From positions 125,726,191-125,790,190 of the forward strand of contig CM036618.1 of the NCBI GenBank assembly GCA_020746105.1: a DNA stretch of 64,000 nucleotides, in the 5' to 3' direction. The stretch comes from Trogon surrucura (Eukaryota; Chordata; Aves; Trogoniformes; Trogonidae). Both the position numbers and the translations under genes were made by a program. Below are positions 1 to 64,000 of this stretch, piece by piece (positions within the stretch are counted from its first letter, which is position 1; each line of letters opens with the position of its first letter). Under the pieces are notes generated by a model. That model saw only the letters and a program-made list of their open reading frames with translations, was not told the origin of the DNA and searched no databases.

Positions 1-49
1 GTGTTACTATTACTAAAGACTAAATGTTCAAACAGTTTATTTCGGGATG

Positions 50-1680
50 GAAACGCACAGTTGCAAGTTACACAGTGGATGGGAACTTCATTCGTTGTTA
101 AGTGCTCTGAAGATGCAAATGAAGAGGCAAAGAAGGCATTAAGTACCTCAGCCTTATCCTTGTCTTTTGTTACTGGGTCTAGCAGGGGATGTAGGCTCTC
201 TCTGCTCATTCTTCTGTTATTAATTTATTTATAAAAACTTTTCTTACAGTCCTTTACTTTCAAAGCCAGATTAATTTCCAACTGGGCCTTGGACCTTCTA
301 ATAATCTCCCCAAACAACCTAATGTTATCTTTATACTCACTATGAGTGGCCTGCCTTCTTTTCTAGAGGCCATAAACTCTCTTTTTTCCCTGGTCTTCAG
401 CAATATGTCCCTATTCAGCCAGGCTGGTCTTCTATGCCACTGGCTTGTCTTAAGGCCCATACGAATGGCCTACTCCTGTGCTTTCACGATTTCCTCCCTA
501 GATAGTGTCCAGCCTTCCTGGACTCCTATACCTTTCAAAACCAATTCCCAAGGGATTTAATTGAGTAACCTCCCAAACAGATCAAAGTCTGCCTTTTGGA
601 AGTCCCAAGTGGCCGTTTTGCTGTCGCTCTTTCTAGCATTGCCAAGAATAGAGACCTTGATAATTACACTATCGCTGGTCCCTAGACGGCCTCCAACTGC
701 CACATCTTCCACTAGACCTTCTCTGTTCATAAACAGAAGGTCCAGCAGGGCACCTTCCCCGGTCGGTTCACTTACCAGCTGTGTGAGGAATTTACCATCC
801 ACACATTTCAGGAACCGTCTGGATTGTTTCCTCTATGCTGTGTTGTGTTCCCAGCAGATACCTGGAGGGTTAAAGCCCCCCACAGGAACAATGGCCAGTG
901 AGCATGAGATTTCTCCCAACTGTTCATAGAAAGATCCATCTACCTCACTACTCTGGTTAAGAGGTCTGTAGCAGACTCCCACAGCAATATCATCTTTATT
1001 GACCCTTAACCTAATCCAAATATTTTCAACCTCATCATCACTGTTCTCCATTTCTGAGCTTTCATAACATTCCTTAACATACAGGGCCACCCCACCACCT
1101 CTCCTTCCCTGTTTATTTGTGCAGAAGAGCTTGTAGCCATTGACTGCGGCACTCCACTCGTGTGAGGTATCCCACCACGTTTCTGTGATGGCCACTATGC
1201 CATAGTTTTCCTGCTGCATTATGGTTTCAAGCTCCCCGTTTGTTGCTCATACCGCGTGCATTGGTATAGATGCACTTCAGGTGAGCTAATGATCCCAACA
1301 CCTTTTTGTGTTTGTGGGTCCCTTTTCCTACCAGACTCTTCACAGATGTTTCTATGATTTTTAAACACTTATCCCTTGTCCCAGTTGAGATGGTAGATGA
1401 AGATTCCTCACTAGTCCACCATCCTACGGACCCTGATGTTCTTCCCCTAGGCTTTTTCTTAACAGGCCCGGTTATCTCCCCTTCTCCCTTTATGAAGGGT
1501 GGTTTAAAGCTCTATCAATGAGCCCAGCTAACTCCTGCTCTAAAATCCTTTTTCCCGTCTGGGACAGGTGCATCCCACCTGCCGCCTACAGACCAGACGC
1601 CTCATATATCAGCCCATGATTGAAAAACCCAAACCCCTGCCTGTAGGACCATCCCTGGAGCAGTATTTGCTGCTGCACAG
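50..1680 (-). mobile_element. CR1 LINE fragment (5' part of ORF2 and upstream)
   Basis: Read on the minus strand, this stretch follows the order of a CR1 element. First comes an upstream segment (about 1680-1230), then the endonuclease start with the signature IVAITETWWD (about 1190), then the linker to the reverse transcriptase, ending near 50 with an AEVLNAFFAS-like segment that normally precedes the CR1 RT core. Several stops and frame changes interrupt it, so it is an old non-autonomous relic. The rest of ORF2 and the 3' tail are missing on the low-coordinate side or lie outside the window. Both boundaries are approximate. Confidence 0.85.
557..1219 (-). pseudogene. CR1 ORF2 endonuclease domain remnant
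   Basis: The segment 1219-833 reads open for 128 codons and contains ITETWWDTSHEW, the GRRGGGVALYVKE block and the GVCYRPLNQ block, which are typical of the apurinic-type endonuclease of CR1 ORF2. The following 802-557 segment continues with GEGALLDLLFMNREGLVEDV and LGTSDS, the end of the domain. In the family this domain nicks target DNA. The G-D-F-N motif reads GGFNPP here, so the catalytic Asp appears lost, and a frame change separates the two pieces. This is transposon debris, not a host gene. Confidence 0.8.
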
Positions 1681-3202
1681 ACATTTCTCTGCCTTCACTG
1701 TATTTCTGGCTTCTTAATGATGTCTGTGGGGACTGGAAGCTTCCCAACAAACTTTACATATTAATTCAGATATCCATTACTGTAGCAACTTTACATCACA
1801 AGGAGGAGTATGCTTAGAAGGCAGAAAAAGCAGATAAGCAGTGAGTCGACAGGCTTTGATGCTTGTTGTCTTTCTTTGCTGTTCTATGTTAAGCAGCAGT
1901 ATAAGACAGTCAAAGCACTTGCTGATTTGTGGCCAAATCCTAAAAAGCTCCAGCGACCATGTTTTTGTTTTGGCAGGTTTCATGGTACTTGTCAGGATAA
2001 GGCTAAGTTGTTTGTAGGTTTATCAAGGAGTGCCATGCTGCCATTCATCATATAGTTGCTACAAGCTTTGGTGATGTCATGAGCTTGAGTGCTCAGTCAG
2101 ATTTCTTTAGTGACCTAGCTTGGGTTTGATCTGAAAGGATTTTGTCTGCAAGGCATTTACATTCCCTTGGGATTTGTCAGGATTATGACAAAGCATTATT
2201 GCATTTCTTTTAATGATATCTGCAGTAACAAGCTAGACAAATATAAATGCTTTCTGCAAATTTAGATGAAATCCTGTCTGAGGGCTATACATTGTCTCCT
2301 AAGAGAAAGTATTTATGCAGAAAGGACATACAATAAGTATTTTAGCTGGTCCCTTTGATCACATTGACATTCAAGATATCCAGTGTTATTCCTGCTCTTT
2401 GAGAACACGTTATGCTATTTTCTACACCACAGTGTGGTTCACTGGCAGAGGAGAGGCTCCTCTGAGTGCGTGGTGTGTGCAGGTGTGTTTTTGTCAAGGC
2501 AGAACTGATTAAAAGTCATTAATGATTAAAACCTGATTTGCACATTCAGTGTTCATTGTTGGAGCTGAAATCTCTCCTGTTTGACTTAAACCTGGTGGAA
2601 TATTCTTGGAAATGTTCAACAAAATTACTTTGGTCCTTTCTCCGGTGAAAGAAATAAAGCAAGAAAGGCTTTCCAACTGCTGAAAAATAGAGACAGCCTA
2701 CTTTCAATCAGGTTTCTTTAGACTATATTATTATTATTAGAAGAATATTAGAAGGGGAGGCTGGAGGTGCAAAAGGTGAAAATTATCAAGCCCAAAATTA
2801 AAGAAAAATAAGTCACTTTTAAAATAATAATAAATTTTTGTTCTTTATAATACAAAAATTTGTGGCAAACAGATTAAACATTTGAAACTTAATCATACAA
2901 TGCAGCATTGCTTTTTAAACCTGAAAAAAGAATTGCGATGAGAGGACAGAGCTCTTGATTGCGTTCAGAAAGATGAACAAAATTCCCCACACCATTTCTC
3001 ATACAATTCCAGATTTCATCTAGGTGTCTTGCAGCTTTGGTGAATGCTTTGGCCTGATTCTCTGTTTCAAATTGCCCAAAATCACAGTCCTGAGCAGTAA
3101 GGGCACCCACAGCAGGGTAAAAGGGGCAAAATAGCAGCCTTGCTTCTGTTCACACAGCAAGCAAAAATCAAATCAAGTCTACTTGTATTACTTAACCACA
3201 AT

Positions 3203-3273
3203 TGTTATAGCTCATGCCTATGTGTCTGTTGGCCTCATACCTGTCTGTTATAGCTCATACCTGTGTGTCTGTT
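3203..3273. repeat. Local direct duplication (28-nt units)
   Basis: A 28-nt unit starting TGTTATAGCTCAT and ending TGTGTCTGTT occurs at 3203-3230 and again at 3246-3273 with about two mismatches, separated by 15 nt. It is a small old tandem-type duplication with no sign of function. Confidence 0.8.
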
Positions 3274-4461
3274 TTCTAAGTTGATTTCAAGTCTTGATTT
3301 ACATGGCATTAAATAAAAGGAATCAACATCAGCCTGTACACTTATAAGTTCTCTGTCACCCATCTGACACGGAAAAGGAGAAATTTAACAGCAGTGTAAT
3401 TGTGTATGTTTTCCTAAAATTGCTTCCTGTGCTATTCGTCCTCATTTTGTGATGAGACTCCCTCTTTAAGATACTGGTTGCAGAATTGGGGCTTCCCTGA
3501 AGTGCTAAATAAAGATTTAAAATTCACTCCATCCACTTTGACTCTTCAGCACCATAGGGGCGGTGCAGCTGTTTATGCTGTATCGAATAGGTCAGGCCAT
3601 CCACAGCAGATTCTAAAGAAGTTGTGTTGTTCCGAGCTTAAGCCAGTATAGTACCCAGATGTCCCAGGTCCGCTCTCGTTACTCTTTACAGAGATGGACT
3701 GGAGAAGGTGAAGGGGCATGTCCCCTCTACGTGGCAATTTAGGTGTTTTGGTGCCAGAATAGGAAAGAGAAGTGTGAGAGATAGGAACTGCTAGTATGGC
3801 TGCTTTTGCCTCTGGTTGGATTTTTAAGTCTGGGGTACTGACCTGCTTTCTGCAGCATCCCTGGGCTGGGGCCATCCAAATAAAAGAGAGGTGGGGAAAT
3901 ATTTATAAATTCATCCTAGCAAACTAGAAGTTATATTTCGGTAGGAATTTAAAATACTTAATTTTTACATTTCTTTTCCTCAATGCATGCTTTTTTCTTT
4001 TCCCCCTTTAAACATCGATGAATACTATTAATCCAAAAAATATTTCTCCAGTGATGATTTCTTCCAGGAGCACTTCTGTTTACAGCTCACCTAAATAATT
4101 TTATCTTCTCGCTGTTACGGCAGTGACAGATGATATTTTCTTTTTCTTTTTATTTAGACACCTTATATTACCCAGCTCAGTGAGGTAAAAAAGGAGCCTT
4201 CATCATGTGTCAAAGCCCTTGATGTGCTCAGAAAAGATGCTACATTATTTATTGTCATTTTCCCCTCATTTTTTATCATTACAACTATAATCACTTTTTG
4301 CATAAAGTTATTTCTGAAGGCTATAAAAGGAAGAAAAAAATCATCTGTTTTGGTTGAGACCAGAGAGGTTGTTTTCTAACGAATGTTTGTATTGAAACTA
4401 CTGTGCTTGGATTGCTTCTGCATTATAAGGCAGCTGAGCTGTATGTATAATATATCAGAAA

Positions 4462-4502
4462 GGATAAGCAATGCACTGTCTTGGATAAGCAATGACTGTC
4501 TT
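4462..4502. repeat. Tandem duplication of about 21 nt
   Basis: GGATAAGCAATG followed by CACTGTCTT (4462-4482) is repeated immediately as GGATAAGCAATG followed by ACTGTCTT (4483-4502), one base shorter. This looks like a replication-slippage product. Confidence 0.85.
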
Positions 4503-5937
4503 ATCAGAAGGGCTTGTAGGACATGAGCCAAAGAGAGCTCGTCAATAAGGTAGCAAGGGGTATAAGGGTTGGGTTTTTTTAACACCACTCACCTCCTCAA
4601 GTTCTTTGTTTTAAATTGCACAAATTTATTACAGATCTGAATTTGTCGGTCACTGAATTTGGCCTCTGCTGCTTTCTGGTTGCTCTCCTCAGTCTCATGT
4701 TACTTCATATTGGAAAGGATGGACTTCAAGGTGAGTGGGCTTTAGCCCCCACTGCTGTGAGGATGACAAAAACAGACAAGCTGTTAATTAGATACGTATT
4801 GCTGTCAAATCCCCAGGAAGTAGATTCTCCATATGAAATTGCCTACACCATAAAACTACCCCTTATAAATTGGTGGTTTTCTTCAGGTTCACTGAATAAA
4901 CGAAAAAAAATTCTTTTTTCATGTCAAATGAAATGATTTCATTTTTCTGGCCATTAGAAGCAACCCCCAACTCTTTCTAGTCCTTTTCATGTAAGATAAT
5001 TGGCTCGTTTTTATTGCTTGCAGTTAAGCATTCTTGAAGCCTTTTTCTAAATATTGTTAATAGGAAAGAAGGGCCCCTGGCATAAGACTGACCAAAATAA
5101 AGAAACTGCAAGTTGGAGAGTCTCACATGCACCTGTTTTTCTTTAAAAATGTCTGAGGTTTGGCTTGCAGGCCTTATTTGACAATGCAGAGCGTGAAAGG
5201 AGAGGAAAAAACCAAACAAGTAGTTGTATCTTATCTTCAGTACTGTAGATATTTGAAGGAGACTCCCATTTTTCACTCTGCCTTCAGAGTCAGTCCCTCA
5301 CTGCCTCTGTTTTGAGCAGTTAAATAGTAAACCAGCCACATTCAGATTGCTTTTTTTTGGCTTTTGCAAGTTTAGTGGGAAGATAAGCAGCACAGCCAGG
5401 AGTTGTATGTGCTGGCATGGGTCGGGATGTGCTTATCTAGCCTGTGTTTTCACTTTATTTCCATACATCTCACCAGTGACCTTAGCAACTGGAGAAGCAA
5501 ATGAGAACTGAGAAGTGGCAGAAAGGGGCTACAGGGGAAGCCTTCATTGAAACAGCACTCTCTGTCCCAGCCCTCTGTTTCAGTGTAGCCAGGTTTTCTT
5601 TTGTGTAAAGATGTTACTCATCTGTATCAATTTATATACTTAACAATACACACAGTGTGGCTCAGGCCTGAGCTCTCAGTAGCTACTGAGCTTCAACTGT
5701 GCTGTCAGGAGTGGCGCTCCCATTGGAGAGGCAAAACTTGCTATAGAAACACATATATACCTATAAAAAGTGTATAATATTCCTCTGCTACCACACAGTA
5801 AGACAATATGTGTTTACTGCTTTGAAGAAGGTCAGATTTTCCTTGCTGCTGGGCAGCATTTTGCCTTTCTGGTTGAGGCTGAGGGGCTGAGGCTGCTGGA
5901 ACCAGCTGGAACCAGCCATAACCGGCCGACACTGGCC

Positions 5938-5968
5938 ATGCCCACACACAAGTGGTGTGTGCCCACCC
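5938..5968. repeat. Short inverted repeat (CACACAC / GTGTGTG)
   Basis: Perfect 7-nt arms CACACAC and GTGTGTG flank a 5-nt loop AAGTG within a locally repetitive segment (5870-6000) that also has a tandem GGAACCAGCT-type repeat. It is likely a chance low-complexity hairpin. Confidence 0.5.
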
Positions 5969-6343
5969 ACAGCTGGTACCAGGCATCTGTACCAGTTTTT
6001 GCTGCAAATATTTTGGGAATTCAGCTTGGTCTTCAGACCGTGAGGCTTTCTTCATGGTTTTCCAGGGACTCCGGCACCCAGACTACATCTGATTCCCTCA
6101 GAGACACGAGGAAAACTTCTTGTCTGTGAATCTGCCGGTGAGCAATGGGCAAAGGTCACCTGGACAGTTGTGTCAGGTGAGTTTGGTCCATTTGTAGCTT
6201 TTCTCCTGCCAAAGTGATGTGAGTATTTGATAGTTCGCATTAGTTTTTGTTGTCCTAATAGTTAATATGTCAATATTTATTTATTTTTAGTCATGTGAGC
6301 ACGATAGACTATGTGTGCCCTTGATTCTGAGGGGTTTTCTGTA

Positions 6344-6415
6344 AAAAAAAAGCCTAGAACAAACAGACAAACAAACAAAACCCCAAACCCCAACAACAAT
6401 AACAACAAAAAATCC
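6344..6415. repeat. A/C-rich low-complexity tract
   Basis: This run of AAAC-, CCCCAAA- and AACAAC-type units on the plus strand is simple low-complexity sequence. The open frame across it is K/N/P/T-rich for that reason and is not a gene. Confidence 0.8.
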
Positions 6416-9400
6416 ATAAGAAGTGGAAGGTTGTTAGTTTGGAGAATAGCATGGATGATGCTAAAGACAACCTGGGAAGTGAAAATACCGTGATAGATAT
6501 TGCAAAGTGCATAATGTTTTGGACAAATTAAGATAAACTGTGGGAAATCATTCCTAGGCTTTGGGGATCTTAAAAGTGGTTTTCTCTTAATTCATAGATT
6601 AGACTATTTTTTGTAGGTTTTGCCCAGACAAAATCTGGCTTCTTTAATCTGGCACACTTAGCTACACAGGGGTTTTTGGTGACGTATGAAGCAGATACAT
6701 GATTACTCATTGCACATTGTAGTCTGGAGTAAGGCAGTAGCTGATTTTCCTGTTTTCTGATGGACTGGCAGAGTGGCCGATCATAATTTGCATGTCTTTC
6801 TATGCTATGGGTGACTTGAATACTTAGAGGAGCTCTAATACATACGGAATAATTTGTCTTTAGACAAAACTGTCTTTAGCAAATCTGGAAGTATTGTATA
6901 GAAAAGCTAATGTGTTTTTCTTATCCTTTTCCTTGACTTAGATCTCAGCAGTTTCCCATAGCATTTTTCTGTCATGGTCAGGACCTCCTTCCTTGCACAC
7001 CCGTGTTTGCTGCTGGGTTTTATCCGCTCCTTCTGTGGGTGGCCCCTTGCTGGAAGCTGTTCAGCCCCACACTAAGTCAGGCTGCTGTTACATTCTGTGT
7101 CTCTGGCTGGGATTGAACTGGACTTTCTGAAATTCATGGTTTCTTGAGAGTACGTGAGGCAAGACAGAGCTGAGGAAGCTCGTTTGGGTGCCAGGAGCAT
7201 TATAGCCACGTTAGCACACAGTCATAACTGAGCCAGCTCGGAAGCTTTAGGCAGTGTAGCTGTATTTTATCCTCCTGAGCAGGCTGAATTAGTCTACAGG
7301 GAAGTATCTGGCTGGCTTTGGTTGAGGGAATGATGCAGACTGATGCTGCAGTATTTAGTTCACTGGTGCAACTCTGACCTATACCAGTGAGTAAGCATGA
7401 AATCATTAACTTTTCTAGGCAGAACTCTTGTGGTGATCTGTTCCCAAAGTCTTCCTCTTTCCCTGGGTCAGGGGCCATACATATCACCTCTTACACGTGG
7501 GTGTTTTCATTTTGCATGCTACAAAGCAGCAAGAGTTTATTTGCATTAGTATTTTAGATACTGTGACTCTATAAAACTTTCAATGTGAATGGACCTTCTA
7601 AAATTAATAAAAATAAATAAATGAATAGTGGTTTATTCTAGTTTCCTCTACATGTTTGAACATTCACTTGTACCGAACTTTCTCTTGTACCTGTTTAGGG
7701 TAGAGCACCAAATTTTAGGGGGAATAGGATTCTGCTCCTACATATTTTATTTTCATGATAGCGTGTGGCATAGTGATGCTGATCAAACCTTGTTTTATTC
7801 TTGTACAATGCTCTTGACTCAAGGTAACCTTGACATTCGCTCCTGAGACTTGATTAATTTTGTAAAGTTAAATGACTGTGTTATTTAACCAACGGTGTAG
7901 GCTTTTTTGCCAAATTCAGTAAAATCAGCCACCTTGTTGTTGGAAGATCTAAAATGAGTGACCCAATTGCTATTTCCCTGAACTAATTTAGAAAGGGAAC
8001 TTGAAGTGCTGTAGGGCAAGCTTTGGATTTTGCAAGTATTGCAGTATTTTATGTATTCTGCTAACTTCTTCAGTTGTCTTAGCAATGCAGAGGCAAAACA
8101 ATGGCTAGCCTTGGACTATGTTCAAGTTTTAAACAAGGTAAATAAAATCTTTACAAAGATAAGCCTGGCTTATACTTAGCAGAAGCCTAACTCTGATATG
8201 CTTCAGGGATTCATTTGAATTCCTGTTCCTGAAAATGAAGGAATCGCCCTGTGTGGCAGATGCAGAGAGATTTTCTTGTGTGGAAAGAAATGAAACAAGC
8301 CACTTTAATTAAACTTCCTTCTGAAAAGAAATCTGTAGGGAGTCGGAGGAACTTCTCTGCAATTGCCAGCTGTATAATTTGAATTTTGGGCACTTATTCA
8401 TAGAAATCATTGGGGTTTAGTGGAGTTTCTGTGTGTTCCTTTTCTCCCCCTTTAATTAGTGTCATAAATATGATCCTCAGTGGTTTTAAACTCGTGTAAT
8501 TTCACCCTGAATTAAGTGCCACAATGGCTTCCCACCTACATGCGTTTTTCAAGGAATACCGTAACAGACCAGGACAAAAAATGAGTAGTTGAAGGTTTAG
8601 CATCAGTCAGCAAAAGAACAAGTGTGAGATATAATTTTTTCTAAAGTTAGATATTTTTATTTTGGAGGACAGGGAGAAGAGGAAGTATCAAAAAAGTTAG
8701 TTGAATAAGAATCATTAACATTTTTTCCTTTGTTGAAGGAATTACAGAAAATTTAATCACCTGCTCTGTGTAGTAGTTGTTGGCACAGGCTGGCGTTTAA
8801 TGGCAGTCAAACTGTTTTCCCACATCCAAGGACCCCCTTAAAAGGAAAGAAGATGGGGGGCTTGGACGTGAATCAGCTGTAGACCTCTTGCTTGCTTTCC
8901 TCCTGCTCTCTTTCCATTTTTCTCTCTTTTTTGCCTCCGGCCACATGTAGAGCCGCTACTTATTTTGTTTCTGCTCCACAGGTATCATATTCAGACAAGA
9001 TCTGTCAAACTGCTTAACCTCCTTTCACTAAAAGCCCTTTGCAAATAAGTAACATATGGGCAACATTTGGGGTACAGTTCACAGTCGGAGTTTACGTACA
9101 AGTGTGATTACTGTGGCTCGGACGCTTATACTTCATTTTGTGCGTAACTGTTTAACTCATTAATACAGTGCTCCCAGAACTTCCGCCTGCAGCTGAGGTG
9201 GTGTTTACGAATCCATCGGTCTGTGTAATACACATGTGGACATCACAAACCAATTCTTTCCACCCCGATAAAATGCTACGTGTTGTCAATCTTTCTTCAT
9301 AAGCAGCACTGCATCCACTTAGTTACTGACGTATGGATTGGTGGTGTGAAGGTGGCCAGTTTTGTAATGACACGGTCCAGCCATTGAAGACATGCAGTGA

Positions 9401-12054
9401 ATTCTTCTCGTACTTCCTTGTTTCTTTGGTCCCTCTCTGATTTTATTTCCGTGCTACAAATGATTCTTCCAAATTGTACTTTTGACGTGCGCTCTAGGCA
9501 GCTTTCTATGTTTCCTGTAGTTTTCAGCTTAGTGATGCAGTAAGTCTGAAATCTCATGCTGACATTTGTCCTTTCAGCCTGAAGCCCCTGATATTTTACA
9601 ACTGTTTGCTTGAACTCAGTAATTACAGAAAATAACCTTTGTAATTTTACAGTATCTTCCTCTTCCAGTGATTTCCCTATGTCCTGGTCATATATGCAAC
9701 CTTACTATGAAGTTGCTGTGTAAATAAACCTAAACGGACATCTGTCCGATTTATAGTTATTACTGCCTGGTGCTAGCAAAAAGCAGAAAAATTAGCTTGT
9801 GTAGGGCTGTTGAGGATTGTTTCAAATTTGCTAAGCTGGTGGAGTTATGAAGTGGAATTCTGGTCACCTGAAGTCAACAGTAAATCTTTTAATAAAGCAG
9901 TGCTTGACACAAATCTGTTAAATTTTTTTTTTTAAACCTGGGGAAATAAATGAGATTTTTGGATCAGCCTGCACCAGCAATGATTTGGTTTAATGGGAAA
10001 TAAAAATCTTGAGACTTAGCAAATGTTCGGATTTTTTTTTCGTGGTGAAATACTGAATGTTAAGAAATATTAACCGTTTGTAATTCCCTGCTGAAAAGTT
10101 TCAGGCATCTAACTACAAAATAGAAGGAAACACATCATGTGTTAGACAGAACAAGGTAAAACAAAGTAGGAGACTTGGCACAAACATTTTACTAATCTTG
10201 GCTATGTAGTAAGTGCTTGTGAATATTGCATGTATTTGTAGATAATTACCTTGCTTCCTCAATTACTGTGAATTGTATTATTGTGGCCACTGTGAGACCA
10301 AGACTAGAGTTTCAAAGTGCTACCAGGGAACACAAAAGAAGGTTTCTTGAGGAAACTGGCAAATTAAACAAGAAAAAAACCAGAACCCCTAAGGCTTTTC
10401 TTCAAGCCTAACTGCAGAGACAGGAGTTAGATGATGAAACAGTGGATGGTGCTGGACAATGCCCAATGTTTATGTCAGATGAGTAAAGGCTGGACAGTGG
10501 CTTTTACACTCCAGCAGCATAAACTGTGTTAGTTTTTGAAGGTATTTTCATAGACTGTGAGGTGGTATTTGAAGGGAAACTCAGTGCAGTATTTATCTAA
10601 TATTATGAACTCTTCCATCTCCTCAGGAAAAAAAAAAATCATTGTTAATATAAGGCAAAGAAGGAACAATCCCAGAAGTCTTTTTGGATCAATATTATGT
10701 GGAGGTAAAGGAAATGAGAGGTCTGTTGATGTTCCCAGTGGTATGAGTTGTATAAACTGATGTGCAAAGGAAGAATTTACTCTTCAAGGAACACTACCAT
10801 GCATTCAGTAATTCCTTTGTAGTTAAATTATAGATCAGGTAAAGCATTTTCTAACCATTGTCTTTCACTTTATAGTTTTCCAAAGATCTCTGTGACAAGG
10901 CTGGCATCAGGGCAGGATTATACTTTCCCGCCCTTAGAGTTTTAGATGCAGTTGCATTTTTATTACTGAAGGGCAATTCCTTGAAGTGTGTTACCTGAGG
11001 TGTGTTGCACAGGCATTGCTACGCTACCACCAGTGACAGAAACATTAGGATGGATGTTTTAAATCGCCTCCTGAGGGCTTTCAGTTCAGCACGTGCCCTT
11101 TCTAAACTTGGTCAGATAAGTAGAAGGTATTTCTAGATAAAATGTCAGTGCTGTACCTAAACTAATCCATTCCTGGTTGTGCTCACTAGTGGAGTCCCGT
11201 GTCGCAAGTGTCTCATGTCAAAGATCAAGTAAAGACAGCAGCAATCCTGCAGGTCAGTCTGTACCTCGGCTGGGATGAAGCTTCATCCTTCATCTCTGCT
11301 CATCCTGATGCGTGGCAGGGATCAGTGGGTGGGAATGGGATGCTCAGTGCATGCAGGGAACACTTGATGTGAAGTGACTTCAGTTCCACAGCCTTCTATA
11401 AAAAAGAGTAGGAAAAATAAATTTAAACGCCCCAAAAGACAAGTGATGATGATTAAGAAAATGGATGAATAAAGTGTTATTGTAAAATATAACCTACCAT
11501 GAGAACTCTACAGTTTAAATGACTTAAAGTTGCACAGCTGTAGTAAAGTTCCACGTGTCAAATTAACATTTATGTTTTGTTTCCAATTTCAATTCCTGTA
11601 CTTTGCATTGTAACTGCATGAAAGTGCTATTAACTAGAGCAGAGCCCAGATGTTGCTTCTGATTGTTATTGTTTATCACTGTGCAGAAGGAAAAGAACAT
11701 CTAATTTGTGTTTGCAAACACTGTGGAGATAAATGCAAGCATAGGAATTGGATTTCAATGATGTTGTTACAAGTATGATGCATTTTCCCTTTCCCTAACC
11801 CTCCTAAACACCCTATAGTACTTCTAGTACAATATTCTACAGTCTCTGTACAATACAGCTTTCCTAAAGTCTGAGAGATATTTGTAGTTATGTACTGGTA
11901 TCACTTGGAGCAACTTTAGAACTATCTATCAGCAAGAAAATGAAAATAACTCAGCCTCAAAGAAAAGCAAATAGTCTGAGCACAATTTCAGTTGGATTCT
12001 CAGATACTGCAGATTCCCAGTGATGTTTCTCTGTTTTGGGCCATGTTGGCTCTC

Positions 12055-12310
12055 GAAATCACAGAATATTTGAAATCTGAAAAATCTCTGGAGGCCTCTA
12101 GTGTAGCCCTTTGCTCAAATCTGGGACAACTTTAAGTTCAGTCAGGTTGCTCAGGGCTTTGTCGAGCAGATTTGAAGGAGATCCCATACTTGGGCCTCTG
12201 TCTGTGTTCGACCAGGCTCATGGTAAAAAAGCTTTCTCTCTCTAATCAGAATTTCCTGTGCTGCAATCTTGCTTTTAACTTGCTAATAAATAGTACCTTG
12301 CCTATATAGG
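12055..12310 (-). mobile_element. Old CR1 LINE 3' fragment
   Basis: The plus strand reads ATCACAGAATATTTGAAATC, then CAGGTTGCTCAGGGCTTTG, GACCAGGCTCATGGTAAAAA and CTTTCTCTCTCTAATCAGAA. This is the order of landmarks in the reverse complement of a CR1 3' end. It is more diverged than the other copies here, so it is an older insertion. It lies tail-out about 330 bp from the plus-strand CR1 at 12640. Confidence 0.75.
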
Positions 12311-12639
12311 CCAGAAAAAATTTTTCTTCCCCCTCTTGGTGACTCACTGACATAGTTAGGCACAGGATATTGTACACTCATCTCTAGTTATACATTAACA
12401 GACATGGATGATGCAAGTGCCTCTGGGATAAATATAAGTAATCACTGGCTCTTAATGGAGACCAGATATGATGGTAATCAGTTTGGAGTGGCTGATTTCC
12501 ATTTCATTTATCCTAGGTATATCCTAACAGTCATTTATGCTGAATTTGTTAATATGCTTTATCATAACGCATTTTCAAATAGTTCAAAAAGTGTGACTAC
12601 TATAAGAATTCTAATTTGCTGTTAGTATAAAACATCTCT
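12311..12639. other. AT-rich spacer between two CR1 fragments
   Basis: No gene or repeat family is recognised. The 73-codon open frame in this spacer has no supporting features. Confidence 0.55.
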
Positions 12640-13187
12640 AAAGACGGCTGCCCTAATGAGACCAGATCTGGAATACTGTATCCAGTTTTGTGCTCCCCAG
12701 TTCAAGAGAGACAGACATCTACTGGAGAGAGTCCAACCGAGAGCTATGAGGATGATTAAGGGACTTGAACATCTCTCCTGTGAAGAGAGACTGAGAGAAC
12801 TGGAGTTGTTTAGCCTTGAAAGGAGACGGCTGAGAGGAGAGGGGACCTTATTAATGTATATAAATATCTAAGGGGTGAGTGTCAAGAGGAAGGAGACAAT
12901 CTCTTTTCAGTGACCTCCAGTAATAGAACAAGAAATAATGGGCTTCAGATAGAACATATGAAGTTCCACCTCAACATGAGGAGAAACTTCTTTACTGTGA
13001 GGGTGACAGAGCCCCGGCACAGGCTGCCCAGGGAGGTTGTGGAGTCTCCTTCTCTGGAGACTTTCAAAACTCCCCTGGACGCCTTCCTGTGTGGCTGCCC
13101 TAGGGGATCCTGCTCTGGCAAGGGGGTTGGACTAGATGATCTCTAGAGGTCCCTTCCAACCCCTAAGATTCTGTGATTCTATGATCG
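12640..13187 (+). mobile_element. CR1 LINE, 5'-truncated 3' end
   Basis: On the plus strand this gives the C-terminal part of CR1 ORF2 in pieces. Landmarks are [18 protein letters not shown], then [24 protein letters not shown], and after frame changes [16 protein letters not shown]. It then ends in the CR1 3' UTR and tail with GGTTGGACTAGATGATCTC, GGTCCCTTCCAACCC and ATTCTGTGATTCTATGAT. The insertion is 5'-truncated, as is usual for CR1, and frameshifted, so it makes no protein. Confidence 0.93.
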
Positions 13188-13189
13188 CA

Positions 13190-16100
13190 GGTAACCTGCT
13201 GTTTTCTGACAGGGAGAAACTCTATCATGTCTGAGCTTTCCCATGTACATATATTTCTGCTGTGTATTTCTAACCCTGGCATTGTTAATGGTAGTGATTA
13301 ATTCTGTTTGGCTAAGGGTGTGCACTACAGGCTCTGAAGCTCATTGTATACCCGCTTCTCTGACATCCCCTTAGGAAAAAAAGTCCTCCTGAAAAGCCTT
13401 AAATCCTTTTTCCTCGATTTTGCTGATTGAAATTAGCATTCCAAGCATGCAAATTTGTGTGCAGTATGTAAAGGCTGTTGAAGTGCATGCAAAGATATGG
13501 CCTTCGTTCTGACACGTGTGGCTTACTCTGTGTAGCTGTGAGGTAAGCGTCACCTTGGTTTGTGAGTCATTGACCGGCCATAATTAACATCCACATGCAT
13601 ATTTAAAACACAATGTGGAGAATGTCAGAGGGACAAGATGACACTTCCATGTGACTCTGGCATCATTTCACCATGGAATTTTTGGTGGTGACATGGTCTC
13701 TATAAGTTACTGCTGCTACCAGAAAAGTCATAAAACGGCCAGTAACGAATCAGTATGCTTTGTCTCTAACTGCCACTTGGTAGCATCTCGCTAAACTCAG
13801 CTCGACAGAGTGCCCAGAAGACCTATTGGTAATGCAGTGTTTAAAAGAAATCAATAAATACACAAATTGGTATAATGCGGTGTTTAAAATAAATAAGTAA
13901 ACAAATCAATAAATCTGTATGTCCTGAACCTGCACACCCCACATTGCCCTGGGCAAACCCCAACCGGGAAACCAGGATATTTTACTCTCTTAAACACAAC
14001 CAAGTGGTTCAACTAAGTTTAGTACTAAATTACACTTTCTGCTTCCCTCGCAGATTCCTGTTGCCAATTTCCTTCCTTTTTCCGGTTACTTTGGTTACCT
14101 GAGGACAGTACATTGCTTTACACAGTGCAGGCTTCCTTTGGACAAAGCAAGTGCATGAGAAATACAGGGCTGTGAAGGTACTTTGAGATTTATTGAAGCC
14201 TGTAACTTCTCCCAGTGGACTTGGCTTAAACCTGTATTTTAAAAAAGAAATGAAAAGACTTTTCCCATTCCATGAACCCCATGAGACTTCTATTTGTTCC
14301 TGGTTTTCTTTGTTTCAAAAACTACATTTGCTTTGGGTTTGTTTTTTTTTCCTAGAAAAAAACTAAAGAAGGAACCTGCACTAAGCAGTGGTGTTGTGGT
14401 GAGAGAGAGGAAAGATTTAGCTTCATGTCTTCAGTATAATAACTTAAATCTAGGTCCTATGATCTTGACTTTAATGATTAATGGTCACCTGGCTACTTTG
14501 GTGTGTAAGTCTTTTTGGTCTTGTCTCGAAATTTTGTTTGATACCTGAAGGCATATTTGAAAAAAAGTAGTAGTATACTGGTAGAAAAAGCTTTGGATTT
14601 AAGTAGCTGCTTTTTTTTTTTTTTCTTTTGATAAAATAGCAGAGAATTCGCAGGGGAAAATAATACTAATGAGCATAGTGTCTCACTGGGGAAAATAAGG
14701 GTTACAAGTCCCCACGCTAACTTCCAGGAGCAGGTATATCTAAGAAAGGAAAAATAGCATTTGCATTACTTTGAAAAGTCATTTCTCTTTATGGCAAAAC
14801 TGTTAAGTGCATTTTGTTCTACAGAATCTATGAATACTTCAATTTTTAGTCTTGATTTGGGATGAAAATAGATAGTCAATTAACAAATTTTACCACTGGG
14901 CAACCGATCTGAATTTCAATCAGTTCTGCTAAGTACCCAGCAATGAAAGGTTTCTTACAGGTTTTATTCAATATTTCTCATTATATATGTTCAAGGAAAT
15001 ATATTCTTGAGGCTTAGACATCATGAAGTAATTAGTTTTCTTTTTTCCCCTCAGTGAGAACTTTGGAGAGAAATACACTGAGTAGCCCAAAATGTTATGG
15101 AAAAGTTATTTTTATTCAGGGAAAAAATAATAGAAATCTAAGAACAGAAAACCTTTTATTAGGTTTTCCATGAGGATCTTGATTTAAATTAATCTTTGTT
15201 TTTCACAAAGAGTTGAATGTAAAGCCAGAGAAAATCTCAGTGAAAATCCACTTTGAAAATTTTTTTGAGTGCAAGTGGTGGTGTACTTAGTGTGGTGCTC
15301 CTTGGAAGTCACAGCAGTGAAAGCATAGAAGTCATGACAATTTTCTAAAATAGCTTCCTTCTAATAATAAAAATAATAATGGGGAGATTACCTATGTTCT
15401 CTTCCATTCTCTTGCAATGGATTTGCTTTGTGATCAAACCCTTTAACTCTTCCATGTTTTGGATTATCTGGCTGTGAAAATGGACTGTATTTATCTGTGT
15501 TGTGACTGTGTTACAGAACAAATGCGTGCCAACTGAAATCTCAAGATGCTATTGCAAATCTTCCCCAACTGAGAAATACTTTGGCATTTAAAGAGAAAAC
15601 TTTTTTCCCCCACGGGCTCTATTTCTGTTCAGACCATAGAATGAAACTGTTTTGTCAGATCTCTTCTATTCCAGTGAAGCTGAAAATAGGCAATCCCTTT
15701 TGGATATTGGACATATGAAATCCTGGAGTTAGAATTTCTTGACTAAATTTTCATGTGATGATAAGCTTTGATTTGGAATACATGTTCAATATACAACCCA
15801 CATCTGGTTTTTTTATTAGTTCATTTAACTTCTGTATGTCATGTACTGTAGAGATCAACGTAACTGCTCATTCCCAATATTTTTCCAGTGGTCTCCCAAA
15901 CGCCAGATTGAAAAACAATTAAGAACAAAGACAGAGTTTGGATGTCTCCAATTATCAAGCTTTGCAGCACACCATGGTTTTCCTCTGTTGTGAGCTGCCA
16001 TTATGCAATTCTGAAGAGGAGTCCAGGCAGAACAAGTGCCAGATATGTGGTGAAGTGGGACAACGTACAGTTTCCACAAAGAAATGCACTAGGTCCTACA

Positions 16101-19100
16101 GAAACAAATAGTCTCTCTTTCTCCAAAGAAAAGGCGTCATTTTAAATGCTTTTCCCTGAGAAATGTTAAATTGAAATCCTAATTCTTCCATTACTGGAAC
16201 TTTCTCCATCCAGTCTGTGGGAGCAGTGACGAACCACCTTCTTCCCACACCGATACATGAGAGCTCTGAAATGTTGCTCATGGGGAGATTAGAGAGGAGG
16301 ATTAAAGGCAGCACCGCTTATCCAAGTTCTTCTGAACTAAGAAGTCACTCTGTAAATAAGTGTCTCCTTTCAAACTCTGATTTTTATCTGCCTAAAAAGT
16401 TTCCTTCTCTCATTCATTCTTTGTTCTCATATGCAGATTATGTAGGTGTTCCAATTTTGGCATGGCTTAGTCAAGTAGGAGCTGCTATTTTGTTATAGTA
16501 GTAAAATATGAGTGAGAAAAAAGCCTCCTCTTTTTCTGGTCCCTGTGTCCTGCTGTATTAACTATGTGCTGTTCAATGTTTTGATGTTTTCACAATGTCT
16601 CCAAACCAACACCTTGAAGGCTGCTTTTATTTCTAATTCTCTGTTGTCTCACAAAATCTCTGATTTTTTTGTTTTGTCTTTTCTTTATTGAACTATATTA
16701 GAGTCTTTAAGCATTTATGTTGCTGTTTCTTCTTCTGTGCAGCTTATATATGGTGCATTATGCAACTGGTGAAAAGCAATAGTAATTTCAGATGCATTGG
16801 TTTGAGGGGTTTTTAGCAGTATTGTACACAGCTAACAGGATTTTCCTACTCTATTCTGAGTGAACTGAGGAATGGGAAGCTTCAACTGAAGCTCAGCAGA
16901 GATGGGAACAAGTCTCCAATTTCTGGAAAAAATTGCAGCCTAGAAGAAATCATTCTAGATTCTCAAAATAACAATCAAAAGTCAGAATGTGGATGTCTTT
17001 AACATATGCTGTCAAGTCCTCGGAGGAGAAAAACTGGGAAAAAAACCAACCTAAAACGACCAGAAAAAAAGGTTAAAAACTAAATATGTACAAGTGATTG
17101 TGAAAATGTTGCTCTTCACACTCAGTCCTGTATATAATTATTGTCTAGAACTTACGTCCCACTATGTGTGTGTATTAGAAATCCCCAAAATAAGCAGAGG
17201 TGAAATGACACAATTGCTACTTTGATAAAGTAGATTTACTTGTACTCACTGAAAATTCACTATTTAAAATATCTTCTAGAGTCTGAGACATCAAATCCTG
17301 TTATTATTGCATCTGTTGGAGTAAGTACTCACTAAGGAACTTGAGTTTTAGCAGGTAAGTACATTTTTATGCCTGAAGGAATGTTTTCTGGAATAAAACT
17401 AAACTGTTACTGTTACCAACCCTGCTATTAGTGTTGCTATTGGTAGATAAAGAATGGAAAAGAAAAATAAATGAGGGATGACTTGCAGCTTTTTCCTTTC
17501 AGATAGAAGAACAGATCATGAAGCATATACAGTAAGACTGAGTTTTCTTCGTTTAATCTGAACATTCAATATCATACTGGTAGAAGTTCCCTATTGTTGG
17601 TTTTTTTAAATTTATTTAGTATAGTCCCAAATTATAATAATAATCACTTTCATAGATCCACATAGTCCCTTCTCAGCCAGTGAAGGATTAAAAGAAAAAG
17701 TCGATAATGGGAGGTGAAATCAGAGTATCCTTGCCATTGTTATGCTTTCAGGTTTTGCCTTTTTTTCATCCTTTATTATTTTTCAGTCTTTAAGACCCTT
17801 CTCCTTAATTGACTCTTGGAGGGAGTGGGAATGGCTTATGAAAGGATGATCAAAGCATGAGGGGAAAAATTCTCTCTCTTGGTTTCAGAATCTCACCTGA
17901 GTATTGCAAATGGGCTATGGACCATTTCTGGTTAAGACCTAAGTGCCTGTGTATAATTTCTTGGCTTGGCAGTGGTGTGTGAGATTGTACAAGTCAGGCC
18001 ACCTGCACTCCTGTAAGCCCAGTAGGCTCTGTTATGCTTCCCTGACAACCACTCCACAAACTTTAAATTATGTTTAAATAGATTTAACTAACTGGAAGAA
18101 TATTGGACTCCAAATTTACGCCTTTCCCTTGCTACCCGCCTTAGAATTTCTACTGAAGACTATGAAATGAGTACAGTAAAAAGTTTACCCAAATCCCACA
18201 ACCTCTGTCACTCTTGAGCTTTCTTAGATTGCCATGTTTAGCTCAGTGATGCAAAGACTAGAAGAAAATTTCAAAAACATGACCAATATTGTTCTCTCAA
18301 AAAATCAACCTTTTAATCTGACTTTCACTGCATCCAGCTGTCCTAGGACAAGGGGAATGTAGAGGTTGTTTGCTGTGACTATGGGACAAGGAAGGAATAA
18401 ACAGAAGTTGTGTTTATATGTACCAAGGGAACAGTTAAAAACTCATAAATTCTGTGTGTTGGTGGCAGGAGGAGGGATACCATAACCTGTTTGTTTCAAG
18501 AATTTGTGACAAGCATCTGAAGCTTGAGAAAGTGTCGGCCGCAGCAGCTGAGAGTGAAGTGGCTGAAAGTGGCACAGGAGAAGAAAGATTGGGATTCCAG
18601 GGATTTTCTTTCACAGCATCAATCAAAGGCTTTTAAGGGATAAGGATCATAAAGAGATGTGAAGTGAGATATGAAAGAATACTAGTTATAAAAACCTGCC
18701 AAGCAGCTATATTTGCATTAACCTCCATTTGGATTAGTCTGTGACCATCAGGGATTATTATGCTAAGGCAGAAACTCAGAAGGAGAAACTATTGCGATGC
18801 TATTGAAAGATTTGGAGTTCTACCCCATATTTAAATGCTCTTTTTGTCATCATCTCAGAGATTGGAAGAAATTGCCCAGTTGACTCTGCTGGTGACAGGC
18901 TGTTGATGAGTGTGGCTCCCTTAATTTACAATGAAGAAGGGATTAAGGCAAATTTAGTGATTTATTTTATGAATATAAAATCCATGTCACTCCAGTGCTG
19001 GGTAACAGCAACCGTCAATAAGCACTCATAGCAGTGCTGCTGTTTGGATGTGATATAAATCATTTTGCTTGTGACACAAACTGAATGAACTGTCAATTGC

Positions 19101-19155
19101 ACCTTCTGCTATCCTCGAGGTAATTTTGTGTCCCACATTTCCTATGGATGCCAGG
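13190..19155. other. Non-coding stretch, no gene recognised
   Basis: Six kilobases of AT-rich unique-looking sequence with only short unsupported open frames. It contains a small imperfect duplication near 13.85 kb and a T14 run at 14611-14624. Nothing else could be supported. Confidence 0.6.
13828..13912. repeat. Imperfect tandem duplication (about 42 nt)
   Basis: TAATGCAGTGTTTAAAA with an AT-rich continuation containing AATAAAT is followed by TAATGCGGTGTTTAAAA with a similar continuation, also containing AATAAAT. The copies are diverged. Confidence 0.65.
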
Positions 19156-19157
19156 GA

Positions 19158-20200
19158 AGTGGATCACAGAATCACAGAATGTTAGAGGTTGGAAGGGACC
19201 TCAAAGATCATCTAGGTCAACCCCCCTGCCGGAGCAGGACCACCTACAGTAGAGCTCACAGGAACATGTCCAGGCGGGTTTTGAATGTCTCCAAAGAAGG
19301 AGATTCCACAACCTCCCTGGGCAGCCTGTTCCAGTGCTCTGTCACCCTCACAGTAAAAAAGTTTTTCCTCATATTTTTTATGTTCCAGTTTCCACCCATT
19401 GCCCCTTGTCCTGTCAGTGGACACTGCTGAAAAGAGCCTGGCTCCATCCTCCTGACATTCCCCCTTGACATATTTATAAACATTAATGAGGTCACCCCTC
19501 AGCCTCCTCTTCTCCAAGCTAAAGAGACCCAGCTCCTTCAGCCTTTCCTCATCAGGGAGATGCTCCACTCCCTTCACCATCTTTGTGGCTCTGCGCTGGA
19601 CTCTCTCAAGCAGCTCCCTGTCCTTCTTGAACTGAGGGGCCCAGAACTGGACACAATATTCCAGATGCAGCCTCACCAGGGCAGAGTAGAGGGGCAGGAG
19701 GACCTCTCTTGACCTACTTGCTACTCCCCTTCTAATACACCCCAGGATGCCATTGGCCTGCTTGGCCACGAGGGCACATTGCTGGCTCATGGTCATCCTA
19801 CTGTCCACTAGAACCCCCAGGTCCCTTTCCCCTGCGCTGCTCTCCAGCAGGGCAGTCCCCAACCTATACTGGCACATGGGGTTATTCTTTCCCAAGTGCA
19901 AAGTTCTACACTTGCCCTTGCTGAACTGCATAAGATTTCTCCCCACCCAGCCCTCCAGCCAGTCTAGGTCTCTCTGAATGGCTGCACAGCCTTCTGGTGT
20001 GTCAACCACTCCTCCCAATTTCGTATCATCAGCAAACTTGCTGACAACATTCTCTAATCCCTCATCCAGATCATTGATAAATATATTGAAAAGTACTGCC
20101 TGAGCACTGACCCCTGAGGGACCCCACTAGACACAGGCATCCAGCCAGACTCAGCCCCATTGACCACGACTCTCTGGCTTCTCCCAGGTGTGTGTTTGTC
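19158..20200 (-). mobile_element. CR1 LINE, 5'-truncated, about 1.04 kb
   Basis: On the minus strand the element begins inside the reverse transcriptase, near SGVPQGSVL at about 20130. It runs through the FADDTKL catalytic block (about 20040-20020), the C-terminal ORF2 region and the short 3' UTR, and ends with the repeated ATTCTGTG-type tail at about 19160. Landmarks are intact over most of its length and the divergence looks modest. It shares subfamily features with the copy at 56466. Confidence 0.95.
19212..20018 (-). pseudogene. CR1 ORF2 fragment: RT palm/thumb and C-terminus
   Basis: An uninterrupted 268-codon frame starts just after the FADD catalytic motif, which lies in the same frame immediately upstream. 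It contains [67 protein letters not shown] and [17 protein letters not shown], all characteristic of avian CR1 ORF2. The reported first codon is only where the open frame begins, not a real start. One frame change lies near 20098, between the PQGSVL and FADD blocks, and another near 19380-19400 before the [18 protein letters not shown] segment. The element lacks its endonuclease and cannot act on its own. Confidence 0.85.
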
Positions 20201-22351
20201 TAGTTTTAACACAAGCACAGAGTAGATGAATGCTTCCGCTTTGGGATAGTATTTTCCAAGGGAACAGCCTGTCCTCTACTGAGAGCCAACATCAGGCCTC
20301 GGGAACCTGTCCTGGTGTTGCTCTGTTATATTCATACCTTAAGTCAGTGCTTTATGGTGGTGTTTAATGTTCAAGTAACTGTGACTAGTTTTCAGTCTTG
20401 CTTCATATCATCCTGCACCCCAGCCAAGAATAAGTGTTTGATTCACAGCAGGATCTTGTCTCCTCCTTGGAGCCCTAGAGGATTTGCTTTGTTGCTGGAT
20501 TATCAAACATGCTCAGTAGTTTTTGTATCTCAACTGTTACCCCTGGGATTGCTGCTGTGTTCAGTGAAATAAAGCTTTCTCCCATGAGAGGGAACAGTTC
20601 CGTCTCTGGAATTCTCATTTCTGAGATCACGTCACTGGTGTAAAATCCCTGACATCCAAATTGACATCTCACCTCTGCAAGCAGCAGCGGCATGCAGCAC
20701 TGATCTAGGAATCGGATCTGGGAATACAATTGATTCATCTTCCTTCTGCTTCTAGAAGAAAAACTGTTAACTTTTGCATGCTTACATTTAAAATTGTTGC
20801 TGTTCTCAGACATAGATTTGAATCTTGTTAGTAGACACAAATAACTGACTACCACCATGCTTCTCATCAGCAGCTCTCCGACTGTTTTACGAAAGATGAT
20901 TATGATATTATTGCCACTTTGCAGTTATGAAAATAGAGGCTTGTATCATCTTTCAAACCTGGCCACTGGGAAAATGTTTCTGTGAGCTTGGTAAGGCACT
21001 GAACAGGGGTCCAGAGCAGCTGAGCTGTGAAATTTCCATCCTTGAATGTATTCAAAACTCAGATGGACCAGCCCTCAGCAACCTGCTATGTCTTTGAAGG
21101 TAGCCCTGCTTTTGGCCCGCTCTTACACCAGAGGAACTTCAACCAGTACCGTGCTATGTTTTTAATTTCAGAGACAGGAATGACACTCAGGTTCCAGGAA
21201 TACAAGTTCTTTCTTTGTTTGGCCTCTACCAAGTCATGCAAGGAAAATTTATATTTTCCATTAGAGAGGGGAAAAGTAATGCTTTTTGATACATTTTATT
21301 TTGCCTGGAACAATACTGGAGGGGACTTAAGAAAAAAGTTGCAACTGCTGGCAGCTGTGTGTCAATCCAGCTCTTGATGGTCAGTGCAAAGCAGGTGTAA
21401 TAGGTAAAGGTGGCATGAAAGCAGTGTGACCGCTGAGCAGAGCAAAAGAGTGTTTACTGAAGAGTTTACACGCAGACAGAGCAAACACAAACAGCATCTT
21501 GCATCTGTGAAATCCAGTTGCATCGCATTTTATAGACACAGAGCTAACATAATTGAGTAATTCTGTTTATACAGAAATCATTCCTGCAGCTAGTTTGCTC
21601 AGTCAGGGACCTAATGTCACTGGTAACCATGGCACCATGCTCTTTGCATTTGTCAGGCTCCTCGCACTTTATTTTGTGCTGGTGTATAAAAATAAAATCA
21701 GATCTTTATCTTTGTCTTTCGAAAGGTTGTGGGGTACATGTGACAATCTGGACTTTTGTTTCTGTATCAAGAAGTATCTGAGAGAGACAGAGGCCATTTT
21801 GTAATCAGTTCAAGTGCTGTCCAACACAGAAGTACCTGCTGTGCTCATGTACTCTTTTCTGGTGTTTTGGATTTCCTTGGGGCACTGAGTGGCTGCTGGA
21901 AGCTGGGGCAGCTCCCGCAGGCCCTGTGTGCGTGCTGTACCATCTGGCAGGAAACATTGACTTTTCAGTGCCATTTCTAAGGACTAGTTTATTGTATCCA
22001 GCAATGGCTTTCTATAAAAGGCACATAAATTCTCCTCCTAGGAGACTGTCCTAAGCACTAGGTTAACGAGTTTTGCACACTTATACTCTGCTCTTCATAC
22101 ATTTTGAGGATACTTTGTTTTGTTTTGTTTTTATAGGGTGGAGTGGATTTCTCAGCTCTGAGTCTCCTCTTTCCCCTTTCCTCATGCAGACGTGATTCAG
22201 GTATCTTCCTTGGAGTTGAAATCTCTTGAGACTGGGTAGAGAGCTGCAACATCTTTCATTTTTTAATGTTAGCTTCATGGTAGCTTTATCATAGAGCTGT
22301 CACATAAAACGGAGATGCCAGTAGCTATGGTTTGAAAGAAGTTACTAGTTT

Positions 22352-22368
22352 AAAAAAAAAAAAAAAAA
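22352..22368. repeat. A17 homopolymer
   Basis: Seventeen consecutive A with no upstream polyadenylation signal and no recognisable retrocopy beside it. Treated as a simple repeat. Confidence 0.9.
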
Positions 22369-25300
22369 GGGTCAGGAGTAAGGCTTTGACAGACCCAGCT
22401 GGGGTAGTGTGGAAGAGAAGACATCTCTGCCCAGTCCTAAGCAAGACGTTAACTGTTAAATACTGACAGTATTTCAGACACTTCCTTGATTTTTCCTATG
22501 CAAGTTAGTTCATAGGGCCCCTCCCGCTCTGCTTGGCCTCAGGTGACAACCTGTACATCACACGGATCATCTCAGAGACATCCTAGGACAGTGCAAAATG
22601 CTCCTCTGGCTTTTTGAGGGGATGCTGGTGAATGCCTTTGGGTGTGCCTTGGTGTGAGCTATGGGTTTGGTGATGCTGTCCACACGCCTGAAAATAGAGT
22701 ATGGCATAAAGACAAGGGTAATTTTCTTGTTACTGAAAGAAAGTTGGGGGGGTAGGAAAGAGTGGCAGTACCCAATTATGGGTTCATATGCAAATTTTCT
22801 TCTGTATTACTCAGTAAAGAGTTTCAATGAAGATTAGTTGTAAATATTAGTCTTCCTGTAGAGACATTCTTTTCCTTAGATAAAATTAAACTAAAATTAG
22901 GTTGCCTGTCAGGAATAAACGTTGCCTGCATTTTTACAGGTGACTGAAGAAGACCTTGTTTAAGGCTGAAGCTCGACAGATTTTTCACTGAAAACTTTAG
23001 CAGCTTTCAGGTGAGCAGAGGCCAGTGGTCTAGCAAAGCCAAAGAAAATGTCTAGCACATAGAAAGAGCCCTTCAAGGATTCTTATTGAGACAAGAAGGT
23101 ATTCAATCTTACTGTCTGGGTTTTTTTACCCAAGTTTAGTCCATGTCTTAATTGATCTCCACTTGCTTTTTTAAACTAAACATAGATTGCTAGAGCAAAA
23201 CAAAGTACAAAGCTACAATCTGATGCTTGCAAAATGCCCTAATTTTTGTTACAGAGCAGCTGTTTTCTTTGAGTTTGCCATTGGCTGATGGAAATCAGAT
23301 CTTCCCTGAGAATTTCCTTAATTAAGTTGAACATTTCATTTAACAAGAGAGAAATAAGTGTATTGGTGGATAGTATTATACTGAAAAAAAATGAGCTTTT
23401 AGTCATTTAATAATGAAAATATTTCCTTAGGCTTTGCCTTAAACTCAAACCAGATGTGAACAGATTAGTTAGAAAGCTCTGGAAGACAGACATTTGTATG
23501 TAATGGGACAAATTTTTAGAAGCCTTTAGCCATGTTATCCTGAATACTGAAGCTCAGTGCGTTTCTGATGGAATTACACATGTTGCTCATGTATAAATAC
23601 CAAGTGTCTTTATGGTGATTACTGCCTTTCAGTGAGTAAGAAGTGTATTAATACTGATTAAGCTGCATTACAGAAATAGAACATTTTCACAGGATTGGAA
23701 GCTGCTTTGCCAACAACACTGTGCTGGGTACTGGAAACTTTTTCAAGCTACTTAGCATGAATGAATGAGAATTATTGAGTATAAAGATTTTGTATTTTTT
23801 TAAAAGAGGATGGTTCTGCCAGTTTTGCTGATGTTGAGGCATAGCAAGGTACAGGTTGGCAATTTTGATGTTAATTATATAACATCACATTTGCTACTCA
23901 CTTGTTCTCTGTTTCTTCTCCTTCCATCTTTTATGTTTTTCTTCTAAAACAATTTTTACCCACCTTTAAGCTAATGAATTGTTGAATTCCAGAGTGATTG
24001 GTGGCTGTTTAGGCTCATAATTCAGCATGTCTAGCATGTGAGATCACTTGGTATGAGGCAAAGGAGAATTGTGCTTGTTCTTAGGTGGTGCAAAGAATGC
24101 AGAAAGGTTTATGTAACATTTTCTAGTGACAGTAATAAATAATTTCCATATCTCTGTTTATATATAACATTTTCTTCACTCGCACTGTAAAACCTGGCTA
24201 TCAAAAGCATTTACTAATGGACTTTACTTAAAAACTGATATGAAGGAGGTAACTTCATTTTTTTTTAAACGTAACGGAGACCTACAATAAAGACTTACCA
24301 CTAAAATATTTATTACTGTTATTTTAGACAAGTATTCTGCATTTTACTCACTGCCCCTGGTTATGACAGATAAGCAGTACAGAAATTTTCTAGAAGAGCC
24401 CCAAAATAGAGTAATACACATGTCCAGAGTGTGTTTCTGCTCTTTTAAATACCCTGCATTTTAGGGACATGTATGTAGCACTGAGAAAACAAGAAAGAAT
24501 AATACTTTCAGGACCAATATGTAACACTAACAATTATATCAACTGAAAATAGTTCCAGAGAAGCCTAAGAATCTGGACATAATAAGAAGGGAAGTCTGAA
24601 CATGTAGATTGAGTTAGATGTGCTGGTAAAGGGGACATCGCTGTGCCAATAAGGCTTAAGTCATAGATGGAAATGTGCAGAGCACATGAATCAGACAGCA
24701 GAGTTGGGCAGTTCCCTGCTTGTGTCAGCCTTGGGCAGCAAAAGTGCAGGGCTCGAGCCATGCCCTCCAAAATAGCCTGCAAGCCTGAGAGAGGGCTGTG
24801 GGAAGCTCATGCTAGTTCACAACTGAGACAAAAATCAGTAAAATAAGTTATGCTTACAATATCAACAGAGGCTTCCTTAGCGGAGGTGGAGGGCTTAAGT
24901 CAGATTAAAATACTGATGTCACCGATAGCTGATTTGCTGCTGGCAAGCTATTCTAGTATCCCAGATAGCAGGTAGCCTCTGAACTTTCAAAAAACTTTGT
25001 TTTCCCCAAACTGTCAGAAGGGAAAGGCATCACACCTACCCTGTGACTTTGGAATTTGCTGGAGGCTGACACCCAAATGCATTGTTCTGACGTGTTTCTT
25101 CACAGTCTTGTTCCCACATTACAGGGATTTCATCAGACAAGGGCTGATGTCCATCAATTTCTGTGCCTGCTGCAACCATCTTCATATTTTCTACCAGGTA
25201 GTTTGGAGTAAGAAAAACGAAACTTTGCACAAAACCTCATAGTTCATTCAGTTGACCTGATGTCATTCAGTGGTTTTAAAACCAGCTTTAGGTTAAAACA

Positions 25301-26846
25301 GATATGTTTTCTGCTGACAACGTGGACTGGCTGCTAGGAGAAAACTGGCAGGATGTAAAATTTCTCAAGTTCTTGTGGTTCCCAGGACATTTCAGACCGA
25401 CTTCATAAAACAGAAATTTTGAGGTGATGTGCTTTGACGTGGTTGCTTGAGGGTGTGTGGGCAGCCTGAACATGATCTTTTGTGCTGCCTGTGAGGGTTA
25501 CTCGCAGTAATGTCCTCATTCTCCCAGATACTCCAGTGTTAATTTTCCTTTCTGTACCATAGAACCCTTCCCTGTAGCACACCTACCCAATTTCCGTCTT
25601 GATTCATACGCCATATTTCTGGTCTTTATTGCCCAAAAGAAATTATGTCAAATTTTTCTTTAAGTCTCTCACTGGAAAGAAAAAGTGGAGCAAGGTAAAG
25701 AAGAGACACAGATTTCTCCCTGCTTTTGGTCGGTTCAGTCTTGTCTGTGATTACTTCTTCCTATTCTGTAGCAACCTATACAATGAAATCTTTTCCTTTT
25801 GATTAAACACCAACAAATCCAAGGGGTGGCAGAGCACAAAAATAGCAGCTAACAGTCCTTTTATATTCCTATACACACACACAGAGGCATGAATCTTCAT
25901 GAGGATGGTTACAAGACTTTCCCAAGATAAATCATTTGAGAAGAGAACCAAACTATGAACCATGCTACTGAGGATTAATTAATTATATTAAAAATAGTAA
26001 TTTGATTATCCACTAAGATTACAACTTGCTGCCACCTGCCATGTGAAATTATTTTCAGGAAAGCTAAGTGTGTTTTTAAATGCTGGTAAGGCATTTGAAT
26101 ACGCTATTTTCTGTGCATTATGACCCCCAGTATTGTATTGCTGACCTGTTAGCTAACTCAAGGAAAAGACTAAAAGCTGTGTAGTTTGTAACTGTGCAGT
26201 TTGGTACAGAACATTGTTGGCTGCATGGAAGCCACCATACTCAGAGGGGAGATCCTCAGTTGCTGCTGAACTCTCATTTTCACAATGGTCAGGCTCTGCA
26301 TTCCGGGTCTGTTTTCTCATTACTCGGTTTTCTTCCTTGTTGGGGTTAGTAAAAGCAGTAGTGGAAGGCATGTTAGGCTTGTGTTGTGCACAACCATCAC
26401 TCGCTGTGCCAGGCTGGTGTTTGTTCCTCTTGCTAGTTAATTAGTTGATCTCCACTAGTGAAAATCAAAATGCAGATGTTTTAGTAAAATTGACATCAGA
26501 TATGAAAATCAAATTATTCCAATTTGGCCATAAAGGCACTTTCTAAACATCTTATTGCTCTCGAATGATGACTCCACCGATTCCTTAAACCCACTTTCAT
26601 GTTTAGGGAAAGTTATACTCTGAATTTCTGCGTGGATGCTGTGCAGTGAGAAAGAAATCACACAGGAGGTAAAAAAGAAACAAGTAGTAAAGAAATTAAA
26701 TTAAAAGGGTGCAAGAAGAAAATTAAAAATGTTGTGTAAAGAGCAAATGCCTCATTTGGGATGGCATTTAATATATGGGGAAGAGCACTGCTGGGCCCTG
26801 TTCTAATAGACTGCTTGTGACCCATGGAGAGGATCCATCGGTGTCA

Positions 26847-26859
26847 CCACTAGAGGGTA
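26847..26859 (+). promoter_or_regulatory. Possible CTCF-binding word
   Basis: CCACTAGAGGGTA matches the CTCF core consensus CCASYAGRKGGCR at all but one position (T for C). A 13-nt match in 64 kb has an appreciable chance rate, so this is a weak candidate. Confidence 0.3.
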
Positions 26860-29800
26860 CCCTCGCATTTAACATATAGACGGTCCTTTACATTACTTCC
26901 ATTACAGACGGTTTGCAACAAGCTCTGTCTACTAGGGTGGCCAGAGAGACATTTTCAAAATAGATTGGAAGCACCCAAGGTGTATTTTTAAGAGTGGATT
27001 AGTATTTTAAGATGAAGCACAATTTCAAAACCCCTTGGTGCATCAAATAAATGAGATCTTCCCCATTCTAATCCAGGTAGTTGTTCTTATATTACTTATT
27101 TTTTTTTTCTCAAAATTGTGATTGCTATCTAAAGTGTTTCTTGTTTTCTCAGGGTTTACACAATTAAGATGTTTGGAGATCATTCTGGATTTAGTTACCG
27201 TTGCTTTAACGATACTGAAGAAAATTCAGGAAGGTTTTTAAAACATTCTGCCTTGGCCTGATTCTGCAGCAGTGGAAGTCATCTTCTGGAAGAGCATAGC
27301 TGGGCGTCACTAATTGCAAAATCATCCTCTTTCTCCCTCCTTCCCTGGTGCTGAAGCAAGAGCAATTCCAAGTCAGTGCTAGCATTTATGCAAAATAAAA
27401 ATAGACTGAATGTTAATGCATGGTTACAGGGTATATATTACTAGAGCCTATAATTTGTAGGAAGGGAAATGTAAAGATTTACGGACTGCACCAGGCGGCA
27501 GTAAATATGATTCAGTCAGATCTTGCCTGCATGACAAAATATTATTAGTCAGAAAGAGGAATAAAAATTCTTGAGTTGGGAAAGATGGGAGTGTAGCAGA
27601 AACCAGGTGAGGAAGACAAAAGTGCACACCTGGGGAGGAAGGCCCTGCTGCCACGGTAAAAGGACTTGTTGGGAGTTGTCTGAAGCTCCTAAAGGCCAGA
27701 GCTATTAACAGATTGGAGAGAGAGTCTTAACAGAAAGGTTTGCTGGAATACAATAGCAATTGCCAAAGTGGGAAATTAAGTGTTCTGTGAAGGAGTTCAA
27801 GGGATAATTGGGTGCTGTCAAGTGAACAAAGGGACTGACAAATTATGTCTGTGTAAATATAAAGCTTGGTAAAATAACAGTTTATAAAATTAACTCTCCA
27901 AAATGTTTATTCCTGAGAAATAAAAATTTGCAGGATAAATTTGTATACGAGATACCATACCAAGGATGATATTGCTTACGGTCACTTACGGGGTCTCATT
28001 ATCATACTGAATAAGAGTTTATGGCAGATTTCCAGAGAACTTCAGTAGGATAGGGAAGGAAAAGAACCATGTGATGCATGTTTGTGGTTAATGAGATGAT
28101 GTGTCTAAAGAAAGCAGTAAGTCTTGAATCAGAGGTTGCCTCTGGAGGAGAAATCTCATCTTGCCCTTGATAGTTAACCACCCTTCATAGACAAAAATGT
28201 AGGTGGGATATCTTCGATATGTTCTATTTTGGGTACTGGGATTAACTCTCTAGAGACTCTAATTCTTAGAACAAGTAGGTAAGAGATTTGAGGGGGGGAA
28301 CCAACAACAAAAATTTAAGGCAGCATATATCAGCATTTAAACAGATCAGGCTGTAGCATAAAGTTTTCAATAAATAAAAATATACTAAATTACAAACTCT
28401 GTCTCCGAGCCTTAAGGAGCACTGGTGAGAAGATACCAACATATTGTGGGTTTGTAGGTAAGGATGGCTCACTTGGAGGATCTGCTCGTGTTACTGGTGC
28501 ATGAAGTATCCCTGCAAATCTTTGGTTATTTGCATCACATACAGGATGGACCTTTTAATACATCGTTTGTTTTAAAACATATTTTGTGTCAGTTCTTTGC
28601 TGGTTACCTGCACCTGTTATGATTTGGGTATTGGCTGTTTCAAATAGCAGATAACTCATCCTCTAGCAGACTTCTGCTTATTTCTTATGATATTTTGGCA
28701 GTTTTGTCTTAACTGCTGTCCCTAAACAAAAGCCAGTTTTAATTTAGACAAGGCTGAACAAAATGCAATGTACTGGCTGTGTTTTCTCAGCTAAGTGGAA
28801 ATCTCCACCTGTAGGTACCTTTCGAAGTAAAGTTGATGAGCTGCAACTCTCCATTCAGTCGGTAAGGAAGCCAGAGTTTACTACACAGCCACAATTTTCT
28901 TCTGCCTATCCTTACTTTCTGACTGTTTGTGCCTTAATCTGCCAGTTTGAAGCCCTCGTGTTTTCCCAGTAAGCAGGATGGTGCACATGCATTCAGGATC
29001 CTGCCCCTGAGTGTTTAGATTAAAGGCAAATTAGGATGTATCATCAAAATAGGATGTCTCTGCTCAGCCCCCCAGCCCATGACCTCTGGAAGCACGTTAC
29101 TTGGTAGCTCACTTGCAGAGAGCCTCATTGCAATTGAGCAGTTCTGGCTGGCTTTCTGACCTTTTGGCACTCTCTTCATTTTGGTTCCAAAGGTTATGCC
29201 CATGAAGAACAACTCCCTTCTGTGTCATGTTACACGAGCTGCTTTCTAGTAGTCCTGTTGGCATTCATCCTACAGAAATACAGGACAAAATTCTCCAGGC
29301 AGAGGCTAACTAAACAAAAAATAAAACCCCAACATTTTCCCTAGAATCTGAGCATCTTTAGGTGCTTTTACAGGACAGTGTGTTGCATTGTGTCAGCACA
29401 CAAGTGCAGGGCAGTGTTGTATTTCTTCTTATGTGGATTGTCACATTCCCAGATCCCTGAGCAACTGAGCTTTCTTTGGGTGAAAATTTGTGAAATGCAC
29501 ATTTTTGCAAACCAGCTATCTGTCACTGAGAAAACCCATGAATAATTCTGAGTGAGAAACAGGCCTGAGGACTTTGCAGTCTGCTCACAAGCAGAAGTTT
29601 CTCTGAATAAATAATTGTTTGGGAATCAGCCAGCCGACTTGTTACCGAATCCCTCTCAGAAAAAAAGTTTGGCCTTGTGGGAAACTACTCACAGGTAGAA
29701 GTTTTTGGAACACATCTCAGAATATTTAAATTTAAGTCAATGAAAACAGAATATTATTATGTGTTGAGCAGTGAACAAGAGAAAGGACAAAAATATGCAG

Positions 29801-32502
29801 ACATTTAGTGACAGACCATTTAAATGTACAGTTGTGCTATCAAAGCAGGGATGTTAGAAGAGGAAGGCTAAATGCAAATATACCTCTGGTGGCACTATTA
29901 TTTCTTTGCACCGTTTCAGAGGTATAAAGAAACTGCTACTGGAAGGAGTTCCTGGCGTTGCTTTATCGGCCACTGTCTCACCGCTGTGTCTAGGCTATGG
30001 CATGCCCAGGAAGAACAATAGTGGGTTTGAAAATACCTTTACATTGCCAAAATTTATGGCTGATTAATCAGTCTCAGCTTTCAGCTTATAAAAAGAGCAA
30101 AGCCTTTCCCTGGGGCTGTACCAACAGAAGTAGGAGAGAAGCAGGAAGGTGGCGTGATGTCATTTTTGCCTTGCATCCTGAGTTTCCAACTCTTTTTGTG
30201 TGGAGCAGACAAGAATACTATAAGCTACAGAAGGGTCCAGGTGCGTTTTGTACCTGATGCAGAGGGGTTGGTCCTTTGCTGCTGATCAGAGCTCTTGTAA
30301 ACAGACGGGAGATTTTTTTTGGGGGGTGCAGATGGGACTGTGCGATGGTCCTGTACCACAACATACCTCAGGAGCAAAATTGAACAAGAATTCTTTAAAA
30401 CATGATAAGGTAAAGGAAGTGATGTTGCATATGTTAAACAGCAGCAGACTTAAAGCAAGGGACAACACAGAGCCTGAATTCCTTTTGGAACAGCCCTTCT
30501 CACTCTGCAGGCAGCCAGGCACACTCTTCTGGTGAAGGATGTCCAAGGATACCAGTGTCCTCAGGCCTACGTTTGACTGTGTGGTTATCCAGCATAGACT
30601 ACTGGTGGAACAACAGAAATATCACAGCTTTGCTTTTAGGTGTCAGACCAAGTTCACAGAGCTGAGGGTTAGTTTTCTTTCCAAGGCACAGACAGAAAAA
30701 TACTTTTGTCATTTGTGTTACTTCCCAGAGACAAGAGTTGTAGTATAAAAGCCCAGTTCTCAATGGTGGAAACTGGGATAAGTTCTCTGCCTCCTGTGAA
30801 ATCTCGCAAGCTGACACCCGGTTGGGCTGTGGCACACTGTCAAGAACCTTTGTCTGGTGAGATCACCCCATTTACAAGTTTGGGCACTTCCTATTTCCAC
30901 AGCAGATGGAGAAACTGAGGACAAATAAGGAAAGCAACATCGGGTCCAATACAAGCTTCTTTTGCTCTGTAGCTACCGTATTTGAAATCCTACTGAAGGA
31001 GTTCTGGTAGCTGTTTGTAAATGCATTGGACTCCCACAGGGTCCTGTGAGCTGCAGTGCTTTGACAGCCACAAATTTTTGAAGCTTTAACTTTGTCCCTG
31101 ATTTTTTTGTAGGTGTTCCTGGGGAGAAAACAAAGTAACATGCCAAGTGCACCCTGTAGTAGCCTTGTGCACATGGATGAATCCTGCACACCTTTGTTCC
31201 TCACCACACTGCCTCAGCTGAGCAGTCAAGAGTGCTGACAAGCAGCCTGCAGTGCTCCCAGTCAGGTGTGTTTAAGTCATTCTTTTCATTTTAAATCTGT
31301 GTGTGTGAGCAGGTCTGACCACAGCCTAATGGCTCTAGCTTTGACTACCAAATTACATCCTCTTAATCTTCATTTCTAAAAGTAAAGGTGCTGCCTGCAG
31401 CCCAGGAAAGCTGGGTGTCATCCACAAGCCCAGTACAAATCATAACCAGTGCTTCATGTAAGAGTTCTGTAACGGAAGTTTCTCCACTGATCTAAAAAAA
31501 GGTTTTGTGTACTAAGACAGTGGTTAGTAAAATGATTTATGTTTCCTGTTAGCTGCTCAATGATATGGTCACTTAAGTAGGTTTCGGTATTTAATTATTA
31601 CAGAGAACACATTCATTTGAATCGTGTGTATTGAAAGGCACCCAAGAGATAAGAAAAGAAAACAACATACCGTAAATAGTCTTTAGGTCCCTCTGTCTCT
31701 GTTGGACACAGCTCCTCAACAGTTGCTGCCCAGAATTTAAGCCAACAACCCAATTTTCTGTCTTGCTTGTGCCACCTTCTCTGCATCAGGCTCTGCTTTC
31801 TGCGGGTGCAGTCACCTGCCCGTGCCCAGATGGGGCCGAGGAGATAACGCAGCAGGCTGAGCGCAGGCTCCATTCTGATGTGGCATTTTACGTGTGAGGA
31901 GAGCTTGTCAGCAACACCGGCTGGAACAATATGCAGTAACTGTATGTCCCATATCAGAGTGATGAATACAGACTGCCAAAGATTTCCAAAACATAAATAA
32001 TTCGGCTCAATCCTTTCTAGGTGAAGGGGAATGAATTGTTGAAGGACCAGCTCTTGAAGGAAGTTCAGGGCATTAACCCAGCTATACTTGGTCTCTCCCT
32101 GTGAAATTATGGCAGGAGTTGCTCCACAGATGGCTTTGTATTTGCATTTTTATTAAGTATTTATTGTTCTTCCTGCAAGGAACCATTATGTGGTAGACAT
32201 CCTATATATTTTTTATATTTCCATTTTCTCCTAGTTTACGTGTAGTGCTACCCAAAATAAACATACTCAATCAAAAAAAATCATAATTTTCGAGGTTATT
32301 TGAGCATTTTCTTTCCTGAGGTTTCATCCAATTAGCATTTGTTTTTTTTCTAAAATTTCCCTGAAAATGGGAGAAAAGTAAAGAGAAGAAGCAAGGCAGA
32401 TAGTTATGAGCCAGTGCAAAAACATGCTAGTAATAGTAATGCTGTGCACTAAGGGCGCCTTTCCTCTGAGTACTTTAAAATACAGGACATAAATTAATTA
32501 TA

Positions 32503-32506
32503 AGTG
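32503..32506. repeat. Target-site duplication, left copy (AGTG)
   Basis: AGTG directly precedes the 5' LTR and is repeated directly after the 3' LTR at 41777-41780. A 4-bp duplication is the usual footprint of gammaretrovirus-type integrases. It marks this as an original insertion that has not since recombined. Confidence 0.9.
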
Positions 32507-32686
32507 TGTTGCAAATAAAGTAGAATTAAAATTGTAGAAGTAGTTAGGTTAAGGCTTTGACTGGCCAGGTAGGCCTTATGAGAATAACAAGTCCTGGGAA
32601 GCAAGAAGGAGTGTGCCGAAGAAGAAGGAACAATAATCAAAGGAATCGGTAGGGCATATAGGACAAACAGAACTAGCAGAAGTAAC

Positions 32687-32716
32687 GAACAGTTGCTTAG
32701 GGAACAGTTGCTTAGG
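32687..32716 (+). repeat. 15-bp tandem direct repeat in U3
   Basis: GAACAGTTGCTTAGG occurs twice head to tail with no mismatch, and the same pair is present in the 3' LTR (41452-41481). Duplicated units in U3 are often enhancer elements in gammaretroviruses; function here is inferred from position only. Confidence 0.8.
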
Positions 32717-32824
32717 AATAAGAAAGGTGTATTGTATAAACAAAGGGGTTCTGGTGATGGGAATCAGTTAACCATTATCCTTAGGTTAGACAAGCATGAA
32801 AATTTATAAGTTTGGGGATAATTA

Positions 32825-32885
32825 CCAATTGTTTCTGTATGAGGTAGAATTCTGTATGTAAGCCAAGTTGTAAAAGGTATAAAAA
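32825..32885 (+). promoter_or_regulatory. Proviral core promoter (CCAAT and TATA boxes)
   Basis: CCAAT at 32825-32829 and TATAAAAA at 32878-32885 have normal retroviral spacing. They predict transcription start roughly 25-30 nt downstream, near 32905-32912. The matching copy in the 3' LTR (41590-41650) could drive flanking host sequence. Confidence 0.8.
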
Positions 32886-32953
32886 TTAAACAGAAAATGA
32901 GGGTCTTCGGAATCCTGACTTTGGACGCTAGTCCTCAGGTTTCCCGGGCCCTG

Positions 32954-32959
32954 AATAAA
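32954..32959 (+). terminator. Polyadenylation signal AATAAA (5' LTR)
   Basis: AATAAA lies about 75 nt downstream of the TATA box and is followed by a GT-rich U5, the arrangement expected for an R-region signal. The 3' LTR copy is the one used for genomic RNA. Confidence 0.8.
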
Positions 32960-33017
32960 GCACCGCATAAACTGACACTCTGTTGGTTTGTGTCTCTGTT
33001 TACGGGCAACAGTTTTC

Positions 33018-33035
33018 TGGCGACCGCGGCAGGAC
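33018..33035 (+). other. Candidate primer binding site
   Basis: Six nucleotides after the 5' LTR the sequence reads TGGCGACCGCGGCAGGAC. It starts with TGG, complementary to the CCA end of a tRNA. The first eight bases, TGGCGACC, resemble those of tRNA-Arg primer sites, but I could not check the full 18 nt against avian tRNAs. The 6-nt gap from the LTR is slightly longer than usual. Confidence 0.6.
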
Positions 33036-33139
33036 TCCGGAGGCGGCAGGAGCGGTTCACGGGCTGATCCACTCCAAGCCGGCACCAGGTGATTTCTGGG
33101 GAGACATCAACCCGTGCCCGACTCCGCGCTGGACGGACA

Positions 33140-33156
33140 ACCGTAAGGTAAGCCCG
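33140..33156 (+). promoter_or_regulatory. Probable major splice donor for env mRNA
   Basis: CGTAAG|GTAAGC places the cut after 33147. The match to the donor consensus is strong and it lies in the leader between primer site and gag, where simple retroviruses keep the donor for the spliced env message. The acceptor upstream of env was not identified with confidence. Confidence 0.65.
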
Positions 33157-33393
33157 AAGGTGCTTTATTCTTTTAAGGTTGGGTGCCTGCCCATAAGACG
33201 AGGACTTATCTCGCAGGGTTGGGCAAAGGTTCTGGTATTGGGAAGCCTAGGCGCTGGCCGTAAGACGCAGCGAAAGCCGCGCTGAGCCAGCACTTGCCAC
33301 TCGCGGCGTCGAGAATAGGCAAGTTGGTTGGTATTAAGGTAAAAGGGTTATAGTATTGTAGTTGTACGAGTGTGTGTGTGTGTGAGTAGTATA

Positions 33394-33839
33394 ATGCTGT
33401 TTAAAATGTTTAGAGTTCTATCGTGCAATGAAATCGATATCCCTGAGGATTCTCCTCTTGGTTGTTTATTGAAACGTTGGAAAGATGGTAATTTTGGAAA
33501 GGAATTAAGAAAGAGAAATTTAATTGATTATTGTAATTACGTATGGCCTGAATATGAAACAGAAGGAATGCAGTGGCCGCGAAACGGTACAGTGAATTCA
33601 GAAATTATAACCCCCTTAATGCAGTTCTTACGGGAAAATGAAAAATGGGAAGAGGTGCCGTACCTTGACTTATTTTATTATTTAAAAGGGAAACCTGAGT
33701 GGCAGAAAGAATGTGGAATGATGGTATTGAGATTAACAGATAAGGAATGTGCTGGTTGTAAGGAGCGGAAAGTCTGGTTCTCGGAACCGGAGGAGGATGT
33801 GTCTTTGTTAGTTTCCCCAAGCGCGCCGTCCCCCCCCCC
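33394..33839 (+). pseudogene. gag: gag, first part: matrix
   Basis: This gamma-type matrix segment has a DSPLGCLLKRW block early, an RKRNLIDYCNYVWPEY block in the middle and EKWEEVPYLDLFYYL near the end. That is the order of the MLV-type matrix, which directs Gag to the membrane. The start is either ATG 33394 or ATG 33406. The open frame extends upstream only through a GTG repeat, so I prefer 33394. Neither start is followed by Gly, so N-myristoylation is not predicted. The frame is lost at the C10 run 33830-33839, after which the gag-like sequence continues in the neighbouring frame, equivalent to one missing base. Confidence 0.85.
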
Positions 33840-34001
33840 GAAATACCACCACCGAATGACCATAAGGTCACTATTCCTGTTTTAACAGAAGAGGAAACAG
33901 AGTCTGAAGAATTGTTGGCTGATAAGCCGAGAACGCCGCTTGCAGAGCGGACTCGTAAAGGGAGGTTAGAACGGAAAAAGAGATTGCTACAACCTCATTA
34001 G
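33840..34001 (+). pseudogene. gag: gag, Pro/acidic linker ending in a TAG stop
   Basis: After the C10 run the coding signal is in the frame that also contains the capsid. The segment is proline-rich, then acidic (EEETESEEL), then basic, and occupies the position of the p12-like linker of gammaretroviruses. It ends in an in-frame TAG at 33999-34001, directly before the ATG at 34002. No PPxY or PTAP budding motif was seen in this frame. Confidence 0.75.
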
Positions 34002-34862
34002 ATGGTCCCGTTACGGGAGGCTGTGGGGGGAAGTGGAGAAAGAATTTTAGTAAAGGTCCCATTTTCTCCGAGTGATCTGATGATTTGGAAGCAATCGGCA
34101 GGGGCATATAGAGAAAATCCGGAGAAGGTGGCTCGGGTAATAAAAATGGTGATAAAAACACAAAATCCAGATTGGAATGATTTACAGGTGTTATTAGATA
34201 CTATAATGGATTCCACTGAAAAGGAGATGGTGTTTAAGGCTATGACAGATCGAGCGCGAGAAATGGTTAGGATGCGGGTTATTAAAGGTGATACTATTAA
34301 TAATTTGGTGCCCAGAGAAGATCCCGAGTGGGATCCCAACTCCGGGGAGGGGTATCGTAGACTGAAAGCGTACCAAGAATTATTGATAGATGGGATACGC
34401 GAAGGGATTCCGAAAACATTGAATTGGTCTAAATTGTATTTGGTAAGACAAGACAAAGGGGAGTCACCATCGGCGTTTTTAGAGAGACTGAAGGAGACGG
34501 CTCGGAGATATACGGATTTGGATGTGGAAGCTGAGTCAGGCAAATTACAATTGGCATTGATTTTTATGGGACAATCTCAGGAGGACATTAGGAAAAAGCT
34601 GCAGAAGCTAGAAGGGGAAGATACACGGAACTTGGAGAAATTATTAGAAGTGGCCTGGAAAGTATATAATAGTAGGGAAAAGGAATCAGTAAAGAAACAG
34701 CAAGCGAGCATGCTGGCAGTCCTGCAACAGGCTTCTCAAGTGAATAATAGAGGAAGGGGCCGGGGGAGAGGAAGAGGTAATGAACGAGGAAGAAACTTCG
34801 GGTTTGGGGGTTTTGGAAATCAAGTCCCGGGAGGTCGGGAAAAGTTGGGACCTAATCAATGA
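34002..34862 (+). pseudogene. gag: gag, capsid (p30 type), charged helix and RG box
   Basis: 286 open codons. Residues 18-30 (VKVPFSPSDLMIW) match the start of the gammaretroviral p30 core. ESPSAFLERLKE at 154-165 is the major-homology-type block, followed by RRYTDLD. Residues about 195-240 form a charged, heptad-like helix resembling the MLV charged assembly helix. Residues 250-264 are alternating Arg-Gly, then FGFGGFG. The frame ends at TGA 34860-34862, exactly at the first cysteine position of the zinc knuckle that follows in the same frame. In the family this protein forms the capsid shell. Confidence 0.92.
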
Positions 34863-35078
34863 GCGCTGTGTAAGGGCCAGGGACACTGGAAAAAGGAGTG
34901 CCCACTTAATTTGGGGATGGGAACACCAGTGGGTGGTAACATAGGTGGAAATGCATTAGGAAATGGGATGAATTTGGACGGAGGGATGAATTCTGGTAAC
35001 GGAATGAACCCTTTTGTAGGAGGACCACAAGGTGTCGCTCAAGCTTTTATGATGAGAAATTATCAGAATCAGAGCTGA
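34863..35078 (+). pseudogene. gag: gag, nucleocapsid knuckle and Gly/Asn/Met-rich tail
   Basis: In the same frame as the capsid, immediately after TGA 34860, the sequence encodes C-x4-H-x4-C (CKGQGHWKKEC), three of the four ligands of one CCHC knuckle, which binds genomic RNA. It is followed by about 55 residues dominated by Gly, Asn and Met (for example NGMNLDGGMNSGNGMN), then by TGA at 35076-35078. This tail is unlike the short nucleocapsid ends of familiar gammaretroviruses. Confidence 0.85.
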
Positions 35079-35082
35079 CTAG
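35076..35082 (+). promoter_or_regulatory. gag/pol stop in a readthrough context (TGACTAG)
   Basis: Gag and protease are in one frame, separated only by TGA followed by CTAG. UGA-CUAG is the best-characterised strong readthrough context, known from several vertebrate cellular mRNAs, and UGA-CUA from alphaviruses. Gammaretroviruses make Gag-Pol by readthrough at this place, normally of UAG with a downstream pseudoknot. I infer the same strategy here; a downstream RNA structure was not assessed. Confidence 0.7.
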
Positions 35083-36791
35083 ACCAAGATTTAAAGGTTA
35101 TTTTGGAAATAGGGGGGGAACCGATGGAATTTAGGGTAAATACCGGGGCAAGTTTTTCAGCAATGAATAAACAAATGGGACCTCTGAGTGATTCTACAGT
35201 GCTTGTTGTTGGGGTAACTGGGGAAGTAGAGGAAAGGACATTCCTGCGGCCACTCGATATAAAATTTGGGGGAAAGGAGTTTGACCATCAGTTTTTATAT
35301 ATACCAAGCAGTCCAGAGTGTCTACTAGGAAGAGATTTACTCTCAGCATTACAAGCAAAAATCATATTTGAAAAAGGAAGAGTAAAATTAGAAATACCGG
35401 AGGAAAATTTAGCAAAAATTTTTATGGTTAGGGAGGTGGAGAAGGAGGAAATACCACCAGAGATTGAGCAGGCTGTAGTACCATGGGTGTGGGAAATAGG
35501 AGCGCCAGGGAAATCGAAGGCAGCAGTACCTGCGATAGTGGAATTAAAAGAGGGGGCCCGACCGGTAAGGATACGTCAGTATCCTATTAAGCTGGAAACC
35601 CGGAAAGGAATAGCCCCTATGATAACTCAGTATATGGTATTAGGAATTTTGCAGGAATGTGAATCCGAGTTCAATACTCCAATTTTCCCAGTTAGAAAAC
35701 CCAACGGTAAATACAGACTAGTACAGGACTTACGAGCAGTAAATTCCATCACCAAAGATATACACCCAGTAGTAGCCAATCCATATACTTTGTTAACATC
35801 TGTGTCTGAGAAATTTCAGTGGTTTACAGTAATTGATTTGAAAGATGCTTTCTTCTGCATCCCTCTGGCACCTGAGAGCAGAAATATTTTTGCATTTGAA
35901 TGGGAAAATCCGGAAACTGGACGTAAGCGCCAACTCACCTGGACCAGGTTACCTCAAGGATTTAAGAACTCACCTACAATTTTCGGAAATCAGCTGGCCA
36001 AGGAGCTCGAAGGATGGAAAACTGCCCAGGTAAAGGACTCACCTTTTTCCTATGTTGTGTTGCAGTATGTAGATGATATTTTCCTGGGTGCTATGAATCG
36101 AAATCTCTGCCAACAATTGACTATTGAATTATTGAATATGTTGGGACAGGCTGGATACCGGGTATCCAAAGAAAAAGCACAGTTAGTAAAACAAAAGGTC
36201 ATCTATTTGGGATGTGAAATTTCGCAAGGGGTTCGCCGATTGGGAGCCAATCGCGTCCAAGCAATATGCGCAATCCCCGTGCCCCGCAATCACCAAGAAT
36301 TAAGATCCTTTCTAGGGATGGTCGGTTGGTGTCGCTTGTGGATTTCAAATTTTGGATTGATGGCCAGACCACTTTATGAAGCAACAAAAGAGTCTGTATT
36401 TAGATGGGGAAAGGTGCAGGAAAAGGCATTCCAGGAATTGAAAAGGGCACTCAAGGAGGCACCTGCTTTGGGTTTGCCGGATTTGAATAAGGACTTTCAA
36501 CTATATGTGAATGAAAGACAGAGACTGGCCCTGGGTGTGCTTACCCAAAAGCTGGGATCCTGGAAGAGGCCTGTGGGATATTTCTCCAAACAGTTGGATA
36601 CGGTAAGCGGAGGATGGCCGGGATGTTTGAGGGCAGTGGCGACCACAGTACTCTTGATTCAGGAAGCCCGTAAGCTAACGTTGGGAAGACACATAACAGT
36701 CTTTGTGCCCCACATGGTTATAGCAGTATTGGAACAAAAAGGGGGCATTGGCTCTCATCAAGCAGAATGCTCCAATACCAGGCCCAGTTAA
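35079..36791 (+). pseudogene. pol: pro-pol, first part: protease and reverse transcriptase
   Basis: Protease comes first. Its active-site block reads NTGASFS (AAT at 35139-35141), with Asn where aspartic proteases have the catalytic Asp, and CLLGRDLL lies about 58 residues later. RT follows, with GARPVRIRQYPI, RLVQDLRAVN, VIDLKDAFF (first catalytic Asp), LPQGFKNSP and YVDD at 36066-36077 (the catalytic pair), then the LGMVGWCRLWI connection region. These are gamma-type motifs and look intact. The coding signal leaves this frame at the A5G5 run 36736-36745, so the last codons before the stop at 36791 are out of frame. RT copies the RNA genome; the protease would process Gag-Pol but is probably inactive as read. 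Confidence 0.93.
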
Positions 36792-38599
36792 GGGAACAGG
36801 ATGATGTGGAATTGAAAGTAACTAACCATCTCAACCCAGCGGAGTTTTTAAGGTCCACACAGGAAGAAGGAGAATTAGAACATGATTGCATGGAAGTGAT
36901 TGAGCAGGTGTATGCCAGCCGGAAGGACTTGAAGGACGTACCCCTACCAGATCCGGACTGGGAGCTGTTTACGGATGGATCCAGCTTCGTGGAAAATGGT
37001 ACCAGGTATGCGGGATATGCAGTGGTCACATTACAGCAAATAGTAGAAGCAAAAGCACTACCCCCAGGCACATCGGCACAAAAGGCCGAGATCTGGGCTC
37101 TAATAAGAGCCCTAATCCTGAGCCAAGGAAAGAAAGTCAATATTTGGACAGATTCTAAATATGCTTTTGGAGTAGTGCATGTGCATGGGGCTCTGTGGAA
37201 AGAGAGGGGGCTCCTCAATTCGCAAGGATCGACGGTTAAACACAAAACTGAAGTTAGTTTACTACTGGAAGTTATCTACAAACCATTAGCAGTGGCAGTA
37301 ATGCATGTTAAAGGACACCAAAATGATCCAGGAAAAGAATTTCAAGGGAATCGGCGAGCTGATCAGGTTGCCAGACAAGTGGCAAGAGAGGTATGGACTC
37401 AAATGGCACTAATACCAGTTCGAGATCAACCGGCTGCTGCATATATGGATGAGAAACCACACTACTCACCGGAAGATGAAAAACTGGCTCAAATGTTACA
37501 GGCAAGGAAGAACATCAAAGGCTGGTATGTAACTCCGGTGGGACAAGTAATATTGCCGGTAAGAATTATAAAAGCAATACTAGAATCAGAACACAACAAA
37601 TGTCATTGGGGTGCAGAAGCAATGGTGAAATTCCTGAAAAATGACATATTCTCAAACCAGATGTTAACATTAGCAAAGAGAATAAATGCTATGTGTCCGG
37701 TATGTATTAAAAACAATCCAGTAATTGGGAAACAGATTCAGATGGGCAAGCTGCAAGTAGGGCCTCAACTGGGAGATTACTGGCAGATTGATTTTTCTGA
37801 GCTACCAAAAGCCCAAATGTATAAATATCTTCTGGTGTACGTGTGTACGTTTTCAGGATGGCCTGAGGCCTTCCCTTGTAGAACTAATCAAGCTAAAGAG
37901 GTGGTGAAAACACTTCTGAAAGAGATCATCCCCAGATTCGGGGTTCCGTTAGGGATATCATCAGATAGGGGCCCACATTTTACAGCAGGAATTGTCCAAC
38001 AAGTTTCAGTAGTATTAGGGATAACCTGGAATTTGCATACTCCTTGGAGACCACAATCAAGCGGGCAAGTGGAAAGGATGAATCAGACTCTAACGGGTCA
38101 AATTAAGAAAATCTGCCAAGAGGCAAAAATTCAGTGGCCGCAGGCATTGCCGTTAGCTCTACTAAGAATTAGAATTAAACCAAGGGAAAGGTTAGGAGTA
38201 AGTCCGTATGAGATCCTATATGGCAAACCCTACCATGCAGCTACTTATAAGGGAGACCCCCATCTGGTAGGAGACCAGATGATACTAAATTATGTGTTAT
38301 CTCTAAATAAGACTCTTACAGCTATTAGAGGAGCACTACAGTGGAATCGACCTCTATCACTGGATAATCCAGTCCACGACATACTTCCGGGAGACCAAGT
38401 TTATGTAAGGAACTGGTCAGTGGAACCCCTGAAAGAAACATGGGACGGTCCTCACCAGGTGATCATGACCACCTATACGGCTGTCAAGGTCGGCGGGATA
38501 GACAACTGGATTCATTACACCAGAGTCAAGAAAGTTCCTACGCGATGGTCGGTAGAAACTTTATCTCCTACACGAATGGTATTCAGAAGCAAAAATTAG
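36746..38599 (+). pseudogene. pol: pol, second part: RNase H and integrase
   Basis: An open frame of 610 codons from ATG 36767; the pol signal begins upstream at the A5G5 shift. RNase H has FTDGS (Asp70), AEIW (Glu108), WTDSKYAF (Asp129) and RRADQ (Asp199), the full acidic set, plus the VKGHQ block. Integrase has the zinc-binding H-x3-H (276, 280) and C-x2-C (310, 313). Its catalytic triad is Asp342 (37790), Asp400 (37964) and Glu436 (38072), a D,D35E arrangement. A GPY/F-like C-terminus contains DGPHQVIMTTYTAVKV. No key residue is missing. The end overlaps the env open frame, as in many retroviruses. Confidence 0.95.
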
Positions 38600-38604
38600 G
38601 AGTA

Positions 38605-39027
38605 ATGGTTCTCTTTCATCTGTTGGCATTGGTAGAAACTCATGTAAAAGTTAATGTGTCTGAACCGTATCTGTTAGTACCTGAAACTACTGATGTTAAC
38701 TTGACTTGTTTGTTTACTGATGACCAGGGAGCTGGATTTGAGGAAATTAATGCGAGATGGAGGTGGATCACGGGAGATGAATTAATCACAAAAGGAATCG
38801 AAACCATCTGGGATGTGACACATCAGGAAGGGAAAACTACCCTGCAGATACCCAAAGTGTCAAAAGACAATGAAGGAAAATACACCTGTGTGATCTGGAT
38901 ACGGTATAGTGTTGATTATGGGGATATGAATCTATACGTTACTAACACTTCACAGAAAGAGGAGACTAGAGATGCAATTCAGATAATCCCAGCAAACAAG
39001 AGGGTGGAAATGTGGGATGGCCCCCCC
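38605..39027 (+). pseudogene. env: env, first part: signal region and Ig-like segment 1
   Basis: ATG 38605 lies just after the pol stop and gives a short hydrophobic start (VLFHLLALV). The open frame extends upstream to 38440, with a further ATG at 38545, so the leader could be longer and overlap pol. Residues about 13-115 look like a V-type immunoglobulin domain: NLTC (Cys35), ARWRW (Trp51) and KDNEGKYTC (Cys95), with strand-like alternation between. N-x-S/T sites lie at 17, 32 and 114. The frame is lost at the C7 run 39021-39027, equivalent to one missing base, and the env signal continues in the next frame. Confidence 0.82.
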
Positions 39028-40190
39028 AGTTGAAAATAAATTGTACCTTTAAATTTGGAACACAATGTAGTCAAAAGGTCCAAGTGAAGTGGTGGAAGTT
39101 CAATGCCAGTCAGCAAATGTGGGGTCCACAAACAGCAGGGGTAAGTTGGAGGTCAAATAAGTTGGGAGGTAAAGGATGGTTAAACATAACAAATCCCAGG
39201 GTTGGGAGGACAGAAGGGAAATATTTGTGCATTGTTATTTGTGGAGCTAGCGGAAACTATGGGATTAGAAACGTAGAGTCGGTACCCCATCAGCATCAGG
39301 GAATAAGGCCAGAACATGGAATATATCCGGCAGTGGAAGGAAAAGACGTGATTCTAAATTGTCTTGTACGAAATTTAAGTTATTCGGATTACGGGTGGTG
39401 GTACAAGGGAAAGAATTTAGAAACAGGAGGAAAATACCGAATTGAAAATAGGTTCCAATCGATAGTCTTGATCATTAAAAAGGTGAGCAGGGAAATTGAT
39501 ATAGGACAATATTGGTGTTGGATAGCCCGGGATGATTGGTGGGTTAATGGAATGGCGACGGTGTATATAAAGAAGAAAAGAGTGGTTCGACAGGCTATCG
39601 AAGAGGGTAAACTAGCTAAAGTCGGGAGTCAAGAAAATTTAATAGTAGGATTAATTAGAGATTTTGGACAAATTCAGAATGCCACAACCATTACAGCATG
39701 TTTACCTATGCCACATGCAGCAGGTGATCCCATACCCTGGGGAATTATACCAGTTCTCGAAATGCCCAAAATGTTACAGAATGTTTCCTGGAATTGTAAG
39801 TTTGTCACTACCACAACTTATGAATGGGTAAATGTTTGTATATTGATTAGCAAAACAAAAATAACTAAGAAACAGTGTGAGCAAAAACCAGGATATTATG
39901 GATGGATTGAAGACCCGAAAATTAAAGGAAATTGTTTAATTCGAGACAGTGTAGTGCACCCTCGAGGCCCTGATTTATGTAGTAAAATGAGAACTCGGGA
40001 AAAACAAGAGAAGCGAGAGGAAGTGTGCCAAAATATCACCAATTCTACAACGATGAAACAATGGCAAACAATCTGGGGACCAAGCCTGTTAGAAACATAT
40101 AGTTATATTGGACCAGTACATTGGTGTATACATTGGAAGGGAAAGAAGAATCAAACTTATTCACAGATGTATAAGGAAAGTAGTGAATGA
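39028..40190 (+). pseudogene. env: env, middle: Ig-like segments 2 and 3 and SU core
   Basis: After the C7 run the frame continues (the open frame itself begins at ATG 39012). Segment 2 (about 39030-39290) has INC, VKWW and TEGKYLC. Segment 3 (about 39312-39581) has ILNC, GWWYKG, KYRIE and DIGQYWC, the last resembling the YWC ending of pIgR/CD300-type V domains. After a basic stretch comes a retroviral SU-like region with ATTITACLPMPHAAGDPIPW, several cysteines and N-glycosylation sites. The frame stops at TGA 40188-40190, and SU-like sequence resumes in the same frame directly after it. SU binds the receptor; the Ig array would sit farthest from the membrane. Confidence 0.85.
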
Positions 40191-41219
40191 AGAGAAGAGA
40201 CACAGCTAATAGGGGATTGGAATTGTACACAAATTTACACTTGTGACACTCCTGATGAACATATTGGTTTAATGCCGGTTCGAATGCTATTGCAATTGGG
40301 TTGTGAGTGTAGAGGTTATAATCATTCCATCAGAGAAAGTTTAAAGCAAGTTGATTGCAAAACAGCCACAGTAAGGAGTCCAGGAAATCTGGTATGGGTA
40401 ATGGGACATGGACATTGGACCACACATATGGCTGTCGATGGGCCAGCTACTCAGATTACCTTGGGAGTCCCAACACTTTGTCCATTCTGGAAATATTCAA
40501 AACTCACCACAAAGGAAATGCAGGGAAGACAAAAACGGGATATTGGTGATGATATCGACAACATAGGATTAGGAAATGACGAGTGGCACGAACCATCTTC
40601 AGGGGTTAAGTTTGGGTGGGTATTAGAATCTATATTTGCACAGGTATCAACATATCGAAATCGGGAAATGTTGTTTAAATTATTGGGACAAACTGAAAGG
40701 CTTGCAGCAGTAACTAAGAAGGGATTTAGGGATTTGAATCTACAACTACAAGCAACCACTAGAATGACAATACAAAATCGAATGGCCTTGGACCTGATGT
40801 TATTAGAGGAACATGGAGTTTGTGGGTACCTGCATGGTAGAGTTGATCATTGTTGTGTGCACATCCCAAACGTTACTCAAGAAATTGAAAAGGACATTAG
40901 CCAATTGGAACAAATCGAAGGGAAAGTCCATGAAATTCAGAAGGAAGCAGAACACAATTGGATAGGAGAAATATTCAGCTCCCTGGAAATTCGAGTTTCT
41001 GGTTGGATATCATCTATTGTACAATATGGAATCATGATTGTTGTAATTATCATTGTTGCCTTGATTACGTATAAGTGTCTTTTAGGAATGATCATAAGAG
41101 AAGGACAACATACTCGGAGAGTCATGAAGGCGATGACACGCAGGGAAGTGATATTCCCACAGAACTACCTGCAACCCCATCCAGACAACCCACCCGCTTA
41201 CCAAGAGACGACAACCTAA
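40191..41219 (+). pseudogene. env: env, end of SU and transmembrane subunit
   Basis: This is in the same frame as the preceding piece; the first ATG is at 40272. It ends SU with the GNLVWVMGHGHWTTHMAVDG and ITLGVPTLCP blocks, then has a furin-type site RQKR at 40527-40538. The TM subunit (about 40539 onward) has no obvious N-terminal fusion peptide. It has the IQNRMALDLMLLEEHGVCG block, then Cys184 and the Cys194-Cys195 pair with nine residues between instead of the usual six. A membrane helix spans about 246-272 (GIMIVVIIIVALI) and a 43-residue tail contains PPAY. Numbering is from ATG 40272. Confidence 0.92.
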
Positions 41220-41258
41220 ATGGTTGAGCATCCTTGCGAAGATAATCGAAGAATGCTC

Positions 41259-41268
41259 AAAAGGGGGG
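41259..41268 (+). other. Polypurine tract
   Basis: AAAAGGGGGG ends three nucleotides before the 3' LTR, the right place and composition for priming plus-strand DNA synthesis. It lies 40 nt after the env stop, so there is no room for a 3' accessory gene. Confidence 0.9.
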
Positions 41269-41271
41269 ACT

Positions 41272-41776
41272 TGTTGCAAATAAAGTAGAATTAAAATTGT
41301 AGAAGTAGTTAGGTTAAGGCTTTGACTGGCCAGGTAGGCCTTATGAGAATAACAAGTCCTGGGAAGCAAGAAGGAGTGTGCCGAAGAAGAAGGAACAATA
41401 ATCAAAGGAATCGGTAGGGCATATAGGACAAACAGAACTAGCAGAAGTAACGAACAGTTGCTTAGGGAACAGTTGCTTAGGAATAAGAAAGGTGTATTGT
41501 ATAAACAAAGGGGTTCTGGTGATGGGAATCAGTTAACCATTATCCTTAGGTTAGACAAGCATGAAAATTTATAAGTTTGGGGATAATTACCAATTGTTTC
41601 TGTATGAGGTAGAATTCTGTATGTAAGCCAAGTTGTAAAAGGTATAAAAATTAAACAGAAAATGAGGGTCTTCGGAATCCTGACTTTGGACGCTAGTCCT
41701 CAGGTTTCCCGGGCCCTGAATAAAGCACCGCATAAACTGACACTCTGTTGGTTTGTGTCTCTGTTTACGGGCAACA
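41272..41776 (+). repeat. 3' LTR (505 bp)
   Basis: Same length as the 5' LTR and, on reading both through, the same sequence: TGTTGC start, duplicated 15-bp unit, CCAAT, TATA, AATAAA, GT-rich U5, GCAACA end. Because the two LTRs are copied from one template at insertion, identity indicates a young insertion or later gene conversion. Confidence 0.97.
41719..41724 (+). terminator. Polyadenylation signal AATAAA (3' LTR)
   Basis: The AATAAA in R of the 3' LTR, followed by the GT-rich U5, would end the proviral transcripts near 41740. Confidence 0.8.
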
Positions 41777-41780
41777 AGTG
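41777..41780. repeat. Target-site duplication, right copy (AGTG)
   Basis: AGTG follows the 3' LTR and equals the left copy at 32503-32506. Confidence 0.9.
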
Positions 41781-42820
41781 CACCTTCCCCAGTCTCTCTG
41801 AAGTAGGCACTGCTGATTGAACTTTGTAAACAAAGCAGCCAAATGGCAAAGGTATATATTTTGAAACCCATCTTCCCTAGTAAGTTCTTTAACGCACTTA
41901 TTAGCTGTATCAGCAAACACAATTTAATAAAAAAATTTTCAAGTGCAGTCTTAAGAAGGGGCCTATTGGTGCCCTACTTGAAAGGATATGAAAGGAAACA
42001 ACTTGTTCACAGGAATGTTTGTGGTCAATCCTGAACATGGTTTATTCAAGCTATTGCACAGAGAAAATGAGCCCTGAGTGACTGCTTGTCTCCCGCGTAG
42101 CCCTGAAGTGTGAGTGTGCCGCTGGGTGACTGCAGTGGCCCCGCGTTGCTGAGCGTCATCAAAGGAGCCACAACACAAATGTCTTTTGCACTGAATAAAA
42201 CCAGGAGTGCAAAATCAAGCCTGGGCCCAGTGAGGACTCTAGCCTTGAACAGTGCAATCTCAGACTCTCACTCCGACAAAGGCAAACAATCGCAGATGGT
42301 TCTTGGGAGGGTCACCAAGGAGTCTTCCAGTGCAAGAGTCCATCAGGTGCCTAAAGGCCAACTGTTGCTCACATTGAGTTGCAGTCAGACAGAGTTCTGT
42401 ACGGGACGGGATCCAATCCACATAGGAGACATGACAGCACCTGGCTCTAAATAGATAATAGCAGTAGCCAACCCCAAGATCCAGCACGTTGCGGTTTAAC
42501 TCTGAAGAGGTTTTTCTGATACATCATCTTTTCATGCTGCTCCATCTATTCTCTTTCCTTGAGTGATTGAGGCTGCAGGCAGGTTAAGTAGAAGTACTTT
42601 TTTTTTTTCTGTGCAACCAAGGAAGAATTTTGCCACTGTGCTTGTTCAATCGGCTCTGTTGCAGAGAAGAGGGCAGGTTTTGCTGTAGGCCTGTCTGCAG
42701 AGCAGCTGCAGAAGCAGCCCAGAAGTAGCCTTCAGGATCAAAAAATGGGGACCGAAGAGAGCTCAAAGCATGCCCAAAAGCCAGGAATTGAGACAGAACA
42801 ATGATTACTGCAGATGGGTT

Positions 42821-42890
42821 AAAAAGGAAGAAGGCTAAAAAGAAAAAAAAAGGAAAAAGAAAGAAGAGAGGTGAAGAGGGAGACGTAGAG
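42821..42890 (+). repeat. Purine-rich tract
   Basis: About 70 nt that is nearly all A and G on the plus strand, including A9 and GGAAAAAGAAAGAAGAGAGG. It is low-complexity sequence; the Phe-rich minus-strand frame across it is a by-product. Confidence 0.75.
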
Positions 42891-45800
42891 ATCATTGGTA
42901 GGTTTTGCATGGTTGGATTGATGATTAAAGCGTATTCTCAGTGGGGCAACTACTGTAAATGAATTTGGCAACAAAAGGCAGTATCCTGGCTGTTACAAGT
43001 GCGTGAGCTTCTAGGAGCTTATTTTCAGTAAATGTCCACAGTGACTACAAGTTGATGAAGCACTGGTGGGTTTTTTGTTCTTGTGTTTGCTAATTCACAT
43101 TGAAAACAGGGCTTTGCGATTCAGTTGGGTTGCAACTTTTATTGCAAATTTAATCACAATTGTAAACTAAGCAAGTATATTTCCTAGGATAATGAACTCC
43201 AAACCAGGCACTGTGTTGTCTTGCTGGAATATTTCTTGCCCACATTTATCCCAGGTACTCATTAAACTGCTGTAAGTGTTCCTTTAGAATCCATAGATTT
43301 TTTTACTGCCCTATTAAATCTAAATTAAATGCTTTTTTTTAGGCATTTATAGAGCTACCATTTGCTCCAGCAGGGAATATGCAAAAGAACTGTTTTAAAA
43401 GAAATCAGGGCAAATTCTCAGGAACACTTTAATAAAGCCAGGGAAAAGCTAGTACTGCGCTGGGCATCACTGCAGGTGTTCCTGGGCTTTGCTATTTGAT
43501 TTTGGTTTTGCTGATTAAAAAGCCTTGCTAAATTTGGATGGGAGCCACGAGCAGTTCTGTCTTTACAGCAGTACTGACAAGTAGAGTTCAAACTGTGGCT
43601 GTTTGGGGTATACCAGGTGTGGATCATCTCCCAAACCTGCCCTTGTCAGGTCTCTGGTGTCCCTGGGAAAGCTGCAAAATGACTCTGCGCCTCTGCCAGA
43701 ATTTCTATATTCATATTTTTATGTATAAAGTGCTTGAGCTGCATTTCCCAGTGGAACTGCTTGATGTTGGTGTTAGGGGCTGCCACCACTTCGGATCTTT
43801 CTGCAGTTGAAGAAAGTACCTAAGACTGTTGTGGGAAATGGTGTGAATAATAGTAGCTTGCTTCTATATCTAGGGCCATTCTCTTCTGCATCTTCTCTGT
43901 AAAACATGGTCATGTTGAAGGAGGGTAGGGGATGTCATGTCTAATAAATGCCTAATGCTGCTGTTGCTATGTAATTGGGGTTATAGTGCTGTTACGACTG
44001 CCGCGATGAAGTGAGAAAATGCACTTGGTTAACTAATGTGCCAAATGCCCCTATTAAAAGAGATTGATTGCCTGGAGGGAGAGGAATTTTGCTTGCTCAT
44101 CTTCACCCATGCTGTTTTTACCAGGTGATTTTGAAAGATTCCTTATTGGATCTGCTACGATGAATTTAGGATGTTCTCACCTTTGGAATTATAAGTGGCA
44201 TTAATGTCTTTCTTATGTGCAGGATGGAGGTACAGGAAGTTTGCACTGTTGTAGAGGGTCTTTTTAGGTGCAGTTCTGACTTCATCCTGCTCAGAAACTC
44301 TCCACTTATATAAAATGGGGACCAAATCCCATCCCTACCAAAATCACTATGAGATGGACCATTGATGTCAGTGGGGCTAGGAAGTCACAAGTGATATCCT
44401 TTGCCTTTCGGTCTCTTTCATGTAACTGCCTGAATTGTTGAAAAGAGAGGGAAAAAAAAGTGCCAGCAGAACAGAATGTCACAACCTACCCATTTCATTG
44501 GCAATTGATGCTGAATCAGTCCTTGGACATATTTGCTTTTATGACATAGTAGAAAATACCTAGTCCCTGCCCTTGCTGCTTCGGAGCCAGTGTTTCAATT
44601 GAAAACCACTTTTATTTTTCTTTTTTTTCTGCAAGCAGTTCTCCCTAATAATGGCATCAGGGTTGCTATAACTACAGCTTTTCATTGTTGAAGTTTAGAG
44701 TGTGAAAAAGAAAAAAAATAGTCCCAAACTCACTGTTAAATGTTACTAAAACAACCAGACAGCAATGGATATATAGAGTAGCTCCCTCACGCATCTCAGA
44801 CCGCTGTCTGAAATGAATCTGTATTCCTTTAGCTGTATGCCTTTTGTCTGTATCTAACCTACTTCACAGAATCAGGAATCAGACGTGTGTGGCGTATTTG
44901 AGATTGCTTTGTTTTCCTGGTGTTGCTGCCATTATGATGAATGTGTTAAATACTTCAACACCTTTTTGCCTTTTCTCTGCCTCTCTTCTGGACTATGTGG
45001 AAAACTGAGGTACAGGGAATGTTGAGTATCTTTCAGTTGGCTTTTTCTCCTGTGCTGCTAAATTCAGCATAGTGTGAAGTCCTGAAACCAGAGTATGAGG
45101 GTTAGGGTTTGGGAATTTTTGGGGGTATTTAATATTTTTCTGGAAATTAAGGCATTTTTTGCAAGATGTCTGCTATCATCACATTAAAAGGGAAAAATAA
45201 GGTACAAACCCTCTAAATGAGCATCTGTGTCTCGCTGATTTCCAATGACACAATGATTCTTCTTGTGCCTTCAAGGTGTTTAATGAAATAGCTATAATTC
45301 CTTCTGAAAGTTCAGAGCATTTGGTTACATTCATAGATTTGAGCAAGTTCATATTTTGCTGAGTAAGTGTGGGGGCAGGTTCTTGTGCAAATATTGATGA
45401 TTTCAGGTTTGCAAAGAATGTGCCAACCAGTAAAACGTAGATGCTGGGATAGTGAACACAACTCCAGCTAAGTGGCTTAAAGTTCCAACAGTGCGGTGTT
45501 CTCAACTGATTTTGTGCAGTGTTAGCCAAGGTCTCACAGTACCCATGAATTATTCACTTCCTAATAAATTACACAGTCTGAACAAGGGAAACAGGGTAAT
45601 TTGGAAAGAGAGGATGTTACTTCTACCTAATTAACAAGGTCTGTAATTTTATACTTTGGAAGCGTTTTTCAGTATTTTCAATATTTAATAAGGGAACCTT
45701 TCAAGTTCTTTAAGAGCTTAAATTGCTTATGAATTCCTGGCCGATATTAACAAGTTGATTATTAAAAACAATATCTTTCTAGTGATTCAGAAACAATTAA

Positions 45801-46885
45801 AATTCTATTAAAATGATTTAATATTCAGAAAATGTTCTGGCATTTGAAGATGTTTCTTGTAATTTTTAATATGATACCATTAGGAGAAAGCCAGCATGGT
45901 AAGATTGTCTGTGATAGCAGCACACTGAACCTACGAGCCCAGGAGATTCCTTTTCGTTCTGCATTACAGTGTTCAATTCTAGAAGAAATTCTTAATTTAG
46001 TGAGAAAGAAGGATCTTGTGTTCGGAGTCTATGTAAGGGCTGGTAAGCGGTACTCAATGTTGAATGGGACATGGTGTCCTTGTTAGGTGATTCAGAGGCA
46101 CAAGTACCCCCTAAAACATGGAGGCTGAAAGTCCATCACCCAAATGTGAGCAAACAGCAAATTAACTTAAGGTCTATACATTCTCAAGCACTAGATGTAA
46201 ATAGAATCATTCTTGAATAGCATTTAAGAATAGCCCTATCTGGCTTTTAACTGTACCTTCAGCAAGCTTTCAGAAAGAATAATAGTTATTTTGTCAAATA
46301 TCCTGAGGAAAACAAGAAGAAAACAAAGACTGTCATCTGGTTAATGTTTGATTGTTTTATTCAGTGTACTGGTTCTTTCCCACAGGGCTCATTAGTTGTG
46401 CTTGATGAATTTGATGTTGCTTCAGTTTTAGAAAGTTTTCTTGGGAAATAATTTTTCTTGGAGCTCAGAGTTAACTTGTCATTCTAGAGGATGCTCTAAC
46501 TCTTTGAGCAAAGCCTGCTCTATTCATGCATGTACTTTGGTTAAGTTTTAAGGCAGAAACTAAGTTAGACAGTGCAATTTTGGAGAGGAAAATTTATTCT
46601 TTTTAGAAGAAAAAATCTGGAAGATTGACTTTCTGGGGCCACACAGATGGGGAAAGAATGACTATGTTTTGCATTCAGAGCTGCATTTCTGCATTAGCAT
46701 GGTCCTTACGAAAGCTCTGCTTGTCAAAGCTTATGTAGAAAGACTGCTTTTTAACCACAGCATCGGAAATATTGCTGCTCTTCTGTACTTTCTATAACTG
46801 CACAACACATCTATCTGTGCAGCTTTGAATATTGGTATAAGCCAAAAAGGAGACAGTTGCTCCATGAATACACGTCAGAGGGGTA

Positions 46886-46918
46886 AGGGTACCTTCAGGG
46901 TAAAGGTACCTTCAACGG
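46886..46918. repeat. Tandem duplication with KpnI-like core
   Basis: GGTAAGGGTACCTTCA is followed directly by GGGTAAAGGTACCTTCA, two diverged copies of a unit of about 16 nt. Confidence 0.75.
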
Positions 46919-49900
46919 TGTTGGAAAATCATTAACGGTTTTCAAAAATGAGCATTTGGTGGAATTTAGATTGCACTCCTTTGCACAGCAGCTCTATTGA
47001 AATATCACATTGCTCAACACACCTGCCTCTTGAGGATGTGCAAAAGGAGCTCCCTGTGCTTGTGTTGTGGAGGTAATTACTGCTTTTATTTCTTTTGCTA
47101 CTGCAGGTGTTACACAATGAATCTGTGCTAACGCGATGCTACTGATGATCTGGCATGAGAAGCAGGTTCAAAAGAAAAATTTCCATAGATTCTAATTACT
47201 TTTGCCTGTACAACTTGTTGTAAATGAGGTTTCAGTGATCATTATTTACATGTGGCAGCTTTACAAAAGCTTGTTTCCCCCCAACCCGCACCAATTTTGA
47301 ATAAGTAACAAAAGGTGAAAATCTTAGTTTTGGTCTTAAAACTCAGATTAGTTTTGCAGGGAAGTGTTAGGATATACCTGATGTGGAAGTGATAGGAATT
47401 TCCTCTGAAGAGTGTGGGGAGAATTGTACGATACTGCAGTTAAGAGCTGTATTTGCTATTGGAGGACTTGCACTTAGATTCCTAAGATGCCTTTAAAAAC
47501 TGCTCTTTGAATACACCTTGTTTTGTGAAAGAAACTGGAATATTTCTCCATTGGGAAAACTTTTGGTTTACAGCCTTGATAACAGCTTTGAATGTTTTGG
47601 CGTTGTTCAATAGGTTAAGAAGAGGATGTTTAGTGGCCACTTCTTGTATCTGTATCGTGTTAAGTTTGAAGTACATAACTATATCATGTGAGTGATGTTT
47701 ACCAGAGTGATAAGAGTTTATCTGATAGGAGAAGGTCTGGTATACACTGTTCCGTAGATGTAAAAAAGGTCTTAATTTAATATATCCATCAAAGCAAGAT
47801 CACTCATAGGCAAGAAACTTTTCATGCATACACTTCCGTATCTTTATTACTTTAAAACTTCATACTTAACTTTCTTGGGGAAATAGCATAAGCAAATATC
47901 TAACGAATTGTCAAATATAAAGAAAACTGCAAAACATCAAAGATACAGTGCTAGGTGATCAGCAGGTGCAAATATTAAATTTTAATGACTGAGAAAGGCA
48001 ACTATCTCATCTTTGATTAATAAAGCATTGCATTCAAAATGATCATCTATCTGGCATATATAATAATTTATGTAAGGAAAAACACAATTATTTTGTTTCC
48101 AGTAGGTTTATCATGTTTGTGTGTTAGTCAAATCACAAAAGAGTGTGTTTGCTTTATAACAGAAAAGGGAGGACATCTGTTCACATAGAAACACCTTGAC
48201 ATGTACTTAGGAGAGGTTTCTTCCATTTAGTTTTTAGTTCCTCGAGTTTCTGGCAAGGGCAGTATTCTGAGAAATGAATTAGAAGAAAAACTGTTACTAC
48301 AAGGATTTGCTGATCCTTGTGCGTATTTTCAAACCTGGTCTTAAGGTCTGGAATTTTGCACCTACTGTAAGCATTAATTGCATGCTTTTGGTTGTTGGGG
48401 CTTTTTTATGTATGGGTTTGTTTGAGGGGAAAGAATCTTATTATTATTTTTCTTAGAAGTGGACACTTTTTTATTGGCCTCTTGTAGCTGGCCACCCGTT
48501 AGAAGACAGTGAGAGGTTTTTTCACCTTGGGACAGAGGAGAGATGGATAAACAGGCTATAACTAAGGATTTAGAGCAGAGTCCTGGAGCCTTTTCTCTCA
48601 GAACAATCTTTATCTAATATTTTCAGAAGTGACTGTGTGAACATACTAGGGAGAAAAGGCCAGAACCATTGTATCCCTCCGCTCCCTACTGAGTACTTAC
48701 GCCCTATAGAGTTATATGCTTTCTATACACTGTAGAGCTGTGTTGTCTTCTGTGCACTCTCCTTGTGGAGACGTAAATCTCATACTCCTCCTTGCACCTT
48801 GGCCAAGCTTCATCACGAGAAGTGGGAGATACCTTAACAAGTGGGCAGATCCTGTCAGTCTCCTGAGCAGCAGAGGTACGACATCTGAATCTCCATAGGA
48901 TCAGAGAGATTAAAAGTACAGTCATCCTAAATCTTGCTCTCACATTTTCATTCTAAAAAGAAAATGCAGCCTTTTGTGAGGGTCCTGATATGTCTTTAAC
49001 ATTAGGCTTGCAGGGAGGCTAAGATGAAAGAACACCCAATTCCTGAATCCCGGCGTGATCACCTTGAAAGAAAGTGTGACTGTTCAGGCAATTCTGTAAG
49101 CACCAGCAACTGCAGAAGAGTTGGTGCTTGACAAGAAGCTGTCCTGTTTCAGAAACAGGCACCGGTACATGACTTTTGACTATTTCATTTACTTAAGCAG
49201 TGCTGCTGTGGTCTCATATTCTCACTTCAAGTAGCTGTTGAACATGTACCTGTCTGCACTTGACTGACTGCACTGAAGAGAACTGCACTGCATTTTATGA
49301 TGTTGTTGTAATGCTACAATCATTTCAATATTATGAAGTATTATTTACATATCCAGACTGGAGTGATATAGTTATAAACAAAAGAAACTGGTTACTAGTT
49401 CCACTATTGCTCAAGCACCAAGTGTTATATGAGAAATGTATACAGCAGGCTGACAGCAGAAGAAACAAGACATTTAATCTCTTATATTTACTTCTATAAG
49501 AAGGCTTTCATTTTCCTTTCGATTTTGTTTGTTTGCATTACTGAAGCTGTTCGTCGGGGCTGACATCAAGACCTTTTCAGTTCCTGGGTCTTACTTGCTT
49601 TTTCTCCCAAGTTTCTGCTCCTCCAGAGATTCAGTTCTCCAGCTGGAGAGTCAGTGGAATCTAGTGAGATCATTGCTGCTGTCCAGCCTAGCTAAGCACG
49701 TGCAAACCGAAAGGGTCAGGTGCCCCTCAAAAAAAGAGCAGTCTCCAGCTTTGTTTCTGCATGTTATTTGCCTTCATTGTCAAAAAATCAGCCATAGCTA
49801 ATTTCTCCAAAGTCTTCTTTCTTGTGCCCAAGTCTGCAAAGCATTCTCTTGTCTTCTTTCTCCTGTTCTTCTCTCCTGATACCTCCAGTTGCCACCTTCT

Positions 49901-52900
49901 GCTTTGAAATCTGTGCTTCTCAGCTGTTTGGCCTTGTTGGGCTTTCCCAACACTGCCTTGTCAGTCAAGAACTCTGAGACAGCATACGGAAAGCTGTGTG
50001 ATTCAGTTTTACTGGAGATGGCAATTTCAAGCTTAGTGTCTTAGGGAACAAAAGTCTGCACAACTGATTTTTCTGTGTCTTGGTCCTTACCCCTTCACCT
50101 TTTCTGCAGGTACTTTGGGCTGATTCACTCCTTCAGCCGTTTGTGACAGTGGGATAAAATACTCAGGAAAAGAAGTCCCTAATTTGGGGATTATTTTTAA
50201 CTCAGAACTGAAATCTCAGTCTAAATTTGAAAGATTTATGACTCTTAAACCCAGAAGCTCTGAGTCTCTCTTTCAATCCCCTTTTTTTTTTTTTTCATAG
50301 CACTCCTGGACTTTCATGTCTCTTCATCTCCTATTCATTTTACTGTACTTCATGCTCCATAACTGCTCAATTAACCACTCCAACATTACAATGCAGCTGT
50401 AATGGGATTAGAAAGCAGCAGAGGGATGAATGCATACCACGGATATTTTCTCAGGATATTTAAAAACTTTAGAAGAAACAGTAGTTAATGTGCTATATTT
50501 AACTACAGCTGACACAACTATGTGGCTGGAAGATTCACTTCTAAGGTTGTGGAGATGGATCTTCTCTTCAGGTAGTTCGAGTGTCACAGCTCCATCAGTG
50601 TTGAATAAATTCCTTTATGGCAGAGAAAGTCCAAAGAGGAATGGATTCTGGTCTCTGTGGTTGCCTGGAAAATGGTTCCTTTGTGCTTAGATTCCGAGCC
50701 TTGTAAGTTTAATTAAGTGGTAAAAATTTGCATGATTTTATATTTTTTTAAAGAGAGTTGAAACCTTTGAGGTTTTTTGCTTAAAGCCTCTCAGCTGTTT
50801 ACAGAAAATTCTTAGGCACACAATCTTTACATGGCATTTTGCAAAAGAAATCCCAAATATTTTTGTTGTGATAGGATTATAATACATTGTACTCTCTTTA
50901 AGACTTTGTACAATAGGACATACATGTAGCAAGTGAGCATTACTTAGTAAAGAATATTATCACAAACTGAAAAGCTAAAGAAAAGACAGAAGGAAGCTAC
51001 TGAACAATTCCACTGTATCTTAGAAATAACTCTGGGATTTAAAAATGTTGAAATAATTTGAGAACTCCAACAGAGCAGAAAGAACTTCAAGTATTCTTTG
51101 TGATGATAAAACAACCATCATAATTCCTGTAATTTAACCCTAGGATATATTAATATTAGCGTGCTTAAATGTATGAAGTTGTAAGTGGAAGTCAAATAAC
51201 TACAAATGTGCCTTGAATACCACTTTATCATTTATACTTGAAAGACACCAGGGAATTTGGCAGCTGGAACCAAAATCAAGCAGAGGACAAAGTAAGGGTA
51301 ACAAATGATAAGAGACATGAATAATTTATGTTAACTCAAAAGTCAGCTCAACACAACACCTGACAGGGAGGCATCCCCCCCTTAGCAGAGCTCTCCTGGG
51401 CACTGTGCGTGGTGTACAAGAAGCCTCAGTAATCAGCTCCCCGCAGTGCCATTCCTATACCCCAGAGAGACCATGGGCACTTAAACAATTTGCATTCTAT
51501 CACATCAGTTGAATTAAGTGCTTTTTATAATGGGATATGACAAGTGTGCTTCATATCTTCCAAAAGGGAAGAGTGTCAAACATTTGACATTTCCGCATAT
51601 ATTTTCTGAAGCTTCAGACCTCACCTGCAATCTCCAAGGTACAGTGAGGGAGAATACAAACTTCCTACAGTTACTCTCCCTAATTTAATTCTCTGCATCT
51701 ACATCCTCTACTTCATCTTATATTTCATTCTTAATGAAAAAGGGCATTATCTGCAGCACAGGTACAGTTCTTTTGACTGCAGTAAGAGTAGAAATAAGAC
51801 TCACATAGATAAGGTGTGATTCAGTGGTATTAGACTAGCCTGCAAGCAGGTGAGAGATATGATTTGGATTAGTGGATGATATCAAGGATAATGAATGATT
51901 GCATCTTATGAGCTCTAAAATTCCAGATTTCCAACAGTAAACTTAATACAGTACCTCAAGATAAGCAAATTGCTAAAATGAGCAGCGGAGCTGTGTACAG
52001 AAGAGAGATGGTATAGTTTAGGCCCAAGGGATAAGAGCTGAATAAATGAATGGACAACAAAAACTGTGTTTACCTTTCCTTATTTAGAGAAACCTCTTAC
52101 TTGGCTCACAGGGCTGGGGTTATACCCACATCGGCTTCACTTTGAACTCTTGCAGTATAGGCAATTCAAAATATGGTAGAAGCTGCCCAAATTGGAAGAC
52201 TACCAAGTCCAAAGTGGCATGTTGGACCTCTCACACAACCTGACTGGTCGTAAGAACTTCAGTTAAAGTTGGATTCCCAGTGATATTTTATGGAAAAAAC
52301 GGGAAAAGATGCATGAAAGTAGCAATTTTTACCTCATATTAATGAATTCTAACCTTAGTTTGTCTTTTGGATTCTAAAAGCCTGAACTTTCTCACTGAGA
52401 GAAGGTTTTCTACTTGTAAAACATCCCAGCAAACTTTGGATGGCCCATTGAAGAACTTCACGTGTGTCAGTGCTCGCTTAGGCTCTGCTCTGGGCTTCTC
52501 AGAGAAGCAAGAGATCTCTTGTTCACCTTTTTTGGCTTCACCAAACTTCAAAGGGGCACTGGACTTCAGAGGACAGCTCTACCTTTTTTAAAAAAATAAT
52601 ATCTCTTTGGGAACAAAGGTGCATCTCCTCCATGTAATTCCTGATGCTTCTGCTCAGATGACAACAGAAAAAGGAGCATATGGCTGCAAAGCACCAGTAA
52701 TCTGGGAACTTCTACAGCATTGGACTCATCATCATTGCTCTTTTTCATGTTTTGTGACTTAAAGTCACCATATGTACTGATAGCACGAAGCCCAATAGGC
52801 ATTAAACTCAGAATCCCATTTCAGCAAGTGACATATTTAAATGTGTTTAAACTTGAGTAGAGATGCCTTCCCTAACTGGAGCTTTAAGAAATACACCAAA

Positions 52901-55900
52901 CACCACCCACCTCCCATCCCAGTGCTTAGCTTGTAGGATAGCCTGCCTGGGGAAATAAATAATGAAAGCATTCCTGTTTGTTCCAGAGAGGACTTCCTCA
53001 GCAACAGACCCAAGTTTATTGACATTTGATGGAAAAGATTGTCCCACACACCTTCTTCTGGTGGATTTATCCAAGTCTGTGTTTGCCTCAGCCATGCTAC
53101 AAGATCTGGGAGAAGTTGGACTGTGTGTTTCATCACACTTTGATCTTTGTACGATACAATCAGTTGTTTACCAGGTATAACCAGAACTTAGCAAAAACCA
53201 ATACTAATTTCTTTTTCAAATTTGCAGGACCTTTATGATAATAGCCACTAAAAAGTGAAACAAGAAAGATTTATTTTACACAAGTCAATTACTAGAAGAA
53301 ACTGAAACAGCTTTTGAGATGAAGATCTCAGCACTGCCAAAAGCAGCATATACCCTTTTGAGGTACTGGTTAATTTGGTTTTGTTGTTTTTATTTTGGCA
53401 GCCAGGCTGACTGTATTCACACTGACTCCTGGTTCTCCTGCACCAGCTGCTGCTCTTCCCTGGTTCATTATTCAGAAGATCATTAGTGTTGTTCATAGGA
53501 ATTGACCTCAGAACAGCTCACCCTTCTCATACCCGTCTTGTTTTGAGGATGTCTTTCAAATGGCATCTTAATTATCCTTTGGCCTTAAATACCCAGGCGG
53601 AGGCTTTAATGGTAGCATGGGGTGGTGTTGCTCGCCCAGTTAACAGATGGCTGTGAAATTGTGTGGATAAAGACAGTTGTCACCCGGGGAAAAGAGCAGG
53701 AGGCAAGATGTGGTCCAACACATGGATTAGTGCTGTGCTAGCAAGTGCTGTGTTGATGGCAAGGGCTGATATGCCAAGTCTGGGCTTCCTCTTTTTTTGT
53801 GATTCTTCCCATTCCTTTTTCTTTTCCTGCTCTTTTTGTCACTGAAAGCCAAAGAACCCCTGGAAGAAGGTCAGAATGTCTTTCCTCACTCAGTAAGACT
53901 AAGACAGAAACGGGTGAGTTTTCACTTAGGGATGTTAAAAGGAAAAAAGTTTTTAGATTTCAGCTGCTTAATGACTCACATGCGTATTTTGATTCCTTTA
54001 AAAGTGTTAGTTGCTTCATTCATACTTGACGAAGCAAGCCTCTGCTGTATTATGGCTCTTGGTGTTTAAACATCTACCTGTAGCACTCCTTTTCATGATT
54101 TTCTCTGAAGAAAAGCAGAGTCACGCTGAATTTTTGTCTAATGGTTGCCTTCCTTTTCTCCCCTGTTTGGCAAAGGGATTACTTTACCTTTTACAGTAGG
54201 CATTGAAGATGTTAGTTGATTGAGATTAGCCAGGCTCCCACTGGCACTGGGAGGGTGCTTCAGAGGAAACCATGCTCTCACTGCAGAGAGAACAGTTCTT
54301 ACTCTTTCGGGTCTGACTGGCCTGAGCCTTACATAGACCACCAAATATTTTGCTGAGCTTTCACCTTTTTATACCTTTGGAGGCAGTCAGCTTCATGGTG
54401 TCATTCCAATTTTTCTTCAGGATGACAATGTAGCACAGAGTAGATGATTGGCAGATGTTTTGAAAAATGTTTAGGTCAGTGATTTTGGGGTTTGATTTGT
54501 AACTATCTACAATGTTCTTTCCTTTTCTCAAGTATGTGAACATCTGGTCTATCCAGTTTCTTCTTAGGAAGCTTCTGCTTCTTAAGACATTATAGATACA
54601 GTCTAAAAAACTACAGTAAATTTTGACTATATATATACACAGACATATTGCACACGTCTGCATATGTTTTGTATATAAGATGTTACTTACAGCTGTTTAA
54701 TGCCTGTGAGTTATGGGGTTTTTTCCCTAGCTGAATCCTCTTGTTGGTATTTGGGCTGTATCTTTGATACTGTGGTCCGGATTAGGCTGCAGACACATGG
54801 TAAATTAGTGAGGCAAAAAGCTACTCCTGCAATGGCATTTGGCATAAATTTCACCCCAGAAGCCTCAGACAGTCTCTTTTTCTTTCTCTATCAGCTTCTT
54901 TATCAAGTGCCTTGCCTAAACTCAGAGGCCCAGTGTGAAAACCTCATTCCTTGGGGGAACAGAAATTCCCCTAGTACTTCCCCTGGGTGCAATATAGCCT
55001 GTATTTTTAAAAGAAAAATCTTTTCATGGAAGCCTTCCAAGGATAATTCTCTGTGCTTGTGTATTTTTCACATTTTACATGTAATTGTGTAGATGACATT
55101 TTGTACACTGTGCTGAAGAATTTCACGTTTTGGAGAGCCATTTCTGGCAATGTGCTCTATGTAGCGGGAGATATGAAAGGGTTAGGAGCAAGGGAGGGAA
55201 AGCACAAACGGAGAGGCAGCATTAGGTCTCAGTGAATTCCTCCAGTGATAACAACTGTCCCGGGCACTGCTGTTAACAAGCAGCCAGGCAAGAAAACAGA
55301 CGTGGGAATCAAAGATCAAAACTGAACCAAAGTGCAAGATCAAAAGATTGCCGAGCAGCTCACAGCCATCACCCTGCTTCTATTTCCAGGGGACAAAAAG
55401 AGAATTTCAAAATAGTTATTCCACCATTAACTATCAAACTGCAAAAACAACTTAGGGGCGAAAGTATCTTTCAAATAGCACTGCCAGGATTCCTATTAAA
55501 TATTGGTTATGTATATCTTATTAATAGAAAGTGACCTGCAGGGCAAGTGGTCTTGCTAAGCAAAGTTCACAGTTGATTCTGCTCTGATGAAAGGTGTTTT
55601 TTGAAATAAATTATTGTAATTCAATTATTCTTTTCCTCTCAATGAATATTAATGCTTCAGCCTGCTCTTGTGTAATAACATGTGTCAAAAGGCACATGCC
55701 TTGCTGCTTCATTTATCATTCAAGTATGGCCTTAACCCTGGCTGCAGTGAGGTTGGTGCCAAGAAAGCAGCGGGGCTTCCCCAAGTGTCTCCAAATACGT
55801 GAAGCCCAAACCCAGATGCAGATCTCTGCCTGCCTTTTACAGTGGTAAGTACTAGAGGACATTTCTTAAATGTATTTGTGCTAACAGTGCCAAAGCTGAT

Positions 55901-56465
55901 TAAGCACTAAGTAGTAAACAGGGCTTGAAGCTCAGTTTTGCAGGGAATGTCTATATTTACCTAGTTTTTTGGAGGATGTGCTTGGATATCTGGAATAATT
56001 CTGACATCAGCTGTTGAAGGTGGTATCTACCACCCAAATGCACAATGTGACCATTTAGCATTCAGCCCACAACGTCTTGTTAATACCATAAGGATTGTAC
56101 CTTGAATACAGCATATTAGAGCCCATTTGCATGTAAAGTGAAACGAATGAATTTTTATCAGTGCCTCATTAATTCAAATGTTCTATAAAACTCACTTTTA
56201 TTGTTTGAGCTTAAGGCGTTTTGGTTGGGAATTTTGCTGAGGCAGGTTAGCCTTTCACTTAGCAGTAGAGGGATGATTGTCAGCAAAGAATGGAAAAATT
56301 AGGAAAGTGGAGAAATGAAGTTACGCTAGAAATGAGAAAAGATATTTAAATCTGTTAAAGAAATATATAAAGATATCTGTAAGACCAAAATTGCAGGGTT
56401 TTTTCTCTTTTGTGTTTGCTGGTTGATCATTAAGAGGCAATTATTAGATGATTTGCTTTGTGCTT

Positions 56466-56835
56466 CGCAGAATCACAGAATCACAGAATGTTAGAGGTTG
56501 GAAGGGACCTCAAAGATCATCTAGTCCAACGCCCCCGCCAGAGCAGGACCACCTACAGTAGAGCTCACAGGAACGCGTCCAGGCGGGTTTTGAATGTCTC
56601 CAGAGAAGGAGATTCCACAACCTCCCTGGGCAGCCTGTGCCAGTGCTCTGTCACCCTCACAGTAAAAAAGTTTTTCCTCATATTTTTATGAAACCTCCTG
56701 TGTTCCAGCTTCCACCCATTGCCCCTTGTCCTGTCAGTGGATGCCGCTGAAAAGAGCCTGGCTCCATCCTCCTGACATTCCCCCTTGACATATTTATAAA
56801 CATTAATGAGGTCACCCCTCAGCCTTCTCTTCTCG
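56466..56835 (-). mobile_element. CR1 LINE, short 3' fragment
   Basis: On the minus strand this is about 370 bp of CR1 3' end, truncated near the [14 protein letters not shown] block, with [18 protein letters not shown]-type sequence and an ATTCTGTG-type tail at 56466-56485. It is very similar to the 3' part of the copy at 19158-20200 but keeps about 10 nt (near 56690-56700) that the other lacks. The two were inserted independently from closely related source elements. Confidence 0.95.
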
Positions 56836-59800
56836 CTAATGTTTTTGTGCTGAACTGGGGGATTTTAGTGCAACTCAGGTGCCCCAGGGAAGAGGTGGGA
56901 AATCCAGAAGCCCTAACTGAGATACCTCTATGATACTTTACGTACAGGGTCTTCACTGCTTCTACTTGTGCTTATAGATAGGATTTGAGCCTACCTTGGT
57001 TTTCAAAAATAGTGTTGTGAGGTTTCACATTTGATAGTTTCATAATTTCTATATCAAGTAAATTTAGTTTGCAGATCTAAAAAAAAAAAAAAAGGTAGTT
57101 ATGTTAGTGATAATCTGGATAGCAGGAAACTCCATAACTTTGAACTCTCTTTGTCCTCATCTAAGCCAGCAGTGTTGAGGTCTGCCCAGAATTGCTCAGA
57201 AATTCCTCAGAAATACAGCTTCTGTCTGGTAGTTTTCCTCCCATTTGTTTTACCTTTAGCATATGCAACGCCATTTCTTCTATAGTTCTTTTAAGCTTTT
57301 AAGTGAATTATTTCCATATCCATAGCCAGGACAGTATTTCTATGGCAAGGAAATTTAACATGATTGTGTTGGTGGAGGATGAATGGGAACGTCTGCTGGT
57401 CTTCAACATCCCCATTTTGAGACTCTGGTGTTAGAAAAAGGGAGAAACTGGATGGGTTCTTCCTCACAGAACTCGTAAAAGGACAATCTAGGGACATAAG
57501 AGTATCATCAAAGCAAGGGATGGGATTCCATCAGAATCTAAATGACTTTTCATGACATGCTTGCATAGAAACTGAAAAATTGTGTGTCATCCCAGTCCTC
57601 TCCTCTGTAAGATTTCTAGGAAGTGTCCTTTTTTCTAAACAATATTGGAATTGTCTTTGTTCTCTTGTTTGAAAGTTAGCCTTAGATGGTAACAATACTA
57701 AGCTTTTGCAATTGCAAGCACAGTTCAGTGGAAAGATATATAATAAATATAGTTAATTGGTGTAATGATGTCTCATCAAATAATTAGGGTAAATGCGCAA
57801 TCCAATTTTCTTACGTACCACAGCGTGCTTATCATGTACAATGATGTATTTATAATGTGTAATGATGTTATTAAGTTGTTGTGCACACCGAGTTAAAAAG
57901 GAATAGATGTTTGCATCCTAAATGCATCTACATTTAGAAGTTTTATACTGACTGCTTTTAGTTAAAATGCCTAAACATAACAAGTTTTTAAAATTGCGTA
58001 TTAGTAAATGCCGCTGTGACAACACTTACTTCACAAATTACCTTCATAGTGATCCATCATCATCACTTGGATACGACCATTTTTACCTCTATAAATCAGA
58101 AATAAAATACCACCATTTTGGTGTGATAGAGATTTACGTTAACCAATTTCAGCTTATATATTTAGGGCCACATTTCTTTGTGTTGCAGATAATGCCAGTT
58201 GTCTATCTCCCTACCTGGGCAGCCAGGGAGCCTGAGGATGAAGCAATTGTCAGTGGGTCTAACTGATACTAGATTATCTGGAAATAAAAGAGAAATGGGC
58301 TGTGACTCAAAATATGTAATAAATTTCTGATCTGTAAAACAGCCAAAAATGTTACAAACCCAGCTTTTTTTCTGAAATCATATCCATGTACCTATTTGTA
58401 TAAAGCATGTATCTCCATGTTAGTGGAGATCTTTAAATTATGCAGGGTTTTTTTTCTCTCATCGATTTTTCTCTTTCAGTGTAACACACATTTATATCAT
58501 GAAGCTAATTTTCTCTGAAGCTAGTGGCAAATACTTCTCCATGAAAACATGAAGAAACCATTAGTCTGAAGACCTAAAGAGCAATTAGTTGAAGTACATA
58601 GAAGTATACTTATAAATAGCTATCAGATCAATCTTCAGTGTAAACCACTAGAACATTCATAATGTAGGCTCAGTTTCAAAATTAACGGTTCTTGTATTGC
58701 TTTGTAAAAAAGCATTTAATGACCTGAGTCTGATCTGCTTACCATAGGCATAAAATGAACGGGCACTGAAAGGATGGAGAGTAGTAAAATCAGAACTTTT
58801 GTTGGGAAGCTTTAATTTTTTTAAAGAGGAAAAATGATCCAAATATGAAAACATGGTCACACCCTAATGGTAAAACTTTGCCTTCTGATGAGCAGAGTTT
58901 AACAGTATTATGGTGTCAGTAAACATGTAATTCCATAAAACTCCATTATGAAGATTATATGACTATTTAAATGAAACCAAACCCAGAAAAACTAGATTTG
59001 TGTGTATGCAGAGAGAAATGATTGGTTTGTGCTATCAATCCTATTTAAGTCTTCGACAGAGCTAAGCAATTTTTAGCTTGAGTTCTGTGCAATGTTAAAT
59101 GCTGCTCCTTTTGCTAACGTTATCTAAACCTCTGGTACCTACAAATCTGGACTGGAAATTGCCAGCAGCTGGCTTATTCATGTGGCACTCCCTTACTTCG
59201 TGTTTCTGTGCAGGTCACACCGTGTGCAAACAGCTGGGCTGGTGGTTCAGTATTTGCAATATTTCTGAGCTAGAAACCGTAGAGTCCTGAGCACAGCTAT
59301 CCTGAAACGTAAGAGTAAGCAGAAGGGAGCAGGGAATGAAGTCCACAGTGCTTGCTTTTGTTTTGGGAGGCTTAGTTTTTCCAAAGTGTATGCTGGGCAT
59401 GGTGTAATTAATCTTTTCTCTCCCTGACTCTTTGCAAAACCAGTAGTTGCACACAGGCAATAAAAGGTGTCCATTTGAGCAGAACAAGCAGACAGTTATT
59501 TCTTGGAAAAAAGACGCTTGTAAACAGATTTAGTTGTTCCTTCAAGAAGCATTTCCAGGGAGTAAGCCAGCTGAGCCCTTGACTGACAGTGGTCTGTTTT
59601 CTCTCATCCTGATGAGTCTGGGTCAGTGGGTAGTCTGATCATCAGGTCAAATATGTATTAGGGGCAAAAATTGACAAAGAATATGCTAGAAAAAGTGATC
59701 TGCCAGCTGTGCACAGTCATTTTAAGCACCCTGGGTTGATTGTTATTTGTGTGTAATGGACAGCAGGGCTGGGAAAATGGTCAGATTCGCTGTAGTGCTG

Positions 59801-61016
59801 AAACACTGTATTGAACAGAAGGAGTTGCTTCTCTTGGTGATTTTAGTGTTTTGTTCTGTTTTGTTTTATTTTATTTTTGACCAGACAAATATCTAGTGCT
59901 GTTTAACAACTTCTGAATCTGAATCAGCTCTTTATCCTCCCACTAATAATTCTTGAAATCCCCTTGGAGATTACATCCACAGCCTTAACATGGCTTCTCC
60001 TTAATAGCAGGGGCTGTGAACCAGTGTCTTACAGTCAGGTTATAGTAATATGGTTTCTTTTCATTCACTTCCATTTGCTACTTCTTTTTGAGTGATTCTG
60101 GTACAACAGAAAGACTTGATAAATCAGTAACTTCAATATACTTCAGGATATGTTTCTCAAGCTGTTGCAACCCTTGTGAGGCACAGCTGAGGAATTCTGA
60201 CTTCATGTCTAAAAAGCGCCCAACACAGGTCTTTATATTTAAACATATGGCTCCATTCTGATGTCCCTCATGAATCTTAATGTGAATCTTAATGCTTGTG
60301 AAGCATGAAGCAGTCTTCTGCAGAAATGGTTCACTAAGACTAAGTTTACTTTTTCCTTGCCAGCTTCACAGAGGAGGGCCTGGCCTGACAGCAGAGTTTG
60401 CTTTGAAACTGAACATTGATGTCCGGAAGTTGTAAAGTACGCGCATAACTCTGCACAGCATCACTTTCTCTCTTAACTCCAGTCTCATATTTCTATCAGA
60501 GGCTTTACAGCAGACCCGAATCATTAGTGCCCTAGGTAAACCACCATTCCTTTGACAGCATGTGCAGAATCAGGCAGAGATGGAGGGGATTACACATTTC
60601 TTTGAAGACGAAATGCACCACTACTTAGACAAACAGAGCGATTTCAGAGAAAACAACACAATGTTTCATTTTCATTCATCTCAAATAACATTGCTACTTC
60701 CTGAAGTCTTCCAGAAATCTCTCTCACTATATGAAAAAACATAGAAAGTTTTTATGCATGCCAACCAGCCCTAGCTTGTCTTTTTGACAATTTGCAGATA
60801 TCTGTTTTTCTTTTATCTTTTTCTGGTTCTTTAACATTCCTAACTCCTTCCCTTTTAGGGATGAAATGGGACATTTGTATAGCTATTATAAAGAGTCTCT
60901 CTAGTGATATAGTCCAATATTATTTGAGATTAGTGATAAAGACTAATGTTAGCGAGAAAAAGAGTCATTGGCACAAAGTCAGAAGAGCCCCTCATTGTTA
61001 GCCATGTGGGATATTT

Positions 61017-61152
61017 TCTTTACTTCTTGCTAGAATCTATCATTAGATTCTATAGAATCTATAGAATTATATAGAATTATATCTAATATATAGAATTATA
61101 GAGAATTTTATAGAATCTATAGAATCTATCTTTACTTCTTGCTGGAATCTAT
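61017..61152. repeat. Direct repeat pair flanking an AT-rich palindromic core
   Basis: TCTTTACTTCTTGCTAGAAT plus CTAT at 61017-61040 recurs at 61129-61152 with one mismatch, 112 nt later. Between them lie repeated ATAGAATCTAT and ATAGAATTATAT units, including the perfect 18-bp palindrome TAGATTCTATAGAATCTA at 61044-61061. It looks like local expansion by slippage or template switching. Confidence 0.85.
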
Positions 61153-62463
61153 TAGCAACTGGAAGCACATGAAGTATACTCAGGTAACATGCACCTTGGG
61201 TAAGTGTTACCCTGTTTGAAGTAGAAATATGTTTTCAAATAGCCCCTGAAGATAAGCAGCAGAGTCAGGAGCAGTTGGAGGAAAAGCAAGCTGTTGAGAG
61301 AAATAAAGTGAAAAGGCCATATCTGAGATGGAAGACAGAGTATGAGGGGCACTGGGCATTTTTATGGAGATAAACAAGGGGTAAATATCTGCATATTACT
61401 TGTATAGACATACAATTTTGGCTGCAGAGAGCTGGTCTGAATTGGTTTCACAGGTAATTCATATGCTGCACGAATGGGAAATACTGTAGTGTACGCAGCA
61501 ACTGCAGAGCAAATGGCTTCCTTACACAGAGCATGAGTATTAAATCTAGCTCATTTTTAAATATCCAGAAGTAAAATATTTCTGTTTCTCATTGCCCATA
61601 GTGTGCAGACTTAGCACAGGAGTAGCAGTGCATTAAATTCATAGAGAGAGAAAAGTACCAGGTCATTTTCCTACAACTCCTTCAGACTCAAAAGTATTGG
61701 TTGTCCTACAGTTTAAAGTGCTTAATGCCTCAGGTTTGACTTTCAGATATGGGCATCTTAACAGGATGTCAAAACGAGGCACTCAGATGCTTTGTCTGAC
61801 AACAGTCCAAGTACTTGTCACTTTATCTGCTGAAGTGCTCTTTTGTGTGACCAAAAGAGACATTTGGACAGCCTGCTAATGATCCCGGGTAAGTTATCTT
61901 TCAACTAAATGACTCTACAGAAGAAAATGAATGAGTTTTTAGGTACCATACAATTTGAGTAGTGCAATTTGAGCTACATATTTGTTACTCAATATATTTT
62001 TCCTGGGAAAGACAGACTCATCCTGTACCCATGTTCCCTACCTCTTCTCATCATCTTTCTTGTTGAGCAAACACCACCAGAAAGAATATACCTTTATGTC
62101 ACATCCTATAACTGATTGTGTATATTGGTTCACGTTAAGTCCACTTTACCTTTGCCATCACAGTGGATGTGAAAATGCGATGTGAAACCCATGACCAGCC
62201 TGTAAACTTAAAATTACAGTAGAGTTAGGTCCAAAAAGTAAGCTTAAAATACTACCATAGGATGTTTCTGAAAATTATGATCTCTGATACATCAGTGTAA
62301 GGAAAGCTAGACTCTAGCTCATGTTACTGAACTTTGTATATTGTGTTATATATCTGGTTATAAATTCCAGGTAGGAAAAGTTAAAAGCTGAACAATTGTC
62401 ACATAGGAACTTCTGTCATAGCCGTGAAAGAAATGGACTGCCTCTGAAGACCATTTATTTCCT

Positions 62464-62605
62464 CACACACACACACACGTATTAAAAAAGCCAAAATTTA
62501 AAAACCCCACCACAAAGAAACAAACCCCCAAGTATTGGCCTATATACTTTTTTCTTTGTTTTTTTTTTTTTTTTTGCGTATGTGTATATACATATATATG
62601 TTCCT
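62464..62605. repeat. Microsatellite cluster: CA run, T17, TA-rich
   Basis: A short (CA)n run at 62464-62478, an A/C-rich patch, T17 at 62559-62575 and a TATATACATATATA-type segment follow one another within 140 nt. Confidence 0.85.
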
Positions 62606-63134
62606 TTGGAACATGGTTGATGATTTTCCATATAACTCATAACGTAATAATCCAAATAGTCTTTGCCATGAGTTTAGAATCACAGTTTTAGATAAACATG
62701 GACAGTTTAGCAAGATAGATGGTTGCAAGCAGTTCAGTCTGAAAGCTGAAGGAGCTGCAAGTCACTAAAAGCACATCTCTCGCTTTCAGAGAAGTTTAAG
62801 AAATTGAGAAAACTCTGACAAATTCCAATCTTAGAGCTGGACTTCTTTTGCGAGTTAGGTCAGAAGCCAAATTAAAGGAAAAAAAATCCAACAAACTTAC
62901 GTGAATCTCTTGGGTAGACTTTCTAAGCTTTGCCCTGAGTTGCCTGAAACATCTCAGTGCACTGACTGTATCAGGGATCATAAAAGAAATCAGTCTTTAG
63001 CTTTCCTAAAAAAATTCAGTTTTGCTAAGCAAAGAAAACAAACAAAAACACAACCAAAAAGAACCCCAAAAGTCTTTGAATAAGAAAATACGCCCATAAC
63101 AGCTTTCATATTCCCGTTCGGTTCTCACGTGTTG

Positions 63135-63238
63135 CCTGACCTAGTCGAGAGGTGGCGTCCCTGCCCACAACAGGGAGGCTGGATTAAAATGATCTCTAAG
63201 GTCCCTTCCAGCCCAGGCCATTCTATGATTCTATGATA
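63135..63238 (+). mobile_element. CR1 LINE 3' tail fragment
   Basis: On the plus strand GGCTGGATTAAAATGATCTC, AAGGTCCCTTCCAGCCC and ATTCTATGATTCTATGATA give the CR1 3' terminus. Only about 100 bp are present, a strongly 5'-truncated copy. The tail repeat is ATTCTATG rather than ATTCTGTG, so it belongs to a different subfamily from the copies at 19.2 and 56.5 kb. Confidence 0.85.
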
Positions 63239-63239
63239 T

Positions 63240-64000
63240 GGTTGTCTGTCCTTTTTTATTTAAGACATGGAGTTTTATTTCAAGCTTCTTGTTTTTGACA
63301 GAGTTATGTCTTTATCTGTAGCACTGGGGTACTTCTCAGGACTTTTTCACCTAGGTAATAATTTTAATTTTGCCTCCTTGTAAATGGTACAAGGTCCTGT
63401 CAAAGATGGTCCTTGGCTTTCATTCTGAGCTCCAGCCGGATACTGGCTTGCTTTACATTGCTTTTTGCTCATGGTAGAGCAAAAGAGAGAATCTTGTGAA
63501 TGTGCCTTGAAAACTTTCAAGGTATTATAGCAACAGCATAATTAAATAAAAACAAATCTATTTCTTTGTTTTATGCAAGTCCAGTCATGTTCATGGCCTT
63601 CGTACCAGATGAAAAAAAAAAAAATCTGTTGTATTTGCACTTTTAATTTTGCATCTCTACAGGGAATATTCTCCCTGGGGACTGCAGAGAAAACCTGAAA
63701 CGTGATCCTAATAATGGCTGATCTCAGCTGCAAAGCAGAAATACAGCTGCTTCTGGTGACCGTGTACGTGACCTTCATGTACATATCGGCTTTCATTAGA
63801 CTTCTGAAAACTCCCAAACTTTTTGGCTGTTAGGTAAGAAATGCAGCCTAGAAGCCTTAAGAATGAGAAAGAATACCACTGTCTTTAGAGGAAAAAATAT
63901 TCTGTTGCCTTCTCAGGAGTTAGTGATGGGAGAAAAATATCTCACTCCCAGGGATGACTGATATTTGTGTGCCAATGCAACATCAGGCAAACAGTGATGA
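63240..64000. other. Non-coding stretch at the window end
   Basis: No gene or repeat family recognised. It contains a run of about 13 A at 63612-63624 that also inflates a Phe-rich minus-strand frame. Confidence 0.55.

What the first reader, a model, noticed from the sequence alone, without database searches (positions are those of the whole stretch)
38641..39581. Retroviral Env with three tandem immunoglobulin-like domains
Seen in the sequence: before the recognisable SU/TM, env encodes three successive segments, each with a Cys, a Trp 11-17 residues later and a closing G-x-Y-x-C (GKYTC, GKYLC, GQYWC) after an alternating hydrophobic strand pattern. Known: the MLV receptor-binding domain has an Ig-like fold by structure but lacks these signatures. 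Inference: this lineage captured and expanded host-type V domains, or evolved a convergent Ig array, perhaps for receptor choice, cell adhesion or decoy functions. I know of no described retrovirus with this layout.
Basis: partly seen in the sequence, partly recalled or inferred. Interest (0 to 1): 0.92.

Follow-up and report, generated by a model that had tools for sequence, protein, structure and literature searches.

The report
Bird retrovirus envelope with immunoglobulin array
A family of bird endogenous retroviruses makes an envelope protein that starts with up to three antibody-like domains, set off by a probable cutting site, and bird poxviruses carry the same three domains as a stand-alone protein, which suggests that one virus borrowed a ready-made module from another.

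Summary
A young gamma-like provirus (505-bp LTRs, 100% identical) has an env whose N-terminus is three canonical Ig domains; Ig1 and Ig3 are well supported, Ig2 more weakly. In this copy env is interrupted, but in 10 of 83 Ig1 matches in the same genome one frame of 897-949 aa runs through array, SU and TM. Bird relatives have 0, 1, 2 or 3 Ig domains, always before an R-x-x-R-type motif (23 of 24 proteins; 2.9 expected) that comes before a conserved SU core. The array thus sits in a probably convertase-cut N-terminal segment. Unexpectedly, avipoxviruses encode the same Ig1-Ig2-Ig3 chain (37-50% identical) as a stand-alone, apparently secreted protein with an env-like leader, mostly ending just before the place of the motif. 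The 7 pox rows form one clade (100/99) beside suboscine-bird env rows, and the shared leader overlaps pol in the retrovirus. Best reading: a separable, probably released Ig module, taken from env by avipoxviruses. Cleavage, release, ligand and the direction of transfer are not proved. Ten searches of an open PMC library found no description.

The parts
32507..33011 (+). 5' LTR (TG...CA), 505 bp, identical to the 3' LTR; 4-bp target duplication AGTG at 32503-32506 and 41777-41780
33370..33885 (+). gag matrix piece (Gag_MA 20.4 bits, below cut-off 30)
34002..34862 (+). gag capsid piece (Gag_p30, 125.7 bits)
35103..36791 (+). protease and reverse transcriptase piece (RVP, RVT_1)
36674..38599 (+). 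RNase H and integrase piece with gamma-type MLVIN_C tail; in another frame from the RT piece, so pol is interrupted in this copy
38545..38598 (+). env leader before the signal peptide (ATG at 38545), overlapping the pol 3' end in another frame; NGIQKQKL at 38575-38598 has its counterpart in avipox proteins
38605..38640 (+). signal-peptide-like hydrophobic stretch MVLFHLLALVET
   Evidence: hydropathy; not tested with a signal-peptide predictor
38641..38943 (+). Ig1, V-set/B7-like; Cys 38707, Trp 38758, GKYTC 38875
38970..39293 (+). Ig2 (limits approximate), with an extra conserved Cys pair; its first strand lies in the Ig1 frame and the rest in the shifted frame; GKYLC 39216
39294..39578 (+). 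Ig3, I-set-like; GQYWC 39504
39579..39590 (+). R-V-V-R, convertase-like motif between the array and the SU core
39630..40538 (+). SU core from QENLIVGLIRDFG to RQKR; interrupted in this copy by the stop at 40188-40190
40539..41219 (+). TM subunit: C-x9-CC (40821-40856), membrane helix, tail
41272..41776 (+). 3' LTR

Best explanation
SHOWN: env of this bird retrovirus family begins with a leader and signal-like peptide, then one to three Ig domains (three in this lineage), then an R-x-x-R-type motif, then a conserved SU core, RxKR and TM. Related envs with zero Ig domains have such a motif in the same place, so the Ig module sits in what is otherwise a short N-terminal segment. Avipoxviruses encode the same Ig1-Ig2-Ig3 chain as a stand-alone protein with an env-like leader that mostly stops before the place of the motif. 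INFERRED: a proprotein convertase cuts env twice, at the array/SU border and at SU/TM. The roughly 310-residue array becomes a separate soluble or virion-associated glycoprotein while SU-TM does entry. The array binds a host surface or immune ligand as a decoy or modulator, or acts as a removable cap on SU. An avipoxvirus ancestor took the env 5' part (direction env to pox likely, not proved) and uses it as a secreted protein.
Against: Cleavage at the border was not tested; several motifs lack a basic P2 residue, and P0011 has none. The leader match is weaker for P0041 (252 of 5000) and P0043 (98 of 5000), and the leader stretches were picked by hand from the alignment. The outgroup (Strigops) branch is very long (4.2 changes per column), the AU clade was named after the tree was seen, and a second AU test (non-suboscine passerine env as one clade) was not rejected (p 0.055). 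Without the outgroup the root is not fixed. The Strigops Ig domain passes no Pfam cut-off and matches the Ig1 profile over 48 residues only. No avipox DNA was found, so the pol-frame test of the leader could not be made. dS was saturated for Ig2 and Ig3 between the lineages. SU core and TM were modelled with low confidence, so how the array sits on the trimer is unknown. Nothing shows a ligand.
Confidence: 0.5

Rival explanations
1. The array is the receptor-binding or adhesion part of SU and stays on the virion. Its changing domain number tunes reach or receptor choice, and the R-x-x-R is uncut or cut without release.
For: It sits at the N-terminus of SU, where gamma-type Envs have their receptor-binding domain; Ig1 is kept while Ig2 and Ig3 come and go in most array envs; Ig1 resembles cell-surface ligands (PD-L2, CD276, JAM-A).
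Against: Envs of the same wider family live without any Ig domain and with an otherwise similar SU core (P0030, P0026); avipoxviruses use the array without SU or TM; the border motif is kept in 23 of 24.
Confidence: 0.3
2. The module moved the other way: a retrovirus captured an avipoxvirus Ig gene, which was later passed around among bird retroviruses.
For: Poxviruses hold many Ig-like genes; pox and env are each one side of a branch if the root is left free.
Against: With Strigops env as outgroup pox nests inside passerine env (AU p 0.011, with the caveats given). Env rows are more diverse, and a parrot env has a single Ig1-like domain before the same kind of motif. The pox leader matches an env segment that overlaps pol. 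In the SU-TM tree the suboscine envs group with the window-host and P0002 envs (83/74) inside an unresolved fork, not as a first branch.
Confidence: 0.1
3. Retrovirus and poxvirus each captured the same three-Ig bird gene.
For: Both are known to take host genes; crocodilian ERVs took nectin3 and KIT-ligand (PMC4299795, passages).
Against: Of the 17 proteins and the 9, 14 and 8 bear a name; none of the named ones is a clear cellular three-Ig gene: they are env/ERV-like or avipox (most are named only 'uncharacterized'; P0017 is a gene model that also holds ion-channel domains). Both share the env-type leader. The pox rows lie closer to some envs than those envs lie to others.
Confidence: 0.07

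Closest known systems
Gamma-type retroviral Env (MLV, FeLV, syncytins, ALV; reviewed in PMC9967133, passages read)
   Same: Gamma-like gag-pol (Gag_p30, MLVIN_C), SU-TM with RxKR and C-xn-CC in TM; TLV_coat above its cut-off in P0028, P0030 and P0013, 3 of the 5 env relatives scanned.
   Different: Three Ig domains and a second R-x-x-R before the SU core; no C-x-x-C in the 23 relatives in which the SU core start was found; C-x9-CC instead of C-x6-CC; no hydrophobic stretch right after RQKR.
Avipoxvirus 'Ig-like domain proteins' (SWPV1-183, CRPV-108, SWPV2-ORF074, and proteins of mudlark, albatross/penguin and finch pox)
   Same: Same domains in the same order and an env-like leader, 37-50% identity to the L009 array.
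   Different: Stand-alone, no SU or TM. PMC5390406 lists SWPV1-183 with best match CNPV081 'Ig-like domain protein', and PMC8151833 lists SWPV2-074 and SWPV2-076 under that name (passages); in these two and in PMC9445014 (where CRPV-108 does not occur) the word retrovir is absent from the main text.
CrocERV31 with captured nectin3 (PMC4299795, passages)
   Same: ERV carrying three Ig domains at the env position.
   Different: There a host gene replaces env (about 76% identical to host nectin3); here the array is fused in frame to a complete SU-TM and no host donor is known.
MLV/FeLV receptor-binding domain with Ig-like fold (recalled)
   Same: N-terminal beta-sandwich in a gamma-type SU.
Spumavirus Env leader peptide cut by furin (recalled)
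   Same: Extra N-terminal piece cut from the env precursor by a convertase.
   Different: As I recall, a short membrane-bound leader, not a chain of Ig domains.

Membership tests
Immunoglobulin superfamily | Paired Cys, core Trp and YxC on a beta sandwich | tested here: met
   Ig1 and Ig3 strong. Ig2: C/W/YxC kept in 9 rows and strands modelled, but only weak PDB profile hits (best E 0.007) and no Pfam match in the window piece.
Gammaretrovirus-like provirus (ERV1) | Gag_p30, gamma-type RT/IN with MLVIN_C, 4-bp target duplication, LTRs | tested here: met
Gamma-type Env | C-x-x-C in SU | tested here: not met
   None after the SU core start in the 23 of 40 proteins (P0001-P0040) in which that start was found; the other 17 were not tested, and some of the 23 are truncated. 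Alpharetroviral Env also lacks it (PMC9967133, passage).
Gamma-type Env | C-x6-CC after the ISD-like stretch in TM | tested here: not met
   C-x9-CC in all 32 of 40 proteins in which a C-x(5-10)-CC motif was found, and by eye in L009; the review says n is typically 6.
Gamma-type Env | Pfam TLV_coat | tested here: inconclusive
   Window TM 14.3 bits, below cut-off 22.5; P0028 30.2, P0030 31.4, P0013 26.3 above it; P0010 21.5 below; P0008 not listed.
Avipox Ig-like protein family (homology of the array) | Same domains in order, significant sequence identity | tested here: met
Captured cellular gene (as in CrocERV nectin3) | A host gene clearly closer than other Ig proteins | tested here: inconclusive
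Convertase-cut N-terminal env segment | Proteolytic separation in cells | not testable with these tools
   Motif only: 23 of 24.

The most novel reading that the evidence does not exclude
One retroviral env gene makes two products: a fusion protein and, by a second convertase cut, a free three-Ig immune decoy whose domain number changes by gain and loss. Avipoxviruses lifted exactly that decoy from a passerine retrovirus and kept it as a gene family, a virus-to-virus transfer of a ready-made host-interaction module.
Probability: 0.4. Interest if true: 0.93.

Novelty: new variant of a known kind. Interest (0 to 1): 0.87.

Why it matters
Retroviral Envs are usually seen as entry machines; this family shows a modular Ig chain hung in front of a conserved SU core, at a border that looks cleavable, with 0 to 3 domains in living birds. 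The avipoxvirus homologues suggest an origin for a set of pox genes named only by their Ig domain, link two unrelated virus groups through one protein module, and make the question 'what does the array do without the fusion machine' testable on a small soluble protein. They may also give a datable record of exchange between bird retroviruses and bird poxviruses.

Tried and rejected
Rejected: chance motif; a segment not continuous with env; a single-copy host gene (83 Ig1 matches and identical LTRs); a copy in the viral contigs (scans with A1, P0042 and P0041 gave no confirmed relative); the literature lead zebrafish Env38, where the Ig-like domains are CD4's, not Env's (PMC10072453, passages). 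Rfam and tRNA scans of the window were empty, and three other long window ORFs had no Pfam match.

Weak or negative results kept: Ig2 has no Pfam match in the window piece and only weak PDB matches. The full-length model has mean pLDDT 50.7, with SU core and TM unreliable. The VIA-align rows are a second look at Foldseek's matches, and the multi-domain rows have rmsd 13-23. Some 1-Ig states (P0003 and P0007, annotated isoforms) may be gene-model artefacts; P0008 and P0011 come from contigs of source lgn. Among young copies dN/dS in TM is 1.4-2.2 for three of nine (L011, L014, L016) and Ig1 and Ig3 scatter from 0.27 to 0.95. A second AU test gave p 0.055. The SU-TM tree used 29 of the 40 proteins host loci.

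Papers: no description of this env or of a retroviral origin of the avipox genes came up in the 10 searches of the open PMC library; of most hits I saw only the listing, and passages of eight papers. Subscription papers are mostly not held.

Full report
WHAT IS THERE. At 32507-41776 on the + strand is a provirus with two identical 505-bp LTRs and a 4-bp duplication AGTG. Its gag-pol is gamma-like: Gag_p30 125.7 bits, RVT_1 102.4, MLVIN_C 50.8. Gag, pol and env are each split over more than one open frame in this copy. With 0 differences in 505 bp the insertion is young, so the breaks were probably inherited: copies on C6, C10 and C43 have Ig1 and TM pieces in open frames of the same lengths.

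CONTINUITY AND CONSTRAINT. Ig1 has 83 match rows in the same genome, 10 of them in an open frame of 897-949 aa that the TM search finds as well. Of 20 env stretches fetched, chosen partly for open frames, 9 are open over 943 aa through array, SU and TM, one over 897 aa, and one (L019, a second lineage 72% identical in Ig1) is open to the contig end. Between L009 and L019 dN/dS is 0.17 in Ig1 and 0.205 in the SU part; dS is saturated in Ig2 and Ig3. Among young copies Ig2 gives 0-0.24, Ig1 and Ig3 scatter from 0.27 to 0.95 where defined, and TM exceeds 1 in three of nine. These rest on few changes and on copies chosen for open frames, so only the between-lineage figure counts as evidence.

RELATIVES. 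A search with the whole env gave 17 proteins: 14 from named birds of 13 genera, all passerines as I recall their taxonomy (Pipra, Manacus, Zosterops, Serinus, Catharus, Myiozetetes, Prinia, Geothlypis, Acridotheres, Melospiza, Poecile, Aphelocoma, Oenanthe), and 3 unnamed. A search with the TM region gave 36 proteins, including parrot (Strigops), cuckoo, pigeon, falcon and duck. Of the 24 proteins in which the SU core start was found, 5 have three Ig domains, 4 two, 7 one, 1 has Ig1 plus part of Ig2, 2 have a piece of Ig1, and 5 none. The Strigops env has one: the Ig1 profile finds it at 5e-9 over 48 residues, while the Pfam matches stay under their cut-offs. The Geothlypis protein has an Ig1-like front and an Ig3-like back, as if a deletion had joined two domains (by eye). 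In the SU-TM tree the passerine array clade is solid (20 rows, 100/100), with Strigops and Cuculus outside it and the zero-Ig clade (N-terminus seen in 3 of 4 rows) further out. The three-Ig state occurs in separate passerine branches, so two- and one-Ig states there look like losses (inference).

THE BORDER. In 23 of these 24 proteins an R-x-x-R or [RK]-x-[RK]-R motif lies within 25 residues before the SU core; random stretches of the same proteins would give 2.9. The miss is P0011. Of 20 fetched host stretches the border could be read in 18, and all 18 keep it. Zero-Ig envs carry a canonical RMKR there after a short segment (P0017, P0026, P0030). The motif is thus not part of the Ig array; it bounds whatever stands at the N-terminus. 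This is the ground for the inference that the N-terminal segment is cut off by a convertase and that the Ig chain occupies that segment. Cleavage itself is not shown.

THE POX LINK. The best viral structure match of the P0001 model is SWPV1-183 of shearwaterpox virus: 48% identity over 340 columns, TM-score 0.78 by target length; a second shearwaterpox protein, SWPV1-144, is at 40% over 143 columns, and the other 48 matches shown have at most 16% identity. A profile search with the array found 9 proteins, 7 of them avipoxviral (shearwater, crow, mudlark, albatross/penguin, finch). The Ig1, Ig2 and Ig3 profiles hit them in order, complete in 5 of 7. Several begin with a leader like that of env (MVYIIHSVYENGIYRKEL beside MVGRNFISYTNGIQKQKL) and most end right after Ig3, before the place of the env border motif; finch pox P0046 has a short extra tail, P0049 lacks Ig3 and P0047 lacks the start. 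In the retrovirus the leader overlaps the 3' end of pol in another frame. A pox gene has no evident reason to hold such a segment unless it descends from env. The leader match is strong for three pox rows (2, 2 and 1 of 5000 shuffles), moderate for P0043 (98) and weak for P0041 (252); P0044 and P0047 were not tested. In the array tree pox is one clade (100/99) beside suboscine env rows (90/95); holding passerine env together without pox is rejected at p 0.011, a test named after the tree was seen and leaning on a long outgroup branch, and a second test is not rejected at 0.055. Without four long rows the same neighbours remain (91/93). Two avipox genome papers list such genes as 'Ig-like domain protein' (passages).

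HOW IT PROBABLY WORKS. Steps shown: the anatomy, the variable Ig number, the conserved border, the pox homologues. Steps inferred: the array is cut from the precursor; it acts apart from SU-TM, either released or loosely attached; it binds a host protein; avipoxviruses use it as a secreted modulator. I give 0.5 to the separable-module reading, 0.3 to a receptor-binding or adhesion part that stays on the virion, and small weights to reverse transfer or to independent capture of one host gene.

KNOWN OR NEW. It is not a textbook gamma-type Env: no C-x-x-C in the 23 relatives tested and C-x9-CC in the 32 in which the motif was found. The nearest published case, nectin3 in crocodilian ERVs, replaces env and has a known host donor (PMC4299795, passages). 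Within the limits of the 10 literature searches I found no description of this layout or of the pox connection.

Noticed in passing
G000 contigs C60, C61, C62: 31 of 83 Ig1 match rows lie on three contigs that make up 16 of 1166 Mb, as would fit a sex-chromosome-like refuge for retroviruses; the chromosome was not identified.
   Followed up: no
G000:C61:3494101-3520844: Four copies on one strand spaced 8750, 8750 and 8752 bp, close to the window's internal-plus-one-LTR period of 8765: apparently tandem proviruses sharing LTRs.
   Followed up: no
window 38970-40190 and G000 C6, C10, C43: The interrupted env of this young copy recurs in other copies with Ig1 and TM open frames of the same lengths, so defective copies seem to have been spread with help from others.
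   Followed up: partly
G000, e.g. L029 (C1:47249700-47251700, minus strand): A second env family, TM about 37% identical, many copies with an open frame of 409-532 aa and, in the two read (L029, L031), no Ig array.
   Followed up: partly
window 40539-40620: TM starts with an acidic, not hydrophobic, stretch after RQKR; the fusion peptide is not obvious.
   Followed up: no
window 33012-33040: The stretch after the 5' LTR contains TGGCGACCGCGGCAGG six bases in; the primer tRNA was not assigned.
   Followed up: no
P0025 (duck): Duck protein with RT and env parts has another, non-Ig sequence before an RDKR motif and the SU core, perhaps a different N-terminal module or a gene-model chimaera.
   Followed up: no
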